This document shows positions 1 to 64,000 of a stretch of 64,000 nt of DNA, piece by piece. Numbering within the stretch: position 1 is the first letter of the stretch; each line of letters starts with the position of its first letter. The stretch comes from Crocinitomicaceae bacterium (GTDB lineage Bacteria; Bacteroidota; Bacteroidia; Flavobacteriales_D; Crocinitomicaceae), in contig JAQWFQ010000014.1 in assembly GCA_029238665.1 (NCBI GenBank), positions 62,001 to 126,000 on the forward strand. Reading direction: 5' to 3'. The notes under the pieces were generated by a model. That model made no database searches. It was not told the origin of the DNA and was given only the letters and a program-made list of their open reading frames with translations. The translations under genes were made by a program, and so were the position numbers.

Positions 1-2
1 TA

Positions 3-80
3 CAGGAAATTGTAGATGATTTCTACAGCACACCGATTCATAAACCCGTTCGAATTATTATTGATGTAGACCCCGCTTAA
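3..80 (+). CDS. priA: Primosomal protein N' (PriA), C-terminal end only
   Basis: An open frame enters from the left edge and ends at the TAA at 78-80, giving 25 residues that finish in [10 protein letters not shown]. PriA helicases commonly close with a strand of the form hhhDVDP, so I read this as the last residues of PriA, the 3'-5' helicase that restarts stalled replication forks. Only the extreme C-terminus is present, so no helicase or zinc motif can be checked. The stop codon overlaps that of convergent rpoD, the two sharing TTAA at 77-80. Confidence 0.6.
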
Positions 81-946
81 CCTAAATATGTTTTCAGTAT
101 TTGGCTGCGAGATGTTTGTTTTAACCTCCGAATTGCTTTTTCTTTTATTTGTCTAACTCGTTCTCGAGTTAAATCAAATGTCGCTCCTATTTCCTCTAAT
201 GTTAATGGAGACTTCTGATCCAAGCCAAAATACATTTTAACGATTTCTCCTTCTCTAACGGTTAGTGTAGAAAGGGATCGGTATATCTCTTTTCTTAATG
301 ATTCTAGTAACAATCCTTTTTCTGGCCCAGGCAGTGAGTCATTTGGTAAAACATCATACATACTCGACGACGACTCATCTCCATGCACCAAAGGAGCATC
401 CATAGAAACATGACGACCATTGTTTTGTAATGATTGACGAACATCATTAAGTGAAACCTCTAAATGATCTGCCAACTCTTGTGCCGAAGGCGGCCTTTCT
501 AAACGTTGCTCTAATTCTGAAAACGCTTTATTTATCTTACTTATTATCCCTATTTTATTTAGTGGTAAGCGCACTATTCTAGCCTGTTCAGCTAAGGCTT
601 GTAAAATTGATTGACGAATCCACCATACCGCATATGAAATAAACTTAAAACCCCGTTTTTCATCAAAACGTTTCGCTGCTTTAATGAGTCCAACATTTCC
701 TTCATTAATTAAATCTGGAAGTGAAAGTCCTTGATTCTGGTACTGTTTGGCTACCGAAACAACAAACCTTAGATTCGCTTTAGTTAACCGTTCCAAAGCA
801 AGCTCATCGCCCGCCTGAATACGCATGGCTAATTCAACTTCTTCTTCCGCAGTAATCAGACTCACACGCCCTATTTCAAGCAGGTACTTATCCAAAGATG
901 CTGTCTCTCGATTTGTTACTTGCTTAACTATTTTTAATTGTCTCAT
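77..946 (-). CDS. rpoD: Primary RNA polymerase sigma factor, short Bacteroidota RpoD
   Basis: This 289-residue protein is the vegetative sigma factor that directs RNA polymerase to housekeeping promoters. It has a short region 1.2 ([10 protein letters not shown]), region 2 with [37 protein letters not shown] and the -10-binding [13 protein letters not shown], region 3 (RLPLNKIG), and region 4 with the helix-turn-helix [18 protein letters not shown]. It lacks the long acidic N-terminal region 1.1 of proteobacterial RpoD, as is usual in Bacteroidota, where the primary factor is about 287 residues and recognises TTTG/TAnnTTTG promoters. Many such -7 boxes occur in this window. The gene stands alone, divergent from the phosphatase gene and convergent with priA. 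Confidence 0.96.
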
Positions 947-1122
947 AACATCCTATTTTATGAATACCTATTTATATAACGTATAAAACTGCTATTCGTT
1001 GGGTATTTATGGACAATTTCTTTAAAAGAATGCATATTTACCCCGATATAGATATGAATTTTGATAATATCATCGAACATTTCGTATTTCGTTTATCTTT
1101 ACGGACTCATAAATTAAATCGT

Positions 1123-1587
1123 ATGAAAGTTTTAATGGTATGCTTAGGTAATATTTGCAGATCTCCTTTAGCTGATGGGCTTTTGCGTGAGAAAATTAGA
1201 ATAAATAAACTCGATGCATCTGTCGATTCAGCTGGAACTTCAGGCCACCATGCTGGTGAAGCTCCTGACCCTAGAATGAGGACTACTGCAAAAGCACACG
1301 ACCTCTCTATCGATGATTTAAGGGCTAGGCAGTTTAGTCGGACAGATTTTGATGACTTTGACTTGATTTATGTTATGGATGAAAGTAACTACACGAACGT
1401 TACGCAACTTGCAAAAAACGAACACGAGAAAAATAAAGTGAAGCTCATTCTTAACGAGCTGACTCCAGGAATGAATACAGCTGTGCCAGACCCATACTAC
1501 GGAGGAGACCAAGGCTTTGAAGATGTTTTTCAAATGTTAGATAAAGCCACAGACATAATTATCAAAAAAAGATTAACGAATGACTAA
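1123..1587 (+). CDS. Low-molecular-weight protein-tyrosine phosphatase
   Basis: The 154-residue product begins MKVLMVCLGNICRSP, which contains the C-x5-R-S phosphate-binding loop (VCLGNICRS) of LMW phosphatases at its usual N-terminal place. The general-acid aspartate lies in VPDPYYGG near the C-terminus. An in-frame ATG exists at 1009, but the 38 extra residues are not family-like, and 154 residues is the normal length, so I start at 1123. Substrates could be tyrosine-phosphorylated proteins or arginine phosphates; the sequence does not decide, and no tyrosine kinase or capsule genes are adjacent. The 3' end overlaps the next gene by 8 bases, suggesting translational coupling. Confidence 0.93.
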   Translation: MKVLMVCLGNICRSPLADGLLREKIRINKLDASVDSAGTSGHHAGEAPDPRMRTTAKAHDLSIDDLRARQFSRTDFDDFDLIYVMDESNYTNVTQLAKNEHEKNKVKLILNELTPGMNTAVPDPYYGGDQGFEDVFQMLDKATDIIIKKRLTND

Positions 1588-2293
1588 AGGAACCATTTAC
1601 TTAATACCAACTACACTTGGAGGAGAGTCTACTGATGACATTACACCAAATGCTGTAAGAAGCCAAGTTATAGAGCTTCGTTGTTTTATTGTTGAAAGTG
1701 TAAAATCAGCACGTCGTTATTTAAGAAAATTAGACCGTTCATTTCCGATTGATGCATGTACATTTTTCGAATTAAATAAGAAAACAGATGCCGGTGCGGT
1801 TTATTCATTTATAAAACCTGCGCTCAACGGTACTGACATTGGTGTATTGTCCGAAGCTGGGTGCCCTGGTGTTGCAGATCCAGGAGCAGCAGTTGTTGCC
1901 CTAGCTCACGCCGAAGGAATTAACGTTCACCCTTTTGTTGGTCCATCATCCATACTACTTGCTTTAATGGGAAGTGGATTTTCAGGACAAAACTTTGCCT
2001 TTCATGGGTACTTGCCAAAAGAGCGTAAAGACCGAATTCGTGAAATGAAAAATTATGAGGGAGATACCCGTAGGCACGGTGCCACACACCTATTTATGGA
2101 CACCCCATTTAGAAACATGAATGTTTTAGATGATTTGTTAAATGAATTAGCTGACACAACAATGCTTTGTATTGCTTGTAACATTACACTGCCTAGCGAA
2201 TCGATTAAAACAATGTCGATTAAAGATTGGCGTGAAAATGCCTATGACTTAGGTAAAAAGCCAACCATGTTTGCAATTGGAAAAATACAATAG
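1580..2293 (+). CDS. RsmI-like SAM-dependent (tetrapyrrole-methylase fold) methyltransferase
   Basis: This 237-residue protein belongs to the tetrapyrrole methylase fold family that includes RsmI, which 2'-O-methylates C1402 of 16S rRNA. Visible signatures are the opening TIYLIPTTLGG, the loop GVLSEAGCPGVADPGA (RsmI form: SDAGTPGISDPG), FVGPSSILLALMGSGF, and the block FAFHGYLPKE. The sequence diverges from canonical RsmI in several of these blocks. Bacteroidota often carry a canonical RsmI plus a second paralogue of this type, so rRNA C1402 is not assured as the target. It overlaps the phosphatase gene and ends 9 bases before the convergent djlA-like gene. Confidence 0.85.
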   Translation: MTKGTIYLIPTTLGGESTDDITPNAVRSQVIELRCFIVESVKSARRYLRKLDRSFPIDACTFFELNKKTDAGAVYSFIKPALNGTDIGVLSEAGCPGVADPGAAVVALAHAEGINVHPFVGPSSILLALMGSGFSGQNFAFHGYLPKERKDRIREMKNYEGDTRRHGATHLFMDTPFRNMNVLDDLLNELADTTMLCIACNITLPSESIKTMSIKDWRENAYDLGKKPTMFAIGKIQ

Positions 2294-2302
2294 CAAGGTT
2301 TA

Positions 2303-3076
2303 CTACTTAATGCCTCTTCTTTTTTTGATTGCCTCGTATGAATCTTGAATTTTCTGGAATTTCTCCTTGGCACCTTTTTGGTACTCGTCGCCCATTTGAG
2401 CAACTTTATCTGGATGAAATTTTATCGCCATTTTTCGATAAGCTTTTTTCACCTCATCATCTGTTGCCCCTTGCTCAATACCCAGAACTTTATAATCCGA
2501 ATCAACATTTCTATAAAACATATTCTTTACACTCTCAAAGTCAGTTTGAGAGACACCTAACATGGATGAAATTTGTTGGATTACATCAATTTCAGATGGA
2601 GAAACATCCCCATCAGCTTTAGCAATTCCAAACATATAATGTAACAACTGGGTTCTAACCTCTGGCTGCATTCTTAACCGAATGTCTTGACAAATTTGAT
2701 TTAATGGAATATTTCCTGAATCAATAAATCGTTTTAAAACCTGTAGATGTTCTGTTGAAAATCGAGCTCCAAATTGTTGATTCAAAAAGGTTTTAACATA
2801 CGCTAATTCAGATTTCAAAACTTTACCATCTGCACGCATTACTGCAGCTGACAACGCCATCAACATTGTTGGTATATCACTTGTAGAAGAGCGCTGTTGG
2901 TAATAATTAAACAAATCTTCTGGAGAAAATGAACGCCCTCCTCCTTGAGCTTGTGCTCTTTTCATGATGTGTTGATAATTGTCGATACCTGAACCAACAA
3001 AAAAACCAATAACTCCTCCAAAAAAACTTCGGCCAAACACAAAAAAACCTGCACTGGCTAATATCCACTTAAACAA
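2303..3076 (-). CDS. DjlA-like membrane cochaperone (TerB plus J domain)
   Basis: A 257-residue protein with a hydrophobic, glycine-rich N-terminal segment (residues 4-28, probable membrane anchor), a central TerB-like helical region (about 60-170, including [18 protein letters not shown] and [12 protein letters not shown], two acidic repeats typical of TerB/DjlA), and a C-terminal J domain (about 193-257) with [20 protein letters not shown] and the Hsp70-stimulating HPD motif (KFHPDK). This matches DjlA, a type III J protein that recruits DnaK at the inner membrane. A strong hairpin lies 17 bases upstream of the start codon, between this gene and htpG, so transcription must either pass the hairpin or begin very close to the gene. 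Confidence 0.88.
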
Positions 3077-3092
3077 TACGCTAAATTTTAAT

Positions 3093-3123
3093 TAAAGCGC
3101 CAAAGACAATCTTTGGCGCTTTA
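3093..3123 (-). terminator. Intrinsic terminator downstream of htpG
   Basis: A perfect 14-bp inverted repeat (3093-3106 with 3110-3123) has a 3-nt loop and a GC-rich core (AGCGCC/GGCGCT). It starts just after the htpG stop codon. On the minus strand only a short U-rich run follows the stem, so termination may be partial and djlA could be read through. Confidence 0.8.
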
Positions 3124-3131
3124 TGAATGTA

Positions 3132-5021
3132 CTATACTAATTCTATACTTCGTTCAATGAACTTGTTTAACTCTTCGCCTTTTAACATTCCTTGTGAAAG
3201 AAGTGCGATATCCGTTAATTGTTTCACTTTCTCCGTCTTCGACTCAACTGTTTTCGAACTTAAAACCTCACCTATTTTGGCGTGGTTAGCATTGATTAAA
3301 ACATTAAATGTATCTGGAAAAGCACCAAAAAATCCAGCTCCTCCCATTTTTTGTTGTTCCATCATTCGACGAATAAATTCAGGCTGCGTAATGATAATTG
3401 GAGCTTCATCCGAACTCATGCTTTCGAATTGAATTTTATATTTTTCTCCGTCTACAACCGATTCAAAAATTGGTTTCAACACCTCTTCATCTTCTTTCGA
3501 CAGCTTAGAAGGAATCTCTTCGTCTTTCTGAATCAACTTATCCAATGAATCAGAGTCAACACGAGCAAACATTACATTTTCAAGTGTTTGTTCTGCATTT
3601 GCAATCCAGTGAGGTGCTAAAGGTCCATCAATGTGCAATACATCATACCCTCTATCTTTTGCTTTTTTCACAAAGCCATACTGCTCCTCAATGCTATTTG
3701 TATAAAGCATTACAACTTTATCGTCTTTATTCGTCTGAAGTGTTTTAACACTTTCTTTGAACTCCTCTAGCGTGAAATATTTCCCCTCACTATTCTTAAC
3801 CAAGGTAAACTTCTTTGCTTTTTCAGAAAATTTTGGATCAGACAATGTTCCGTATTGTACAAACAGCTTAAGGTCTTCCCATTTTGATTCAAAATCAGCA
3901 CGGTCCTTCTTAAACATCTCTGCTAGTTTATCAGCTACCTTTTTTGTAATGTGAGATGATATCTTCTTAACATTCCCGTCGCTCTGTAAATACGATCTAG
4001 ATACATTTAAAGGAATGTCAGGAGAATCAATAACACCATGTAATAATGTTAAAAATTCAGGGACAATCTCTTCTACGCTATCTGTAATAAATACCTGGTT
4101 AGAATACAGGTTAATTTTATTTTTTTGAATCTCTAAATTTTCTTGAATTCGTGGGAAATATAAAATACCCGTCAAGTTAAACGGATAGTCAACATTTAAA
4201 TGAATGTGGAATAATGGCGATTCAATTGTTGAAGGGTATAACTCTTTATAAAACGAGTTATAATCATCCACATCTAAATCAGATGGAGATTTTGTCCAAG
4301 CTGGAGAAACATTGTTTACCTGATTGATTGTATCAACAGCAACACGCTTCACCTTCCCTTCTTCGTCTTTTTCACCTGCAGGGTCCTCTACGTATTCAGT
4401 CTTTGTTCCAAAAATAACTGGAACAGGTAAAAACTTACAATACTTATCCAAAATACCTTGAACCCTAGATTTCTCTAAAAATTCAGCAGATTCTTCATTG
4501 ATATAAAGGACGATATCAGTACCTCTATCTTCTTTTTCAATATCCGTAATTGTATACTCTGGAGAACCATTACTTTCCCATTGAACTGCTTTTTCTCCTT
4601 CGTGTCTTGATAAAGAGCGTATCTGAACTTTTTCAGACACCATAAATCCAGAGTAGAAACCTAAACCAAAATGTCCTATAATTTGCTCTGCACCTTCTTT
4701 TCCTTTATACTGTTGAACAAATTCTTCAGCTCCAGAAAAGGCTATTTGATTAATGTATTTATCAATTTCGTCCGCAGACATACCGATTCCTCGGTCACGA
4801 ATTGTTAATGTTTTCTCAACAGAATCTAAGATAACTTCTACTTTCAAGTCACCTAATTCACCTTTGAACTCGCCATTATTGGCTAAAAACTTTAATTTTT
4901 GTGATGCATCAACAGCATTTGAAACTAACTCTCTTAAGAAGATTTCGTGATCTGAATACAAAAATTTCTTAATGATTGGAAAGATATTTTCTGTTTGTAC
5001 ATTAATTTGACCTGTTCTCAT
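3132..5021 (-). CDS. htpG: Molecular chaperone HtpG (Hsp90)
   Basis: The 629-residue bacterial Hsp90 starts MRTGQINVQTENIFPI at 5021. An upstream in-frame ATG at 5120 would add 33 residues unlike the family, while 629 residues is normal. The N-terminal GHKL ATPase is clear: LRELVSNAVDASQKL, DRGIGMSADEI, and GHFGLGFYSGFMV. The middle domain contains PLNVSRSYLQSD with the catalytic-loop arginine. The C-terminal dimerisation domain lacks the MEEVD tail, as expected for bacteria. It assists late folding of client proteins in the cytoplasm with DnaK. The neighbouring djlA-like cochaperone gene is downstream, past a terminator hairpin. No CIRCE-type operator was seen upstream. Confidence 0.97.
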   Translation of the reverse strand: MRTGQINVQTENIFPIIKKFLYSDHEIFLRELVSNAVDASQKLKFLANNGEFKGELGDLKVEVILDSVEKTLTIRDRGIGMSADEIDKYINQIAFSGAEEFVQQYKGKEGAEQIIGHFGLGFYSGFMVSEKVQIRSLSRHEGEKAVQWESNGSPEYTITDIEKEDRGTDIVLYINEESAEFLEKSRVQGILDKYCKFLPVPVIFGTKTEYVEDPAGEKDEEGKVKRVAVDTINQVNNVSPAWTKSPSDLDVDDYNSFYKELYPSTIESPLFHIHLNVDYPFNLTGILYFPRIQENLEIQKNKINLYSNQVFITDSVEEIVPEFLTLLHGVIDSPDIPLNVSRSYLQSDGNVKKISSHITKKVADKLAEMFKKDRADFESKWEDLKLFVQYGTLSDPKFSEKAKKFTLVKNSEGKYFTLEEFKESVKTLQTNKDDKVVMLYTNSIEEQYGFVKKAKDRGYDVLHIDGPLAPHWIANAEQTLENVMFARVDSDSLDKLIQKDEEIPSKLSKEDEEVLKPIFESVVDGEKYKIQFESMSSDEAPIIITQPEFIRRMMEQQKMGGAGFFGAFPDTFNVLINANHAKIGEVLSSKTVESKTEKVKQLTDIALLSQGMLKGEELNKFIERSIELV

Positions 5022-5174
5022 TATAATTTTGTTTTTTTTATACTTCTTCGATAAGACAATCTCTATGCCATCAGTTATTTTATGACAAAGTGGCGCAGAG
5101 GAACCTTGGGATTGAGACATAACGTCTTATATTCATCGGTTCTGACAAAACAAAGATTCCGCGACATCATATTC

Positions 5175-5780
5175 TCATAAAGCTTCATAAGCATCCAGCA
5201 CTTCATGGATTGATCCATAGGTGTTTCGTCTAATTTCAGGTATACGACTCTTTGTAAACCACTCAACACTTGTTATTCCTTCTTCTAACTGTGGAACAAG
5301 CCTATCACTTCCTGAATAATTAAATTTATACCAGTGTGTTTTCTTTATGGTCGGCTTCCCCTTGAATAAGTATGTGTGATATGTTATTGTTATTAACTGT
5401 TCCAATATATGCCCAGAAATACCACACTCTTCTTCAATTTCTCTTAAGGCGGACTCTTCAGGTGACTCTCCATCTTCCATTTTACCTTTAGGAATATCCA
5501 AAAAACCATTTCTCTCAATCACCAAAAAACCATTTTCTGATTCAACTATCCCTCCGGCAGCTTCAACCCAATCGTAGGTTTCAAAAAATCGATTAAAATC
5601 ACGGTCAAGATTCTGAGAAAAAACAAGAAGTGGCTTGTCAATTGTAGCACCTTTTAACTCAGTGTCGATATCACTCGGGAAATTAATTATTTCATCTGCA
5701 GAAATACAATTTGATTTTATTGAGAAATTTGAATGATTTACAAGTAGTAATGGCTTATTATTTATAAAAACTTTATACAT
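5175..5780 (-). CDS. Nudix hydrolase with N-terminal extension
   Basis: This 201-residue protein has a complete Nudix box, GX5EX7REUXEEXGU, in GKMEDGESPEESALREIEEE (about residues 98-120), flanked by the strand AAGGIVESENGFLVIERNG. The Nudix fold covers roughly residues 70-200; the first 70 residues are an extension of unknown function. The EWF near the C-terminus is typical of ADP-ribose or nucleotide pyrophosphatases, but the substrate cannot be read from sequence. It is divergent from pyrE, only 8 bases apart, so the two start regions overlap and their initiation signals are interleaved. Confidence 0.88.
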   Translation of the reverse strand: MYKVFINNKPLLLVNHSNFSIKSNCISADEIINFPSDIDTELKGATIDKPLLVFSQNLDRDFNRFFETYDWVEAAGGIVESENGFLVIERNGFLDIPKGKMEDGESPEESALREIEEECGISGHILEQLITITYHTYLFKGKPTIKKTHWYKFNYSGSDRLVPQLEEGITSVEWFTKSRIPEIRRNTYGSIHEVLDAYEAL

Positions 5781-5783
5781 TTG
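5776..5783 (+). promoter_or_regulatory. Putative -7 box (TAnnTTTG) for pyrE
   Basis: TACATTTG matches the Bacteroidota -7 element exactly and ends 5 bases before the pyrE ATG at 5789. If used, the transcript would be leaderless or nearly so. No clear TTG -33 element was found at the usual spacing. The box also overlaps the start of the divergent Nudix gene. Confidence 0.55.
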
Positions 5784-5788
5784 TACCC

Positions 5789-6430
5789 ATGATTTTAAAT
5801 AAAGACAAGGCCTTAAAAGTAGCGGAATTTCTGTTACAAATCAAAGCCATAAAGCTTAATACAACAAATCCATTCACTTGGGCCTCTGGAATAAAGTCTC
5901 CTATATATTGTGACAATAGAATAACGCTTTCTTACCCTCAAGTAAGAACATTTATTCGTCAATCGTATGCAGAAAGTATTCTTGAACATTATGGAAAACC
6001 AGATGTTATTGCTGGTGTTGCTACCGGAGGAATAGCTCAAGGAGCACTCGTTGCTCAAGAACTTGGTGTTCCCTTTATTTACGTACGTAGTGAGGCAAAG
6101 TCACACGGTATGGGAAATCAAATCGAAGGCTACTTCGAAGAAGGACAAAAAGTTATTGTTATTGAAGATCTATTATCTACAGGTGGAAGCAGCTTAAAAG
6201 CAGTTGACGCCTTACGAGAAGCAAAGTTAGATGTTAAAGGTTTGGTTGCCATTTTTACCTACGGGTTTGATGTTGCACATGAAAATTTTGCGAATGCAGA
6301 ATGTCCATACGTTACCTTAACAGATTATGATATCATGTTAGAGAATGCATTATCAAGTAATTTAATCTCTAAAAGTGACTCAGATTCGTTAAAAGAGTGG
6401 AAAAAAGCACCAAAAGAGTGGGAAAAATAA
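5789..6430 (+). CDS. pyrE: Orotate phosphoribosyltransferase
   Basis: The 213-residue PyrE transfers the phosphoribosyl group of PRPP to orotate, giving OMP in de novo pyrimidine synthesis. The PRPP-binding loop is plain in VIVIEDLLSTGGSSLKAV. The N-terminal FTWASGIKSPIYCDNR carries the orotate-contacting region, and the flexible catalytic loop is YVRSEAKSHGMGNQIEG. Length is typical. It is followed after 6 bases by an SRPBCC-fold gene on the same strand. The other pyrimidine gene in the window, dihydroorotase at 40.9 kb, is far away, so the pathway is not in one operon here. Confidence 0.97.
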   Translation: MILNKDKALKVAEFLLQIKAIKLNTTNPFTWASGIKSPIYCDNRITLSYPQVRTFIRQSYAESILEHYGKPDVIAGVATGGIAQGALVAQELGVPFIYVRSEAKSHGMGNQIEGYFEEGQKVIVIEDLLSTGGSSLKAVDALREAKLDVKGLVAIFTYGFDVAHENFANAECPYVTLTDYDIMLENALSSNLISKSDSDSLKEWKKAPKEWEK

Positions 6431-6436
6431 TTTGCA

Positions 6437-6835
6437 ATGGAATTAGATAGCAATAAAGTAACAGTAACTGCCTCAAAAGAAGAGATTAAAGCATTTTTAT
6501 CTGACTCGAATAATCTAATTCATATTCTACCGAAAAACAATATTTCTGATTTCAAATCAACGGTAGAAAACTGCTCTTTTAAAGTTCAGGGAGGTTTTAT
6601 TATTTCTCTCATTCAAGATGGTGGCGATGATGATAATTTATTTTTAAAATCTGGTGAGAAATCACCTTTCCCATTTAAGCTTACAATAAACCTCAATGAA
6701 AGTGAATCGTCAACTGAAGGTTACATTCATTTTGATGGTGAAGTAAATGCATTTTTGAAAATGATGGTTGCAAAACCATTGGGTAACCTATTTAACTATA
6801 TGTCTACCAAACTTAAAGAGCATTTTGAGAAATAA
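6437..6835 (+). CDS. SRPBCC-fold (START-like) small protein
   Basis: A 132-residue soluble protein. The pattern of an initial strand (NKVTVTASKEEIKAFLSD), a helix that in this fold caps the ligand cavity, several amphipathic strands, and a long C-terminal helix (FNYMSTKLKEHFEK) fits the SRPBCC/polyketide-cyclase-like superfamily. No catalytic residues can be assigned and the ligand is unknown. It follows pyrE by 6 bases, so co-transcription is likely; I recall this pairing in other flavobacteria but cannot verify it here. The 3' end overlaps the convergent birA by 23 bases. Confidence 0.7.
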   Translation: MELDSNKVTVTASKEEIKAFLSDSNNLIHILPKNNISDFKSTVENCSFKVQGGFIISLIQDGGDDDNLFLKSGEKSPFPFKLTINLNESESSTEGYIHFDGEVNAFLKMMVAKPLGNLFNYMSTKLKEHFEK

Positions 6836-7556
6836 ACTTGATCTCCTTCAAGTCATAACTCGCCAATACACCCTCTCTCTCAATAAGTAATTTCCCTGAA
6901 GGCTCAACGCCTAATAGCAATCCGTTGAACACGCCCAGCTGATCTTGATACCTTGCACTTACATTTCTTAAGTACAAGTTATTGTGGTATTGTTGATCTA
7001 GCAAACTTAAATCTGATATAAACGTACTCCAGGTTTTATTAAACAAATCAATAAATGAATACAGTACATCATTTAACGGTACAAACGCCCCTTGTTCATT
7101 TTTAATACTCGTTGCTGTAAAATTTTTAAAATCAATTTCATTAACATTTAATCCTACCCCAATTATAGTGCGTTGAATGGTCGTTGACCTGAGTTGATTT
7201 TCAATTAAAACTCCAGCTATCTTTTTACCGTTAACAAAAATGTCATTTGGCCATTTAATTTCTGCTTTTAAATTGCGTTTTTTCAATAACGCTACCAAAC
7301 TTAGCGATACAATTTGTGTCAAAATAAACTGTTTACCAACTGCCACATTGACATTGTCTAAGAACACTGAAAAAGTAAGGTTTTCTCCAGGTTTAACAAC
7401 CCATTCGGAAGACCTCTGCCCCTTCCCTGCGTATTGTTCAGATGCCAATATTACCGTACCATGATCAATTTCATCACCCTGCAGTAATTTGGCAACATAA
7501 TTGTTCGTTGAGTCTACAGAATCTAAATGAATTATTTTTCGACCGATTTCCATCAT
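6813..7556 (-). CDS. birA: Biotin--[acetyl-CoA-carboxylase] ligase, no repressor domain
   Basis: This 247-residue enzyme makes biotinyl-5'-AMP and transfers biotin to the carrier lysine of acetyl-CoA carboxylase. Motifs include DSVDSTNNYVAKLL, the biotinyl-AMP loop AGKGQRSSEW (canonical GRGRxGR-like), and IKWPNDIFVNGKKIAGVLIE with the catalytic lysine. The small C-terminal domain is present. The N-terminal helix-turn-helix of E. coli BirA is absent, so this is a class I ligase without operator binding. Either of two adjacent ATGs (7556 or 7553) could be the start. It stands alone on the minus strand between pyrE-SRPBCC and rsfS. Confidence 0.95.
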   Translation of the reverse strand: MMEIGRKIIHLDSVDSTNNYVAKLLQGDEIDHGTVILASEQYAGKGQRSSEWVVKPGENLTFSVFLDNVNVAVGKQFILTQIVSLSLVALLKKRNLKAEIKWPNDIFVNGKKIAGVLIENQLRSTTIQRTIIGVGLNVNEIDFKNFTATSIKNEQGAFVPLNDVLYSFIDLFNKTWSTFISDLSLLDQQYHNNLYLRNVSARYQDQLGVFNGLLLGVEPSGKLLIEREGVLASYDLKEIKFISQNAL

Positions 7557-7608
7557 GGATTTAACATTTGGTGGGATTAAATGTAAGGATTTATTTAAAT
7601 TATAACAT

Positions 7609-7616
7609 TAGTTTTG
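7609..7616 (+). promoter_or_regulatory. Putative -7 box for the rsfS-ftsH-cdsA operon
   Basis: TAGTTTTG matches TAnnTTTG and lies 19 bases before the rsfS ATG. It is the only exact match in the gap between birA and rsfS and could drive rsfS, ftsH, the DUF2007 gene and cdsA, which are closely spaced or overlapping. Confidence 0.55.
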
Positions 7617-7635
7617 TACCGCTTAAAAACAGGAA

Positions 7636-8013
7636 ATGAATAAAGGATTAGTTGACAACGAATCACAGGTCTTAGCAGATACTATCGTTGAAGGAATGCA
7701 AGAAAATAAAGCGGAGGATATTGTTGTCCTTGACTTAAGAGAAATTGACAGCGCAGTCTGTGATTTTTTTGTGATTTGTAGTGGAGAGTCATCAACACAG
7801 GTAGACGGAATTAGCAAATCAATTCTGCGCCATACAAGAGAAGAAATTGGAGAAAAACCATGGAATATTGAAGGAAGAACAAGCAGTGAGTGGGTGCTTC
7901 TAGATTATTTCAATGTGGTTGCTCATGTTTTTCACAAAGAGCAAAGAACATTTTTTGACCTTGAAGACCTTTGGGCTGACGCAAAAAAAACAACGATTCC
8001 AAACTTGAATTAA
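7636..8013 (+). CDS. rsfS: Ribosomal silencing factor RsfS
   Basis: The 125-residue product is the RsfS/Iojap protein, which binds ribosomal protein uL14 and blocks joining of the subunits under nutrient limitation. Typical segments are EDIVVLDLREIDSAVCDFFV, ICSGESSTQVDGIS, EGRTSSEWVLLDYFNVVAHV and the closing YLEDLW-like region (FFDLEDLWADA). Length is normal. It lies 9 bases upstream of ftsH in the same orientation, a linkage I know from other Bacteroidota. Confidence 0.95.
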   Translation: MNKGLVDNESQVLADTIVEGMQENKAEDIVVLDLREIDSAVCDFFVICSGESSTQVDGISKSILRHTREEIGEKPWNIEGRTSSEWVLLDYFNVVAHVFHKEQRTFFDLEDLWADAKKTTIPNLN

Positions 8014-8022
8014 ACCAATACA

Positions 8023-10119
8023 ATGGCAAATAATAAAAGTAAAAAGAAAACTCCTTTTTCAATCTATTGGATCTATGCAGTTATCGCAGTTGCGATTATT
8101 GGGTTTCAATTATTTATGTCAACAGGAGCTAACACAACAGTTAAGTCTGAGGACACATTTATTGAATTGGCAAAAGAAGGTTTTGTTGAGGAGGTATTTT
8201 TAGTAAACCGTGTACGCATCGATTTTTCACTAACGTCTGAAGGAAAAGACTTTGTTCGTAATTCTGAAAAAGAAAAGTACAAGCAAATGAAAAGTGCGCT
8301 TGACAAAGGGACTCAATTTGGAGGTAAACAAGCTTTTTCTGTTAAAATCCTTGATGCTGGCACCTTCACTACAGAGGTGAAAGAAATGAATAAAGTCTTA
8401 ACCTCCTTAGATAAAGACACTGTTCAAGTACTCCCAAAAGAAGAAGTAAACTACCTCAGCAACATTATAGGATTCTTATTGCCTATTGTTATTTTGATAG
8501 CCATTTGGATGTTCGTTATGCGAAGAATGTCTGGTGGTGCAGGAGGTGGCGGTGCAGGAAGTCAAATTTTCAACATTGGTAAATCCAAAGCGAAAGTGTA
8601 TGAAAATGGTAAAACGACAAACACCACTTTTAATGATGTAGCTGGTCTAGAAGGAGCCAAAGAAGAAATTGAAGAGATTGTTGAATTTTTAAAAAACTCA
8701 AAAAAATACACAGAACTAGGCGCTAAAATTCCTAAAGGAGCTCTACTTGTAGGACCTCCTGGAACAGGAAAAACATTACTTGCAAAAGCTGTAGCTGGTG
8801 AAGCTCAAGTTCCATTCTTCTCGTTATCCGGATCTGATTTTGTTGAAATGTTTGTTGGAGTTGGTGCATCTAGGGTGCGTGATCTTTTCAAACAAGCTAA
8901 GGAAAAGGCACCATCCATCATTTTTATTGATGAAATTGATGCTATTGGCCGTGCAAGAGGTAAAAACAATGGCTTTGGTTCCAACGATGAGCGTGAAAAC
9001 ACATTGAATCAACTCTTAACAGAGATGGATGGATTTGGAACAAATTCTGGTGTTATCATTTTAGCTGCAACAAATCGCGCAGACGTTTTAGACAATGCCT
9101 TAACTCGTGCTGGACGTTTTGATCGTCAGATATATGTTGACATGCCAGATATAAATGAACGAAAAGGAATTTTTGAGGTTCACTTAAAGCCAATTAAGCT
9201 AGCTGAAAACATGGACATCGATTTCCTGTCTCGCCAAACACCTGGTTTTTCAGGAGCTGACATTGCTAACTTATGTAATGAAGCAGCTCTAATTGCCGCG
9301 CGTCACAACAAAAAAGCTGTTGAAAAGCAAGACTTCTTAGATGCGGTAGATCGAATTGTTGGAGGACTTGAAAAGAAAAATAAAATAATTACACCCCAAG
9401 AAAAGAAATCAATTGCCTTTCACGAAGCTGGACACGCAACAATTTCTTGGATGCTTGAGCATGCCAACCCCCTAGTTAAAGTAACAATTGTTCCTCGTGG
9501 CCGTTCCCTTGGTGCAGCTTGGTATCTTCCAGAAGAACGAAGCATTACGACTACCGAACAAATATTAGATGATATGTGTTCTGCATTAGGAGGACGTGCT
9601 GCCGAAGAAATTACATTTGGAAAAATAAGTACAGGAGCATTAAGTGATCTTGAAAAGGTTACTAAGCAAGCCTATGCAATGGTTTCTATTTATGGTTTAA
9701 ATAAAAAAGTAGGGAACATCTCTTACTATGATTCGCAAGGTAACAACCAATTTACAAAACCGTACTCTGATGATACAGCACGTATTATCGATGAAGAGGT
9801 CAGTAAATTGATTGAATCTCAATATCAACGAGCAAAACAGATTTTGAAAGACAATGAGGCACAGTTGATTTTATTGGCTGAAAAGCTACTCGAAAAAGAA
9901 GTTATCTTTAAAGAAGATTTAGTTAGTATATTTGGGAAAAGACAATGGGACGCTCCTGTTGTAGAAGAAACACCAAAAGTAGAAGATGCTGCGGTTGTAG
10001 AAGAAAATACACCTATAGCAGATTCAACTGATCAAAATGAAAAAATTGACAATGGGACTAATACAGAATCTTCTTCAAAAATGGAAAAGCCTTTGGACGA
10101 CACAAACAAAGAAGTCTAA
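8023..10119 (+). CDS. ftsH: ATP-dependent zinc metalloprotease FtsH
   Basis: FtsH (698 residues) degrades misassembled membrane proteins and short-lived cytosolic proteins. There are two membrane helices (about residues 14-32 and 147-166) around an extracytoplasmic loop. The AAA+ domain follows, with Walker A GPPGTGKT (244-251), Walker B FIDEIDA, the pore motif [15 protein letters not shown] and the second region of homology [20 protein letters not shown]. The M41 zinc site is HEAGH near residue 465. The last 60 residues are an acidic, low-complexity tail rich in Glu, Asp and Thr, probably disordered. It is the second gene of the rsfS operon; its 3' end contains the only ATG starts available to the next gene. 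Confidence 0.98.
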
Positions 10120-10315
10120 TTGGGTTACTATTTTTCAATCGACAGACGAATATAGTGTCCGTATTCATAAAATGAAGTTGGAAGCTCATAAAATTCCAGC
10201 TGCTATTTTTGATCAGCGCGATTCATCATACAACGCTTTTGGGTATCTTTACTTAAATGTACATTGGCAAGATGAACAAATTGCACTTGAATTAATTGAA
10301 GAATCAGATGAATAA
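10037..10315 (+). CDS. DUF2007-family small protein, start uncertain
   Basis: The recognisable part starts at WVTIFQSTDEYSVRIHKMKL and runs to EQIALELIEESDE. This is a DUF2007 domain (putative signal-transducing protein), about 65 residues, with DQRDSSYNAFGYLYLNV as its core. Family members usually begin at or just before the W at residue 29 (base 10121). The only in-frame ATGs are at 10037 and 10052, inside ftsH, which would add a lysine-rich leader of 23-28 residues. Either the gene truly overlaps ftsH by about 80 bases or a non-ATG start near 10115 is used. Function is unknown; the position between ftsH and cdsA suggests co-transcription with them. Confidence 0.7.
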   Translation: MKKLTMGLIQNLLQKWKSLWTTQTKKSNWVTIFQSTDEYSVRIHKMKLEAHKIPAAIFDQRDSSYNAFGYLYLNVHWQDEQIALELIEESDE

Positions 10316-11126
10316 TGTTTTAATAAGATCATTAACGGGCATTGTATTTATTTCAACAATACTAATCCCCCTATTCTATTCCGACATAATTACAACGGTT
10401 GTTTTTGGCTTATTTATGTCTATAGGACTCATTGAATTTTACAAATTGTTTAAGTACGTTGACCCCGTTGGCGTATCTTGGAAAACAGGCTTACTGTACG
10501 GGATAATAGCCTATGGGATATCATCCTTAGTATTATTCAAGCTTTTACCTCAGGTAGCATTAATAGTCTTATTACCTACACTGCTATCAATTATTACACT
10601 CGAGCTTTGGCGCAAAAAGAAAAGTGCTTTAATCAACGTTTCTGTATTCGTTTTTGGCATTGTCTATATAACCATCCCCTTCATTTTAATGGTTCTAATT
10701 ATAACTATGGACAACAATGCATTCCCAGTGCTTGCAGGCATGTTTATTTTAACTTGGACCAATGATACCTTTGCCTATCTATCTGGTAGAATTTTAGGTA
10801 AAACAAAATTATTTGAACGAGTTTCGCCAAACAAAACTTGGGAAGGAACAATTGGAGGTGTTGTATCTACATTAATTGTTGGAATAGGGATTGCCCATTT
10901 CTTTGCTCCTGAACACCTTTTATTTTGGGTTATTTCAGCATTAATAATAGCTCCATGTGCAGTTTTTGGAGATTTGATAGAATCCCTGTTTAAGCGCAAT
11001 GTAAAGGTGAAAGACACAGGAACAATTATGCCAGGACATGGAGGCATATTGGATCGGTTTGACGCCATCTTTTTTGTTGTTCCATTCTTCTTAACATGGG
11101 TCATTATTTATGTTTTTTTTGGATAA
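10308..11126 (+). CDS. cdsA: Phosphatidate cytidylyltransferase
   Basis: CdsA converts phosphatidic acid and CTP to CDP-diacylglycerol, the precursor of all phospholipids in the cell membrane. The 272-residue protein has about seven to eight membrane segments and the C-terminal CDS signature: SLFKRNVKVKD, then GHGGILDRFD, with the conserved lysines and aspartates of the family pattern. The region NDTFAYLSGRILGKTKLFER is also typical. I prefer the ATG at 10308, which overlaps the previous gene by 8 bases; an in-frame ATG at 10296 adds only four residues. It is the last gene of the rsfS operon. Confidence 0.96.
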   Translation: MNNVLIRSLTGIVFISTILIPLFYSDIITTVVFGLFMSIGLIEFYKLFKYVDPVGVSWKTGLLYGIIAYGISSLVLFKLLPQVALIVLLPTLLSIITLELWRKKKSALINVSVFVFGIVYITIPFILMVLIITMDNNAFPVLAGMFILTWTNDTFAYLSGRILGKTKLFERVSPNKTWEGTIGGVVSTLIVGIGIAHFFAPEHLLFWVISALIIAPCAVFGDLIESLFKRNVKVKDTGTIMPGHGGILDRFDAIFFVVPFFLTWVIIYVFFG

Positions 11127-11180
11127 ATAATTAGTGCCCTAAACTCAATTATCGTAATTTAGGACAAATAAACTGAACTT

Positions 11181-11423
11181 ATGAAAAAATTATTTTTAAC
11201 GCTTTCTTTAATGCTATTTGTTGGAACAGTTGGTTCTACTGCTTATGCAGCAACTTCTGAAATTCAAACAGAAATTAAAAAAGACGACGACAAAAAAAAG
11301 AAGAAAAAGTGTAAGAAAAAATGCAAAAAAAAGAAAGCAGCTTGTTGCGCTCAAAAAAAAGCTGAAGCAAAACAATCGTGTTCTTCTAAAGCAAAAAAAA
11401 CGTGTTGTTCTAAAAAGAAATAA
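11181..11423 (+). CDS. Small secreted Lys/Cys-rich protein
   Basis: This 80-residue protein has a clear signal peptide (MKKLFLTLSLMLFVGTVG, cleavage near TAYA-AT, about residue 23). The mature part of some 55 residues is more than 40 percent lysine with seven cysteines in C-x3-C, CC, C and CC arrangements, plus a short acidic KKDDDKKKK stretch. No family is recognised. The composition suggests an exported polycation that could bind metals, nucleic acid or anionic polymers, but this is guesswork. The coding region has long A-runs. A strong bidirectional terminator follows. An alternative frame over the same bases (11218-11439) lacks a signal peptide and I do not believe it. Confidence 0.75.
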   Translation: MKKLFLTLSLMLFVGTVGSTAYAATSEIQTEIKKDDDKKKKKKCKKKCKKKKAACCAQKKAEAKQSCSSKAKKTCCSKKK

Positions 11424-11442
11424 TACGTTTCATTCTTAAAAT

Positions 11443-11475
11443 AAAAAAGCCGAAAACAGTGTTTTCGGCTTTTTT
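11443..11475. terminator. Bidirectional intrinsic terminator between the Lys/Cys-rich gene and xth
   Basis: A perfect 15-bp inverted repeat (11443-11457 with 11461-11475) with a 3-nt loop; A-runs on the left arm and T-runs on the right make it functional for both convergent genes. Confidence 0.92.
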
Positions 11476-11478
11476 ATT

Positions 11479-12243
11479 TTAAGCTATTTTAAGCTGAGTT
11501 GGGCAATGATCGGAGCCCATGACGTCATTCAGTATATTCGATTCCGCTATGCGTGAAACCATCGATTCTGAGACTAAAAAATAATCAATTCTCCAGCCAA
11601 CGTTTCGATCTCGCGCTCCTCCGCGGTAACTCCACCAAGAATACTTTGTATCATCTTTATGCTTTAATCGAAACGTATCAATCAAACCATTCTTTGTATA
11701 GGCATCTATGCCATCTATTTCTTTTTGCATATACCCTGCAGACTTATTGTAGTTTGGTTTTGGTCTTGCTAGATCAATGTCCTTATGTGCCACATTTAAA
11801 TCTCCACAGACAATAGTCGGCTTCGTTTTTTCAAGTGTTTTTATATATGCCAAAAAATCCTGATCCCATTGTTGTCGATAGTCTAACCTTCGCAAGTCAT
11901 TACCCGAATTTGGAGTGTAAACCGTAATTAAGAAATAATCATCAAATTCAGCACAAATAACCCTTCCCTCTTTATCATGCTCAGGAATATTCATATCGTA
12001 TGAAACAGAAATAGGTGCTACCTTGGTTAAAATAGCAGTTCCTGAATATCCTTTTCGATCGGCCTCATTTGCATAAACTTCGTAATCACTTAGCTTATCA
12101 GACACTGTTTCTTTCACCTGCTCTACCGTTGCTTTTGTCTCTTGTAAACAAATTACATCTGGTTGCAAGCGAGACATATCCTCAAAAAAATTCTTTTTTG
12201 ATATAGCCCTTACACCATTTACATTGAATGATAATATATTCAT
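11479..12243 (-). CDS. xth: Exodeoxyribonuclease III (AP endonuclease, ExoA/XthA family)
   Basis: The 254-residue protein is an exonuclease III-type AP endonuclease of base excision repair. Motifs in order: MNILSFNVNGVRAI, CLQETKA (metal-binding Glu), YSGTAILTK, TVYTPNSG, CGDLNVAHKDIDLARP, and the C-terminal SDHCPTQLKI with the catalytic Asp-His. I start at MNILSF (12243), since six residues from an upstream ATG at 12261 do not fit the family. It is a single gene with no partner, convergent with the Lys/Cys-rich gene. Confidence 0.95.
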   Translation of the reverse strand: MNILSFNVNGVRAISKKNFFEDMSRLQPDVICLQETKATVEQVKETVSDKLSDYEVYANEADRKGYSGTAILTKVAPISVSYDMNIPEHDKEGRVICAEFDDYFLITVYTPNSGNDLRRLDYRQQWDQDFLAYIKTLEKTKPTIVCGDLNVAHKDIDLARPKPNYNKSAGYMQKEIDGIDAYTKNGLIDTFRLKHKDDTKYSWWSYRGGARDRNVGWRIDYFLVSESMVSRIAESNILNDVMGSDHCPTQLKIA

Positions 12244-12331
12244 ATTTCGTTTTTTACTCAAAAATAAAAAAGCTTTCCTACCCTTTCATAAACTTAATTA
12301 ATTCTTGTGTCACCATTAACACACAAATCAT

Positions 12332-13726
12332 CTACCTTACTAAAATTGGATTCAAGGTTAACACTTTTACACGCTTATCTTTTAGAGATTTTGATGCGAT
12401 AAAAACCTCACCTGTAAATGATGTTTTTTCAGTTACTTTTTCTCTGATTGATTGTAAAAAATTTTCGCGCCGTTTTTTTATTGTATCTATTGTCGGGTTC
12501 TCATAATCAAAAATACTATGCAGTTCAGCCAATTCTAAGGAATAATTTTCTGCTTTAAGGAAATGAGTTAATACACTTTCTTCTAACGAGTTGAAATTAG
12601 ACTCTAGCAACAACCCATTAAAGTAAAAACATTCATCTATACATTGGAACATCTCTTTCTTAGCGATTTTATTTCGTTTTTTAGCTCCTTCTTTTTCTTT
12701 AAAAAAGTATACAACACCTAAAACAAGCAACAACAATAGCCAGAAAGACAAACTATAATTATACATACGCTTATTCTTTGAAAAATATAACGTTGTAGTC
12801 TTTCCTTCTGGTAAAAACTCATTGCTTACTACAATAGATACTTTTCTCCTCCCTTTAGTAGAAGCAAGCCTAGATAAGCAAATGTACTTTCCTGTTTTAT
12901 TTTTCAGAGCAAAATTTAAATCTCTAACTACATTTAATTCGTATGATTTAAGCTGGTTACGCTCAATGTCTAGCTCATATAAATTACGCCCGTTTATATT
13001 TAAGTCCTTTAGATTCAAAGGTGGAAACCTCGTGTCAAATGCCTGTTGATTCATGTCTAACTCCCCCAAATATTTCCATTCTTTTCGAGTTAAACTAAAT
13101 TGCCAAACATCTCTTAACATATTGTTATTCAACCCAACACCCGAAGCCATATAAAACTGACCGCCTGAAACTTGAAAAAAACTAGAGGCTCTTGATTGCG
13201 GTTTTTCAGAGCTCATTTTCGGTTTTAATAAAGACCACTTTTTCGTGTTTTCATCAAAAAAAGTAATCATATTCTTATGTGTAAATAAGCCATACCCTCC
13301 AAAACAGTAAATTGTATCCTTGTAGGTAAATAAATTTCCACTAAATTGATTTTTGTGGTGAAACGAATTATCGATACGTTTAAGTGTATCATTTATTAGT
13401 TTGTAGACCTGGCCTATTCCTCGATCAACAAAATAAACACTCCCGTTTTCTGTTGCTATTGGCCGGTAATTTTTACTAAAAAAATCAAATGACATCTCCC
13501 CTGCAAACACATAAGGGTATTTTCTCCAATACCCTTCAGCTACTTTATACTCAAAAAAGTACGTTGAGTCTGAAAAAACCATAAAGCTATTTCGGTTGTC
13601 ATTTTGAAAAGCCTTGGACCTACGAGGTATTTCTATCTCTTGTTCTAATGCCAAAGAAGTCTTAGGCCAAAAACAGAACAAAACAATAGCTAAAAGAAAA
13701 TAAGTTCGGTGTATTTTTTTTCGCAT
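12332..13726 (-). CDS. Kelch-repeat membrane protein with cytoplasmic C-terminal domain
   Basis: A 464-residue protein with a signal peptide (1-26), an extracytoplasmic part with kelch-like blades around 130-222 (DTIYCFGGYG, FFDENTKKW, FYMASGVG, DVWQFSLTRKEWKYLGE), one membrane helix at about 324-342, a basic stop-transfer segment, and a C-terminal domain of about 120 residues. The last 85 residues (LEESVLTHFLKAENYSLEL, then TIKKRRENFLQSIREK and FIASKSLKDKR) resemble a winged-helix arrangement I associate with flavobacterial propeller-TM proteins. If so, it would be a membrane-bound regulator sensing an envelope signal. This is inference; by sequence it is a conserved hypothetical protein. 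It is monocistronic with a 180-base divergent gap to mutS2. Confidence 0.7.
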   Translation of the reverse strand: MRKKIHRTYFLLAIVLFCFWPKTSLALEQEIEIPRRSKAFQNDNRNSFMVFSDSTYFFEYKVAEGYWRKYPYVFAGEMSFDFFSKNYRPIATENGSVYFVDRGIGQVYKLINDTLKRIDNSFHHKNQFSGNLFTYKDTIYCFGGYGLFTHKNMITFFDENTKKWSLLKPKMSSEKPQSRASSFFQVSGGQFYMASGVGLNNNMLRDVWQFSLTRKEWKYLGELDMNQQAFDTRFPPLNLKDLNINGRNLYELDIERNQLKSYELNVVRDLNFALKNKTGKYICLSRLASTKGRRKVSIVVSNEFLPEGKTTTLYFSKNKRMYNYSLSFWLLLLLVLGVVYFFKEKEGAKKRNKIAKKEMFQCIDECFYFNGLLLESNFNSLEESVLTHFLKAENYSLELAELHSIFDYENPTIDTIKKRRENFLQSIREKVTEKTSFTGEVFIASKSLKDKRVKVLTLNPILVR

Positions 13727-13891
13727 GATTATATTTTCAGACTCTATCCTTAATTATACTAAAATGCATTTTCCCCTATTTCATGTATAACATATAGCTC
13801 TGATTATCAGAAACAAGACCTAAATCGACACGCAGTTCCATTTAACGCATTATTTAGTTAAAAAGACACTAAATTTTCTGAATGCATTACT

Positions 13892-13899
13892 TAACTTTG
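13892..13899 (+). promoter_or_regulatory. Putative -7 box for mutS2
   Basis: TAACTTTG is an exact TAnnTTTG match ending 7 bases before the mutS2 ATG, implying a very short or absent leader. No good -33 element was seen. Confidence 0.5.
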
Positions 13900-13906
13900 C
13901 CTCGCT

Positions 13907-16030
13907 ATGACGATAGATCAACAAACTTTAGAAGATTTAGAATTCACAACCTTACGCGATTGGCTACAAACCTATGCAATTGGCCTTACAGCAAAAGAAC
14001 GCTTGGGAACATTAAGCCCAATTAGAGGAAAAGAAAAAATCAAAATAGCATTACGCCAAGTAAATGAGCTTAAAAATATTCGCACCGAAGGAGAGCCATT
14101 TCCACACCTTGACTTTGAAGAATTAAAGGAAGAATTAAAGTTACTTCCCATAAAAAAAGCTTCAATACAACTGGAAGGATTTATGCGTATTCTTTACGCG
14201 TCACAAATTACAAATCGATTACTTTATTTTTTCAATAAAAGAGAAGGTGACTACCCTCTTTTATCAAAAGTTTTAGAACACACTTATTTTACTGAAGAAA
14301 TCATTAAAGCCATTGAAATGGTTTTTGACAAACATGGAAAAGTAAAAGACGACGCTTCTCCTGCGCTGTTTGAAATTCGAATGAATTTAAAAACTGTAAA
14401 AAAACAAATCAATCGAAACTTTGACAAAGCAGCACGAAAATTAATGAAAGACAATTTACTTGGCGACACCAAAGAAACATTCATTAATGACCGTCGGGTT
14501 TTAACAGTGTTATCAAACCATAAACGAAAAATACCTGGATCGGTTGTTGGCTCTTCCAATACAGGCAGTTTAACCTACATTGAGCCTGAGGTAAATATTG
14601 CGCTCAACAATGAATTTGAACTACTTCAAGACGATGAGCGTAAAGAAATCTTTAAAATACTTCAAGTTTTAAAAGGACAGCTACTGAGTCATATTGAATT
14701 AATTAAGGAGTATCAACAAGTACTTACTGAGTTTGATTTTATTAATGCAAAAACAAAGCTAGCCCTTCTGCTTGAATGCAACCTCCCTTCCATTATGGAA
14801 GATTTAGAGATGGAGCTCTTTGATGCCTACCACCCTATTCTTTGGAAAACAAATAAAGACCAAAAGAAAAACACCAAGCCTCAGTATATAAAGATGAATA
14901 AGTTTGCTCGTATGCTGGTCATTTCGGGACCTAATGCTGGAGGGAAAAGTATCACCTTAAAATCGGTCGGCCTACTTCAGGTTATGCTACAATCTGGGCT
15001 ACTTGTTTCTGTTGGTGCAAATAGTAAAATGTGCTTATTTGAAAACGTATTGAGTGACATTGGAGACAACCAATCCATCACCAATGAACTAAGTACATAC
15101 TCTTACCGCTTAAAACGCATGAATGAGTTTTTACAAGTTGCGAATAAACAAACCTTATTACTTCTGGATGAATTTGGAACTGGTTCTGACCCTGACTTAG
15201 GAGGAGCGTTAGCCGAAGTCATCTTTGAAGAGCTATACAACAAGAAAAGTTTTGGGGTAATTACAACACACTACAACAACATTAAATTAAAAGCCGACCA
15301 ATTGCGCAATGCTATTAATGGAAGCATGTTGTTTAATACAGAAACACTTGAACCAACCTATACTTTTTCAACAGGACAGCCCGGAAGTTCATTCACCTTT
15401 GAGGTAGCTAAAATAAATGGCATTCCCAGTAAGTTAATTGAAGAAGCAAAAAACAAGTTAGATCATAAAAAAGTACGAATGGATAAACTTCTGAATCAAC
15501 TTCAGAAGGAAAAAACATACTTGTCAAAACTAAACAAAGAACACATTGAAGCGCAAGATTTAGCTCAAAATGCACTTAACGAATATGAGCAAAAACGCGA
15601 TCATTATGATGCTAAACTGAAAAGCTTCAGGTCAAGTTCAGAGTCAAATCAACGGTTTATTCAAGCTGGAAAGAAACTCGTTAGCTTCATTGAAAAGTAC
15701 AATACAGCTACACGTAAAAAATCGATTAACAATGACCTGCTTGAAGAAGTAAGAAAATATTTAGCTGTTGAAAAATCTAAAACGGAAACTGCAAAACAAC
15801 TTCAAAAGAAAGAACAGTTAGCCAAACAAGGAAAAGGTAAGCGTAAAAAGAGTGCAAAACAAACTCCTGACATCCATCAAAAAGAGAAAATTGTTGTAGG
15901 CTCACGCGTTAAGCTAATTACCACTAAACAGATTGGGACCGTTGAAGAAATGAAAGGTGAAAATATTGTTGTTTCTTTTGGATTTGCGCGAATGAAAGTA
16001 GATAAATCGAAGCTTTCTTTCATTGATTAA
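13907..16030 (+). CDS. mutS2: MutS2-family ATPase lacking an Smr domain
   Basis: The 707-residue protein has the MutS core (helical lever and clamp, about 1-320) and ABC-type ATPase with Walker A SGPNAGGKSITLK near residue 345, signature-like STYSYRLKRM, and Walker B LLLLDEFGTGSDPD. A long charged coiled coil follows (about 515-640), then a short beta domain (KIVVGSRVKLITTKQ, to the end). MutS2 proteins act on recombination intermediates or on collided ribosomes, not on mismatches. The C-terminal Smr nuclease domain found in Firmicutes MutS2 is absent, and the protein is shorter than the usual 780 or so residues. The stop codon shares TTAA with the convergent LptF/G gene. Confidence 0.93.
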   Translation: MTIDQQTLEDLEFTTLRDWLQTYAIGLTAKERLGTLSPIRGKEKIKIALRQVNELKNIRTEGEPFPHLDFEELKEELKLLPIKKASIQLEGFMRILYASQITNRLLYFFNKREGDYPLLSKVLEHTYFTEEIIKAIEMVFDKHGKVKDDASPALFEIRMNLKTVKKQINRNFDKAARKLMKDNLLGDTKETFINDRRVLTVLSNHKRKIPGSVVGSSNTGSLTYIEPEVNIALNNEFELLQDDERKEIFKILQVLKGQLLSHIELIKEYQQVLTEFDFINAKTKLALLLECNLPSIMEDLEMELFDAYHPILWKTNKDQKKNTKPQYIKMNKFARMLVISGPNAGGKSITLKSVGLLQVMLQSGLLVSVGANSKMCLFENVLSDIGDNQSITNELSTYSYRLKRMNEFLQVANKQTLLLLDEFGTGSDPDLGGALAEVIFEELYNKKSFGVITTHYNNIKLKADQLRNAINGSMLFNTETLEPTYTFSTGQPGSSFTFEVAKINGIPSKLIEEAKNKLDHKKVRMDKLLNQLQKEKTYLSKLNKEHIEAQDLAQNALNEYEQKRDHYDAKLKSFRSSSESNQRFIQAGKKLVSFIEKYNTATRKKSINNDLLEEVRKYLAVEKSKTETAKQLQKKEQLAKQGKGKRKKSAKQTPDIHQKEKIVVGSRVKLITTKQIGTVEEMKGENIVVSFGFARMKVDKSKLSFID

Positions 16031-17103
16031 CGCTTTGCTTTTTGATACAGTAAATAAGCCAACCCTCCAAACATTACATTGGGTATCCAAACCGAGATTA
16101 CTGCTGGAAAACCTAAGTTTATTGCTGCAACCGTAGTAACCTTCATTGCAAAAATATAGATGAAAATAATCCCTAAACCAATTGCAATATTCATCCCTAT
16201 TCCACCTCGTTTTTTTCGGCTAGCAACAGCGATACCAATAATTGTCAAAACATAGGTTGCAAAAGGATATGATGTCCTTTGATACAGCTCAATTTCATAC
16301 ATTGGCACCATGGTAGAGCCCTTAAAACGTTCTCGTTCTATAAACTTCTTTAATTCAAAGTAGGTCATTGCTTCAGCTATGTTTTCACGCGTTGCCATCT
16401 CTTCAATACCAAATTGAAAATTCGTATCCAGAACAGCACCTTCAGTAAGTTCATCTGTTGGATAACCAACATTTCGCTTGTAATAGTTTTTTAACTGCCA
16501 CTTATCAGAACCAGCTGTATTTTCTGCTGTTGCAGCCTTAATAAAGGAAACAAGATCTCCCTGATCATTCCACTGCTCTATTACTAAATTATGAATCAGG
16601 TTATTTGATGCAGAATACGACTTAAAGTAAACAACTTGATTTCCTGGAAACTCTGCATGGTAATCTTGTACTGAAATTACATTTCTATAAAAACGTTCTT
16701 CAAAAGCTAATCTTGTTTTATTTGAACGAGGCATCACAAAATGATTAAACACCAATGATATCAGCATTAAAATTGTAGCAGCCACCATGTAAGGGCGAAC
16801 AAATCGACTGAATTTTCTACCGCTATTCCAAATGGGAATAATTTCAGTGTCTTGCGCCATTTTAGCTGTAAACCAAATTACAGAAACAAAAATAATCATC
16901 GACGAAAACATGTTTCCGTAGAACATGATAAAGTTTACATAGTATTCAAACACTACTTCATAAAGACTCGCATCATTTTCTATAAATTCACTGAGTTTTT
17001 CCGCAATATCAAAGACCGTCGCCAATAGCATAATCACCCCCAACATAAAAAAGAACGTTGTAAGGAATTTACGAATGATATAGCGATCGATTATTTTTAA
17101 CAT
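16027..17103 (-). CDS. LptF/LptG-type lipopolysaccharide export permease
   Basis: This 358-residue YjgP/YjgQ-family protein has three membrane helices near the N-terminus (starting IIDRYIIRKFLTTFFFML), a periplasmic beta-jellyroll-like region (about 115-270), and three C-terminal helices ending in YLLYQKAKR. LptF and LptG form the inner-membrane channel that, with LptB2C, extracts LPS and pushes it to the Lpt bridge. Its start directly abuts the tgt stop codon, so the two are co-transcribed. Which of LptF or LptG it is cannot be told safely; it looks LptG-like by the short coupling region, and the partner is not in this window. Confidence 0.88.
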   Translation of the reverse strand: MLKIIDRYIIRKFLTTFFFMLGVIMLLATVFDIAEKLSEFIENDASLYEVVFEYYVNFIMFYGNMFSSMIIFVSVIWFTAKMAQDTEIIPIWNSGRKFSRFVRPYMVAATILMLISLVFNHFVMPRSNKTRLAFEERFYRNVISVQDYHAEFPGNQVVYFKSYSASNNLIHNLVIEQWNDQGDLVSFIKAATAENTAGSDKWQLKNYYKRNVGYPTDELTEGAVLDTNFQFGIEEMATRENIAEAMTYFELKKFIERERFKGSTMVPMYEIELYQRTSYPFATYVLTIIGIAVASRKKRGGIGMNIAIGLGIIFIYIFAMKVTTVAAINLGFPAVISVWIPNVMFGGLAYLLYQKAKR

Positions 17104-18234
17104 CTACAGACGACTCTCCAATTTTTGTACCATTTGATTTTTCCAAGAAGTAAATGTCCCTTCTTTAATTTTTAAACGTGCTTCCTTAACCAACCAAAGG
17201 TAAAAAGCAAGGTTGTGAACTGTAGCAATTTGAATACCCAAATGCTCTTTAGAACGCATTAAATGTCTTAAATACGCCTTGCTATATGTTGAATCCACAA
17301 AAGATGTTCCGTTTGGATCTAATGGTGAAAAATCTTTCTCCCATTTTTTATTTTTTATATTAATAATCCCCTCTGATGTGAACAACATTCCGTGTCGTGC
17401 ATTTCTTGATGGCATTACACAGTCAAACATATCTATACCCAGCGCTATACACTCCAAAAGATTAGCTGGAGTACCAACTCCCATCAGGTATCTTGGTTTT
17501 TCTGTAGGTAAAATATTACAAACAACATCTGTCATTGCGTACAACTCCTCTGCAGGCTCACCAACAGAAAGCCCACCAATCGCGTTCCCTACAGCATCAT
17601 GCGACGCAATCGTTTCTGCAGACTCTGTTCTTAAATCTTTATAAACACTCCCTTGAATAATTGGAAACAATGCTTGTTCATGCCCATACTTAGGTTCTGT
17701 ACGATCCATTTGAGTGAAACAACGCTTTAGCCAACGGTGCGTCATGTGCATTGACCTTTTAGCATAGTCATAATCACACGGGTAAGGTGTACACTCATCA
17801 AAAGCCATAATAATATCAGCACCTATTGAACGTTGAATGTCTATCGCTCTTTCTGGAGAGAAAAAATGATAACTTCCATCAATGTGTGATTGAAATGTAA
17901 CTCCCTCTTCTTTTATTTTACGCGCACCTGACAATGAATACACTTGATAACCTCCACTATCTGTAAGAATTGGTTTGTTCCAATTCATAAATTTATGCAA
18001 GCCTCCCGCTGGTTCTAACACATCCAATCCAGGCCTTAAAAATAAATGATAGGTGTTTCCTAAAATAATTTGGGCTTTAATATCCTCCTCAATTTCGTGC
18101 TGATGAACCCCCTTAACCGTACCCGCTGTACCTACAGGCATAAATATTGGAGTTTCAATAATTCCATGGTCTGTGTGTAGTTCACCAACTCTCGCTTTTG
18201 ACTGACTATCAGTGAGTTCTAATTTGAAGTGCAT
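17104..18234 (-). CDS. tgt: tRNA-guanine transglycosylase (Tgt), zinc cysteines replaced
   Basis: Tgt exchanges guanine-34 for preQ1 in tRNAs with GUN anticodons. Conserved parts of the 376-residue protein are the general base in LTDSGGYQVYSL (D92), the substrate pocket IIQGSV, GGLSVGE, and the nucleophile in FDCVMPSRNARHG (D271). The zinc site, normally C-x-C-x2-C followed by a His, reads DPNGTSFVDSTYSKAYL here: none of the three cysteines remains, though the later His (VHNLAFY) does. I recall the same substitution in other Bacteroidota. The start at 18234 is favoured over 18261 because a -7 box lies between them and the upstream residues are not family-like. Confidence 0.95.
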   Translation of the reverse strand: MHFKLELTDSQSKARVGELHTDHGIIETPIFMPVGTAGTVKGVHQHEIEEDIKAQIILGNTYHLFLRPGLDVLEPAGGLHKFMNWNKPILTDSGGYQVYSLSGARKIKEEGVTFQSHIDGSYHFFSPERAIDIQRSIGADIIMAFDECTPYPCDYDYAKRSMHMTHRWLKRCFTQMDRTEPKYGHEQALFPIIQGSVYKDLRTESAETIASHDAVGNAIGGLSVGEPAEELYAMTDVVCNILPTEKPRYLMGVGTPANLLECIALGIDMFDCVMPSRNARHGMLFTSEGIINIKNKKWEKDFSPLDPNGTSFVDSTYSKAYLRHLMRSKEHLGIQIATVHNLAFYLWLVKEARLKIKEGTFTSWKNQMVQKLESRL

Positions 18235-18258
18235 AATTTTGTTAATAAGTAAACAGGG

Positions 18259-18266
18259 CAAAGATA
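18259..18266 (-). promoter_or_regulatory. Putative -7 box for tgt-lptF/G
   Basis: Read on the minus strand the site is TATCTTTG, an exact TAnnTTTG match, 24 bases upstream of the tgt ATG at 18234. It helps reject the longer reading frame starting at 18261. Confidence 0.55.
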
Positions 18267-18311
18267 AATCTATTTAACAAAGGGTGCCATATTTGTAGCA
18301 AAGCAGATTAA

Positions 18312-19445
18312 ATGACAGGGTTTCTTCCCGTATTGGAGTTCAATATAACGGCACTTATCTTCATTCTATTTTGTGTCATGGCACTTACGCAAGTGACATT
18401 TTCAATACTGATATTCAGCAGGTTATCTTTCCATAAAGCAAAAACAAAAGACGATGAACTGGACGGGGTATCCATACTCATAACTGCGAGAAATGAATCT
18501 GAAAATATTTTCAAAAATCTTCCATTTATTTTAAATCAAGATTACCCAAACTATGAGGTCATCGTCATCAATCATCAATCATCTGACGACTCTAAATATA
18601 TACTTGATGTATACACACGTGATTACAAGAACCTGAAAGTAATTAGTATTGAACGCAATCAACATTTAAAATATGGTAAAAAACTCCCCCTAACAATTGG
18701 AATTAAATGCGCAAAATACAATGCTTTACTTTTTACAGACATCGACTGTAAGCCACAGGGAAACCAATGGTTAAAAAGTATGGCCAGTCACTTCAGTGAT
18801 AAACACCAAATTGTTTTAGGACATGCACCGTATAGTAAAACAAAAGGCCTTTTAAATAAAGTTATCCGGTTTGACACAACCTGGATTGCCATGAACTACT
18901 TATCAATGGCAAAAGCGAAAGTACCTTACATGGGGACAGGACGAAACATGGCCTATACCAGACATGTTTTTGAAAAAGTCAGCGGGTTTAAGTCTCACTA
19001 TTCACTTTCTCCTGGAGAGGACAATCTTTTTATACAAGAAGCCGCCAAAAAGAAAAACTACACCATCAACATTGCCCCTGAATCGTTTTGCTATTCAAAA
19101 GCCTGCTCTACTTGGGATCAGTGGATGAAACAAAAATCAAGGCATTACACAAGCTCAGACCGATATAAGGTTATCAAAAAACTGCTGTTAGGAATATACC
19201 CATCATCCTTGTTAATCATGCTAGTTTCCTTTGTTACTTTACTTTCTGACTCGTCATTTATATGGATTAGCTTAGCCATATTCACCTTGGTAACATTTGT
19301 GAAATGGATAATTATAGGCAAGTCATTTAAAAAATTAAACGCGTCTAAATTTATTGTGTTATTGCCATTGTTGGACATAGCTTACGCTATACTAACTCCA
19401 ATTATGTATTATGCAATTGACAAAACGAATAACAAGAAATGGTAG
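18312..19445 (+). CDS. Family 2 glycosyltransferase, membrane-bound
   Basis: The 377-residue protein has an N-terminal membrane helix (about 8-35), a GT2 domain, and two helices near the C-terminus. GT2 features: VSILITARNESENIFKNL, a DxD-type metal site in LLFTDIDCKPQ, the acceptor region GTGRNMAYTRHVF, the catalytic base in SPGEDNLFIQEA, and a QxxRW-like QWMKQKSRHY. It resembles processive or lipid-linked transferases at the inner membrane. Donor and acceptor are unknown. The 3' end overlaps the ECF sigma gene by 7 bases, so it belongs to a GT-sigma-rsmG operon. Confidence 0.87.
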   Translation: MTGFLPVLEFNITALIFILFCVMALTQVTFSILIFSRLSFHKAKTKDDELDGVSILITARNESENIFKNLPFILNQDYPNYEVIVINHQSSDDSKYILDVYTRDYKNLKVISIERNQHLKYGKKLPLTIGIKCAKYNALLFTDIDCKPQGNQWLKSMASHFSDKHQIVLGHAPYSKTKGLLNKVIRFDTTWIAMNYLSMAKAKVPYMGTGRNMAYTRHVFEKVSGFKSHYSLSPGEDNLFIQEAAKKKNYTINIAPESFCYSKACSTWDQWMKQKSRHYTSSDRYKVIKKLLLGIYPSSLLIMLVSFVTLLSDSSFIWISLAIFTLVTFVKWIIIGKSFKKLNASKFIVLLPLLDIAYAILTPIMYYAIDKTNNKKW

Positions 19446-20044
19446 ACAATAGTCATTTATCAGAAAAAGCACAAAAAGACCTCGAGCTGGTTAAGCTAGC
19501 CATTAAAGGTGACCAGTCTGCTTATGCTACGCTCATGGACCGTTATCGGGAATCAATTTATTTCATGATGCTGAAAATGGTAAACAATACAGACGATGCG
19601 GACGACCTAACCATTGAAGCTTTTGGCAAAGCATTTAACCGATTAAAACAATACTCTCCAAACTACGCTTTTTCAACATGGCTTTATAAAATTGCATCGA
19701 ACAACTGCATTGATTTTATTCGTAAAAAAAGAATCAAGCTAACATCAATGGATACAGGAATAGCTACCGACGATGGAGAGCGTATTTTTTTTGATGCAAA
19801 GAGCAACACCAGAGACCCTGAAGAAGTTGTAATTCACAAACAAAAAGTATTGTTAATGCGAGAACTTGTAGGAAAGTTAAAACCACGCTACCGTTTACTT
19901 GTTGAAAAGCGCTACTTTGAAGAGTTAAGCTACGAAGAGATTTCAGAAGAGCTAAACCTCCCCTTAGGTACTGTAAAGGCACAATTATTTAGAGCCAGAG
20001 ACTTTCTTGCCAATATGATTTCAAAAACCAAAGACACTATTTAA
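19439..20044 (+). CDS. ECF (group 4) RNA polymerase sigma factor
   Basis: The 201-residue factor has sigma region 2 (YATLMDRYRESIYFMMLKMV, DADDLTIEAFGKAFNRL, STWLYKIASNNCIDFIRKKR) and region 4 (LKPRYRLLVEKRYFEELSYE, then EEISEELNLPLGTVKAQLFR), and no region 3, so it is of the ECF class. A linker of about 40 residues separates the regions. No anti-sigma or FecR-type membrane partner is next to it; the neighbours are a glycosyltransferase (7-base overlap) and rsmG (2-base gap). Its regulon and signal are unknown. An orphan ECF factor between such genes may be controlled by level of expression or by a distant anti-sigma. Confidence 0.93.
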   Translation: MVDNSHLSEKAQKDLELVKLAIKGDQSAYATLMDRYRESIYFMMLKMVNNTDDADDLTIEAFGKAFNRLKQYSPNYAFSTWLYKIASNNCIDFIRKKRIKLTSMDTGIATDDGERIFFDAKSNTRDPEEVVIHKQKVLLMRELVGKLKPRYRLLVEKRYFEELSYEEISEELNLPLGTVKAQLFRARDFLANMISKTKDTI

Positions 20045-20046
20045 AC

Positions 20047-20676
20047 ATGAACGGTCTTGACCTTATATCATCTCAATTTCCAAACCTAACAGAAGCTCAA
20101 AAAGAGCAATTTGGAAGGCTTCAGGAGCTCTACAACGACTGGAACAGTCAAATCAATGTAATCTCAAGAAAAGATACCGATAATTTTTACGAACGTCATG
20201 TAATGCACTCACTGGCTATTGCAAAAGTAACTGGCTTTGTCGATGGAACAAAAATTATGGATATTGGAACCGGTGGAGGATTCCCTGGTATTCCGCTTGC
20301 AATTCTTTTTCCAAACTGTCAATTTCTACTCGTCGATTCTATAGGCAAAAAAATTAAAGTCGTAAAAGAAGTTGCAGCCGCACTTGGACTGAAAAATGTT
20401 AGGGCAATGCATGAACGTGCAGAGAACATAAACGAACAATTTGATTTTATTGTCAGCCGTGCTGTAACAGCAATGCCAACATTCTTACTTTGGACTAAAG
20501 GTAAATTCTTGAAAGAGAACAAAAATGAATTCAAAAATGGAATTCTTTACTTAAAAGGAGGTGACCTAGAAAAAGAAATGGCTCCCGTTAAAAAAGCAAT
20601 CCAATACTTTGATTTAAAAACGTTTTATTCTGAAGACTTTTTTGAAACGAAGAAGGTCGTTTATGTTCGGAATTAA
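20047..20676 (+). CDS. rsmG: 16S rRNA (guanine-527-N7)-methyltransferase RsmG
   Basis: RsmG methylates N7 of G527 in the decoding-site region of 16S rRNA. The 209-residue protein shows YNDWNSQINVISRKDTDNFY near the N-terminus, the SAM-binding IMDIGTGGGFPGIPLAILFP, LVDSIGKKIKVVKEVA, and DFIVSRAVTAMP. Length is standard. Loss of this enzyme gives low-level streptomycin resistance in several bacteria. It is the third gene of the GT-sigma-rsmG operon; its stop shares TTAA with the next gene on the opposite strand. Confidence 0.96.
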   Translation: MNGLDLISSQFPNLTEAQKEQFGRLQELYNDWNSQINVISRKDTDNFYERHVMHSLAIAKVTGFVDGTKIMDIGTGGGFPGIPLAILFPNCQFLLVDSIGKKIKVVKEVAAALGLKNVRAMHERAENINEQFDFIVSRAVTAMPTFLLWTKGKFLKENKNEFKNGILYLKGGDLEKEMAPVKKAIQYFDLKTFYSEDFFETKKVVYVRN

Positions 20677-21212
20677 TCTAGGCGGTACTTTTTAAAGAAC
20701 GCATCCCAATCCCAAATAAAATTCTCGATAATTTCATCCATTCTTTTCAAGAACAACGGATTTGGAGACTGCATTCGCTTGAAATACTCGTCCTGAAAAT
20801 TATACAACGCATATTTATCAAAAATACCTTTTGACATTGCATAAACCATGTTTTTAGATGGGTGATTCAAGCGACAAATTAAACGCTTATAATCTTTAAC
20901 CAACTGCTTAAACTCAACAACAGACATTTCGTATGCCTTAGCTAGCTTTGCATAAACCAACTCCTCAACACGATCAGCTTGCTCTGGGTCAAAAGCACTT
21001 TCTAAAAAGGATAAATTACCGACAATTACAATCAATGAGAATTCGTAATTGTGATTCCGAGGAATGTTTGGTGAAACAACAAAGGCAGTATCATCATTCA
21101 TGAATTCAGCAATAATAGGAAACCCATTGTCAATAGAGCTAAATAAGCCATTGATAAATACGTTTGCCAATTTCTCGTCGCTAACCTTTTTCTTTAGAAG
21201 AGTTCCAAACAT
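20673..21212 (-). CDS. Conserved-looking hypothetical protein, 179 residues
   Basis: I do not recognise this family. The protein is soluble, with no signal peptide or membrane helix. It starts MFGTLLKKKVSDEKLANVFI, has an alpha/beta first half (NDDTAFVVSPNIPRNHNYEF, then IVIVGNLSFLES) and an all-helical, aromatic-rich second half (KDYKRLICRLNHP through NFIWDWDAFFKKYRLD). There are only one or two cysteines and no metal motif. It is monocistronic with its own -7 box about 34 bases upstream, and convergent with rsmG, with which it shares a TTAA stop. Codon use looks like that of its neighbours, so there is no sign of recent transfer. Confidence 0.75.
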   Translation of the reverse strand: MFGTLLKKKVSDEKLANVFINGLFSSIDNGFPIIAEFMNDDTAFVVSPNIPRNHNYEFSLIVIVGNLSFLESAFDPEQADRVEELVYAKLAKAYEMSVVEFKQLVKDYKRLICRLNHPSKNMVYAMSKGIFDKYALYNFQDEYFKRMQSPNPLFLKRMDEIIENFIWDWDAFFKKYRLD

Positions 21213-21245
21213 GTCGTTGAGGTTGAATGAATGTAGTTACATACA

Positions 21246-21253
21246 AATATAAC
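21246..21253 (-). promoter_or_regulatory. Putative -7 box for the 179-residue orphan gene
   Basis: On the minus strand this reads TATATTTG, an exact TAnnTTTG match, 33 bases upstream of the ATG at 21212. No clear -33 TTG at standard spacing. Confidence 0.45.
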
Positions 21254-21426
21254 AAAGGCAAACCCTGCTCTAAGAACACGCTATTTTGGTTATCAACATT
21301 TTTTTCAACACCTGCTTATCCCCTTAAAAAACACCTCAACACATAAATAGGTCTATTCATCCACATTTAACTAAAAAATACGCTCTCAAATAGTACCTTT
21401 ATCTTGATTTATAATATCCCATTCAA

Positions 21427-22545
21427 ATGAAAAGAAGTCAGCTCGTTTTAATGCTTGTTTTTCTTGTATTAACAGGAACAATATACCTAACCTTATCAAG
21501 CAACAAAAAGGAATATTCAAAAACCATTAAAGAAGAACAGTCCGTTATTTATGTTCCTGTAAGAACGGTAAAGAATCAGTTAAAAAAGAGGACCTTAGTA
21601 TCTTATGGTCAAATCACACCTAATTCTGAAATTACAATCTCCTTTGAAGTTCAAGGGAAATTAGAACAAGGGACTACCCGCATGAAGCCCGGAACCAACT
21701 TTAAAAAAGGACAGGTTCTTTACAGGGTAAATAATGAGGAAGCATTTTATGCCTTAAACGCTCGAAAATCGTCACTTTCAAAAATAATACTTAATGCACT
21801 TCCAGATATTGAGCTAGACTACCCTACAGAAAGTACAAAGTGGCTTCAATTCATAGAAAACTTGTCACCTAGCAAGATGATGCCTAAACTGCCTGAATTC
21901 AAGAACAACAAAGAGCGTATGTTTATGACAAGTCGTAACCTCATCATGGAATACTACAACTTGAAAAGTCAGGAGTCACGCATGGCTAAATACATCTATA
22001 TCGCTCCATTTTCGGGAACAATAATTGCCACATACGCTGAACCAGGTTCAATTTCCAACCCTGGTGGACAAATTGCTAAAATTGCTAAAACAGGTGATTT
22101 TGAAGTCAAAGTACCCATTTCAATCTCAGACCTAGACACCTATAAAAACAAAAGTGTCGCATCATTTCAAAATGCTTCAGGTCAAACGATCGCCGATGGA
22201 AAAATCAGGAGGATCTCTAACGTCATTAACCAGCAAACACAATCAGCCGACGTATACTATTCAATAAAGCCTCGATCTGGTCAGAAAATTTACAATGGAA
22301 TGTTTGTAAACGTTACAATAAATAAAGAAGTAACAAAAAAAACGATGACCTTACCAAGGGCTTCTGTGAAAGACAACAAGGTACAAACACTCAAAAACAA
22401 TGTGTTAAAAAACATCAATGTACTAATTAGTGGAACTAAACCAGACTCCGTATTTGTTACCGGTTTAACGAATGGTCAACACATTTTACTAGAGCAAGTT
22501 GATGAAGTAGACAACGGTGTTAAATACGAGGGAATTACTCGATAA
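21427..22545 (+). CDS. RND efflux periplasmic adaptor (membrane fusion protein)
   Basis: The 372-residue adaptor has an uncleaved-looking N-terminal anchor (residues 5-25), then the barrel-sandwich halves: ITISFEVQGKLEQGTTRMKP with GQVLYRVNNEEAFYALNARK on one side and YIYIAPFSGTIIATYAEPGS on the other, separated by an unusual non-heptad hairpin with ELDYPTESTKWLQFIENL. A beta-barrel domain with ADGKIRRISNVINQQTQSAD and a membrane-proximal domain follow. It links the inner-membrane pump to the TolC channel. It is the first gene of a three-gene operon (adaptor, pump 9 bases later, TolC). Drug specificity cannot be read from sequence, and no regulator is adjacent. Confidence 0.92.
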   Translation: MKRSQLVLMLVFLVLTGTIYLTLSSNKKEYSKTIKEEQSVIYVPVRTVKNQLKKRTLVSYGQITPNSEITISFEVQGKLEQGTTRMKPGTNFKKGQVLYRVNNEEAFYALNARKSSLSKIILNALPDIELDYPTESTKWLQFIENLSPSKMMPKLPEFKNNKERMFMTSRNLIMEYYNLKSQESRMAKYIYIAPFSGTIIATYAEPGSISNPGGQIAKIAKTGDFEVKVPISISDLDTYKNKSVASFQNASGQTIADGKIRRISNVINQQTQSADVYYSIKPRSGQKIYNGMFVNVTINKEVTKKTMTLPRASVKDNKVQTLKNNVLKNINVLISGTKPDSVFVTGLTNGQHILLEQVDEVDNGVKYEGITR

Positions 22546-22554
22546 TTAAACAGC

Positions 22555-25500
22555 ATGAGAAAAATTATACAATTTTTTATAAATAGACCGGTTTGGGGCA
22601 ATGCAGCAATCGCTATTGTTCTTATGTTTGGGCTGTTTTCCATCTTTACCATGAAGCGTTCGTTTTTCCCTGAAATGGAACCAACGCGTATTTATGTTTC
22701 TGTGTTTTATCCTGGGGCCTCTCCTTTGGAAATGGAAGAAGGGGTAACAATTAAAATAGAACAGGCCATAAAAGGGTTGTCTGGGATTGAAAAAATAAAC
22801 GCCACCTCCTCAGAAAACTTTTCTCAAGTCTCCATCAAAGCCTACACAGATACTGACATTGATGAGTTGCTCGGTAAAATTGAAAATTCTGTTAATTCGA
22901 TTAATTCATACCCACAAGGAGCAGAACGCCCTATTGTAAACAAGCAAGAGTCTGATGGAATGGCATCTGTTGTTGCTTTTGCTGGTGTTTCAGCTAAAAA
23001 CAATAAAGTAGAAATTACAAAACTTATTGACCTTGCCTCTAAAGTAGAGCGCGACCTACTGAATACAAAGGAAATAACACAAATCACGAAAAGTGGCTTT
23101 CCTGAAAAAGAAATTAGTATCAGTGTTCGCGATCAAGATTTATTGAGGTATAACATTTCAATTCAAGAAATTGCCTTAGCGGTAGGAACTAAAAACATTG
23201 ACATTACAACAGGGATAATTCGCGGTGGAGTTCAAGAAATGAATGTGCGTTCTAACAGTAGAGGCACAACAGAAGAAGCTATTTCTAAAATAACAGTGCG
23301 AACATCAAAGTCTGGAGACAAAGTAACTGTTGGTGACCTTGCCGACGTAAAGTTGGGATACTCTGAAGGTTCACAACAAGCAAAATACAATGGAAAGCCT
23401 GCTGTGTCCTTTCAAATTGAAAAAACAACCGACCAAGACATTAAGCGGATCACAGATGAATTATATACCTACAAGAAAGTATTTGACGAACAAAACCCCG
23501 ATTTTCAATTCAATATTTTTTATGAGTTCAACAGCATGCTCAACGAGCGTATAGACCTCTTAACAAGTAATGGAATTATGGGCTTGGTACTGGTTCTTTT
23601 ATTTCTAGGGCTGTTTTTAAACCTTAAACTCTCTGCTTGGGTAGCATTTGGTATTCCCTTTTCATTTTTGGGCATGTTTATTTTTGGAATCCCTTACGGC
23701 ATGTCTATAAACATGATTTCTCTTTTCGGTATGATTCTCGTTGTTGGAATTTTAGTTGACGATGGTATTGTTATTGCTGAAAACATATACACCCATTTCG
23801 AAAAAGGAAAATCTGCTCACAAGGCGGCGCTTGATGGGACCATGGAAGTTTTACCTTCGGTTTTCTCTTCTGTCATTACCACCATTGTAGCATTTTCAAT
23901 TTTACTTTTTGTTGAAGGCTTAGAAATGATGCGTGAAATGGCTTTTGTAGTAATTTCCTGTTTGGCATTCTCGCTGTTTGAAGCATTCATTATTCTACCT
24001 GCTCACTTAGGACATAATAAAATACTAAAACAAGAATCTGACACTCCATATTCTTTATTGAAAGGAATTCTATTTTTAATTCTTGGAATCGGTGTCATTT
24101 TTATTGGAACACGAATTTTACCAACAACATCCGACCTGGGTTTAATGCTTTTTCCTTTTACTGTAATTATCATCGGTGCACTACTCTTTTTTAATGGGTT
24201 TGCTAAATCGCCAATTGAGTCAACTGTTCGTGGTGGGGCAGATAAAGGGATTAAATACATTCGTGACAATTGGTTTAAAGCTGCAATTGAAAACATTGTA
24301 GGGACAAAAAAAACAAAATGGTATCGATTGGGGTTTCTTTTTCCACTAGTCTTTACAGCAGGTATGATAACACTGTTGTTCAACGGTACAATCTCAGCTA
24401 CATTTTTCCCAGACATTCAACCTGATTTTTTCACCATAGAAGCCGTTTACAAACCTGGAGATAACAAAGCCAAATCAGAAAACTTTGTAACAGTAGCTAC
24501 ACAAGTTTTATTTGAAGAGAATGATCGAATTATTCAGGAAACAGGCGATTCACTGTTGACTTATTTCTCAAGTAACATTGGCTTCGCTATGAATATCGGT
24601 CAAGGAGGTGATCATGCTTCTATGGTTCAAGTTTTTTTCGATGGTGAAAACACCAACACACCTGTAGACACCTTAATGAATCGAATAATAAAACGCATCA
24701 ATGAAATTCCCGCCGGACAGTTAGCGCAAGATACTTATGTTGGCGGGTTCAATCGTTTTGGGAAAGAAATTGAAGTTGGTTTAACAGCTCAAAACGAAGC
24801 AAGTTTAATGGGGGCCCGAGACCTTTTCAAAGAAGAGCTATCTAAAATGGAAGGTGTGATTAACGTCAAAGACAATATGCCTCCAGGTAAAAACCAAGTA
24901 TACCTTGAAATGAGACCTGAGGCTGACATTTACGGCATTTCTAAAAATGAGGTTTTAAGTCAAATAAGGCAAGGGTTTTTCGGGCAAGAAGCACAGCGTG
25001 TGATTATTGGCACTGATGAAGTTAAGGTTTGGGTCAGGTATCCTGCAGAAGATCGAAGCTCACTTTCTGACCTTGAAGACATGAAGATAAAGTCAATTAC
25101 AGGGCTAGTAATTCCACTGAAAGAAATCTGTGACTTCACCCTCGGTCGTGCACCAGAATCGTTAAAACGCCTCGATGGTCAACGTATTGTTAAAATTGAT
25201 GCAGAGTGTGTTGACCCAGATGAGGTTGCCACAATAAATACTATTATTTCTGACTCTGTATTGCCAAAAATAGTTCAAGCATATCCAGATATTCAAACAA
25301 AACGATTGGGACAGTTTGAGCGCAGTCAAAAGACAGGAAGCTCTATGCAGTATGTTGGAATTATTGGGATTATCATTATGTTCATCATACTAACACTCCA
25401 CTTTAACAGCGTAAGTAGTTCAATCTTGATTATGCTTGTTATTCCAGCTGGAATTGGAGGAGCTATTTTAGGGCATGGATTAATTGGCATTCCAGTATCC

Positions 25501-25929
25501 ATATTATCTGCCTTTGGAATGATCGCATTGACAGGTGTATTAATCAATGATGCCATTGTTTTCTTAGATCGATACAACACCTTGTTACTCGAAGGAAATG
25601 ACACAAAGACTGCAGCTATTGGTGCAGCTGAATCACGGTTCAGACCGATTATCCTAACATCATTAACAACCGTTGCCGGATTGCTTCCTATTATTTCGGA
25701 AACAAGTATGCAAGCACAATTCTTAATCCCAATGGCGGCTTCCATTGCTTTTGGCGTACTTTTCGGTACAATATTCATCCTGTTCTTTTACCCTGCTGCT
25801 ATTTTAATGTGGAATGGTTTTAGAAGAACATTAAGAAGAATCTCAACAGGTGAACGAAACATTGATCCACGTACGGTTGAACCAGTATTAAACTTAGAGA
25901 AAAATCAACATGACTTTGAAAATCAATAG
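22555..25929 (+). CDS. RND-family efflux pump, AcrB/HAE1-like
   Basis: The 1124-residue inner-membrane pump starts MRKIIQFFINRPVWGNAAIA and has the two-fold RND layout. TM4 keeps the paired aspartates (VGILVDDGIVIAEN). The TM10 lysine of AcrB is replaced: the site reads GVLINDAIVFLDRY. Between TM6 and TM7 there is an insertion with two extra predicted membrane helices (about residues 504-523 and 532-550), giving perhaps 14 helices in all. Substrate loops cannot be assigned. It sits between adaptor and tolC genes; the last 20 bases overlap tolC. Related pumps in Bacteroidota often have the N-D pair in TM10, so this is probably a subfamily trait. Confidence 0.95.
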   Translation: MRKIIQFFINRPVWGNAAIAIVLMFGLFSIFTMKRSFFPEMEPTRIYVSVFYPGASPLEMEEGVTIKIEQAIKGLSGIEKINATSSENFSQVSIKAYTDTDIDELLGKIENSVNSINSYPQGAERPIVNKQESDGMASVVAFAGVSAKNNKVEITKLIDLASKVERDLLNTKEITQITKSGFPEKEISISVRDQDLLRYNISIQEIALAVGTKNIDITTGIIRGGVQEMNVRSNSRGTTEEAISKITVRTSKSGDKVTVGDLADVKLGYSEGSQQAKYNGKPAVSFQIEKTTDQDIKRITDELYTYKKVFDEQNPDFQFNIFYEFNSMLNERIDLLTSNGIMGLVLVLLFLGLFLNLKLSAWVAFGIPFSFLGMFIFGIPYGMSINMISLFGMILVVGILVDDGIVIAENIYTHFEKGKSAHKAALDGTMEVLPSVFSSVITTIVAFSILLFVEGLEMMREMAFVVISCLAFSLFEAFIILPAHLGHNKILKQESDTPYSLLKGILFLILGIGVIFIGTRILPTTSDLGLMLFPFTVIIIGALLFFNGFAKSPIESTVRGGADKGIKYIRDNWFKAAIENIVGTKKTKWYRLGFLFPLVFTAGMITLLFNGTISATFFPDIQPDFFTIEAVYKPGDNKAKSENFVTVATQVLFEENDRIIQETGDSLLTYFSSNIGFAMNIGQGGDHASMVQVFFDGENTNTPVDTLMNRIIKRINEIPAGQLAQDTYVGGFNRFGKEIEVGLTAQNEASLMGARDLFKEELSKMEGVINVKDNMPPGKNQVYLEMRPEADIYGISKNEVLSQIRQGFFGQEAQRVIIGTDEVKVWVRYPAEDRSSLSDLEDMKIKSITGLVIPLKEICDFTLGRAPESLKRLDGQRIVKIDAECVDPDEVATINTIISDSVLPKIVQAYPDIQTKRLGQFERSQKTGSSMQYVGIIGIIIMFIILTLHFNSVSSSILIMLVIPAGIGGAILGHGLIGIPVSILSAFGMIALTGVLINDAIVFLDRYNTLLLEGNDTKTAAIGAAESRFRPIILTSLTTVAGLLPIISETSMQAQFLIPMAASIAFGVLFGTIFILFFYPAAILMWNGFRRTLRRISTGERNIDPRTVEPVLNLEKNQHDFENQ

Positions 25930-27238
25930 CATCATTGCACTACTTTTTATTTGTTCGTCAAGTTTTGGACAGCGTGAATTATCTGCAACAGATGCCGTAT
26001 TTACAGCCCTAGAAAACAATTATCAACTATTGATTTCTGAAAAACAAACCGACATTGCAAAGAAAAATAACCGTTGGTCCGAAGCAGGGTTATTCCCAAC
26101 CGTAGACTTAGTTGTTGCTCAAAACAATACGATTCAAGACAATACAAACAATCCATTTACATTTACACCTGGAATTATTCTTTCGCAGAGCATCAATCCT
26201 TCGTTGAGTTTAAACTGGAATATCTTTAGTGGTTTTAGAGTAAAGATGTCTAAGCAACGTTTAGAACAACTAGAAACACAAAGCTCAAACAATGCAACTG
26301 CTGTAATCGAGAACACCATTCAGGACGTGTTAAAAGCCTACTATACGGCTCAACTTCAAAACAATCGAAAGGTTTTATTTTTGGACATCATGGCGACATC
26401 TAGAAAACGCTTTAAATACTATGAACTGAAAGAAAAATACAGCAGCTCAAACTCACTTGAATTGTTACAGTTTAGAAATCAATACTTAACGGATAGTACA
26501 AACTACTTGATGCAAGATATTTCTTGTAAAAATGCCATGCGCAACCTCACCCTATTAATGAATGATACAACTGAAACTGATTTTATCTTAACGGATGCTA
26601 TTGATCTTGTTATCGGTGATGTAAACTTTAACGATGCCGAACACGAAATGTTTGCGAACAACCAAAATTTAAAGAACCAGTACATCTCTTTAGAATTACA
26701 ACACACACAAACGGGTTTACAACGCTCTTTTTTATACCCTACATTAAGCTTTCAAGCAGGAGTAAATCCAGGGTGGTCAAACCTCAGAGAGCTAAAGGAT
26801 GGTAACCTTGAAATAGAAACACAAAATCTATCATACTACGGAAACTTGAACCTTCGATACACGCTATTTAACAATTGGAAAAATAAACGCGCTGTTGAAG
26901 TCTCAAAAATTCAAGAGCAAATTGCTGAACTGAAGGTAGAGAATATGAAAAAGACGCTTTCCAGTACACTCCAAAATTTAATTGATCTTTATCGCGTTAG
27001 AACACAGCTGGTAACTATCTCGAAAGAAAATGTTATTTATGCGGAAAAAGCGTACAAATTAGCTGAAGATCGCTACAACCTAGGAACAATTAATTCAATT
27101 GATTTAGCCAGTTTTCAGATGACCTATCAAAACACGACCATTCAGCATTACGAAAACCTATTCAACCGAATGGACACCTACTTGGAGATTTACAAGATGT
27201 CAGGGAAAATTGGTTTAGAACTTCCTAGTTCGAAATAA
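25910..27238 (+). CDS. TolC-family outer-membrane efflux channel
   Basis: A 442-residue protein with a signal peptide (cleavage near SSFGQ-R, about residue 20) and the OEP repeat structure: ATDAVFTALENNYQLLISEK as the first helix and, in the second half, EHEMFANNQNLKNQYISLEL and later KAYKLAEDRYNLGTINSIDL, the standard end of the repeat. TolC proteins form trimeric channels in the outer membrane. It overlaps the pump gene by 20 bases, so the three subunits are probably made together. The mature protein is at the usual length for this family. Confidence 0.93.
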   Translation: MTLKINSIIALLFICSSSFGQRELSATDAVFTALENNYQLLISEKQTDIAKKNNRWSEAGLFPTVDLVVAQNNTIQDNTNNPFTFTPGIILSQSINPSLSLNWNIFSGFRVKMSKQRLEQLETQSSNNATAVIENTIQDVLKAYYTAQLQNNRKVLFLDIMATSRKRFKYYELKEKYSSSNSLELLQFRNQYLTDSTNYLMQDISCKNAMRNLTLLMNDTTETDFILTDAIDLVIGDVNFNDAEHEMFANNQNLKNQYISLELQHTQTGLQRSFLYPTLSFQAGVNPGWSNLRELKDGNLEIETQNLSYYGNLNLRYTLFNNWKNKRAVEVSKIQEQIAELKVENMKKTLSSTLQNLIDLYRVRTQLVTISKENVIYAEKAYKLAEDRYNLGTINSIDLASFQMTYQNTTIQHYENLFNRMDTYLEIYKMSGKIGLELPSSK

Positions 27239-27286
27239 ATAACATTCAAACGAGTATATTTAAATTCTTTAAAAAAACACTACGCT

Positions 27287-27294
27287 TAAATTTG
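27287..27294 (+). promoter_or_regulatory. Putative -7 box for pabB-tilS
   Basis: TAAATTTG matches TAnnTTTG and ends only 4 bases before the pabB ATG at 27299, so the transcript would start at or next to the start codon. It lies in the 60-base gap after tolC. Confidence 0.55.
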
Positions 27295-27298
27295 TCGG

Positions 27299-28501
27299 AT
27301 GAATCAAATTCCAACTTCATATTTGAATAGCAACAATGGAACTTCCATTTTAGCTTTTGGTGATGGTCCGATGGTTAAAATTACAGCATGTAATGCCGTT
27401 GATGCGATTCAGCGATTCATAGATGAGCATAAACACAAGCATATTTTTATATGCCTGAGTTATGACCTTAAAAATGATATTGAGCCCTTAGAATCAAACA
27501 ACGTTGATTTCATGAAATTTCCTAAAGCAATCCTCTGGGTTCCTGAAACAGTTGTTCGCTTTGACTCAGGTAATTTTAAATTTATTCAAGGATCTGAAAA
27601 CCCTGAATCGTTGGAGTTCATCCACAGCTTTCAACAGCAAGAAGTCAATGAAAGCTATGCTCCTTTCCCCTATAAATTAAGCCCTAGAACATCAAAGGAA
27701 ACGTATATAAATCATGTTTTAGAGATTCAACAAGAAATACAGCAAGGGAGCATTTACGAAGTAAATTACTGTCAAGAGTTTTTTGCTGAACACGTTAAAA
27801 TTGAAAATCCCTTAAACACGTACTTTAAGTTAAATAAGATTACAAAAGCGCCCTATTCTGCCTACATGAACATCGATGATTTTACGCTATTTTGTGGAAG
27901 TCCAGAGAGTTTTATTCGAAAAAAAGGTGCGCGCATTTACTCCTCCCCAATAAAAGGAACTAAAAAACGAGGACACTCAGAAACAGAAGATGAGGCATTA
28001 AAAAAAGCTCTACTAAGCGATCCTAAAGAACGGGCTGAAAACATTATGATTGTGGACCTAGTTCGGAATGATTTGTCGCGTATTGCAACTCCAAACTCTG
28101 TTCAAGTAGATGAGCTACTCGGTATTCATTCATTCGAAACGGTACATCAAATGATTTCTACAATTTCATGTGAAGTACCAAAAAAGCTCGCATTTAAAGA
28201 CATTCTCAATGCTACTTTTCCAATGGGATCAATGACTGGAGCCCCCAAATTTAGTGCGATGAATATCATTGAAGAACATGAAGATTTTAAAAGAGGAATC
28301 TACTCAGGGTCAATTGGTTATTTAAAACCAAATGGTGATTTTGACCTCAACGTTATAATTCGAACATTGATTCACAATAAACAAACAAACTATTTATCTT
28401 GCCCAGTTGGTGGTGCAATCACTATTAAATCTAGTCCTGAAGCTGAATATGACGAGTGTTTAGTCAAAATAAAAGGTATTTTAGATCAAATGAATGCTTA
28501 A
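27299..28501 (+). CDS. pabB: Aminodeoxychorismate synthase component I (PabB)
   Basis: The 400-residue chorismate-utilising enzyme carries YEVNYCQEF, PYSAYMNI, the active-site SPIKGTKKRG, ENIMIVDLVRNDLSRIA, and GSMTGAPKFSAM. The PIKGT motif (lysine nucleophile) identifies PabB, which makes 4-amino-4-deoxychorismate for folate; anthranilate synthase has PIAGT. The N-terminal 100 residues are short and divergent. The folK gene for the same pathway lies 22 kb away. The 3' end overlaps tilS by 8 bases, so the two genes form an operon, a pairing I recall in other Bacteroidota. The glutamine amidotransferase partner PabA is not in the window. Confidence 0.9.
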   Translation: MNQIPTSYLNSNNGTSILAFGDGPMVKITACNAVDAIQRFIDEHKHKHIFICLSYDLKNDIEPLESNNVDFMKFPKAILWVPETVVRFDSGNFKFIQGSENPESLEFIHSFQQQEVNESYAPFPYKLSPRTSKETYINHVLEIQQEIQQGSIYEVNYCQEFFAEHVKIENPLNTYFKLNKITKAPYSAYMNIDDFTLFCGSPESFIRKKGARIYSSPIKGTKKRGHSETEDEALKKALLSDPKERAENIMIVDLVRNDLSRIATPNSVQVDELLGIHSFETVHQMISTISCEVPKKLAFKDILNATFPMGSMTGAPKFSAMNIIEEHEDFKRGIYSGSIGYLKPNGDFDLNVIIRTLIHNKQTNYLSCPVGGAITIKSSPEAEYDECLVKIKGILDQMNA

Positions 28502-29741
28502 TCTCAGCTCACATATCGCTACTGAATGGAATCATTTGAAAGGTAAAAACATTTATGTTTCGTGCAGCGCTGGAGTTGATTCTACAGTTCTTGCTTTTAT
28601 CCTAAAACAATTAGCCTTTAAGGTTAGTGTTCTGCATGTAAACTACCAGTTAAGAGGTGAAGACTCTAATTTAGATGCTCTTTTTGTAAAAGCATTTTGC
28701 CGTCGTGAACGAATCACTTGCCTTCAAAAAACAATTAACCTTCAAAATCAACTAGAAAACGGAGGTAATTTACAAGAAACCGCACGCAATGAACGATACG
28801 CTTGGTTCAAGCAGATTATAGATTCAAACCCTGACAACTATGTTGCACTAGGGCACCATCAAGATGATCAGGTCGAAACATTTTTCTTAAACCTTAGTCG
28901 AAAATCAGGACTCATGGGCCTATCGTGTATGTTAAAAGAACACAACAACATCATTCGCCCTTTACTCGATTTTTCAAGAGCTGAAATTATTGAATATGCC
29001 AACCAAAAAGAAATTAATTGGAGAGAAGACAAATCGAATACTTCCAATAAATACCGTAGAAATTTATTACGAAATGTTTTACTTCCTGAATTAAAATCAG
29101 AAATTCCATCACTTGATAAGAGCGTTCTAAAGCTCGTCAGAGCATTTCAACATACACAAGCGGAAGTTTCAAAAAAGATACAACCAATAACTCAACGTTT
29201 TATCGAACAAGCTTGTATAGACATTAAGAAACTCAACAAATTAAACGACACTGAAACAATTGAATTCTTACGGCAATTAAACCAACCCGCAACAGCCATG
29301 GCTGAGCTCTTGAAGTTATCTAACGCTCAAAAAGGAAAGAAAATTAAATGGGGAAACAGCTGGTTAATTAATGAAGGAGAAGTGCTACTACTAAAACAAA
29401 ACAGTGAACTAAAACAACCTTCTACACTCAACATAGAGCAGGTTACAACACTACCAACTCGCTTTAATAAAGAAGTAATTTACTTAGACAAACAAAAAAC
29501 TCAAGGAAACCTGCACGTGAGGTTGTGGCAAGTTGGCGATCGCATCTATCCTGTTGGAATGAAAGGTTCCAGACTTATTTCAGACATCATTTCAGATGCA
29601 AAACTAACAGCAAGTCAAAAAGAAGGTGTAAGGGTTGTGCATGACGATGAACAAATTCACTGGTGTGTCGGCTTTACAGTAGGAAGAAAAGCAATTGCCG
29701 AAGTAGACTCCAAAAACATGCTAAAACTTACTATTTCGTAA
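28494..29741 (+). CDS. tilS: tRNA(Ile)-lysidine synthetase
   Basis: TilS attaches lysine to C34 of the AUA-reading tRNA-Ile. The 415-residue protein begins with an N-type ATP pyrophosphatase domain: P-loop SCSAGVDSTVLA (usual form SGGxDS, so one Gly is Ala here), VLHVNYQLRGEDSNLDALFV, GHHQDDQVETFFLNLSR, RPLLDFSRAEI, and WREDKSNTSNKYRRNLLRN. The C-terminal TilS domain includes VRLWQVGDRIYPVGMKGSRL and KLTASQKEGVRVV. Length and domain order are standard. It overlaps pabB and, at its 3' end, the convergent pafA gene by 11 bases. The gene is essential where studied. Confidence 0.95.
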   Translation: MLNLSSHIATEWNHLKGKNIYVSCSAGVDSTVLAFILKQLAFKVSVLHVNYQLRGEDSNLDALFVKAFCRRERITCLQKTINLQNQLENGGNLQETARNERYAWFKQIIDSNPDNYVALGHHQDDQVETFFLNLSRKSGLMGLSCMLKEHNNIIRPLLDFSRAEIIEYANQKEINWREDKSNTSNKYRRNLLRNVLLPELKSEIPSLDKSVLKLVRAFQHTQAEVSKKIQPITQRFIEQACIDIKKLNKLNDTETIEFLRQLNQPATAMAELLKLSNAQKGKKIKWGNSWLINEGEVLLLKQNSELKQPSTLNIEQVTTLPTRFNKEVIYLDKQKTQGNLHVRLWQVGDRIYPVGMKGSRLISDIISDAKLTASQKEGVRVVHDDEQIHWCVGFTVGRKAIAEVDSKNMLKLTIS

Positions 29742-31368
29742 GCACCTCAAAGATAGGTTGACCTCTTAACGAATTCGGGTTCTGTAAATACAAAATGTGA
29801 GCAAGGGTTGCAGCAATCTCAGGTATACCAACCGTTCTAAATACCTCTTCTACCCCTATATTTTTTCCATACCACAACAAAGGGACATGTGTATCATAAC
29901 TGTATGCCGATCCGTGACTCGTTCCTTTTCGAGCCAATTCAGAATCGGTGTGCTTTGCAAGGTAACCAGGTTCCAGTGTAAAAATAACGTCCCCGCTTTC
30001 TGCATGATGATACCCTTTTCTAACCATATCCATCCATTCATCATCAATGGCAGTATTGTACAGTTGACTCCCTGTAAATACGCGTTTTACAGACACCCAT
30101 TCTTGAATTTCTGCAGCTACAAACTCAGCCACTTCTACTCGATCTAATTGCAATGCAGCAATACGCGCATGATTTAAGTAGATGTTTAAGTTATTCTGCA
30201 CAACAATTAAGTCTTCTCCATATTTGTTAACAACAGCCTCTCGTAATTGAGTCATGTGTTCATCAATAAAGAAATATCCTCCTGGAAGCTTGTTGTCAAT
30301 TAAATATTGTGGCACTGGAACTACCGCATGGTCTGCAGTTAAAAATAATGTAAAATTGTCCTTACCTACTTTTTTATTTAATGCTTGAATCAGGTTTTTA
30401 ATGTCCAAATCAAACCGAATATACATATCCTCAACTTCTACTGAGTAGGGGCCAAATGCATGCCCTAAAATATCTGGAGTTGAATAGCTTATACACAGCA
30501 TATCCGTTTGGTCATCTTGCCCTAGCTCTTCATTGTCAATTGAAGAAATTGCAAAATTTGTCAACAATGTATTTGAGAATGGCGTGTAAACAAACAATCC
30601 ATAATTATTCCCACTCTGAGTCATTTCGTTTAAATTGTATGGAAATGTTGGTGTCGTTTTACCCGGTAACAAATGCTCGTACGGTGAATTATCTGGGCCA
30701 CTTTCGGTGTAAGAATTAATATCCAAAATGGTATTCCACTCACCTTTCATCGTGTTTTCAATGTAATCATCAGCATTAAACTCACTTACCCAATTTGGCA
30801 ACTCTTTTTTGAAGAAACTGCTCGTAATAAAATCTCCTGTTGTGTAGTCGTACCAATACGAACCATCACTCAAATGACCACCTGGTAAAATAGCTCCTCG
30901 GTTTTTAATTGACATTGAAATAACCTTAGCAGTTGGATAGGTCATTTTTAGTTGATCTGTAATGGTATTCGCCTTAAGGTTAGTTGGTGAATAATAACCA
31001 TAGCTAGATGCTGTTCCTACTGGAGATACTGTAGAATCTTCAACACAATTAACTGTGCCTTGTTTATTTCTATCGTACCATTCGTTTGCAACAATACCAT
31101 GATTGTTAGGTGTAGTGCCCGTATAAATAGATGCATGTCCAGGCCCAGTATATGTTGGGATATAATTATACTGTGTGTTTCTACAATTCACCCCCTTGGA
31201 CATCAATTCTTTCAACCCTCCTTCGCTAAACTTATCGGAATAACGATACAGGTATTCATAACACATTTGGTCAACAACAATACCTACAACTAATTTAGGT
31301 GAATCCGTTTGTTGTGACTGAACGAAACCTACTGAAATAAGGGCTATTAAAAGGATTAAATTTCTCAT
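29731..31368 (-). CDS. pafA: PafA-type alkaline phosphatase
   Basis: The 545-residue periplasmic phosphatase has a signal peptide (1-18) and the PafA layout. Metal and active-site residues visible: VVGIVVDQM (D33), the nucleophile T74 in PTYTGPGHASIYTG, N95 in GIVANEWYDR, and K155 and R157 in IKNRGAILPGGH. The latter pair defines the PafA monoesterase subgroup. Further metal ligands lie in SYSTPDILGHAFG, LFLTADHAVV, and RKGTSHGSAYSYD. PafA releases phosphate from many monoesters without phosphate repression in flavobacteria. It is monocistronic, convergent with tilS, and 117 bases beyond the M14 peptidase stop. No PhoB-like box was recognised. Confidence 0.92.
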   Translation of the reverse strand: MRNLILLIALISVGFVQSQQTDSPKLVVGIVVDQMCYEYLYRYSDKFSEGGLKELMSKGVNCRNTQYNYIPTYTGPGHASIYTGTTPNNHGIVANEWYDRNKQGTVNCVEDSTVSPVGTASSYGYYSPTNLKANTITDQLKMTYPTAKVISMSIKNRGAILPGGHLSDGSYWYDYTTGDFITSSFFKKELPNWVSEFNADDYIENTMKGEWNTILDINSYTESGPDNSPYEHLLPGKTTPTFPYNLNEMTQSGNNYGLFVYTPFSNTLLTNFAISSIDNEELGQDDQTDMLCISYSTPDILGHAFGPYSVEVEDMYIRFDLDIKNLIQALNKKVGKDNFTLFLTADHAVVPVPQYLIDNKLPGGYFFIDEHMTQLREAVVNKYGEDLIVVQNNLNIYLNHARIAALQLDRVEVAEFVAAEIQEWVSVKRVFTGSQLYNTAIDDEWMDMVRKGYHHAESGDVIFTLEPGYLAKHTDSELARKGTSHGSAYSYDTHVPLLWYGKNIGVEEVFRTVGIPEIAATLAHILYLQNPNSLRGQPIFEVLTK

Positions 31369-31438
31369 TATTCTATTCTTAAACCCTAAAGGTATTCAAT
31401 TATTACCTCTCGGGGGTTAAACAATTCTTGCGTCGTAA

Positions 31439-31468
31439 AAAAAGGTGCTATTGAAACAGCACCTTTTT
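31439..31468 (-). terminator. Intrinsic terminator of the M14 peptidase gene
   Basis: An 11-bp perfect inverted repeat (31439-31449 with 31458-31468) has an 8-nt loop. On the minus strand it is followed by a run of U. It lies 18 bases beyond the peptidase stop codon. Confidence 0.85.
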
Positions 31469-31485
31469 AGTTTAAAAACAATTGA

Positions 31486-33858
31486 TTAATGAATCACAAC
31501 CAACTTTGAAGGCTGTGCAAAAACACCTCCACTTTCAATTTGAATGGTATAAACACCTCTACTTAATTTCGAAGTATCAATTTGAATTTTATTTGTTTGC
31601 TCATGAATAGCAGTTGACCAAGCCAACTTACCCGATTGATCAAACAGAGAAATAAATCCATTTGAGATTACATTAGAGGTACTAATAATAACAGATTCAT
31701 TTGCTGGGTTTGGAACTACTTTTGCAATGAATGTCGTTTCTAATAAACCTACATTAGAAACTTCTTCATTGAATGAAATTGTAAAATCATCAAAATAAAA
31801 CCCGTCTTCTCTAACACCGCCATCAGACTCTAATAAAAATCGAACTTTAATTACTTGCCCTAAATAATCGGATAGGTTAACTTCATCAAAAACCCACGCC
31901 CCTTGAAAACCTTCATAAACAGGTTCGTCATCTGGTTGAACACTGTTATTAGCACTGGTTCCAGCCGTAGTATAATTGGTACATTGCCCAATCCATGAAC
32001 TTCCCCCATCAACTGAAACCTGAAACTGGCAATAATCGTAATCAGCCTCTATTTCCCATTTTGCATAAAAAGAAATCATTGCATCCGTAGCATCTGTTAA
32101 GTCAATATTTTGATCGTACTCAAATGCTTCACTCGTATTGTTGGAATAATTGTTTGGGCTATCCGTAAAACTTGTTGAAGGAGAAACGAATTCGGACGTT
32201 GTTGTACCCCATGGTCCAGTCCAATTATTCATGTTTGATGCATCATCAAGAAACTGTAGCGTTAAGCTTCCATACGTTTTAACAATGGTGTCGTGCTTTG
32301 TCCACAAGCCATATCCTGTATTTAAAACATATTTAATTTCGTCCCCAAACTGAATGGCTGGGTCAAGTATAAACGAAATTGTTCCTGAGCTAGTTTCTCT
32401 AAGCTCAATGTCATAAACAACACCCGGTCCTACAGATTGAATGTTCAAGATTGGGGTAGCTGAAACAGTTATTGCTCCGTCTTCCCTACCCAAACGTTGA
32501 ACGTCATGATTAAAATCACCTGTCGTTGTCGCAACTGTTGAAGGGTCTGTATCGTTAACCGTCAAATACTTATGTGTCATATGAGACAAGATTAAATTCG
32601 GGAAAACCATCCCTTGACACGTCGGTATAACTTCTGTTGCTGCAGGCCAAAATGAAGAGCCAACCTCTGGGGTCATTGCAAAAATAGTATCTTTCATTCC
32701 CACGCCGTTGTCCACCTTGTACATATAATCGTCTGAATCTCCAGATGCTGGATATAGACCAGAACTCTTTTGAGGAGCATACCCATTTAATGAGCACATG
32801 TGTACTGTTAAGTCTGTAAAATAATCGTGATGGTCAGCAAATTCAGAATTTGTTGTCCCAATTGGGTGAAGCAACAAATTACCGTATGAATGAGCATTAA
32901 ACGCCGATGTAAACCCTATGTTTTCTGACAACCATTGCATTGCTTGGGTTTCTGGCTCCGAAAAAGCTGAAGACCCTGGAAAAACATCACTTGATTCATC
33001 ACTACTAACACCTGTCGTATTCCAACCGTATGCATAATTACGATTTAAATCTACACCTGGGTTACCAGAACCAACACCAACAGCTGGGTTCTTATTTTTT
33101 CTATGCATTCCAAATCCAGATGGATCTTGAGCTTCGTTGTGAACGTATCCATCTGCATTAATACAAGGAACAAAGTACATCTCTGTATTGTCCACTAAAT
33201 ATTGAACCTCTGCATTTGTCGCATAATTTTCTAGCAGGTACCACATATAGAAAATTGTTTGAGACATACTCATTGGCTCACGTGCATGGTGAATCGCTGA
33301 ATACAAAACCTTTGGCTCTGACGCTTCGTTTACAGATGGGTTGTCAGATATTTTAACATGAAATATTGACCTTCCCTCCCACGTTTGAAACGTTGAAACA
33401 GGCGCTTTAACTGTAATCAAATTCGGATACATTGCAGCCATATCATCTAATGCATTTAACATTTGTTGATAGGTATAAAACCCAGCATACGAACTTGGGT
33501 TTGTTTCAAAGTTAGCAGGGACAGTAGGAATAAAAGCGCTACTTCCTCCACTTTGATCGCACACTGCATTCTTTTCAGAATACGAAGCATTTAAGTTTCG
33601 TTGTTGATAATGCGCTTTTACATCGTCGATAAGCACTTCAAACATAAAGCCATTCCCTGCAATAATTTCAAGCTCTTGTGCTGAGAAATCACTAATAAAA
33701 AAGGTGTTTCGTTTTTGAACACCGTGGTCAACGGGAACGCCTAGTTGAGCTAATTGTTGTAACCCATCAGAATCGGTATAAATTTTAACCTTTGAATATT
33801 GTTGCGCATAAGAGAAACTAGCGCATAGCAAAGCTAGAAAAGTGAGTATTTTTTTCAT
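31486..33858 (-). CDS. Secreted M14 zinc carboxypeptidase with C-terminal type IX sorting domain
   Basis: The 790-residue protein has a signal peptide (1-19), a propeptide-like region, an M14 domain (about 125-430), a MAM/immune-inhibitor-A-like beta domain (about 545-695; YCQFQVSVDGGSSWIGQC, VKVRFLLESDGGV-like), and a C-terminal sorting domain from about 708 (KVVPNPANESVIIS to the end). Zinc ligands appear as H191-A-R-E194 and H323 (NAHSYG), the catalytic glutamate as E398 (MTPEVGSS), and NRNYAYG is the substrate-binding block. Type A sorting domains direct cargo to T9SS for secretion or surface attachment. Monocistronic; divergent from sppA. Likely degrades external proteins. Confidence 0.93.
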   Translation of the reverse strand: MKKILTFLALLCASFSYAQQYSKVKIYTDSDGLQQLAQLGVPVDHGVQKRNTFFISDFSAQELEIIAGNGFMFEVLIDDVKAHYQQRNLNASYSEKNAVCDQSGGSSAFIPTVPANFETNPSSYAGFYTYQQMLNALDDMAAMYPNLITVKAPVSTFQTWEGRSIFHVKISDNPSVNEASEPKVLYSAIHHAREPMSMSQTIFYMWYLLENYATNAEVQYLVDNTEMYFVPCINADGYVHNEAQDPSGFGMHRKNKNPAVGVGSGNPGVDLNRNYAYGWNTTGVSSDESSDVFPGSSAFSEPETQAMQWLSENIGFTSAFNAHSYGNLLLHPIGTTNSEFADHHDYFTDLTVHMCSLNGYAPQKSSGLYPASGDSDDYMYKVDNGVGMKDTIFAMTPEVGSSFWPAATEVIPTCQGMVFPNLILSHMTHKYLTVNDTDPSTVATTTGDFNHDVQRLGREDGAITVSATPILNIQSVGPGVVYDIELRETSSGTISFILDPAIQFGDEIKYVLNTGYGLWTKHDTIVKTYGSLTLQFLDDASNMNNWTGPWGTTTSEFVSPSTSFTDSPNNYSNNTSEAFEYDQNIDLTDATDAMISFYAKWEIEADYDYCQFQVSVDGGSSWIGQCTNYTTAGTSANNSVQPDDEPVYEGFQGAWVFDEVNLSDYLGQVIKVRFLLESDGGVREDGFYFDDFTISFNEEVSNVGLLETTFIAKVVPNPANESVIISTSNVISNGFISLFDQSGKLAWSTAIHEQTNKIQIDTSKLSRGVYTIQIESGGVFAQPSKLVVIH

Positions 33859-33890
33859 TTTATAGTTCTATAGTTCCCTGCAATTTAATC

Positions 33891-33940
33891 ACTTTTTATG
33901 ACAAACACCTTCCCTACAGGCTGAAGATTTCATAAAAAGT
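33891..33940. repeat. Inverted repeat between the M14 peptidase and sppA genes
   Basis: ACTTTTTATGA (33891-33901) and TCATAAAAAGT (33930-33940) are perfect inverted copies of 11 bases separated by 28 bases. The centres are 39 bases apart, near four helical turns. They lie 33-82 bases upstream of the peptidase start, in the divergent region. They could bind a dimeric regulator or form a weak hairpin; the long spacer argues against a terminator. Confidence 0.6.
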
Positions 33941-34067
33941 ATGTTTTATAGCGTATTTTTCACTTATCCCATCTAAATACTGCTCAAACAGTATCATTTA
34001 CCACCTATACTTTTACCACTTAACAAGAATTAAAATATAGCTATTTTTAATTAAAATAAATCTGGTT

Positions 34068-35861
34068 ATGCAAGAAAAGAAAATATCATTTGGAAGAATT
34101 TTTTGGCCAAGTTTTTGGGCCGCAATTATAGTCTCTATTCTCGGAGTTCTTATTTGGGTTGGTATTATAGGTGGAATCATCAGTAGTTTTGATCATGAAC
34201 CTAGTTTTGAAGTAAAAAACAAAACAGTATTGCACATGACTTTAAGCGGTAATATTGGTGAAAAAGGAAGTTCCTCATTTGACCCATCAACATTTAGCAT
34301 GAACAACACCTTAAGCCTAGCCTCCATATTACATGGGTTAGAAGAAGGTAAGAATGATGATAAAATAAAGGGGTTATTCATTGAGCTAGATGGTCTTTCT
34401 TGTGGGTTTGCTGTTGCTACTGAAATTCGAAATGCAATTAACGCTTTTGAGGAATCTGGAAAATTTGCTGTTGCTTACAATAGCGGAGAGGCGATCAGTC
34501 AACTCGAATACTACATTGCATCTGCTGCCAATGAAAACTACGGATTCCCTGGCTCTTCTTTTGGGTTTCTAGGACTGGGTGCCGAACTGTCATTTTTCAA
34601 AAACACCTTTGATAAATTAGATGTAGAGGTTCAAATAATTAGAGGGTCAGACAACGATTTCAAAAGTGCAGTTGAACCATTTTTCAGAGAAAAAATGAGT
34701 GACTCATCTCGTGTTCAAACAAGTCGATACATGACCAGTTTATGGTTAGACTACCGTAAAGCCATTGCGAAAGATAGAAAGGTGTCAATTGAAGAATTAG
34801 ACAACATCGCAAACCAGGTATTAATTCAACGTGTTACAGATGCTGTTAAATACAATCTAATTGACAAGGCAATGTATCGTGATGAAGTAATTGCCATTGT
34901 TACTAAAAAAATAGACCTTCAAGAAGATGACGAATTAAACCTTCAAGCGTTTAATAAATATGCAAAAAAACGCTTTTATCAAAATCAGGTTTTGATAAAA
35001 GCTGACAGCCCAAACATTGCTGTAATTCTTGCCGAAGGTGGTGTGAATAAAAGTGGAGATGGATTAACCTCTGACGAACTGTGCAAGCTTTTCAAAGAAG
35101 TTCGAGAAGACGAATCTATCAAAACAGTTGTTTTTAGAATCAATAGCCCTGGAGGATCAGCACTTGCAAGTGATGAGATTTGGAGAGAAGTTAAATTAAC
35201 CAACGACAAAAAGAAAGTAATCGTTTCCATGGGGAATGTTGCTGCTTCTGGCGGGTACTATGTTGCTGCCCCAGCCTCTACAATTTTTGCTGAAGCGACA
35301 ACAATTACAGGTTCAATTGGTGTTTTTGGGATGATCCCTTACACGGGAAGAATGTTAGAAAACAAGTTGGGGATTACATTTGATCGTGTCTCAACAAATG
35401 ATCATGCCGTAATGACAACAAACCGTAAACTCACTAACAAAGAATTAAAGATAATTCAAGTTGGTGTAGATGATATTTACGACCGATTTAAAACAATAGT
35501 TGCTGAAGGTCGTGGAATGACAAAAGAACAAGTAAATGTAGTCGCGCGCGGGCGTGTTTGGACTGGTAGAGATGCCAAAGAAATTGGTTTAGTAGATGAG
35601 ATAGGTGGGTTGAATGATGCCATCAATTTTGCCGCTAATGAAGTGAAAATCAAACAAGCAAAAGTACTTTACTACCCAAATGTTAAAGAAGATAAGTTTG
35701 GTCAATTCATAGAACAATTGGAAGAACAAGAAGAGATCAATACCGATATTCAATCCTTTCAGCTTCCTGCATCATTACTAGAGTACTATAATCAATTACA
35801 GCAATTGGAATCTATTCAGGGAATTCAAATGCGTTTACCTTACGAGATTAATATAAAATAG
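34068..35861 (+). CDS. sppA: Signal peptide peptidase SppA, long form
   Basis: This 597-residue protease has one N-terminal membrane helix (about 14-40) and two S49 domains. The catalytic lysine is in the first domain, K199 in DNDFKSAVEPFFREKM, and the nucleophile serine is in the second, S394 in GNVAASGGYYVAAP, followed by TITGSIGVFG. This split Lys/Ser dyad is that of E. coli-type 67-kDa SppA, which degrades leftover signal peptides in the membrane. Length is normal. It is monocistronic, ending in a very strong hairpin shared with trigger factor. Confidence 0.95.
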   Translation: MQEKKISFGRIFWPSFWAAIIVSILGVLIWVGIIGGIISSFDHEPSFEVKNKTVLHMTLSGNIGEKGSSSFDPSTFSMNNTLSLASILHGLEEGKNDDKIKGLFIELDGLSCGFAVATEIRNAINAFEESGKFAVAYNSGEAISQLEYYIASAANENYGFPGSSFGFLGLGAELSFFKNTFDKLDVEVQIIRGSDNDFKSAVEPFFREKMSDSSRVQTSRYMTSLWLDYRKAIAKDRKVSIEELDNIANQVLIQRVTDAVKYNLIDKAMYRDEVIAIVTKKIDLQEDDELNLQAFNKYAKKRFYQNQVLIKADSPNIAVILAEGGVNKSGDGLTSDELCKLFKEVREDESIKTVVFRINSPGGSALASDEIWREVKLTNDKKKVIVSMGNVAASGGYYVAAPASTIFAEATTITGSIGVFGMIPYTGRMLENKLGITFDRVSTNDHAVMTTNRKLTNKELKIIQVGVDDIYDRFKTIVAEGRGMTKEQVNVVARGRVWTGRDAKEIGLVDEIGGLNDAINFAANEVKIKQAKVLYYPNVKEDKFGQFIEQLEEQEEINTDIQSFQLPASLLEYYNQLQQLESIQGIQMRLPYEINIK

Positions 35862-35867
35862 TACTAA

Positions 35868-35928
35868 AAAACAACATAAAAAAAATGCCCTTTCACGTTG
35901 TGAAAGGGCATTTTTTTTATGTTGTTTT
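35868..35928. terminator. Long bidirectional terminator between sppA and tig
   Basis: A perfect 29-bp inverted repeat (35868-35896 with 35900-35928) has a 3-nt loop. The GC core (TGCCCTTTCAC) is flanked by an A8/T8 block on each side, giving U-runs for both convergent genes, and the palindrome continues beyond that. Confidence 0.95.
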
Positions 35929-35930
35929 AT

Positions 35931-37286
35931 TTATTTAGCAGAAGCTAACTTCACAAAATCATCGTAAGAAATTTCTTTCTCTACTAATTTAACGGTGTCT
36001 TTAAAGAACGTCGTTAATTTTTGCTCAGCCATCATGTCATAAACACGGTTCGCTTCTTCTTTGTTTTGTAAAACTTGCATTGCAGAAGCTGTCAACTCTT
36101 TATCTTCTGGAGCAGGCATTCCATATTGAGCATAGTTACTCACTAATAACCCTTTCGTAAACTCAATAACCTCATCATTTTCCAATTTAATATCATTCGC
36201 TTTGAATATATTACCTTGAATGATTTGCCATTTTAATCCTTTAGCATAGTCATCGTATTCAGACTCAATTTGTTCCTCTGAAACTTCTTTTTCATTTGAT
36301 AATTTAATCCAACGTTTAAGGAAGTTGTCAGGTAATTCAACCTTTGTCTTATCCATTAAGTTTTCATAAACAGCTTTAGTTAACAAACGATTAGAATCGT
36401 TTACAAACATATTCTCTAAATCAGACTTAACACGTGCTATAAATTCTTTTTCATCTTTTACTGTTCCTTCTCCAAATAACTTGTCAAACAGCTCTGTAGT
36501 TAATTCTGCAGGCTCCATCACCTTTACTTCGGTAATTGTCATTTGAAAGTTCTTAGAAATCGTTTCCAACGCAGACTCTTCAATTCCTAACATTGAGGCC
36601 GTGTCAGCACCGCCTCTAGAAACTGTAGCTGGATCAACAGTTACTTTATCTCCAACTTTCTTACCTGTTAATTGCTTTTTAACTTTAGCATCATTAACAA
36701 ACTCCATAGAAATTGTAGAAGAATGCATAATACCACCTTCTAAAATTTCATTTTCTTCATTTAACTCTACAAACTGAGCTAAAATCATATCTCTTTCTCC
36801 TACAGCATCGCTAGAAATCAATTTTCCGTAACGACGTGTTAAATCACCTATTTGCTGATCGATTAATTTCTTATCAACTTTTACTTTAACGTAATCAAAT
36901 TTACTTTTTGAAGACAATGCTACTTTGATCTCAGGAGCCAAACCTAATTGATAGGTAAATTCAAAATCACCAGGGTTAGCAAAATCACCTTTAACACCAT
37001 CTTTCTCTACTGGAATAGGGTTTCCTAAAATTTCTAATTTGTTTTCAGTGATATACCCATTCAATGCTTGGCTTACCGCTTTGTTTAGCTCTTCAGATAA
37101 AACAGATGCTCCGTATTGCTTTTGAATGTGTCCAAAAGGCACTTTACCTGGACGAAACCCTGGTATTTTAGCCGTTTTACGGTACTTTTCTAATGTTTGT
37201 TTAACCTTCGCTTCATAATCAGCTGGAACAACTGTAATCTTTAAATTTGCATTTAAAGCATCAAAATCTTCACGAATAATATTCAT
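35931..37286 (-). CDS. tig: Trigger factor
   Basis: Trigger factor is the ribosome-bound chaperone that first meets nascent chains. The 451-residue protein shows the ribosome-binding signature PGFRPGKVPFGHIQKQYG near residue 45. It is followed by a PPIase-like domain with few canonical residues and a long helical C-terminal substrate-binding domain. The start at 37286 (MNIIREDFDAL) is preferred over 37316, whose ten extra residues are not family-like. tRNA-Leu lies 72 bases upstream on the same strand, with a -7 box beyond it, so the two may share a transcript. Confidence 0.94.
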   Translation of the reverse strand: MNIIREDFDALNANLKITVVPADYEAKVKQTLEKYRKTAKIPGFRPGKVPFGHIQKQYGASVLSEELNKAVSQALNGYITENKLEILGNPIPVEKDGVKGDFANPGDFEFTYQLGLAPEIKVALSSKSKFDYVKVKVDKKLIDQQIGDLTRRYGKLISSDAVGERDMILAQFVELNEENEILEGGIMHSSTISMEFVNDAKVKKQLTGKKVGDKVTVDPATVSRGGADTASMLGIEESALETISKNFQMTITEVKVMEPAELTTELFDKLFGEGTVKDEKEFIARVKSDLENMFVNDSNRLLTKAVYENLMDKTKVELPDNFLKRWIKLSNEKEVSEEQIESEYDDYAKGLKWQIIQGNIFKANDIKLENDEVIEFTKGLLVSNYAQYGMPAPEDKELTASAMQVLQNKEEANRVYDMMAEQKLTTFFKDTVKLVEKEISYDDFVKLASAK

Positions 37287-37357
37287 CTTCTTGTATTTAA
37301 AACTTATTACAAACAAAAAATGGCATAAGACTATCTTATACCATCTTCTAAAATTGT

Positions 37358-37438
37358 GCGGATGGAGAGACTCGAACTCTCACACCTCGCGGCACTAGAT
37401 CCTAAGTCTAGCGTGTCTACCAATTCCACCACATCCGC
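37358..37438 (-). tRNA. tRNA-Leu, anticodon TAG
   Basis: On the minus strand, the acceptor GCGGATG pairs with CATCCGC, the D-loop contains TGGTAGACAC, the anticodon loop CTTAGGA (TAG) closes a CTAGA/TCTAG stem, a short variable arm is present (class II), and the T arm reads GAGAG-TTCGAGT-CTCTC. The 81-base gene does not encode CCA. TAG reads CUN codons. It lies just upstream of tig on the same strand. Confidence 0.96.
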
Positions 37439-37501
37439 ATTACTCGTTATTGACTCGATTGTCTTGAGTGCATTTTAAATTATTACGTTTAAAATGGTGC
37501 G

Positions 37502-37509
37502 CAAAGGTA
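37502..37509 (-). promoter_or_regulatory. Putative -7 box for tRNA-Leu (and tig)
   Basis: On the minus strand the site reads TACCTTTG, an exact TAnnTTTG match, 63 bases upstream of the mature tRNA 5' end. Confidence 0.5.
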
Positions 37510-37632
37510 TTCATTTATTTTAAAATGAAAAACCTACACCTACTTTTTTTTATTTTTTTTCGGCACGTTAATATCTCATCAAAATTGTGAATAAAACATT
37601 CCATTTCATTCGTTAAAATTGGAGAATGAAAG

Positions 37633-37640
37633 TACCTTTG
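37633..37640 (+). promoter_or_regulatory. Putative -7 box for the flavin-reductase-like gene
   Basis: TACCTTTG matches TAnnTTTG and ends 27 bases before the ATG at 37668. It lies inside the longer in-frame reading that starts at 37626, which supports the downstream start. Confidence 0.5.
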
Positions 37641-37667
37641 TATTACTTCATTTTAGAATGGAAACTT

Positions 37668-38564
37668 ATGCTAACAATTGACCCAAAAGAGATTGCTGTT
37701 CCTAAACTGCACCACTATTTACTTGGTGCTGTTGGGCCTCGCCCTATCGCATTTGCATCTACTATTGATGCAGAGGGTAATGACAACCTAGCGCCGTTCA
37801 GTTTTTTTAATGTTTTTAGTGCAAACCCTCCCATTCTTATTTTTTCTCCTGCACGTAGTGGAAGAACAAATAAAACGAAGGACACCTACAACAATATTAA
37901 GGCCCACCCTGAAGTGGTTATTAATGTGGTTAATTACGATATCGTTCACCAAATGAGTCTTGCAAGCTCTCCTTTTTCTCCAGGGATTAGTGAGTTTGAA
38001 AAGTCGGGACTTACACCATTGGATTCTGAAATTGTTGCCCCTAAAAGAGTTGCTGAATCGCCTGTTCAATTTGAATGCAAGGTTATTGAGGTTAACGAGC
38101 TAGGCGATCAAGGAGGAGCAGGTAATCTGATTATTTGCGAAGTGCTTAAAATCCACATTGATGAATCTGTTTTGAATGCAGACCAGTTAATTGATCAACA
38201 TAAAATTGATTTAGTTTCACGTATGGGTGGTAATTGGTATTGCAGAGCCGACAGCGCATCAATGTTTGAGATCACAAAGCCAATCACCTCTATAGGAATA
38301 GGGTTTGACCAACTACCTGCAGACATTTTGAACAGTACAATACTTACGGGTAATGATCTAGGTCAACTTGCAGGGATAGAAGAATTACCTAATGAAACCG
38401 ATGTTAACGAATTTAAACTTTTAGAACTCAGCGACTTATTTGTATCTTTCGAAGATGACGCCATTCAACTGGAGAAAGAATTACATACCAAAGCACAACT
38501 ATTTTTAACAGAAAACAACCTTAAGGAGGCTTGGATGACACTTCTAACTTTCAATAACGGTTAA
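37668..38564 (+). CDS. Flavin reductase-like FMN-binding protein
   Basis: A 298-residue protein. The first 200 residues form a flavin-reductase-like split barrel: HHYLLGAVGPRPIAFASTID, NLAPFSFFNVFSANPPIL, TYNNIKAHPEVVINVVNYD, and SPVQFECKVIEV. The remaining 90 residues form a C-terminal part with acidic helices that is common in Bacteroidota homologues. FMN binding is expected from the family; the substrate is unknown. The start at 37668 is preferred because a 14-residue extension from 37626 would contain the -7 box. Downstream, 33 bases away, is the DUF3127 gene, possibly in the same operon. Confidence 0.85.
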   Translation: MLTIDPKEIAVPKLHHYLLGAVGPRPIAFASTIDAEGNDNLAPFSFFNVFSANPPILIFSPARSGRTNKTKDTYNNIKAHPEVVINVVNYDIVHQMSLASSPFSPGISEFEKSGLTPLDSEIVAPKRVAESPVQFECKVIEVNELGDQGGAGNLIICEVLKIHIDESVLNADQLIDQHKIDLVSRMGGNWYCRADSASMFEITKPITSIGIGFDQLPADILNSTILTGNDLGQLAGIEELPNETDVNEFKLLELSDLFVSFEDDAIQLEKELHTKAQLFLTENNLKEAWMTLLTFNNG

Positions 38565-38597
38565 CAATAAATAACAACAATAAATTAACAACACACT

Positions 38598-38981
38598 ATG
38601 TTCAAATTAACAGGATCTGTAAAACTGATCAAAGACACTGTTCAAATTTCAGAAAAATTTGCAAAAAGAGAGTTTGTAATCAACGATGCTTCAAGCATGT
38701 ATCCTCAAGATATTTTATTCCAATCTGTACAGGACAAGTGTTCTATGCTAGATGGTTTTAACGAAAACGATCAAGTTGAAGTATCTTTTAACTTAAGAGG
38801 TCGTGAGTGGACTTCACCTCAAGGAGAAGTGAAATACTTTAATACCTTAGACGCTTGGAGAATTGAAAAAGTTGGTCAAGGTATGCCTCAAGGGGGTCCT
38901 TCTGACATGAACCTAAACCCTACTCCAGCAGCTCCAACTGCAAGTACAGAAAGTGCTGACGATGACGATTTACCGTTTTAA
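38598..38981 (+). CDS. DUF3127 protein with SSB-like acidic C-terminal tip
   Basis: The 127-residue protein has a DUF3127 domain (about 1-95; LTGSVKLIKDTVQISEKFAK, KREFVIND, WTSPQGEVKYFNTLDAWRIE), which I judge to be OB-fold-like from its strand pattern. A Pro/Gly/Ala-rich linker follows, and the protein ends in ADDDDLPF. That tip matches the SSB C-terminal peptide that recruits repair and replication partners in bacteria. The ruvC gene follows after a terminator. Binding to single-stranded DNA is an inference from fold and tail; function is not established as far as I know. Confidence 0.85.
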   Translation: MFKLTGSVKLIKDTVQISEKFAKREFVINDASSMYPQDILFQSVQDKCSMLDGFNENDQVEVSFNLRGREWTSPQGEVKYFNTLDAWRIEKVGQGMPQGGPSDMNLNPTPAAPTASTESADDDDLPF

Positions 38982-38997
38982 TCAACAAATAATCATT

Positions 38998-39024
38998 AAA
39001 GGTCGGGCAAATTGTCCGACCTTT
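38998..39024 (+). terminator. Intrinsic terminator after the DUF3127 gene
   Basis: Inverted arms GGTCGGGCAA (39001-39010) and TTGTCCGACC (39012-39021) include one G-T pair and are flanked by AAA/TTT; the stem is followed by a run of eight T. It lies 17 bases after the stop codon. Confidence 0.9.
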
Positions 39025-39118
39025 TTTTTGCTTCAAACTTAAACAAAGTGATTCCAACGCGCTAAATTGAATCTGTTCATTCTATTTTGTTTAAATTTAG
39101 AGATACGAATAAAACTGA

Positions 39119-39679
39119 ATGATTGAAGATAAAATAATTCTCGGAATTGATCCAGGTACAACAGTAATGGGGTACGGTATTATTCATTTGAAAAACAATC
39201 AAATGACCTTATTGAATTTTGGCATTATTCAACTATCAAAACTCCCAACACACCCAGACAAATTGAAACGTATTTACGATCGTTTGGATGGCATCATGAA
39301 AGAATACAAACCGGATGAAATGGCTATTGAAGCTCCTTTTTTCGGGAAAAATGTACAATCAATGTTAAAATTAGGACGGGCTCAAGGTGTTTCTATTGCA
39401 GCAGCCCTAGCAAACAATATTCCGTTTGAAGAATATACGCCAAGACGAATTAAACAAGCAATTACAGGCTCTGGAGCATCATCAAAAGAACAGGTTGCAA
39501 TTATGCTACAGAATATGCTTGGTTTTAAAGAAATACCGAAACATTTAGATGCCACTGACGGGTTGGCCGTTGCAGTTTGTCACCATTTTTCTAAAGGAAT
39601 TGGGGAACACAATAAATCTAAAAACTCCAGCTGGGGAGCATTTGTAAAAAACAACCCTGAAAGAAATATTAGTAAATAA
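39119..39679 (+). CDS. ruvC: Holliday junction resolvase RuvC
   Basis: RuvC is the nuclease of the RuvABC machine that cuts Holliday junctions. The 186-residue protein has all four acidic catalytic positions: ILGIDPGTTVMGYGI (Asp), MAIEAPFFGKN (Glu), and HLDATDGLAVAVCHH (two Asp). YTPRRIKQAITGSGASSKEQ matches the DNA-binding loop. The C-terminus extends about 20 residues beyond the usual end with a basic tail (KNSSWGAFVKNNPERNISK). It is monocistronic, convergent with the DUF3050 gene 15 bases away. ruvA and ruvB are not in this window. Confidence 0.96.
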   Translation: MIEDKIILGIDPGTTVMGYGIIHLKNNQMTLLNFGIIQLSKLPTHPDKLKRIYDRLDGIMKEYKPDEMAIEAPFFGKNVQSMLKLGRAQGVSIAAALANNIPFEEYTPRRIKQAITGSGASSKEQVAIMLQNMLGFKEIPKHLDATDGLAVAVCHHFSKGIGEHNKSKNSSWGAFVKNNPERNISK

Positions 39680-39694
39680 CCTTAATTCAAACGC

Positions 39695-40465
39695 TTATTT
39701 TCGCTTTAAAATAAGATCATTAATCCCATCCCAAAGTGCGATTCGTCGTTCTAAAGACTGCTTTGCTACTGTTAAAACCTCGTTCCATTTCGAGTCGTCA
39801 TCTCCACATAGTTCAGACACTAACCGCAACGAAAGAGGACCATGCTCATCACCATCTAACTCAATATGCCGTTCTAAATAGTAATGCAACTTATTATAGT
39901 GTTTATTTTCAGAGTCTGCGCTTTTCAGAATTTCGATAAACATGTCAGGAATAAGGTCTTCTCTTCCAAATGTAAAAGCAGAAGCTACCATGTGTACCTC
40001 GCCTGTTTCTATCACAGAAAATGAATGCTTGACAAAGTCTGAGGCACATACATCAACCTGCACTTCATTTAAGGCTTGTTCAACACTAAAACCTGAAACA
40101 ATCAACGAAACCATTTTATCAGCTTCTGTCGTATTGGCTTTAAGCTGACGCATTGCATCCAAATACATTTCAAAGTGACTCTTAGGCTCACCCAGTTCAT
40201 TTACATCGCTTTCTTCTCCATGTACAATTTCGTTAATAAATCGAGATAAAACCGGATATTTAGATGGCGTCCAAGGAACTGTAACATTCGTCAATTTAAC
40301 CTGAAGAAATTTGAGCAATGACATAAAATCCCAAACTGCAAACACATGACTTTCCATGAAAACCTGAATGTCATCTATCCCCCTTAAGTTTGAATATAAT
40401 TCATGCTCTTTTAATTGATTCCTTAACGGTAAAATCGCTTTTTCTAATTGCTCAATGTTATTCAT
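39695..40465 (-). CDS. DUF3050 protein, heme-oxygenase-like helical fold
   Basis: The 256-residue, mostly helical protein matches DUF3050. It has acidic and histidine residues spaced as in the heme-oxygenase-like di-iron superfamily: [34 protein letters not shown], and [18 protein letters not shown]. Such proteins bind two iron atoms and act as oxygenases or oxidases. Here the function is unknown. The start at MNNIEQ (40465) is more likely than 40474. The gene follows a DUF4296 lipoprotein gene by 22 bases on the same strand, so it is probably the last member of the glycosyltransferase-dihydroorotase operon. Confidence 0.85.
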
Positions 40466-40487
40466 GCCACACAATAATCAAACCTGA

Positions 40488-40865
40488 TTATTTCGTATTT
40501 AGTTTATTTTCTTTTATCTCCGTATTCAACTGCCCCAGCTCCTTATTAAAACCGTCTAGAATTTCATCATAAATACCCTTCATCACATCTTGATGAGATC
40601 CATAATATTCAAGTGAAGCTTCAAATTGATCTTTAGTAAGCTTAAAGGTTTTTAGCAATGAGTCTCCCGAATTAATCATAACATGATGATATTGGGCTAC
40701 AGACGGATATTTACCCTGGATGTAGGACTCCAATTTTATGAGTTCACTCATTGTACTAACCATGTGGTTTCGAGGAATCAAATCCTTAGGTTTTGGTTTG
40801 CGTTTAATGCCCTCTGAACAAGAGGTAAACACAATAGCAAGTGCTATAATAAAGCTATACTTCAT
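40488..40865 (-). CDS. DUF4296 lipoprotein
   Basis: A 125-residue lipoprotein with a lipobox (AIVFTSC, cysteine at about residue 16) and a DUF4296 domain (PKDLIPRNHMVSTMSELIKL, QYHHVMINSGDSLLKTFKLT, YYGSHQDVMKGIYDEI). The N-terminal charged stretch after the cysteine (SEGIKRKPKPKD) may act as a linker. DUF4296 proteins are small envelope proteins of Bacteroidota without known function. The start codon overlaps the dihydroorotase stop by one base (TAATG), showing translational coupling. Confidence 0.85.
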   Translation of the reverse strand: MKYSFIIALAIVFTSCSEGIKRKPKPKDLIPRNHMVSTMSELIKLESYIQGKYPSVAQYHHVMINSGDSLLKTFKLTKDQFEASLEYYGSHQDVMKGIYDEILDGFNKELGQLNTEIKENKLNTK

Positions 40866-42205
40866 TACCTGTTAAACAATAATCGTTTTCCATTTGTACC
40901 ATCAATGACTATACCTTTGCTATAGACAAGATTTCCATTCACATAAGTCGAATGAATTGAGTTGTCAAATTGAACTCCTTCAAAAGGAGACCAACCACAT
41001 TTATACAAAATATTTTCCTTTGTCACTGTAATTGATTTGTTTGAATCAACAACAACAAGGTCTGCATAATATCCTTCACGAATGTACCCTCTATCTTCAA
41101 GTTGAAACAAGATTGCTGGTGCATGTGCCATTTTTTCAACCACGCGTTCGATTGAGATTAGTCCTTCTTTTACTTTTTGCAACATCGCAACCAATGCATG
41201 TTGAACTAAAGGACCTCCAGATGGAGCCTTGAAATATGAGTTTCTTTTTTCTTCTAGAGTATGGGGTGCGTGATCTGTTGCAATTACATCAATTTTATTA
41301 TCTAGAACGCCTTGAAAAATAGCATCTCTGTCTGTCGCCTTTTTTACCGCTGGATTCCATTTAATGTAAACCCCCTTGTCAGCATATTGCTCCTCAGAAA
41401 AATACATGTGATGAATGCATGCCTCTGCAGTAATTTTCTTTTGTTCTAATGGAATTGTATTGTCAAACAACTCCAATTCTTTAGCGGTTGAAATATGGAG
41501 TATGTGCAACCTAGTCCCATGCTTCTTTGCTAAACGCACAGCCATTGAAGATGATTTATAACACGCTCCTTCACTTCGAATATACGGGTGTTCATGCATT
41601 GGAACATCTTCTCCATACTTTTCTTTAGCAGCAGCTATGTTTGCGCGTATAGTCCCCTCGTCCTCACAATGTGTAGCAATAAGCATTGGCACTTTAGAGA
41701 ATAAATTATTCAATGTTGCTTCACTATCAACAAGCATGTTTCCTGTAGAAGAACCCATGAATATTTTAACACCACAAACATCACGTTCATTCGTTTTCAA
41801 TACGTCTTCTACATTCTCATTAGAAGCCCCCATAAAAAAAGAGTAGTTTGCTAATGATTGCTTTGCACCTATATCATATTTATCTTGAAGTAATTCTTGT
41901 GTCAATGCATTTGGAACTGTATTAGGCATCTCCATAAATGAGGTAATACCACCAGCCACAGCTGCTCTAGACTCTGTAAAAATTGTTGCTTTATGCGTTA
42001 AGCCTGGCTCTCTAAAATGAACCTGATCATCAATACAACCTGGTAAAATAAACTTTCCATCAAGCTCAACAACATCCCAACTGTTATCTGGGGTAATGTC
42101 TTTTGCTATTTTCTCTATTCGGCCATTCTTAACAAGAACATCCTGTGCTGTTTGTTGCCCTTCATTAACAACAATTCCTCCTTTTAATAAGATTGTATTA
42201 CTCAT
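40865..42205 (-). CDS. pyrC: Dihydroorotase, first metal His replaced by Gln
   Basis: The 446-residue dihydroorotase closes the ring of carbamoyl aspartate to dihydroorotate in pyrimidine synthesis. The class I motifs are present: PGCIDDQVHFREPGLTH, GVKIFMGSSTGNML (carboxylated lysine), THCEDEGTI, LHILHISTAKE, and VIATDHAPHTLEEK. The first motif normally reads HxH; here it is Q61-V-H63. I recall the same in other Bacteroidota, so it is likely a clade variant and not inactivation. The start at 42205 is chosen because it overlaps the upstream gene stop by 4 bases (ATGA). The gene is in an operon with a glycosyltransferase and DUF4296. Confidence 0.92.
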   Translation of the reverse strand: MSNTILLKGGIVVNEGQQTAQDVLVKNGRIEKIAKDITPDNSWDVVELDGKFILPGCIDDQVHFREPGLTHKATIFTESRAAVAGGITSFMEMPNTVPNALTQELLQDKYDIGAKQSLANYSFFMGASNENVEDVLKTNERDVCGVKIFMGSSTGNMLVDSEATLNNLFSKVPMLIATHCEDEGTIRANIAAAKEKYGEDVPMHEHPYIRSEGACYKSSSMAVRLAKKHGTRLHILHISTAKELELFDNTIPLEQKKITAEACIHHMYFSEEQYADKGVYIKWNPAVKKATDRDAIFQGVLDNKIDVIATDHAPHTLEEKRNSYFKAPSGGPLVQHALVAMLQKVKEGLISIERVVEKMAHAPAILFQLEDRGYIREGYYADLVVVDSNKSITVTKENILYKCGWSPFEGVQFDNSIHSTYVNGNLVYSKGIVIDGTNGKRLLFNR

Positions 42206-42912
42206 AGTTTCATCCCTCGCATTTTCCAAACTCCTAGAAATGCTTCTTTAAAAATTCCTGTACTCATTTTTGAATCACCAAGTACACGGTCTTTAAATGT
42301 TATTGGTACCTCGGTTATTTTGAATCCGTGTTTTTTTGCTGCGTACTTCATGCATATTTGAAATGCGTACCCCTTAAATGTCACCCCATCAAGATTTATT
42401 TTTTCAAGAACGTTTCTACGATAGCACTTAAAACCAGCAGTTGTATCTTTAATTCCAATCCATAAAATAAGTCGGACATATACACTTGCAAAGTACGACA
42501 TCAAAATACGTTTCATGGGCCAGTTACTTACCTTTCCACCACGAACATACCGAGAGCCAATACTTAAATCAGCACCATCAATACAAGCTTGATACAAACG
42601 GATAAGATCTGCTGGGTCGTGAGAAAAATCGCAGTCCATTTCAAACACAAAGTCGTACCCTTTTGCTATACACCATTTAAATCCGTGAATATATGCCGTT
42701 CCAAGCCCTAGCTTTCCGCTTCTTACCTCTAAATGAATTCGTCCTGGAAATTCCTGTTGAATTTTCCGAACAATATCGGCCGTTCCATCTGGTGATGAAT
42801 CGTCTACAAACAACAAATGAAAGTCCTTTTCCAAAGACATAACTTTGCGAATCATTTTTTCAATGTTCTCACTTTCGTTAAATGTTGGTATAATTATAAT
42901 TGAATCTGACAC
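42202..42912 (-). CDS. Polyprenol-phosphate mannosyl/glucosyltransferase, Dpm1-like
   Basis: A 236-residue GT2 enzyme of the dolichol-phosphate mannose synthase group, lacking transmembrane helices. Motifs: IIPTFNESENIEKMIRKV, FVDDSSPDGTADIVR, the DxD-type MDCDFSHDP, DLSIGSRYVRGG, and ITEVPITFKDRVLGDSKMS. Such enzymes transfer mannose or glucose from nucleotide sugars to polyprenyl phosphate at the inner membrane for glycan or protein glycosylation. It heads an operon with dihydroorotase (4-base overlap), DUF4296 and DUF3050. The sugar is not determined by sequence. Confidence 0.92.
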   Translation of the reverse strand: MSDSIIIIPTFNESENIEKMIRKVMSLEKDFHLLFVDDSSPDGTADIVRKIQQEFPGRIHLEVRSGKLGLGTAYIHGFKWCIAKGYDFVFEMDCDFSHDPADLIRLYQACIDGADLSIGSRYVRGGKVSNWPMKRILMSYFASVYVRLILWIGIKDTTAGFKCYRRNVLEKINLDGVTFKGYAFQICMKYAAKKHGFKITEVPITFKDRVLGDSKMSTGIFKEAFLGVWKMRGMKL

Positions 42913-43021
42913 ATCATTAATTTAAACTCACGCTAAAATAACTATTATTCACCAATCACAGAATACTGAAAGCTAAATCAACCCAATCTTTTATCTTTAC
43001 ATTAACTTTTTTTATAATTCA

Positions 43022-44404
43022 TTGAAAATATTCATTCTAATCCTGCTGTTTTTAACCCCCAATTTATCGGTTGGGCAAATTTCCTATAACATTACTTTTC
43101 TTGACAATTGGAGCAACGATACACTAACCGCAAACTCATCAAACGTGCGTTATAACGATTGCTGGGGAGTTGAATTAAACAATCAAGAATATGCAATTGC
43201 AGGATCCACAGAAGGCACACATTTTTTTAAAATCACAAATCAAAATAAACTAGAGCATATTGATTTTATTGCAGGCCATTTCAATAACATGTCTGTCATA
43301 CACCGAGATATAAAAACATATAAAAACTATGCTTACGCCGTTTGCGATGAAGGCGAAAGTAGCCTCCAAATAATCGACCTTACTTACCTGCCTGATTCCG
43401 CACACCTAGTTAGTAATAACGATAGTTCTTTTGCGCGAGTTCACAACCTATTTATCGACACAACAAATGCACTGCTATACGCTGGTGGAGTTACCCCAAA
43501 ACTAAATGGAATACTTCAACCTACAATTTCAATGCAAGTCTACTCTTTGGCTGACCCTGAAAACCCTGTTTTAATCTACACCGGACCCAATGACATTAAT
43601 GAGGTTCACGACATGTACGTCAGGGACAATATCGCTTATTTAAATTGTGGATTTAATGGAATTCGCGTTTATGACTTTTCAAACCCTGCAAGCCCTGTAT
43701 ACAAACAGAACCTTAACGTATATCAAGACCAAGGGTATAACCACCAAGGCTGGTTAACACCCGATGGAAACACCTATGTTTTTGCAGATGAAACAGGAGG
43801 TAAACGAATAAAAAAATGTGATGTAGCTCCCGACAACACCTTAACAATAAAGGCACTTTTTGGTACAAATTATGAAGGAAATAGTGTTCCTCACAACATT
43901 ATGCTGAGCAATGAATTTGCTTACGTTGCCTATTACAATGAAGGGCTAAGAATCTACGACTTACGGCACAATACACCTATTGAAATTGCCCATTACGACT
44001 CTTACACTGAAGACTCCCCTTTTAACATGCAAGGAGCCTGGGGCGTTTATACAGAACTTCCTTCCAAAAGAATTCTTTTATCAGATAGGCATAACGGACT
44101 ATTTCTAGTTGACTTTCGAGAAGATGTTTTCTTACTAAACCATGCCGAAGAACTTCTAATATACCCCAACCCAAGTTCAAGTAGTGACGGGTTCACCTTA
44201 ACATTGAATAAGCACGATGTTTCTACATTCAACTTATTTCTATACGATATGCAAGGGAAAGAAATAATGAAAAAAGTCGTGAGTAATAAAAGCTACATAG
44301 AATTAAGACCTAAAGTATCCTCTGGAACCTACCATCTGCGTGTTGAATACACCAACTTTAGTGATGATTTAATACAACTTCAAAAAAAGATTGTTATAAA
44401 TTAA
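43022..44404 (+). CDS. Secreted LVIVD-repeat protein with type IX sorting domain, TTG start
   Basis: A 460-residue protein starting at TTG (43022), since MKIFILILLFLTPNLSVGQ reads as a signal peptide from that codon. The body is a beta-propeller-like array of LVIVD-type repeats (for example YAYAVCDEGESSLQIIDLTY, VHDMYVRDNIAYLNCGF, GIRVYDFSNPASPVY, FAYVAYYNEGLRIYDL). The last 75 residues (LLIYPNPSSSSDGFTLTL to KKIVIN) are a type A sorting domain for T9SS export. Function unknown; likely a surface protein that binds a ligand. No partners adjoin it, and it converges with recX with an 11-base overlap. Confidence 0.88.
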   Translation: MKIFILILLFLTPNLSVGQISYNITFLDNWSNDTLTANSSNVRYNDCWGVELNNQEYAIAGSTEGTHFFKITNQNKLEHIDFIAGHFNNMSVIHRDIKTYKNYAYAVCDEGESSLQIIDLTYLPDSAHLVSNNDSSFARVHNLFIDTTNALLYAGGVTPKLNGILQPTISMQVYSLADPENPVLIYTGPNDINEVHDMYVRDNIAYLNCGFNGIRVYDFSNPASPVYKQNLNVYQDQGYNHQGWLTPDGNTYVFADETGGKRIKKCDVAPDNTLTIKALFGTNYEGNSVPHNIMLSNEFAYVAYYNEGLRIYDLRHNTPIEIAHYDSYTEDSPFNMQGAWGVYTELPSKRILLSDRHNGLFLVDFREDVFLLNHAEELLIYPNPSSSSDGFTLTLNKHDVSTFNLFLYDMQGKEIMKKVVSNKSYIELRPKVSSGTYHLRVEYTNFSDDLIQLQKKIVIN

Positions 44405-44873
44405 AAAGCGGATCAACGCAATCTCTAATCAGATCATTTTCATACCCCTTAGAAGAAAGAAAACGGTATATTTTCGCCTTTTTAGCGTATGAATCCTCTT
44501 CCTTTTCAAGCATTAGATATTTTTTTTGAGCAAGGTCATTGATATTCTTAGCATAAACTACTGAATCAATAGATGATAAGCCTTTCTTAATTGAATATTC
44601 TGAGATGAATTTCTGATTAAGGTGCTTGCGAATTTTTATTCTACCCCACCTTTTAATATTTATTTTTCCAGAAACAAATGCCTCTGCAAAACGCTCTTCA
44701 CTCAAGTAGTTATTTGAAATTAAATGCGCCAACAATATCGATTGATTTTCGGAGTCAACACCCCACTGACGCATGCGCTGTTCCAGTTCAAAAGAGCAGC
44801 GTTCTTGGTATGCGCATAAAGATTCTAGTTTAGCTTTGGCTTCTAGAAAAGAGTATTTACACTCTGACGGCAT
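44394..44873 (-). CDS. recX: RecA regulatory protein RecX
   Basis: The 159-residue RecX is built from three-helix repeats that bind the RecA filament and inhibit it. Visible: LESLCAYQERCSFELEQRMR, LIAHLISNNYLSEERFAEAF, GKINIKRWGRIKIRKHLNQK, and the C-terminal IYRFLSSKGYENDLIRDCV. It begins one base after the rng stop codon, so the two are in one operon. recA itself is not in the window. Confidence 0.88.
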   Translation of the reverse strand: MPSECKYSFLEAKAKLESLCAYQERCSFELEQRMRQWGVDSENQSILLAHLISNNYLSEERFAEAFVSGKINIKRWGRIKIRKHLNQKFISEYSIKKGLSSIDSVVYAKNINDLAQKKYLMLEKEEDSYAKKAKIYRFLSSKGYENDLIRDCVDPLFNL

Positions 44874-44874
44874 G

Positions 44875-46422
44875 TCAGAGTGTAAGTTTTTCTTTATTCT
44901 TATCTACAAATGAATATTCCAATAAGCTTTGAGATGATAAGCCACGAACTGGGACCCATTTTTTATACTTAAAGAACCATTTCACTTGGCGAGAAATAAA
45001 ACCTGCTTTGAAATAAGCTTCTAAATAAGGGTGAACCAATAAGGCTACCTCTTTTTCATTCTTCGTCTTAATCAAGTAATCAAGGTTATTCTCAATTTCA
45101 TCAGCTAATAATATCGATGCTTGCACATCTCCCTTTCCATTACAGGTAGGGCATTTTTCAGCTGTTGTAATATTTGTTTGCGGACGAACACGTTGACGTG
45201 TAATTTCAACAACACCAAATTTAGATGGAGGAATAATGTTGTGCTTAGCACGATCATTACTCATTACTTCCTTCATTTTAGCGTGTAACGCCTTGTTGTT
45301 CGCTCTATCATGCATGTCAATAAAATCAACACACACAATTCCACCCATATCTCTCAACTGAAGAACACGAGCAATCTCTTCTGCTGCTTCAAGATTTGTT
45401 GAAAGCGCATTATTTTCCTGTCCATCAGCACCTTTACGATTACCACTGTTTACATCTACAACGTGCATTGCTTCAGTATGCTCAATAATCAAATAACCAC
45501 CACTTGGCAGAGGAACTTTTTTTCCAAAAAGCGCTTTAATTTGACGACTAACTCCAAAACGTTCAAAGATATCAAGCTTACCATCGTAATTCTTAATGAT
45601 CTTTTCTCTTCCAGGAGCTATGTCAGAAACATACTCTTTTAAAGTACCGTAAAGGGCTTCATCATTTACATGAATGTTCGTAAAATCTGCATTAAGCAAA
45701 TCACGAAGAATAGATGAAGTTTTATCAATTTCACCTAAAACACGCATTGGCGGCTTTGCCCCCAAAAGGTTTTCATGCATTCTTTTCCATTTCCCAATCA
45801 AATTCTGTAAATCTTGATCAAGTAACTCGACCTTCTTTCCTTCTGCTACAGTTCGAATAATTACCCCAAAATTCTTTGGTTTAATTGTTCTCATTAAGTC
45901 TTTTAACCTATCTCGCTCCGCATGATCTTTGATCTTTTGGGAAATAGAAACTTTATTCGAAAATGGAACAAGTACTAAAAAACGACCAGCCATCGTAATT
46001 TCCGCGCTTAAACGTGGACCTTTTGATGAAATTGGTTCTTTGGCAACCTGGACCAAAATTGGCGCAGAAGAGGAAATAGTGTCACCTATTTTACCTTCTT
46101 TAGATATATCATCTTCTGCTTTGAAGTATTGAAGATCGGCAACATTTTGCTTACCACGCAATGTATCCCGAGAAAACTTATTTAGTGAATTGAATTGTGG
46201 GCCTAAATCCAAATAATGCAAAAATGCATCTTTATCATAGCCAACATCCACAAATGATGCATTAAGACTAGGAACAACTTTCCTTACTTTCCCTAGGTAG
46301 ATATCACCTACAGAAAAATCGTTGTTACCTTGCTCTTCATGCAGCTCAATAAGCTTTCCGTCATTGAGTAAAGCAAGCCAAATGCTTTTTTTTCTAGCAT
46401 CGACTATTAGTTCTAAACTCAC
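44875..46422 (-). CDS. rng: Ribonuclease G/E
   Basis: The 515-residue endoribonuclease (RNase E/G family) has an S1 domain early (VGDIYLGKVRKVVPSLNASF, VDVGYDKDAFLHYLDLG), the 5'-sensor and RNase H-like region, and catalytic aspartates in HVVDVNSGN and CVDFIDMHDR. It ends with the zinc link CPTCNGKG. It processes rRNA and decays mRNA. Its length is the RNase G-like form, without the C-terminal scaffold of E. coli RNase E. Upstream on the same strand, past a hairpin, are the 30-residue ribosomal-protein gene and HU. Confidence 0.95.
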   Translation of the reverse strand: MSLELIVDARKKSIWLALLNDGKLIELHEEQGNNDFSVGDIYLGKVRKVVPSLNASFVDVGYDKDAFLHYLDLGPQFNSLNKFSRDTLRGKQNVADLQYFKAEDDISKEGKIGDTISSSAPILVQVAKEPISSKGPRLSAEITMAGRFLVLVPFSNKVSISQKIKDHAERDRLKDLMRTIKPKNFGVIIRTVAEGKKVELLDQDLQNLIGKWKRMHENLLGAKPPMRVLGEIDKTSSILRDLLNADFTNIHVNDEALYGTLKEYVSDIAPGREKIIKNYDGKLDIFERFGVSRQIKALFGKKVPLPSGGYLIIEHTEAMHVVDVNSGNRKGADGQENNALSTNLEAAEEIARVLQLRDMGGIVCVDFIDMHDRANNKALHAKMKEVMSNDRAKHNIIPPSKFGVVEITRQRVRPQTNITTAEKCPTCNGKGDVQASILLADEIENNLDYLIKTKNEKEVALLVHPYLEAYFKAGFISRQVKWFFKYKKWVPVRGLSSQSLLEYSFVDKNKEKLTL

Positions 46423-46451
46423 GAAAGCCTAATTTAAATTATAAATAATAG

Positions 46452-46484
46452 AAAAACTTAGTAGATCAAATCCACTAAGTTTTT
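46452..46484 (-). terminator. Hairpin between the small ribosomal-protein gene and rng
   Basis: Arms AAAAACTTAGT (46452-46462) and ACTAAGTTTTT (46474-46484) pair perfectly, with a partly paired loop. On the minus strand the stem ends in a short U-run. It separates the 30-residue protein gene from rng and may act as a terminator or attenuator. Confidence 0.7.
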
Positions 46485-46506
46485 CAATAACATGTAAGAG
46501 TGAAGA

Positions 46507-46599
46507 TTACTTCTTCTTCTTGTGACGGTTTTTTCTTAGTCTCTTCTTACGCTTGTGTGTAGACATCTTATGTCTTTTTCTTTTTTTACCGCTTGGCAT
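46507..46599 (-). CDS. Tiny basic ribosomal protein (bS22/mS38, AURKAIP1/COX24 type)
   Basis: A 30-residue protein beginning MPSGKKRKRHKMSTHKRKKR, with 20 Lys or Arg residues. Its composition and the KRKKRLRKNRHKK core match the AURKAIP1/COX24 domain, the bacterial counterpart of mitochondrial small-subunit protein mS38 (called bS22 in mycobacteria). In Bacteroidota a nearly identical short protein is often annotated with this domain. It is very likely a small-subunit ribosomal protein. The reading frame (46507-46599) is shorter than usual gene-finding limits. It lies between HU and rng on the same strand. Confidence 0.88.
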   Translation of the reverse strand: MPSGKKRKRHKMSTHKRKKRLRKNRHKKKK

Positions 46600-46721
46600 A
46601 ATTCTTTATATTTTGTTAAAAATTCTTATTCGTTGTCAAAGTCTCTTACCGATAATTAGTTAAGAGAATGCAAAAGTACTAAATTCAATTGAAAGTCACC
46701 TCATCAAATGAAGTAATATTC

Positions 46722-47012
46722 TTATTTAACTTTAACACTAGTTTTAACGTCCTCAACAAACGTTTTTGCTGGCTTAAACGAAGGAATATTATGTGCAGGT
46801 ATAATAATCGCAGTATTCTTAGAGATATTACGTCCTGTTTTTTCAGCCCTCTCCTTCACGACAAAGCTCCCAAATCCTCTTAAGTAAACATTGTTACCTT
46901 TAGCTAATGACGACTTTATCGTTGTCATAAATGCTTCAACTGCTCTTAGCGCTTCAACTCTTTCTAATCCTGTTTCTTCAACAATGTCTGAAACGATATC
47001 TGCTTTAGTCAT
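46722..47012 (-). CDS. HU/IHF-family DNA-binding protein
   Basis: The 96-residue HU-family protein has MTKADIVSDIVEETGLERVE, VYLRGFGSFVVKERAEKTGRN, and the DNA-binding arm NTAIIIPAHNIPSFKPAKTF (with Pro at the intercalating position). The C-terminal KTSVKVK is basic. It bends and compacts DNA. Bacteroidota have several HU paralogues and this one is not further identified. It is transcribed away from mutY and towards the tiny ribosomal-protein gene and rng. Confidence 0.92.
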   Translation of the reverse strand: MTKADIVSDIVEETGLERVEALRAVEAFMTTIKSSLAKGNNVYLRGFGSFVVKERAEKTGRNISKNTAIIIPAHNIPSFKPAKTFVEDVKTSVKVK

Positions 47013-47073
47013 AAATTCCCTTATTTATTTTTTATTGTTCTTTTTGTTAATTCTTATTAATCACAATTTGGCG

Positions 47074-47081
47074 CAAAAATA
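47074..47081 (-). promoter_or_regulatory. Putative -7 box for the HU gene
   Basis: On the minus strand it reads TATTTTTG, an exact TAnnTTTG match, 61 bases upstream of the HU ATG. Confidence 0.45.
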
Positions 47082-47139
47082 TGGTTCTAAATTCATTAAT
47101 TACGTACTTTTGATATTAAAATTACATTTTTTTCCCTTA

Positions 47140-48159
47140 ATGAGCAATTTCACCCTACTAATAGTCGATTGGTATAGATTAAACAAACGAAATCTCCCAT
47201 GGAGATCTGAGTCAAATCCTTACTTTATATGGCTATCAGAAATCATACTACAACAAACAAGGGTGGATCAAGGGATGGCTTATTATCTTACGTTCACCAA
47301 AAACTACCCCACTGTATTAGACTTAGCCAATGCTAAGGAGCAAGATGTTCTAAACGACTGGCAAGGATTAGGATATTACAGCAGAGCCCGAAACTTACAC
47401 TTTTCAGCAAAATACATCCAAAACGAACTGAATGGGGTCTTCCCAACTACATACACTGAAATCTTAAAATTAAAAGGAGTTGGAAAATATACAGCAGCTG
47501 CAATTTCATCATTTGCTTTCAATGAAAAAAGAGCCGTTGTTGACGGCAACGTCTACCGTTTTCTTAGCCGTGTTTTTGATCTTGATACACCAATAGATTC
47601 CAGCGCTGGGATTAAAGAATTTCAAAAACTGGCAGATACACTCATACCAGAAATAAATCCAGGGGAACACAACCAGGCAATGATGGAGATGGGAGCTTCA
47701 GTCTGCACTCCTAAAAACCCAAAATGCAATGCATGTCCGGTCAATGAAAAATGCCTTTCTCTCGCAAAAAACACCATCAATAACCGACCTGTAAAAAAAG
47801 GAAAAACAAAAACAACAGACCGTTACTTTCACTTCTTAATATTTAAATCAGAAGAAAACACCATAATTGAACAACGAATAGGAAAAGGTATTTGGCAAAA
47901 CATGTTTCAATTTCCCCTAATCGAAACCCTCAACATCAATGACAAACCCGACTTGACGTCGTTTAAAAATAAAACATTCGAATCTACCCCTATAAAACAC
48001 ATACTCAGCCATCAAAGGATCTATGCCACATTTCATCATTTTGACTCCCTCCCTGATCAAGCCGCACAAAAAAGACTAACAATAAAACAATCTGACATAC
48101 AAGAATACCCCCTACCTAGAATCATAGATCGATACCTTGAGGAGCAAGACGTTTTTTAG
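47140..48159 (+). CDS. mutY: A/G-specific adenine glycosylase MutY
   Basis: MutY removes adenine mispaired with 8-oxoguanine. The 339-residue protein starts MSNFTLLIVDWYRLNKR. It has the helix-hairpin-helix LKGVGKYTAAAISSFAF, the catalytic aspartate in RAVVDGNVYRFLSR, and a C-x6-C-x2-C-x5-C iron-sulfur loop in CTPKNPKCNACPVNEKC. The C-terminal Nudix-like domain recognises oxoG. The upstream in-frame ATG at 46891 would add 83 residues inside the opposite-strand HU gene, so 47140 is the start. It heads the run mutY-ssb-gldE-gldD-folK, an order known in flavobacteria. Confidence 0.95.
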   Translation: MSNFTLLIVDWYRLNKRNLPWRSESNPYFIWLSEIILQQTRVDQGMAYYLTFTKNYPTVLDLANAKEQDVLNDWQGLGYYSRARNLHFSAKYIQNELNGVFPTTYTEILKLKGVGKYTAAAISSFAFNEKRAVVDGNVYRFLSRVFDLDTPIDSSAGIKEFQKLADTLIPEINPGEHNQAMMEMGASVCTPKNPKCNACPVNEKCLSLAKNTINNRPVKKGKTKTTDRYFHFLIFKSEENTIIEQRIGKGIWQNMFQFPLIETLNINDKPDLTSFKNKTFESTPIKHILSHQRIYATFHHFDSLPDQAAQKRLTIKQSDIQEYPLPRIIDRYLEEQDVF

Positions 48160-48161
48160 AT

Positions 48162-48169
48162 TATTTTTG
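48162..48169 (+). promoter_or_regulatory. Putative -7 box for ssb-gldE-gldD
   Basis: TATTTTTG matches TAnnTTTG and ends 35 bases upstream of the ssb ATG, just after the mutY stop. It could give the ssb-gldE-gldD-folK genes their own promoter. Confidence 0.45.
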
Positions 48170-48204
48170 CGTATATTTAATCTTAAACTAAAGCACAAAT
48201 CAGC

Positions 48205-48654
48205 ATGGCAGGAAGCGTAAATAAAGTCATTTTAATTGGTAACGTCGGGAAAGACCCTGAAGTTCGACACTTAGAGAATGGCTCAGTTGTAGCTAATTTT
48301 GCAATTGCAACATCTGAAGTGTACACAGACAAAAACACAGGGCAGAAAGTAGAAAATACCGACTGGCACGACATTGTTGTCTGGAGAGGGCTCGCTGAAG
48401 TCGTTGAGAAATACGTAAAAAAAGGACACAAGGTTTACATCGAGGGCAAGTTAAAAAAACGCTCTTGGCAAGATAAGGATAACAATACACGCTACACGAC
48501 CGAAGTAGTTGCAGATGAAATGACAATGTTATCTAGGCCTGCTGGGAGCTCAAACGATAATCCAAGTGCACCCTACTCAAGTAAAGGAACGCCACAAGCA
48601 CCATCAAAAGTAGACGCAATCATAACTAAAGATAAAGACACCTTACCTTTTTAA
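48205..48654 (+). CDS. ssb: Single-stranded DNA-binding protein
   Basis: The 149-residue SSB has an OB fold: MAGSVNKVILIGNVGKDPE, NFAIATSEVYTDK, TDWHDIVVWRGLAEVVEKYV, GHKVYIEGKLKKRSWQDKD, and YTTEVVADEM. A Ser/Pro-rich linker leads to the tip KDKDTLPF, which is less acidic than the usual DDDxPF tip. SSB tetramers coat ssDNA and recruit partners through this tail. It lies between mutY and gldE. Confidence 0.95.
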   Translation: MAGSVNKVILIGNVGKDPEVRHLENGSVVANFAIATSEVYTDKNTGQKVENTDWHDIVVWRGLAEVVEKYVKKGHKVYIEGKLKKRSWQDKDNNTRYTTEVVADEMTMLSRPAGSSNDNPSAPYSSKGTPQAPSKVDAIITKDKDTLPF

Positions 48655-48660
48655 TAAAAA

Positions 48661-50010
48661 ATGAATTTTACAGAACCCCCCAGTACCATGCCCTTTGACG
48701 GGGCCATCAAAGCAGGATTTGAAACCATGGATATTATTTTCATCTTCATCCTTATTGCCTTACTAATTCTATCAGCACTAATATCAGGGTCTGAAGCTGC
48801 ATTTTTCTCCCTAAATCCAACCGATAAAGATGCACTTAAGAATGACACGAGTAAAAAAGCAGGCTATGTGAAAGAGCTGCTAAACAAACCTAAACACCTC
48901 CTTGCAACAATACTAATCACGAATAACTTTGTAAATGTTGGAGTTGTAATATTATCATCGGCCATTCTCTCAAAGACATTAGACAATCCCGAAGCCAATA
49001 ACATCTTTAACTTTTTTATTGAAGTCATAGTTATCACGCTAACCCTACTACTTATTGGTGAGGTTATCCCAAAAATATACGCCACAAAAAATGCGTTGGG
49101 GTTTTCCAATTTCATGGCGCGACCACTACACCTTCTAAACAGAACACCACCTTTATCTTGGATGCGACTAGGCTTAGTAAGCGGAAGTCAGTTTATCCAG
49201 AACAAAATCGGGAAACGAAAAATTAACATCTCATCTGATGAACTAGAACAAGCAATTGCTCTAACCAAGGAAATTAACCAAGATAATGACGACCACAAAA
49301 TTCTTCAGGGAATCGTTAAGTTTGGAAATACTGAGGTTCGACAAATAATGAAGCCGAGAGTTGATGTACACGCTATAGAATCAAAAACTCCTTTCGACCA
49401 AGCACTGGATATAATTTTAGACTGTGGACACTCAAGAATTCCTGTCTACAAAGATAATTTTGATGAAATTGTAGGGATTCTTTTCATAAAAGACCTCCTT
49501 CCCATCTTAGGCACAACTAAAGATTACAATTGGCTCTCACTAATCAGAAAACCTTTTTACGTTCCTGAAAACAAAAAAATTGACGACCTTCTAAAGGAGT
49601 TTCAAGAAATGAAGGTACACATCGCTTTAGTTGTGGATGAATACGGAGGCACAAGCGGATTGGTTTCGCTCGAAGATATTCTGGAAGAAATTGTCGGGGA
49701 TATTACCGATGAATTTGATGACGACAAAATTGCCTACACAAAAATCAATAACAATAGCTATTTGTTTGAAGGAAAAACAACAATTATTGACTTCTTAAAA
49801 GTACTAGAAATTGATGAACAAGATTTTGACTTTGAAACCAAAAATGCAGAAACGCTTGGAGGTTACATTATTGAACACGCCGGTAGAATTCTAGAAAAAG
49901 ACGCGTCAATTGAAATAGGTAACGTCAAATTAGTTATTGAGTCTAGCGACAATCGACGAATTAAAATGATTAAAGCAATTAAACGAAACAATTCAGATGA
50001 AATTAATTAG
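48661..50010 (+). CDS. gldE: Gliding motility-associated membrane protein GldE (CNNM/CorC type)
   Basis: The 449-residue protein has an N-terminal CNNM/DUF21 domain with three to four membrane helices (FIFILIALLILSALISGSEA onwards), a CBS pair (about 200-325; VRQIMKPRVDVHAIESKTPF, CGHSRIPVYKDNFDEIVGIL, VHIALVVDEYGGTSGLVSLE), and a C-terminal CorC_HlyC domain. The family includes Mg/Co transport regulators. In Flavobacterium, GldE partly compensates for loss of GldD, and the order ssb-gldE-gldD seen here identifies it. It overlaps gldD by 14 bases. Confidence 0.9.
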   Translation: MNFTEPPSTMPFDGAIKAGFETMDIIFIFILIALLILSALISGSEAAFFSLNPTDKDALKNDTSKKAGYVKELLNKPKHLLATILITNNFVNVGVVILSSAILSKTLDNPEANNIFNFFIEVIVITLTLLLIGEVIPKIYATKNALGFSNFMARPLHLLNRTPPLSWMRLGLVSGSQFIQNKIGKRKINISSDELEQAIALTKEINQDNDDHKILQGIVKFGNTEVRQIMKPRVDVHAIESKTPFDQALDIILDCGHSRIPVYKDNFDEIVGILFIKDLLPILGTTKDYNWLSLIRKPFYVPENKKIDDLLKEFQEMKVHIALVVDEYGGTSGLVSLEDILEEIVGDITDEFDDDKIAYTKINNNSYLFEGKTTIIDFLKVLEIDEQDFDFETKNAETLGGYIIEHAGRILEKDASIEIGNVKLVIESSDNRRIKMIKAIKRNNSDEIN

Positions 50011-50566
50011 TATCCTCTTAATTTTCGGTTTCTTGGTGTCATGCACTAATGATGATGTATTCATACCTAAGCCCCCAACGTATTTACGTGCAGATTTACC
50101 CGAACACAAATACACCACACAAGAAGATGAATGCCCATACACACTTACTATCCCTGAAATATTCAGCACAAAACAAGTCAGTGATTTAAACGGACCAACC
50201 TGCCATAAAGACATTAATATGGGACCATTAAACGGAACAATTCACTTCTCATTTATTGCAATGACCGAACCGCTAGCAGCCTATGTTAACTTTGCCAACG
50301 ACAAGGTAGACGAGCACAAAATAAAAGCCACATCCATCAATGACTACAAAATCATTAATGATAGCAATCGGGTCTACTGCACCTTATTTGAACTTCAAGG
50401 AAACGTAGCATCTCCTTTTCAATTCTACATGACTGATTCGACATCAAAGTTTGTTAGCGGTGTTGTCTACTTTAACTCGACACCTAATTACGACTCGCTA
50501 AAACCTTCCTTAGACTACCTGAAAGCAGACTTAAACTACATGATTGAAAATTTCAAATGGAAATGA
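49997..50566 (+). CDS. gldD: Gliding motility lipoprotein GldD
   Basis: A 189-residue lipoprotein with signal MKLISILLIFGFLVSC (lipobox LVSC). The mature part has the GldD traits: a proline-rich start (PKPPTYLRADLPEHKY), YTLTIPEIF, GTIHFSFIAM, and a long C-terminal helix ending KADLNYMIENFKWK. GldD is needed for gliding in Flavobacterium, but its biochemical role is not settled. It overlaps gldE by 14 bases and folK by 4, all in one operon. Confidence 0.9.
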   Translation: MKLISILLIFGFLVSCTNDDVFIPKPPTYLRADLPEHKYTTQEDECPYTLTIPEIFSTKQVSDLNGPTCHKDINMGPLNGTIHFSFIAMTEPLAAYVNFANDKVDEHKIKATSINDYKIINDSNRVYCTLFELQGNVASPFQFYMTDSTSKFVSGVVYFNSTPNYDSLKPSLDYLKADLNYMIENFKWK

Positions 50567-51081
50567 ATCAATTAATTCTTAGTCTTGGATCAAACATTGA
50601 AAGCAGGTCATTAAACATCACCAACGCTTGCCAGGCAATTGCACGTGAAATTGGAAAAATATCAAATGCATCAAAAATATACACCACACCTCCATTGGGC
50701 TTTGAAAGTGATACACACTTTTTAAACTGCTGTATTTTGGTTGAAACTAGGTTGACTCCCATCGGAGTTCTGTCAGCTACTCAAAAGATTGAACAATCAC
50801 TTGGAAGAACTCAAAAATCGGTAGATGAAAATTACACATCAAGAACCATTGACATCGATATTATATTCTTCAATAAACAACGAGTAAATACCTCAGAACT
50901 AATCATTCCTCATGCACTATTCAGAGAACGGAAGTTTGTTTTAAAACCATTAAACGACCTAACAAACAATTACATAGACCCTATATCTCAACTAACAGTA
51001 GGACAACTCTTAATCAATTGCAACGACAATTCCCCCATCGCAATTCATGAAAATCAGTTTCTAGATACTTTATACAAGTAA
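50563..51081 (+). CDS. folK: 2-amino-4-hydroxy-6-hydroxymethyldihydropteridine pyrophosphokinase
   Basis: FolK phosphorylates hydroxymethyl-dihydropterin in folate synthesis. The 172-residue protein has LILSLGSNIESRSLNI, TPPLGFESDTHFLNCCILVE, KIEQSLGRTQKS, and the signature SRTIDIDIIFF, then IIPHALFRERKFVLKPL. I take the ATG at 50563, which overlaps the gldD stop as ATGA; one at 50557 is in frame. pabB of the same pathway is elsewhere in the window (27.3 kb). Confidence 0.93.
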   Translation: MNQLILSLGSNIESRSLNITNACQAIAREIGKISNASKIYTTPPLGFESDTHFLNCCILVETRLTPIGVLSATQKIEQSLGRTQKSVDENYTSRTIDIDIIFFNKQRVNTSELIIPHALFRERKFVLKPLNDLTNNYIDPISQLTVGQLLINCNDNSPIAIHENQFLDTLYK

Positions 51082-51153
51082 TAGCAAGCCAAATACATTT
51101 TTTTTCCGTATCATTGCATTTGAAAATGTAAAAGAATTTTTTAGACCAAATTT

Positions 51154-52854
51154 ATGAAAAAGCAAAGTATAAAAGTACTAGCAATTTTAGCTGTAGCCGG
51201 GACATTCACTACAGGATGTGATTTACTTAAAGATCTTGAGTACACAGTTACACCATCCCCATTAGAAATGCACGGAGATTCAGTTCTAGTGAAAGTTGAC
51301 GTAACTTTTCCAGAGAAAGGAATCAAGAAAAAAGCATCTGCTGACATTACTCCAATGCTTGGTAGCACTGCCCTGAAATCAATCAGAGTTCAAGGTGAAA
51401 AAGCAACTGGAAACGGTGATGTAATTGCTTATAAGCTTGGTGGAAAAGTAAGTTATACTGATATCGTAGCATATACTCCAGAAATGGAAGCTGCAGATTT
51501 AATGATTACAGGGAAAGTTTTTAAAGGCGAGAAAGAAAAAGAAGGAATTACGCCTACTAAAATTGCTGACGCAACAATCATTACTCCATACTTAGTAAAT
51601 GAGGACTTTAAAGTTATCGTTGCTAACGATGAATTTAAACGCGTTACTGAAGAAACGTTTACTGCTCAATTGAACTATTCAAAAGGAAGTTCAAATGTTT
51701 CTTATTCAGAAATGAAACAAGATGACATTAAGGCATACCAAGCATTTTTAGAAAATGCTCAAGTTGACCCTCGAGTTGCTTTGAAAGCGATTAACGTATC
51801 TGGATTTGCATCGCCTGAAGGTGAAGAAGACAAAAACAACTCACTATCAACTGATAGAGCTGCTTCAGCAAAAAAATCAGCCATGAAGGTTGCTAAAAGC
51901 GCCAAAAACGAAGCTGCCGCAGGAGACATCTATAACGAAGCTGGTTCAGGTGAAGATTATGCTGGATTCAAAAAACAACTATCTGAGGACACTGAGATGA
52001 ACGAAGATGATAAGAATCTTGTATTACGTGTTTTAGAAACTATAAGTAATGCTGAAGAGCGTGAAACAGCAATGCGTAACATGGGGAAAACATTTAGCTA
52101 CCTAGATAAAAACATTTTCCCTCAATTACGTCGTACTGAAATTGTTGCAGTTTACGACCAAACAGGTTTCTCTGATGAGGAATTAATGGTCTTGTCTACT
52201 TCAAATTCAGATACACTTAACTTGGAAGAGTTATTATTTACAGCAGCTCTTTATACAGATTTAAACGAACAATTAAGAGTTTACAAAATTGCTGAACGTA
52301 GATTCTCTAACGATTACAGAGCCTCAAACAACGTTGGTGTTGTATTGTACATGCAAAACAAATTGTCTGAAGCTAAAAATCAATTCGAGAAAGCAAATGG
52401 AATTCAAGACAATGCTATTTCTAAAAACAACTTAGGTGCAATTGCGGGTATTGAAAGAAACAGAACTAAGTCAATGGACTTATTAGGTCAAGCAAATGGA
52501 GCAGGTGAAGAAGTAAACTACAATAAAGGTATCTTAGATATCCAAAATGGAGATTACGCTTCTGCTATTTCTAACTTAGGTTCTAATGCTTCTTACAACA
52601 AAGCGTTGGCGCAATTGTTAAATGGAGATGCTACTAGTGCAGTATCAACAATTAACAATTCTGACGATGCAAAAACTGCTCAAGGTTTTTACTTGAAAGC
52701 AGTTGCTGCTGCACGTCAAAATAAATTACAAGATGTAATAAGCAACTTAACGAATGTATTCGCTCAAGATGCATCTTTAAAAGCGAAAGCTGCTAAAGAT
52801 CGTGAGTTCTTAAACTACATGGAGAACGTTTCTTTCTCAGCTCTTGTGAAATAA
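51154..52854 (+). CDS. Lipoprotein with an OmpA-like motif and TPR repeats
   Basis: A 566-residue lipoprotein (signal to C22 in TFTTGC). Residues 25-200 are beta-rich. Residues about 205-245 carry GFASPEGEEDKNNSLSTDRA, resembling the OmpA peptidoglycan-binding core (ASPEG, N, LS, RA), but it lies mid-protein and is followed by a long charged helical stretch. From about 345 onwards there are TPR-like helix pairs (YRASNNVGVVLYMQNKLSEA, YNKGILDIQNGDYASAISNL). It may anchor to peptidoglycan and scaffold other envelope proteins, but I know no named family. It is monocistronic with a strong terminator; no link to clpP other than position. Confidence 0.75.
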   Translation: MKKQSIKVLAILAVAGTFTTGCDLLKDLEYTVTPSPLEMHGDSVLVKVDVTFPEKGIKKKASADITPMLGSTALKSIRVQGEKATGNGDVIAYKLGGKVSYTDIVAYTPEMEAADLMITGKVFKGEKEKEGITPTKIADATIITPYLVNEDFKVIVANDEFKRVTEETFTAQLNYSKGSSNVSYSEMKQDDIKAYQAFLENAQVDPRVALKAINVSGFASPEGEEDKNNSLSTDRAASAKKSAMKVAKSAKNEAAAGDIYNEAGSGEDYAGFKKQLSEDTEMNEDDKNLVLRVLETISNAEERETAMRNMGKTFSYLDKNIFPQLRRTEIVAVYDQTGFSDEELMVLSTSNSDTLNLEELLFTAALYTDLNEQLRVYKIAERRFSNDYRASNNVGVVLYMQNKLSEAKNQFEKANGIQDNAISKNNLGAIAGIERNRTKSMDLLGQANGAGEEVNYNKGILDIQNGDYASAISNLGSNASYNKALAQLLNGDATSAVSTINNSDDAKTAQGFYLKAVAAARQNKLQDVISNLTNVFAQDASLKAKAAKDREFLNYMENVSFSALVK

Positions 52855-52873
52855 ACTCAACTATCCTATTTTT

Positions 52874-52905
52874 AAAATAGTCTGACCTGTTGGTCAGACT
52901 ATTTT
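52874..52905 (+). terminator. Intrinsic terminator of the TPR lipoprotein gene
   Basis: A perfect 14-bp inverted repeat (52874-52887 with 52892-52905) has a 4-nt loop and is followed by more T. It lies about 20 bases after the stop. Confidence 0.93.
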
Positions 52906-53006
52906 TTTGAGTAGAATTTTCGAATTATTTTAATTGTCATTTCCAACTTTGCTTTATCTTTAAGCTAGAATAATGAGCTAGCTCAGAAAAACTAAAAATA
53001 CACACT

Positions 53007-53675
53007 ATGTTTAACGATAATGAATTTAAAAAATATGCAACCAAACACCTTGGGTTGAGTAGCATGCATGTTGAAAGTTATATTGAATCATCAGTAACTC
53101 CTTATATCATTGAAGAACGTCAAATGAATATGACACAGATGGATGTGTTCTCTCGACTTATGATGGATCGAATCATCTTCTTAGGAACAGGCATCAATGA
53201 CCAGGTCGCTAATATTATTAACGCACAGTTATTGTTTTTAGAGTCTGTTGATGCAAAAAAAGACATTCAAATTTATTTAAACTCGCCTGGAGGATCAGTT
53301 TACGCTGGATTGGGTATTTACGACACAATGCAATACATCAACCCAGATGTAGCGACAATTTGTACGGGAATGGCTGCCTCTATGGGAGCAGTGCTTTTAT
53401 GTGCAGGAGCTGAAGGAAAACGTTCGGCACTAAAACACTCTAGAGTTATGATTCACCAACCTCTAGGAGGTGCCTCAGGTCAAGCTTCAGACATTGAAAT
53501 TACTGCGCGTGAGATTCAAAAATTGAAAAAAGAACTGTACGAGATTATTGCCAATCATTCAAAGCAAGATTATGATAAAGTATGGGCAGATTCAGACCGT
53601 GATTACTGGATGAGGTCAGAAGAAGCAAAAGCATACGGTATGGTTGACGAAATATTGCTTCGTAATCCTAAATAA
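53007..53675 (+). CDS. clpP: ATP-dependent Clp protease proteolytic subunit
   Basis: The 222-residue ClpP has the catalytic Ser in CTGMAASMGAVLLCAGA, His in MIHQPLGGASGQASDIEI, and Asp further on in the DSDRDYWM region. It forms the double heptameric chamber that degrades proteins fed by ClpX. The N-terminus is about 20-30 residues longer than mature ClpP, likely a propeptide. It is followed by clpX after a terminator-like hairpin, so expression may be partly separate. Confidence 0.96.
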   Translation: MFNDNEFKKYATKHLGLSSMHVESYIESSVTPYIIEERQMNMTQMDVFSRLMMDRIIFLGTGINDQVANIINAQLLFLESVDAKKDIQIYLNSPGGSVYAGLGIYDTMQYINPDVATICTGMAASMGAVLLCAGAEGKRSALKHSRVMIHQPLGGASGQASDIEITAREIQKLKKELYEIIANHSKQDYDKVWADSDRDYWMRSEEAKAYGMVDEILLRNPK

Positions 53676-53697
53676 ATTACTTTTGTAAAACTTTAAT

Positions 53698-53723
53698 AAA
53701 GCCTGACCTATTGGCCAGGCTTT
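53698..53723 (+). terminator. Hairpin between clpP and clpX
   Basis: Arms AAAGCCTGACC (53698-53708) and GGCCAGGCTTT (53713-53723) pair with one A-C mismatch and a 4-nt loop, followed by T7. It may reduce readthrough into clpX. Confidence 0.8.
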
Positions 53724-53741
53724 TTTTGACGAATAAAAATT

Positions 53742-54962
53742 ATGGCAAAAAAAGAAACTGGTTGCTCCTTTTGTGGAAGACCTAAAGAAGAGGTGGGGAT
53801 GTTGATTGCAGGTGTTTCCGGCCACATATGTGAAAGCTGTGTTTCTCAAGCACATACAATTGTCAAAGAAGAAGACGTTCAGGAAGAAAAAACTGAAGAG
53901 GTTCTCAACCTCTTGAAACCAGCAGAGATTAAAGCACAATTAGACGATTATGTTATTGGTCAAACGGATGCAAAAAAAGTACTTTCTGTTGCCGTTTACA
54001 ATCACTTTAAACGATTAAATCAACCGCCTGTAAAAGACGAGGTTGAAATTGAAAAGTCAAATGTTATTCTTGTAGGTAGAACAGGTACAGGTAAAACCCT
54101 ACTCGCAAAAACAATTGCCAAGATGCTCAACGTTCCTTTTTGTATTGCTGACGCAACGGTTTTAACTGAAGCTGGTTATGTTGGTGAAGATGTGGAAAGC
54201 ATTTTATCTCGCCTACTACAGGCATCTGATTTTAATGTATCAGCTGCAGAACGAGGAATTGTTTTTGTAGATGAAATTGATAAAATTGCGCGTAAAAGTG
54301 ACAACCCTTCAATTACACGAGATGTTTCGGGAGAAGGAGTACAACAAGCTTTATTGAAACTCTTAGAAGGTTCAATTGTAAGTGTCCCTCCGCAAGGTGG
54401 GCGTAAGCACCCGGAGCAAAAAATGATTCAAATCAATACAAAGAACATTCTTTTTATCTGTGGAGGAGCATTTGATGGTGTTGAACGCATCATTGCAAAT
54501 AGAGTTAACCGCCAAACAATTGGATTTTCTGCTTCAGATGAAGTTGCTATTGATAAGGAATCTCTACTTAAATACATCAACCCTACAGACATTAAAACAT
54601 TTGGGTTAATTCCAGAGTTAATTGGGCGTTTTCCTGTGTTAACTTACCTAGAGCCTTTAACCGCAGATGCACTTAGAAGAATTTTAACCGAGCCTAAAAA
54701 CTCACTGATTAAGCAGTACAATCGTTTGTTTGAAATTGATAATATTGATTTGAAATTTGACGCTGAAGTTCTTGATTTTATTGTTGAAAAAGCAATTGAA
54801 TTTAAATTAGGTGCTCGTGGTTTAAGATCAATCTGTGAGGCTATCTTAAATGACGCAATGTTTGACCTTCCTTCTAAAGAAGAAAGCGAATTTAGGGTAA
54901 CCATTAAATATGCAAAAGCACAATTTCAACACTCAAAGCTAGCCAAATTAAAGGTTGCTTAA
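53742..54962 (+). CDS. clpX: ATP-dependent Clp protease ATPase subunit ClpX
   Basis: ClpX (406 residues) unfolds tagged substrates and passes them to ClpP. It has a zinc-binding domain with C8, C11, C30, C33, the Walker [16 protein letters not shown], pore loop GYVGEDVE, Walker [13 protein letters not shown], sensor [10 protein letters not shown], and [15 protein letters not shown] at the C-terminus. Length is normal. It follows clpP by 66 bases, past a hairpin, and converges with trmB. Confidence 0.97.
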
Positions 54963-54987
54963 CGGGAAAACAACTGGGTAAAAAAGG

Positions 54988-55656
54988 CTAGCTTATTTTA
55001 AATTTGCAATATTTAATTACAGATCCCTTTGAGGTAAATAACTTCTCGTAGTGCGTTTTTATATGAAAGATATCCCGAGTCATTGGGTCAAGGTCTTCTG
55101 AAAGGCCTCCGTAAAGATCCCACGTTAGCTCCAAACATTCATATGGAGCTGTATTAATTTGTTCTTCTGTATACTCGAACAACAAATCACTGTCTGTTTT
55201 CAAATGTACAAGCCCACCTTTCTTTAAAATTGCTCTATACCGATTAATAAAAACAGGAGAGGTTAATCGTTTGTTCTCTTTTTTAGGCTGGGGATCAGAA
55301 AAAGTTAACCAAATTTCATCCACCTCATTTTCTACAAAACAGTCTTCAATGAAATCAATTTTCGTTCTTAAAAACCCAACATTATTCATCTTTTCAACCC
55401 TTGCTTGTTCGGCTCCAATAAACATTCTTGCCCCCTTGATATCAACACCAATAAAATTTTTATTCGGATAATGTTTCGCCAAACCAATAGAGTACTCACC
55501 CTTACCACAACCAAGTTCTAGCACAATAGGGTTATCGTTCTTAAAAAATTCACGCTTCCACTTTCCTTTCAACGCGCACTGCTCCTTAATAATTGGTTCA
55601 ATAAAATTATCGAACTCTTTTACTGCAGCAAATCTTCTTATTTTATCTTTCCCCAT
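54988..55656 (-). CDS. trmB: tRNA (guanine-46-N7)-methyltransferase
   Basis: The 222-residue enzyme methylates N7 of G46 in the tRNA variable loop. SAM-binding VLELGCGKGEYSIGLA, FIGVDIKGARMF, and the catalytic region WLTFSDPQPKKENKRLTSP (with PxxK) are present. Length is standard. It is the last gene of the gldB-gldC-DUF2797 run; a -7 box sits in the 42-base gap, so it may have its own promoter. Confidence 0.95.
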   Translation of the reverse strand: MGKDKIRRFAAVKEFDNFIEPIIKEQCALKGKWKREFFKNDNPIVLELGCGKGEYSIGLAKHYPNKNFIGVDIKGARMFIGAEQARVEKMNNVGFLRTKIDFIEDCFVENEVDEIWLTFSDPQPKKENKRLTSPVFINRYRAILKKGGLVHLKTDSDLLFEYTEEQINTAPYECLELTWDLYGGLSEDLDPMTRDIFHIKTHYEKLFTSKGSVIKYCKFKIS

Positions 55657-55681
55657 CTGTACAGGCTTAATTCTGTAATTG

Positions 55682-55689
55682 CAAATTTA
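55682..55689 (-). promoter_or_regulatory. Putative -7 box for trmB
   Basis: On the minus strand it reads TAAATTTG, an exact TAnnTTTG match, 25 bases upstream of the trmB ATG and downstream of the DUF2797 stop. Confidence 0.5.
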
Positions 55690-55698
55690 TAGTTCTTT

Positions 55699-56493
55699 TC
55701 AACACGAACTAATTTCAATATGATAACTTGTATGCTTTCTAATATTCAAAACCTCACCTCCATCAAAAATCAAGTACTGTCCTTTTATACCGACCAACAC
55801 CCCCTCAATAACTGGGGTCTTATCGAATGAACGACTTTTTACTTTAGTAGGGTATTCATCTACCGGATAATTTATTTCGATTATTTCGTCATTTTCAGAA
55901 AAACAAGTTACGATATCTGCAGGTAAATGTTCTTCCAAAGACCACTTCTCTTCTTCCAAATCAATACTTGTATCAAGTTCATTTTTCAGCATGCGTTGCC
56001 AATTGGTCTTATCAGTAAAAAACGCCTTAAGTGCCACCTCTATTCTACCAGCCTCAAAACGATTTTCAGTTTCTGCAAGTCTAATTGCGGAAGAAGCCCC
56101 CTGATCAATCCATCGAACAGGAACTTGGTCTGCTCTTGTTATCCCAACCTTAACCGCACTTGATGCAGCCAAATAAACAACATGCGGCTTATTATGGTGT
56201 TTTTCTTCCCATTCAGGATCTCTACCTTCACCTAAATGAGCACGGCACAATTCGGGACGTAAGATACATTCTGCCGATTCAGGGGCCGACACAAAGCAAG
56301 TATAACAGAACCCTTGCCCAAAAGATTTCTTGGTAACCTTATTGCACGCTGAACAATTAATGATTCCATTCCACTCTAAACGAACTTCGGTCCCTATAAA
56401 TGCATTCATATCAACTTTCTGATCCAAATTCAATGTGTATTGAACTTCATCGCCAAGTTGGACAGTCATTTTCCGCAAGTTTCCTCTAGCCAT
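55699..56493 (-). CDS. DUF2797 protein with Cys cluster and GIY-YIG-like strand
   Basis: The 264-residue DUF2797 protein has a beta-rich N-terminus, a Cys cluster (C47, C50, C63, C66 as two CxxC pairs; then C76 and C83), and a stretch HVVYLAASSAVKVGITR with a following RWIDQGAS and an acidic ENRFEAGRIE. The strand-turn-strand plus Arg and Glu spacing recalls GIY-YIG/T5orf172 nuclease folds. That is my inference; no activity is known to me. It abuts gldC directly (no gap) and lies before trmB, so it is part of the gldB operon. Confidence 0.85.
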   Translation of the reverse strand: MARGNLRKMTVQLGDEVQYTLNLDQKVDMNAFIGTEVRLEWNGIINCSACNKVTKKSFGQGFCYTCFVSAPESAECILRPELCRAHLGEGRDPEWEEKHHNKPHVVYLAASSAVKVGITRADQVPVRWIDQGASSAIRLAETENRFEAGRIEVALKAFFTDKTNWQRMLKNELDTSIDLEEEKWSLEEHLPADIVTCFSENDEIIEINYPVDEYPTKVKSRSFDKTPVIEGVLVGIKGQYLIFDGGEVLNIRKHTSYHIEISSC

Positions 56494-56841
56494 TTATTTC
56501 TCAGGTAAAATTTCCATTTTTTCAGCAAAATGGTAACAGTAATCTCTTAAATCTTCACAGATATTCTGTTCTCCTGTTGCTTTTTCAAACGAATCAGCCA
56601 TCGTTAACAGGGTTTGATGAAAAAATTGTTTCATTTCTTCAACAGACATATCTTTTGTCCAAAGATCAATCTTCATTGTATTATTTTGACTGTGATCCCA
56701 CATTGACAACATCATTGCCTTAGCTGGGGCATCAACGATGTCACCATCTGTTGCAGTCCATTTCATACCAATTGGTAAGTTGTTCGAGTTAAGACCAACC
56801 TTTACTGTGATCTCCGATGATTTTACAATTTTATCTTCCAT
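56494..56841 (-). CDS. gldC: Gliding motility protein GldC
   Basis: A 115-residue soluble protein with the GldC pattern: SEITVKVGLNSNNLPIGMKW, DAPAKAMMLSMWDHSQNNTM, KIDLWTKDMSVEEMKQFFHQ. GldC is a small cytoplasmic protein that improves but is not absolutely required for gliding in Flavobacterium; its role is unknown. It lies 3 bases after gldB and is adjacent to DUF2797. Confidence 0.9.
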   Translation of the reverse strand: MEDKIVKSSEITVKVGLNSNNLPIGMKWTATDGDIVDAPAKAMMLSMWDHSQNNTMKIDLWTKDMSVEEMKQFFHQTLLTMADSFEKATGEQNICEDLRDYCYHFAEKMEILPEK

Positions 56842-56844
56842 TGT

Positions 56845-57858
56845 TTATTGTTCTATTTTAAAAGCTTGAAGAATATCATTATAAGACACCTCTAGCATTT
56901 CTTCTACTGTTATTTCACAATTATTCATGTAATTCTTTACCATTCTATACCCTAAAAATTGCCCTAACCTGTCTGGGCTATCTTGATCCGGCAAACCTGC
57001 TGTGAACGGCCCTTCGCTAATCATATTATTCGTAGTCCGGTCATTCGTTTTAAAGAGCAACTTTTGCTTCACCAAATACTTCCAGTACTGGTACTCATTA
57101 TCTAAAGCCCATTGATAATCTTCTACTGAATAGCGAAGAATTATACTCGGGTCAAATTTAGGATATGCAGCCTCCGTTAAAGAAAGAACCTTGCCCCAAC
57201 GAATCATGTGCTCTACCAATGTCCCTTCTGATGGATCGACATAATGCGTCTCTACCCAACCAGCAATAACATCCCGCTCAAGGTATCGTTCATTCATTCC
57301 TTCTTTCATCCAAGAAAAAAAGCTGTTTGAAGGCAGTTTTTGAATTACGCGGTTAGAATCTCCAAGAAACCAGTCCATCCCTATTCCTATTTCATTTTCT
57401 GTACAAAAAACTCCTGAACGAAATAAACTGTTGAAGAATACGATGTTCTTAGGTTGTTTTTTATTGGGTAAGTGGAATTTTAAATGACGAAATCCATCTC
57501 GAATAATCTCTTCGTATTTTGACTTGTCTGCAAAACACCTTTGAATTTCCGATTCCAATTCTTGAATGTACCTGTCCTTACGGTATTCTTGAATACTGGT
57601 GTAAAACATTGAATCTGAAACATTCCCTATTTTCAAACAAAAGCCCACTTGATAATCGTATATCTCTTGTAACTCCTTCTTGAATTCTTGATGCTTATTC
57701 ATTAAGCGAATAGAATCTGACTTAAAAATCACTTCATCCATATCCGTATAACCAATATCAACCTTGACTTGAGAGGCGTCAATATCGAGTCGGTTACGGT
57801 CACAACTGTTTATAAGCGTTAGAATAAGGATCGCTATAAAACTATTTTTTAGATTCAT
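56845..57858 (-). CDS. gldB: Gliding motility lipoprotein GldB
   Basis: A 337-residue lipoprotein with signal MNLKNSFIAILILTLINSC (lipobox LINSC). Diagnostic parts: KFHLPNKKQPKNIVFFNSLF, GIGMDWFLGDSNRVIQKLP, SLTEAAYPKFDPSIILRYS, and PDRLGQFLGYRMVKNYM. GldB is required for gliding in Flavobacterium johnsoniae and is linked to gldC as here. The C-terminal GxxLGYRMV block resembles the closing block of DUF2268 putative zinc proteases, but no HExxH motif is present. A tandem 10-bp repeat with duplicated -7 boxes lies just upstream. Confidence 0.92.
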   Translation of the reverse strand: MNLKNSFIAILILTLINSCDRNRLDIDASQVKVDIGYTDMDEVIFKSDSIRLMNKHQEFKKELQEIYDYQVGFCLKIGNVSDSMFYTSIQEYRKDRYIQELESEIQRCFADKSKYEEIIRDGFRHLKFHLPNKKQPKNIVFFNSLFRSGVFCTENEIGIGMDWFLGDSNRVIQKLPSNSFFSWMKEGMNERYLERDVIAGWVETHYVDPSEGTLVEHMIRWGKVLSLTEAAYPKFDPSIILRYSVEDYQWALDNEYQYWKYLVKQKLLFKTNDRTTNNMISEGPFTAGLPDQDSPDRLGQFLGYRMVKNYMNNCEITVEEMLEVSYNDILQAFKIEQ

Positions 57859-57875
57859 TAATATTCTTTAATTTC

Positions 57876-57905
57876 GTACTCAAAAGTACTCAAAAGTACT
57901 CAAAA
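57876..57905. repeat. Tandem direct repeat, three copies of a 10-bp unit
   Basis: GTACTCAAAA is present three times, head to tail and without mismatch, between divergent gldB and the barrel-protein gene. The 10-bp period is close to one helical turn. On the minus strand the junctions of the units each create a TAnnTTTG box. Confidence 0.95.
57881..57898 (-). promoter_or_regulatory. Two tandem -7 boxes upstream of gldB
   Basis: On the minus strand TACTTTTG occurs at 57888-57881 and again at 57898-57891, both exact TAnnTTTG matches, 22 and 32 bases upstream of the gldB ATG. They are products of the 10-bp tandem repeat. Confidence 0.5.
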
Positions 57906-57936
57906 TATAGGTTTTATAACACCCGAAAAATAGACG

Positions 57937-58746
57937 ATGAAGAAGTTAATGTTCGGATTATCACTTTCATTTTTTGCTTTTAACATTCAAGCACAAGCCC
58001 TTGCTAACAAAAAAATACAAGCAGGTCTATTAACCGGTTTCGGGTTAAATTTCCAAAAAATGAAAACGAATCGACTTCAAACAAATGGAGTTGGGTCTGA
58101 TTTTATGTTTGGAACCGATATAATTGTTGCACTGAACAAAAAAACAGCCTTTAATGTGGGCTTAGGGTTAAATTTTGAATCGTTAAAATATAAGGCAAAT
58201 TCAAATTCGTTGTACTACCTATATAGGGGCAATCACATTCTAAGGCTCAATGAAAATCACTATGTAATAAACGCGATAGGTAATACGGACTCTGTCAAGG
58301 TCAATAACTACTTCAAATTGGATGAACGTAAACAGAATCTTGTTTACCTAACAATTCCAACAATGCTAGTTCTTAGGTCCAATTTTATTGGATATACCAG
58401 GTGTTTTGGTAAATTAGGCTTAAGAACAAGTATTCTACTTTCAAACAAAAGTACAGACATCGGCTCCCTCATGACCATTGAAGGGTCTTCAATTGGTGAA
58501 AAAGAGCAAATAAACCACGATATGAAATCGAAAGGAGAACAATTTATAATTAAATCAGCTGCTGGATTTTCTTGTGGAGTAGAATGGAATTTTATAGGAG
58601 GTATTGCTCTAATTGGAGAAATTGGATATTTCTATGGCTTAACTCCACTATACAATAAACGGGCATTTTTTACAGATGCAAATGGATTATTTGCAAATAA
58701 AGCAACACAGAGTCAACTCCAATTAAAAGCATCAATTTTATTCTAA
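57937..58746 (+). CDS. Outer-membrane beta-barrel protein (PorT-like)
   Basis: A 269-residue protein with a signal peptide (cleavage after FNIQAQA, about residue 20), then alternating amphipathic strands typical of an 8-stranded barrel (IQAGLLTGFGLNFQKMK, AFNVGLGLNFESLKYK, FSCGVEWNFIGGIALIGEIG) and a C-terminal phenylalanine (LQLKASILF), the usual recognition signal of outer-membrane barrels. It resembles PorT-type proteins, but specific function is not shown. It is divergent from gldB, with nadE 5 bases downstream. Confidence 0.78.
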   Translation: MKKLMFGLSLSFFAFNIQAQALANKKIQAGLLTGFGLNFQKMKTNRLQTNGVGSDFMFGTDIIVALNKKTAFNVGLGLNFESLKYKANSNSLYYLYRGNHILRLNENHYVINAIGNTDSVKVNNYFKLDERKQNLVYLTIPTMLVLRSNFIGYTRCFGKLGLRTSILLSNKSTDIGSLMTIEGSSIGEKEQINHDMKSKGEQFIIKSAAGFSCGVEWNFIGGIALIGEIGYFYGLTPLYNKRAFFTDANGLFANKATQSQLQLKASILF

Positions 58747-58751
58747 CTAAT

Positions 58752-59528
58752 TTGAAAACAACACAACTAATACAGCACATTACAACTTGGCTAAGCAATT
58801 ACGCTGACAATACAAATCATTCCGGTTTTGTTATCGGCGTTTCTGGAGGTGTTGATTCAGCACTAACCTCAGTGCTTTGTGCAATGACTGAAAAAAAAGT
58901 AATTTTAGTTAGTATGCCTATTCGGCAAACCTCTGCTGAATACACGCGAGCAATGAATCATATTTCAGATACAAAATCACGTTTTAAAAATGTTTCTTCT
59001 TATGACATTGATTTATCTGATGTATTTTCGGAATTTGAAAACACAATGCCATTTGATCCTGAATCACAGCATTTAGCAATGGCTAACTCTAGGGCACGGT
59101 TACGCATGACTACACTATATGCGATAGCTCAAGCCAACGGATGCCTTGTTACGGGAACTGGAAATAAAATTGAAGATTTTGGCATTGGTTTCTTCACAAA
59201 ATATGGAGATGGAGGAGTTGATCTAAGCCCTATTGCAGATTTAACAAAGACAGATGTTTGGACTGTATCCAAAGAGGTTGGAGTTATTGATGAAATTGTT
59301 CAAGCTAAACCGACTGATGGGCTATGGACTGATGGAAGGTCTGATGAGGATCAAATTGGTGCATCTTACTCGGAACTAGAATGGGCAATGAATTTCAACG
59401 GAGAAATGAGCACCCTAACCGAACGTCAAAACACAGTGTTAAAAATTTATACGCGTTTAAATAAAATTAATCGCCATAAAGTTGAACCGATACCTGTCTG
59501 TATTATCCCTGAAAACTTGAAGGTTTAA
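58752..59528 (+). CDS. nadE: NH3-dependent NAD synthetase, TTG start
   Basis: The 258-residue NAD synthetase amidates nicotinic acid adenine dinucleotide. The N-type ATP pyrophosphatase P-loop GVSGGVDSALTSV, GTGNKIEDFGIGFFTKYGDG, VDLSPIADLTKTDV, and the C-terminal YTRLNKINRHKVEPIP are present. No glutaminase domain exists, so ammonia is used. The start is TTG (58752); no upstream ATG fits. It follows the barrel gene by 5 bases. Linkage of nadE to gldB-gldC is known in flavobacteria. Confidence 0.94.
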   Translation: MKTTQLIQHITTWLSNYADNTNHSGFVIGVSGGVDSALTSVLCAMTEKKVILVSMPIRQTSAEYTRAMNHISDTKSRFKNVSSYDIDLSDVFSEFENTMPFDPESQHLAMANSRARLRMTTLYAIAQANGCLVTGTGNKIEDFGIGFFTKYGDGGVDLSPIADLTKTDVWTVSKEVGVIDEIVQAKPTDGLWTDGRSDEDQIGASYSELEWAMNFNGEMSTLTERQNTVLKIYTRLNKINRHKVEPIPVCIIPENLKV

Positions 59529-59845
59529 GCTTCAGGAGCTAAACGAAGGACGATTCCTTCAATTGATTCTTCGATTTGAATTTGGCAACCTAAACGGCTA
59601 TTGTCTTCAACAAAGAAGGCCTGATCCAACATGTCTAACTCATCGTCGCTTTGCTCACTCAACACGGTGTCTGACTCAAGATAGCATTGACATGTTGCGC
59701 ACATAGCCATACCTCCACATTCACCTAGAACAGGTAGTTCATAAGCCTTACAGAGTTCCATGATATTCATACTCATATCTGTGGGAGCTTCTAATTCGTG
59801 GGAAACTCCTTCACGGTCAATGATTGTTACTTTAATGTCTGCCAT
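59525..59845 (-). CDS. [2Fe-2S] ferredoxin, adrenodoxin type
   Basis: A 106-residue ferredoxin with C43, C49, C52 (GECGGMAMCATCQCY; C-x5-C-x2-C) and C87 (SRLGCQI) as cluster ligands. The spacing is that of adrenodoxin/ISC-type ferredoxins. It may serve Fe-S cluster assembly or an oxygenase. It is monocistronic, with stop codon shared with nadE via TTAA. Confidence 0.93.
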   Translation of the reverse strand: MADIKVTIIDREGVSHELEAPTDMSMNIMELCKAYELPVLGECGGMAMCATCQCYLESDTVLSEQSDDELDMLDQAFFVEDNSRLGCQIQIEESIEGIVLRLAPEA

Positions 59846-59863
59846 CTTAACTAATACTTACTG

Positions 59864-59871
59864 CAAAAATA
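59864..59871 (-). promoter_or_regulatory. Putative -7 box for the ferredoxin gene
   Basis: On the minus strand it reads TATTTTTG, an exact TAnnTTTG match, 18 bases upstream of the ferredoxin ATG. It lies just before the stop codon of the next lipoprotein gene. Confidence 0.45.
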
Positions 59872-59876
59872 ATGAA

Positions 59877-60302
59877 TCAATTGTAAATACGTAACGATTG
59901 ATTTCCATTCCAGGCTGTTTGATATGCCCTTAATCCATATTCTGACCCAGAAATTGGAGAGCCATCATAAAGGGAAAATGTAGCACTATAACAGGTGTCA
60001 TTCAGTTGTAAGTAATTATCACTATCAGGAAATAAAGCTCCAGGGCAATCCCCAATCAGGTCAGCTGGTGAATGTCTATCAAAGGCAACAAAATCATCAA
60101 TACCTCTACGATAAACAATGATACCGCGAGAACCACCATTGACATAAGCCCAACCGCTAACTCCATTAAGGTCTGAATAACTTGGTAGGGTTAAATTAAT
60201 TGAAAAATCAAACGGAATACTAGGAACTGGATGTGTGGAATTCTTATCACAGCCAAGTAGCATAGACAAGAATATCAGACTAAAAATAATTGGTGCTTTC
60301 AT
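59877..60302 (-). CDS. Rieske-fold-like lipoprotein without cluster ligands
   Basis: A 141-residue lipoprotein (lipobox MLLGC, C18). The mature part shows LNGVSGWAYVNGGSRGIIVY, FVAFDRHSPADLIGDCPG, TCYSATFSLYDGSPISG, and GLRAYQTAWNGNQSLRIYN, the order of strands seen in Rieske-type domains of Bacteroidota lipoproteins. The C-x-H and C-x2-H cluster motifs are not present; only H77, C86 and C104 remain. It is probably a degenerate member that does not bind a [2Fe-2S] cluster. It stands alone between the ferredoxin and ABC-F genes. Confidence 0.75.
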   Translation of the reverse strand: MKAPIIFSLIFLSMLLGCDKNSTHPVPSIPFDFSINLTLPSYSDLNGVSGWAYVNGGSRGIIVYRRGIDDFVAFDRHSPADLIGDCPGALFPDSDNYLQLNDTCYSATFSLYDGSPISGSEYGLRAYQTAWNGNQSLRIYN

Positions 60303-60322
60303 TGTAATTTATAGTTGAGAAA

Positions 60323-60330
60323 CAAAGTTA
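60323..60330 (-). promoter_or_regulatory. Putative -7 box for the Rieske-like lipoprotein gene
   Basis: On the minus strand it reads TAACTTTG, an exact TAnnTTTG match, 20 bases upstream of the ATG at 60302. Confidence 0.5.
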
Positions 60331-60435
60331 TCAAGATTAGAACGTTTTACACCATCATTTTATTACTAGTTGCAATATAAGACGTTCAATTTGAAGTGTT
60401 TCTATATTAATGTCAACTCAAAGAATACGAAAAGC

Positions 60436-62385
60436 TTACTCAAATTCTAACAAAACCTCTGTAGCTTCTTCCCAAAGTGTCATTTGACTTTCCAGCTCCC
60501 CTTTTAACTTCTCATATTTTGAAAGCATTTCTGCAGCTTCAACTGTAGCGTAGTCTAAGGTAACCATTAACTTGTCCATGTCCGAGATGTCAGCCTCTAT
60601 CTCTTCAATTTTCTGCTCTGATTTATTTACTTGATTTTGAAACTTATTTTTTCGACGCTTCAATTCTTTTTTATCCTCATAGGAAAGAACATCTTCTACT
60701 TTCTCCGTTTTTTTAGTAGTCTTTTTAGACTTCTTTTGGCTTTTACCACTAAGTTTTTCAGTCGTATTAGGGTTCATTAATTCCATTTTACGCTTCAAGA
60801 AATCTTTAACACCAAAGTGATGAACCTTAAGTGTTTTGTTTTCTATGTCCCAAATACGGTTGGTTAACCCTTCTAAAAACTCCCTATCGTGAGACACAAC
60901 AATAAATGTTCCTTCATAATTTTTAAGGGCGCTTTTCAACACCTCTTTGGACTGTATGTCTAGGTGATTCGTTGGCTCATCAAGAATCAAGAAGTTTGAG
61001 GGACTCAACAACAATTGACAAAGTGCCAAGCGTGTTCTTTCTCCCCCTGATAAAACGCCTACTTTCTTATCAACATCTTCTCCTCGAAACAAGAAAGCGC
61101 CAAGTACTTGACGAAGACTTTTTCTAATTTCACCTTTAGCTGTTTCATCAACAGTTTCAAGCACGGTCTTACTTACATCCAATGATTCCGCTTGGTCTTG
61201 TGCAAAATAGGTGACATTTACATTGTGTCCGTTCGTTACAACTCCCTCGCCGTCTAACTTACCCATCATACGTTTCAACAACGTAGACTTACCTGTACCG
61301 TTAGCTCCAAGTAATGCAATTTTTTCACCACGACCTACAGTTAAATTAACATCCTTAAACAGTAGGTTATCACCAAAGGTTTTCCCCATACCCTCCATCT
61401 CGAGCACCCATTTTCCGGGCTGAATACTTAACGGGAAATTTATATTAATTCCTGTTAAATCATCATTGTCAACATCAATAACTTCCGTCTTTTCTAACTT
61501 CTTAATAAGCGACTGTGCAAAGGCTGCTTTATTTTTCTTTGCGCGGAATTTATTAATTAACTCTTCGGTATGTTTTATATCTTTCTCTTGCTGTTTCTTT
61601 GCTCCTGATAAACGTTCTAACTCTTCAGCTCGAACAATTTTATACTTAGAATAAGCGAATGCAAAATCAAGTAATTTACCCTTTGTTATTTCTAATGTAC
61701 GTTTTGTAACATTGTCCAAAAACATTCTATCGTGAGAAATTGTAACTACAGCCCCCTCAAACGTTTTTAAATAATTTTCTAACCAACTAATCGAAATGAT
61801 GTCTAAGTGATTTGTAGGTTCATCTAATAGTATAATATCAGGATTATTTACAAGTATTTTAGCTAATTCAGCTCGCATTTTCCAACCTCCAGAAAATGTA
61901 TTTAAACTACGTGGTAATTCTTTGTCCGAAAAACCTAAACCTTTAAGGGTATTTGTTATTTTTTCTTCCCATAAAAAACCATCTCTAATTAAAAACTCAT
62001 GATTTAGGTCATTGAGCTCATCTAAAAGACCTAAATAACTCTCAGATTCATAATCTGTTCGCGTAACTAATTCATGATTAATTTCTTCTATTCGAACACT
62101 AAGTTTAGTTAATTCTGGATTTGACGTATTTAAATATTCAAAGACACTTTGGGTCGTATCTATTTTAATATCTTGAGTCAAATAGCCAATAGTTGCATCT
62201 TTAGGCTTGTGTATTTTTCCTTCGGATGGTGAGTTAGATCCTGCTATCAACTTTAGCATTGTAGATTTACCAGCACCATTTTTTCCTACCAATCCAATTT
62301 TATCTCCTTTATTTATTTGAACGCTAATGTCCTTAAATAAATACCCTTGAGGGAGATGTACTCCAATACGCTCCAAATTAATCAT
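60436..62385 (-). CDS. ABC-F family ATPase
   Basis: The 649-residue protein has two ABC cassettes without membrane domains. First: GLVGKNGAGKSTMLKLIAG, FSGGWKMRAELAKIL, IILLDEPTNHLDI. Second: ALLGANGTGKSTLLKRMMG, LSGGERTRLALCQLL, LILDEPTNHLDI. The linker between them is long and charged. A C-terminal coiled coil (KRRKNKFQNQVNKSEQKIEE) fits the Uup/YdiF type. ABC-F proteins work on stalled ribosomes. The start at 62385 is chosen because the -7 box lies at 62389-62396. Which ABC-F subgroup it belongs to is unclear. Confidence 0.93.
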   Translation of the reverse strand: MINLERIGVHLPQGYLFKDISVQINKGDKIGLVGKNGAGKSTMLKLIAGSNSPSEGKIHKPKDATIGYLTQDIKIDTTQSVFEYLNTSNPELTKLSVRIEEINHELVTRTDYESESYLGLLDELNDLNHEFLIRDGFLWEEKITNTLKGLGFSDKELPRSLNTFSGGWKMRAELAKILVNNPDIILLDEPTNHLDIISISWLENYLKTFEGAVVTISHDRMFLDNVTKRTLEITKGKLLDFAFAYSKYKIVRAEELERLSGAKKQQEKDIKHTEELINKFRAKKNKAAFAQSLIKKLEKTEVIDVDNDDLTGININFPLSIQPGKWVLEMEGMGKTFGDNLLFKDVNLTVGRGEKIALLGANGTGKSTLLKRMMGKLDGEGVVTNGHNVNVTYFAQDQAESLDVSKTVLETVDETAKGEIRKSLRQVLGAFLFRGEDVDKKVGVLSGGERTRLALCQLLLSPSNFLILDEPTNHLDIQSKEVLKSALKNYEGTFIVVSHDREFLEGLTNRIWDIENKTLKVHHFGVKDFLKRKMELMNPNTTEKLSGKSQKKSKKTTKKTEKVEDVLSYEDKKELKRRKNKFQNQVNKSEQKIEEIEADISDMDKLMVTLDYATVEAAEMLSKYEKLKGELESQMTLWEEATEVLLEFE

Positions 62386-62388
62386 GCG

Positions 62389-62396
62389 CAAAGATA
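62389..62396 (-). promoter_or_regulatory. Putative -7 box for the ABC-F gene
   Basis: On the minus strand it reads TATCTTTG, an exact TAnnTTTG match, only 3 bases upstream of the ATG at 62385. It implies a leaderless transcript and argues against the in-frame ATG at 62391. Confidence 0.5.
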
Positions 62397-62474
62397 TTTA
62401 TTCAAAACAAAAATCACTGAGAAGCTAGAAGAGAATTAAAAAAAGAACGCATTATTACCCGTAATTCATAAAAA

Positions 62475-62502
62475 AAGCCTGTAAGAAAATTCTTACAGGC
62501 TT
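62475..62502 (-). terminator. Intrinsic terminator after gldN
   Basis: A perfect 12-bp inverted repeat (62475-62486 with 62491-62502) has a 4-nt loop. On the minus strand a U-run follows. It lies 25 bases past the gldN stop codon. Confidence 0.92.
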
Positions 62503-62526
62503 AACTATATTCAAATTGAACGTTAG

Positions 62527-63552
62527 TTAGAATGACCAAACATCGTGTTCAATATTTCTAATCTCGTTTTTAATTGCTTCAGATTCATACAGAGCATCAA
62601 CTCCAGCTCTATAACTCTCAATTTTACGATCGTATGAATTACTTTGTTTGTAAATCACACTATTAAATCTACGCTTCCAGAAAAGGTCGTCAAAACTCAT
62701 CCACTGCGCATCATTTTTTTCATTGTAAACAAAGTAGTTATTAAATACAAATCGACAATGTGGGAAGTAAAGCCAAAACAATTCTTTCATTCCTGAAATG
62801 CTTGCTTCTCCATTTCCATCTTCTTCTGTTTTGTAAACTACAGGGGCGATAGCTATAATTCTAACATCCAATACACTTCGTTGTTTATCGAAGAACCAAT
62901 CTTCTTTCATTCGATATTGAATAATATCTCTCGATGTGTACCAAGCTGTATCTTGTGGCCAGTATACAATCTCTTCAGAACCATCAGGATTAACGATTGT
63001 AGAATCATCACCCCATTGATCTGTCATTGCTTCATCAGTAGCACCTGTTAAATTACCTAAGTAATAGAACATACGGTCACGGAATTCTGGATCAGTATCC
63101 CAGCTCAAACCTGGTTCAGGCTCAATTGGGTATTTCAACTGATACCCATCCCAATCACCAGTACCTCCTGTTAAAGGATCATAAGGTGAAAAAACTGTTA
63201 AATCACCATTCATAACGTGATCTCTAATCACGGTAAACAAACTCAAACGAGATTCATTTCGTTCCCATACACCTGAAGGACTAATATCATCAAGTGGATA
63301 GTACAATGGGTGATTCACCTTTTCACGTAAGTCAATGTATTCAAATACTCTTTTGCTCCAGATTGCATCTGCTTCACGAACATGCTCATAAGGAACCATT
63401 TTTTTCGTAATAACATTCGATTTAATGAACACACCATCAATAATTCCTGGTGAAGGAACATTGATAGGTCCTGCTCCATCTACTTCTTGGGCAACTACAT
63501 TTGTAGTTCCTAAGAATAAAAATGCTAACAATGAATAAATTAAACTTTTCAT
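62527..63552 (-). CDS. gldN: Gliding motility/T9SS protein GldN (PorN)
   Basis: The 341-residue GldN has a signal peptide (cleavage near VVAQ, residue 22) and the family regions: GVFIKSNVITKKMVPYEHV, EADAIWSKRVFEYIDLREK, NHPLYYPLDDISPSGVWERN, SLFTVIRDHVMNGDLTVFSP, and LFWLYFPHCRFVFNNYFVYN. In Porphyromonas, PorN forms the periplasmic ring with PorK, part of the T9SS translocon. It follows gldM by 11 bases, as in the conserved gldKLMN operon. The terminator after it marks the operon end. Confidence 0.94.
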   Translation of the reverse strand: MKSLIYSLLAFLFLGTTNVVAQEVDGAGPINVPSPGIIDGVFIKSNVITKKMVPYEHVREADAIWSKRVFEYIDLREKVNHPLYYPLDDISPSGVWERNESRLSLFTVIRDHVMNGDLTVFSPYDPLTGGTGDWDGYQLKYPIEPEPGLSWDTDPEFRDRMFYYLGNLTGATDEAMTDQWGDDSTIVNPDGSEEIVYWPQDTAWYTSRDIIQYRMKEDWFFDKQRSVLDVRIIAIAPVVYKTEEDGNGEASISGMKELFWLYFPHCRFVFNNYFVYNEKNDAQWMSFDDLFWKRRFNSVIYKQSNSYDRKIESYRAGVDALYESEAIKNEIRNIEHDVWSF

Positions 63553-63563
63553 AATCCTAAATT

Positions 63564-64000
63564 TTATTTAATAGTAAAGCTACCTGCTCTTTTTCTTTTA
63601 ACACCATCTGGGCCAATTACACCACAAGTGAAAACTACTTGCTGTCCTTTTTTAGCATTTGCAATCATTCGTGTTGCAGATGAAATATTTGAGCCTGTTC
63701 CTGATGGAGGTCTACCCTCAGCGCCTGGAACTTGTACTGACCAATCAACAATTCTCCAATTTGCTTTTAAAGGAATTTCAGGTGGATATTTTGCAAAAAG
63801 TCGAGGTGCTCTTTTATCTGCTTTATCACCAGACATAGCATTACCCCAAAATATTTCAGGATTAGGCAGTCTAAGCACTCTATACTTCACCTTTTTTAAA
63901 GATGCTGTTTTTCCTGTTGCTGTATTCTTACCCGAAACTGTTAAGTAAGCGTCTCTACCTCTACCTGTTGGTTTAACAATGTAAGGTCCAGATCCACTAA
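63564..64000 (-). CDS. gldM: Gliding motility/T9SS protein GldM (PorM), C-terminal part only
   Basis: The frame is open to the right edge of the window, so the N-terminal part is missing. The visible 144 residues include TVSGKNTATGKTASLKKVKY, RVLRLPNPEIFWGNAMSG, PLKANWRIVDWSVQVPG, and end GPDGVKRKRAGSFTIK, the C-terminal periplasmic domains of GldM. GldL/GldM form the proton-driven motor of T9SS; the periplasmic part contacts the GldK/GldN ring. It precedes gldN by 11 bases. The GTG at 63890 is internal, not a start. Confidence 0.92.
   Translation of the reverse strand, partial: SGSGPYIVKPTGRGRDAYLTVSGKNTATGKTASLKKVKYRVLRLPNPEIFWGNAMSGDKADKRAPRLFAKYPPEIPLKANWRIVDWSVQVPGAEGRPPSGTGSNISSATRMIANAKKGQQVVFTCGVIGPDGVKRKRAGSFTIK

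Follow-up and report, generated by a model that had tools for sequence, protein, structure and literature searches.

A tRNA guanosine(34) transglycosylase of the class Bacteroidia with no cysteine in its zinc loop

Introduction

Can a tRNA guanosine(34) transglycosylase (Tgt) that carries none of the three zinc-binding cysteines still be a working enzyme, and what would then hold its zinc loop in place? The question is raised by a tgt gene of a Crocinitomicaceae bacterium, found in the window, i.e., the whole 64,000-nucleotide stretch of DNA analyzed here. In passages of the published literature, the zinc-binding domain is presented as a hallmark of the Tgt family (PMC6165067), the zinc-binding residues are called highly conserved (PMC4425180) and TGT is said to require zinc for activity (PMC9508795), the last of which counts against reading the window enzyme as zinc-free. 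As far as those passages go, the statements on requirement and conservation (PMC9508795; PMC4425180) rest on other lineages. A search of the open PMC literature, judged by titles, abstract starts and passages, listed no publication that deals with a lost zinc site in Tgt; the loss may already be taken into account in the annotation of UniProt or HAMAP.

The tgt gene and its zinc loop

The features considered are listed below, with counts taken from the 220 class sequences described in the next section.

16027 to 17103, minus strand: gene of an LptF/LptG-family permease (PF03739, 195.5 bits), directly downstream of tgt and abutting it
17104 to 18234, minus strand: tgt, tRNA guanosine(34) transglycosylase, 376 amino acids from the ATG at 18234
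17215 to 17217, minus strand: His340, at the position of the fourth zinc ligand, which is retained (209 of 220 class sequences have His)
17287 to 17319, minus strand: DPNGTSFVDST, residues 306-316, corresponding by alignment to the Cys-x-Cys-x2-Cys stretch of zinc-type Tgt
17293 to 17295, minus strand: Asp314, where zinc-type Tgt has its third cysteine (of 220 class sequences, 186 have Asp and 23 have Ser)
17422 to 17424, minus strand: Asp271, at the position of the Zymomonas catalytic nucleophile Asp280
17959 to 17961, minus strand: Asp92, at the position of the Zymomonas catalytic Asp102

By family, the window enzyme is an ordinary Tgt, which matches the full-length profile TIGR00430 with 503.9 bits (curated cut-off, 306.75) and the Pfam TGT profile PF01702 with 535.2 bits (cut-off, 26.3). 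By function it is probably ordinary as well, with base exchange at tRNA position 34 as its predicted activity, and its zinc-less form is a variant. A TTG at 18261, 9 codons upstream of the ATG, is listed as an alternative start. A profile search of its own genome (completeness, 98.45%) gave one match, i.e., tgt is present as a single copy, and the same order of tgt and the LptF/LptG gene is annotated in Parabacteroides and Bacteroides.

The protein was aligned with two types of PDB chain, 10fb, which agrees in its letters with the E. coli row, and a Zymomonas-type chain. G309, S311 and D314 lie under the three zinc cysteines with no gap in the loop, and H340 aligns with the zinc-ligand histidine, His349 of Zymomonas. 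By this alignment, the ligand set of the zinc-containing Tgts, which have one structural zinc per monomer and Cys-x-Cys-x2-Cys plus His as its ligands, is absent from the window Tgt, in which G309, S311, D314 and H340 occupy the four positions. The six cysteines that it does have (148, 153, 172, 239, 262 and 272) all lie outside the loop. The original prediction, that DPNGTSFVDST has no zinc cysteine while Asp92, Asp271 and a later histidine are present, is thus borne out, including its residue range; only the window position given there, 17288-17326, is corrected to 17287-17319.

All the preQ1-pocket residues are present (Y96, D146, C148, Q194, V224 and M251); their counterparts in Zymomonas Tgt are Y106, D156, C158, Q203, V233 and M260, a list partly echoed in PDB titles. 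The dimer hot-spot positions F92, W326, Y330 and H333 correspond, by alignment, to F82, Y317, Y321 and H324 of the window Tgt, with Tyr in place of Trp at a variable position that is Tyr in 200 of the 220 class sequences. W326, Y330 and H333 are described as a homodimer hot spot in a passage of one study (PMC5395182), and the catalytic roles of Zymomonas Asp102 and the nucleophile Asp280 in a passage of another (PMC6165067).

Distribution within Bacteroidia

The genome of the window was assigned to the class Bacteroidia by the named rows within the sample. The class sample of 220 sequences consists of those from 135 genomes (58 family codes), 80 named loci of genome_contigs, which may repeat some of the 135 genomes, 3 named records of a plasmid collection and 2 second copies. 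Positions 309, 311, 314 and 340 were scored, with CCCH denoting a complete site. Two copies of the window gene (L001 and L002) were removed before counting, and a fragment that ends short of the loop (G268) is in no count.

No complete site was found in any of the 135 genomes or the 220 sequences: all three cysteines are missing from 203 sequences, 17 retain a single one and none has two or three. As CCCH is found in 9 of 11 sequences of other phyla, this absence is far from chance, and, judged by the sequences of its relatives, the loss in the window Tgt is not local decay. Asp271 is found in all 220 sequences and Asp92 in 218, the other two being gaps. Tgt itself is present in 114 of 119 genomes of the class.

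The remaining positions vary more. Ser, Thr or Asn occupies position 314 in 31 of the 220 sequences, and Gln or Ala occupies position 340 in 11. The loop is shorter by 4 or 7 residues in 11 sequences of four families (f54, f78, f82 and f90), where the alignment at position 314 is uncertain; in these sequences the catalytic aspartates are in place, as are the pocket residues that were checked, except for Phe instead of Tyr96 in 3 of them, a common variant. In one further sequence the loop is one residue shorter, and in another two residues longer.

Three sequences of family f82 (L379, L380 and L381), which at 48-51% identity are some of the most divergent in the class sample, combine a loop shortened by 7 residues with Ala for His340 and intact catalytic residues. 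Genome G205 has, in addition to a normal Tgt, a second, divergent copy (L382, 38% identity) whose four positions read Ser-Cys-Asn-His. Four named loci (L033, L054, L056 and L102) are from metagenome-assembled genomes and may be mislabelled as to species (Chryseobacterium gleum, Chitinophaga pinensis and Bacteroides): L033 shares 80% identity with the window gene, and the Tgt tree places L102 with rows of family f8.

Distribution outside Bacteroidia and phylogeny

In the phylum sample, Tgt was found in 146 of 148 genomes with one match in each of the 146, and the other classes of the phylum have CCCH in 27 of 109 genomes, which belong to eight family codes. Families f13, f15 and f26 were identified as green sulfur bacteria by the FMO protein, which is present in 36 of 36 genomes. 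Of their 35 Tgts, 34 keep only the third cysteine and have Phe at the first position; the fourth ligand is Gln in 25 and His in 9 of these 34, and Gln in 26 and His in 9 of all 35. In several other families of the phylum the first position is Leu and the third is Ser, together with Gln. Among the 11 sequences of other phyla, the two exceptions to CCCH are Sinorhizobium meliloti and Methylobacterium, with Asn for the histidine; Shinella agrees with both in its lost zinc site, while CCCH is present in Paracoccus, Sphingomonas, Magnetococcus and Acetoanaerobium. The original prediction of a clade in Bacteroidota that has lost the site is supported for the class, but neither for the phylum, whose other classes partly keep the site, nor as a boundary of the loss, which is also found in S. 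meliloti, Methylobacterium and Shinella.

Mapping the loss on a tree, a check that had been proposed with that prediction, gave at least five changes between CCCH and other states on an unrooted tree of 159 of the 240 rows, built by a quick method, and six on a tree of 120 rows that had long branches. The trees were built without the loop columns and position 340, and neither root nor direction was inferred from them; they do not include Shinella, Sphingomonas, Magnetococcus or Acetoanaerobium. Since CCCH is common to distant phyla, the direction is more simply read as loss. S. meliloti and Methylobacterium branch together next to Paracoccus, a CCCH type, and, on the sequences of three genera including Shinella, Hyphomicrobiales appear to have lost the zinc site independently.

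A scan of viral_contigs found no viral relative of this Tgt. Twenty phage-labelled records with Tgt, most of them unannotated and possibly host DNA, were not used; several short, unannotated ones carry a tgt of the ordinary bacterial type. As a detector, a DNA pattern of the zinc motif performed poorly and was rejected, as it matched 13 of 283 loci and missed many CCCH sequences.

The repeated changes on the 159-row tree also bear on zinc sparing, i.e., selection of the zinc-less form of Tgt under zinc scarcity, an idea proposed for cysteine-less ribosomal protein paralogs. Several changes would fit such an adaptation, but no second, zinc-dependent copy was seen: each of the 146 Tgt-bearing genomes of the phylum sample has one match, the second copies in 2 of 114 class genomes (G205 and G304) both lack CCCH, and a further case (G218) consists of two fragments. 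Drift through intermediates with one cysteine fits the pattern equally well, and we consider zinc sparing unlikely.

Predicted structure and the replacement of zinc

A structure prediction of the loop, which had also been suggested as a check, was obtained with AF2 from 52 of 81 aligned rows. The model has a mean pLDDT of 90 and is predicted to have the TIM-barrel fold of Tgt. Its ten-residue blocks between 301 and 340 score 93-96, with a short helix at 312-316, although AF2 ignores metals and this confidence is no proof of order without metal; blocks 31-40 and 91-110 are lower, at 61-69. The top PDB matches of the model are the zinc-type Zymomonas Tgt (Z about 51; rmsd, 1.5-1.8). Given the scores of the loop blocks and this match, the prediction is that the shape of the subdomain is retained.

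We propose that the window enzyme is a functional Tgt of the queuosine pathway whose C-terminal subdomain would have no zinc at the canonical site, while the TIM barrel, catalysis by Asp92 and Asp271 and the preQ1 pocket would all be unchanged. Packing and hydrogen bonds would take over from zinc in closing the former zinc loop (about residues 301-318), and in the lineage of the window Asp314 may hydrogen-bond to His340, where the third cysteine and the histidine once shared the metal. Tyr317, Tyr321 and His324, in the helix after the loop, would still be offered for the homodimer contact, although the variation at Tyr317 counts against this reading.

Asp314 is accompanied by His340 in 184 of the 186 class sequences that have it, related sequences not being independent. 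In the first 184 rows compared, Cys or Asp at position 314 was accompanied by His in 145 of 146 cases; once 56 rows had been added, Cys-Gln pairs numbered 26 in all, 25 of them in FMO-bearing families, and in independent pairs on the tree the coupling of positions 314 and 340 was not significant (median p, 0.125-0.5). A strict coupling was consequently dropped, and the Asp314-His340 contact is kept as a proposal only. Since there are families with a shortened loop, no single replacement contact seems to be required.

Retention of His340 in 209 of the 220 class sequences counts against the proposed packing and hydrogen bonds, as this histidine could also be left over from weak metal binding. 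The site might still bind a metal, perhaps zinc, iron or manganese, more weakly and through oxygen ligands, with Asp314 (kept in 186 sequences), Ser311, His340 and water. Such a site would have to cope with the 31 sequences with Ser, Thr or Asn at position 314, the 11 with Gln or Ala at position 340 and the 11 shortened loops with their uncertain alignment at 314, and an Asp/Ser/His set would be unusual for a structural zinc. We regard it as quite unlikely and infer that the window Tgt contains no metal.

It had been noted with the original prediction that cysteines elsewhere in the protein might form the site. A metal site relocated to Cys148, Cys153, Cys172 and Cys272 would be in keeping with their conservation, which was counted on 120 class sequences first and then on all 220 (Cys272 in 220, Cys148 in 219 with one gap, Cys172 in 205 and Cys153 in 192), but Cys148 and Cys272 are near universal in CCCH-type Tgts as well, Cys172 and Cys153 are found in 16 and 25 of 36 CCCH sequences, respectively, and both are missing from some class sequences. 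As the CCCH sequences have them too, none of these cysteines is specific to the zinc-less forms; their pattern does not resemble that of a relocated site, which we consider highly improbable.

Selection on tgt and the queuosine pathway

In five pairs of class relatives to which the window gene does not belong, dN of tgt is 0.009-0.046 and dS is 0.50-2.6, and tgt is under strong purifying selection in these pairs. Between the window gene and its nearest row (L032) dN is 0.079, and between it and another row 0.162, with synonymous sites saturated in both comparisons.

QueA and QueG, both confirmed as equivalogs, were found in the genome of the window, together with four tRNAs with GUN anticodons (Asp GUC, Asn GUU, His GUG and Tyr GUA), whereas searches of the same genome for QueF, QueC and YhhQ found none of the three. 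A weak QueF match there is FolE, and a QueC match of 25.2 bits, flagged over the cut-off, is TilS. QueF was over the cut-off in 0 of 37 class genomes tested and in 9 of 60 genomes of the order, two of which are marginal at the 27.3-bit cut-off and likely FolE. Tgt, QueA and QueG without QueF are read as preQ1 salvage in a passage of one paper, with Bacteroidetes among the main Q-sinks (PMC10570037), and many gut genomes are counted with such a salvage pattern in a passage of another (PMC6593275). From the gene content of this genome, preQ1 would have to enter the cell by import, for which YhhQ gave no match.

These data bear on the caveat, also raised with the original prediction, that the gene might not be functional for want of queuosine: a decaying gene in an organism that makes none would agree with the missing QueF, QueC and YhhQ, but the low dN between relatives, the presence of QueA, QueG and the four GUN tRNAs, and the published salvage reading of this gene set all argue for a functional pathway and leave decay very doubtful. 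A working Tgt in which packing and hydrogen bonds, instead of zinc, hold the C-terminal subdomain is, in our judgment, very probably the right explanation.

Implications

Because every class relative examined also has no complete site, zinc looks replaceable rather than essential. We think it probable that structural zinc is a replaceable staple of Tgt: Bacteroidia would have dropped the ligands altogether, other lineages would represent intermediates with one cysteine, some families would have gone on to shorten the loop and Hyphomicrobiales would have lost the site on their own, so that the statement that Tgt is a zinc enzyme would be true of only part of bacteria. With a large bacterial class that lacks the zinc ligands, nature offers a way to test whether the zinc serves folding, dimer contact or RNA binding. 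Annotation based on zinc, or inhibitors directed at the zinc site, would not be expected to carry over to Bacteroidia.

Comparison with known Tgt systems

The Tgt of Zymomonas mobilis (PDB 1pud and 1q2r) is 46-48% identical to the window Tgt over nearly the whole length. Together with the E. coli-like Tgt (10fb), it shares with the window Tgt the fold, predicted for the latter, the catalytic aspartates and the preQ1-pocket residues, and the dimer positions are, by alignment, aromatic or His; the difference lies in Cys-x-Cys-x2-Cys, in place of which the window Tgt has G309, S311 and D314. The Tgts of S. meliloti, Shinella and Methylobacterium (Hyphomicrobiales) are likewise without a complete zinc site, but they keep the second cysteine and have Ser at the first position, Thr or Ala at the third and Asn for the histidine. 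Those of green sulfur bacteria (f13, f15 and f26), from the same phylum as the window, also have an incomplete site, in which, unlike in the window Tgt, Phe replaces the first cysteine, the third is kept in 34 of 35 and the fourth ligand is Gln (26) or His (9). Human QTRT1/QTRT2 belongs to the same enzyme superfamily and differs in having the zinc site, with Cys317, Cys319, Cys322 and a His as the ligands of QTRT1 in a passage of PMC6165067, and in using queuine as its substrate.
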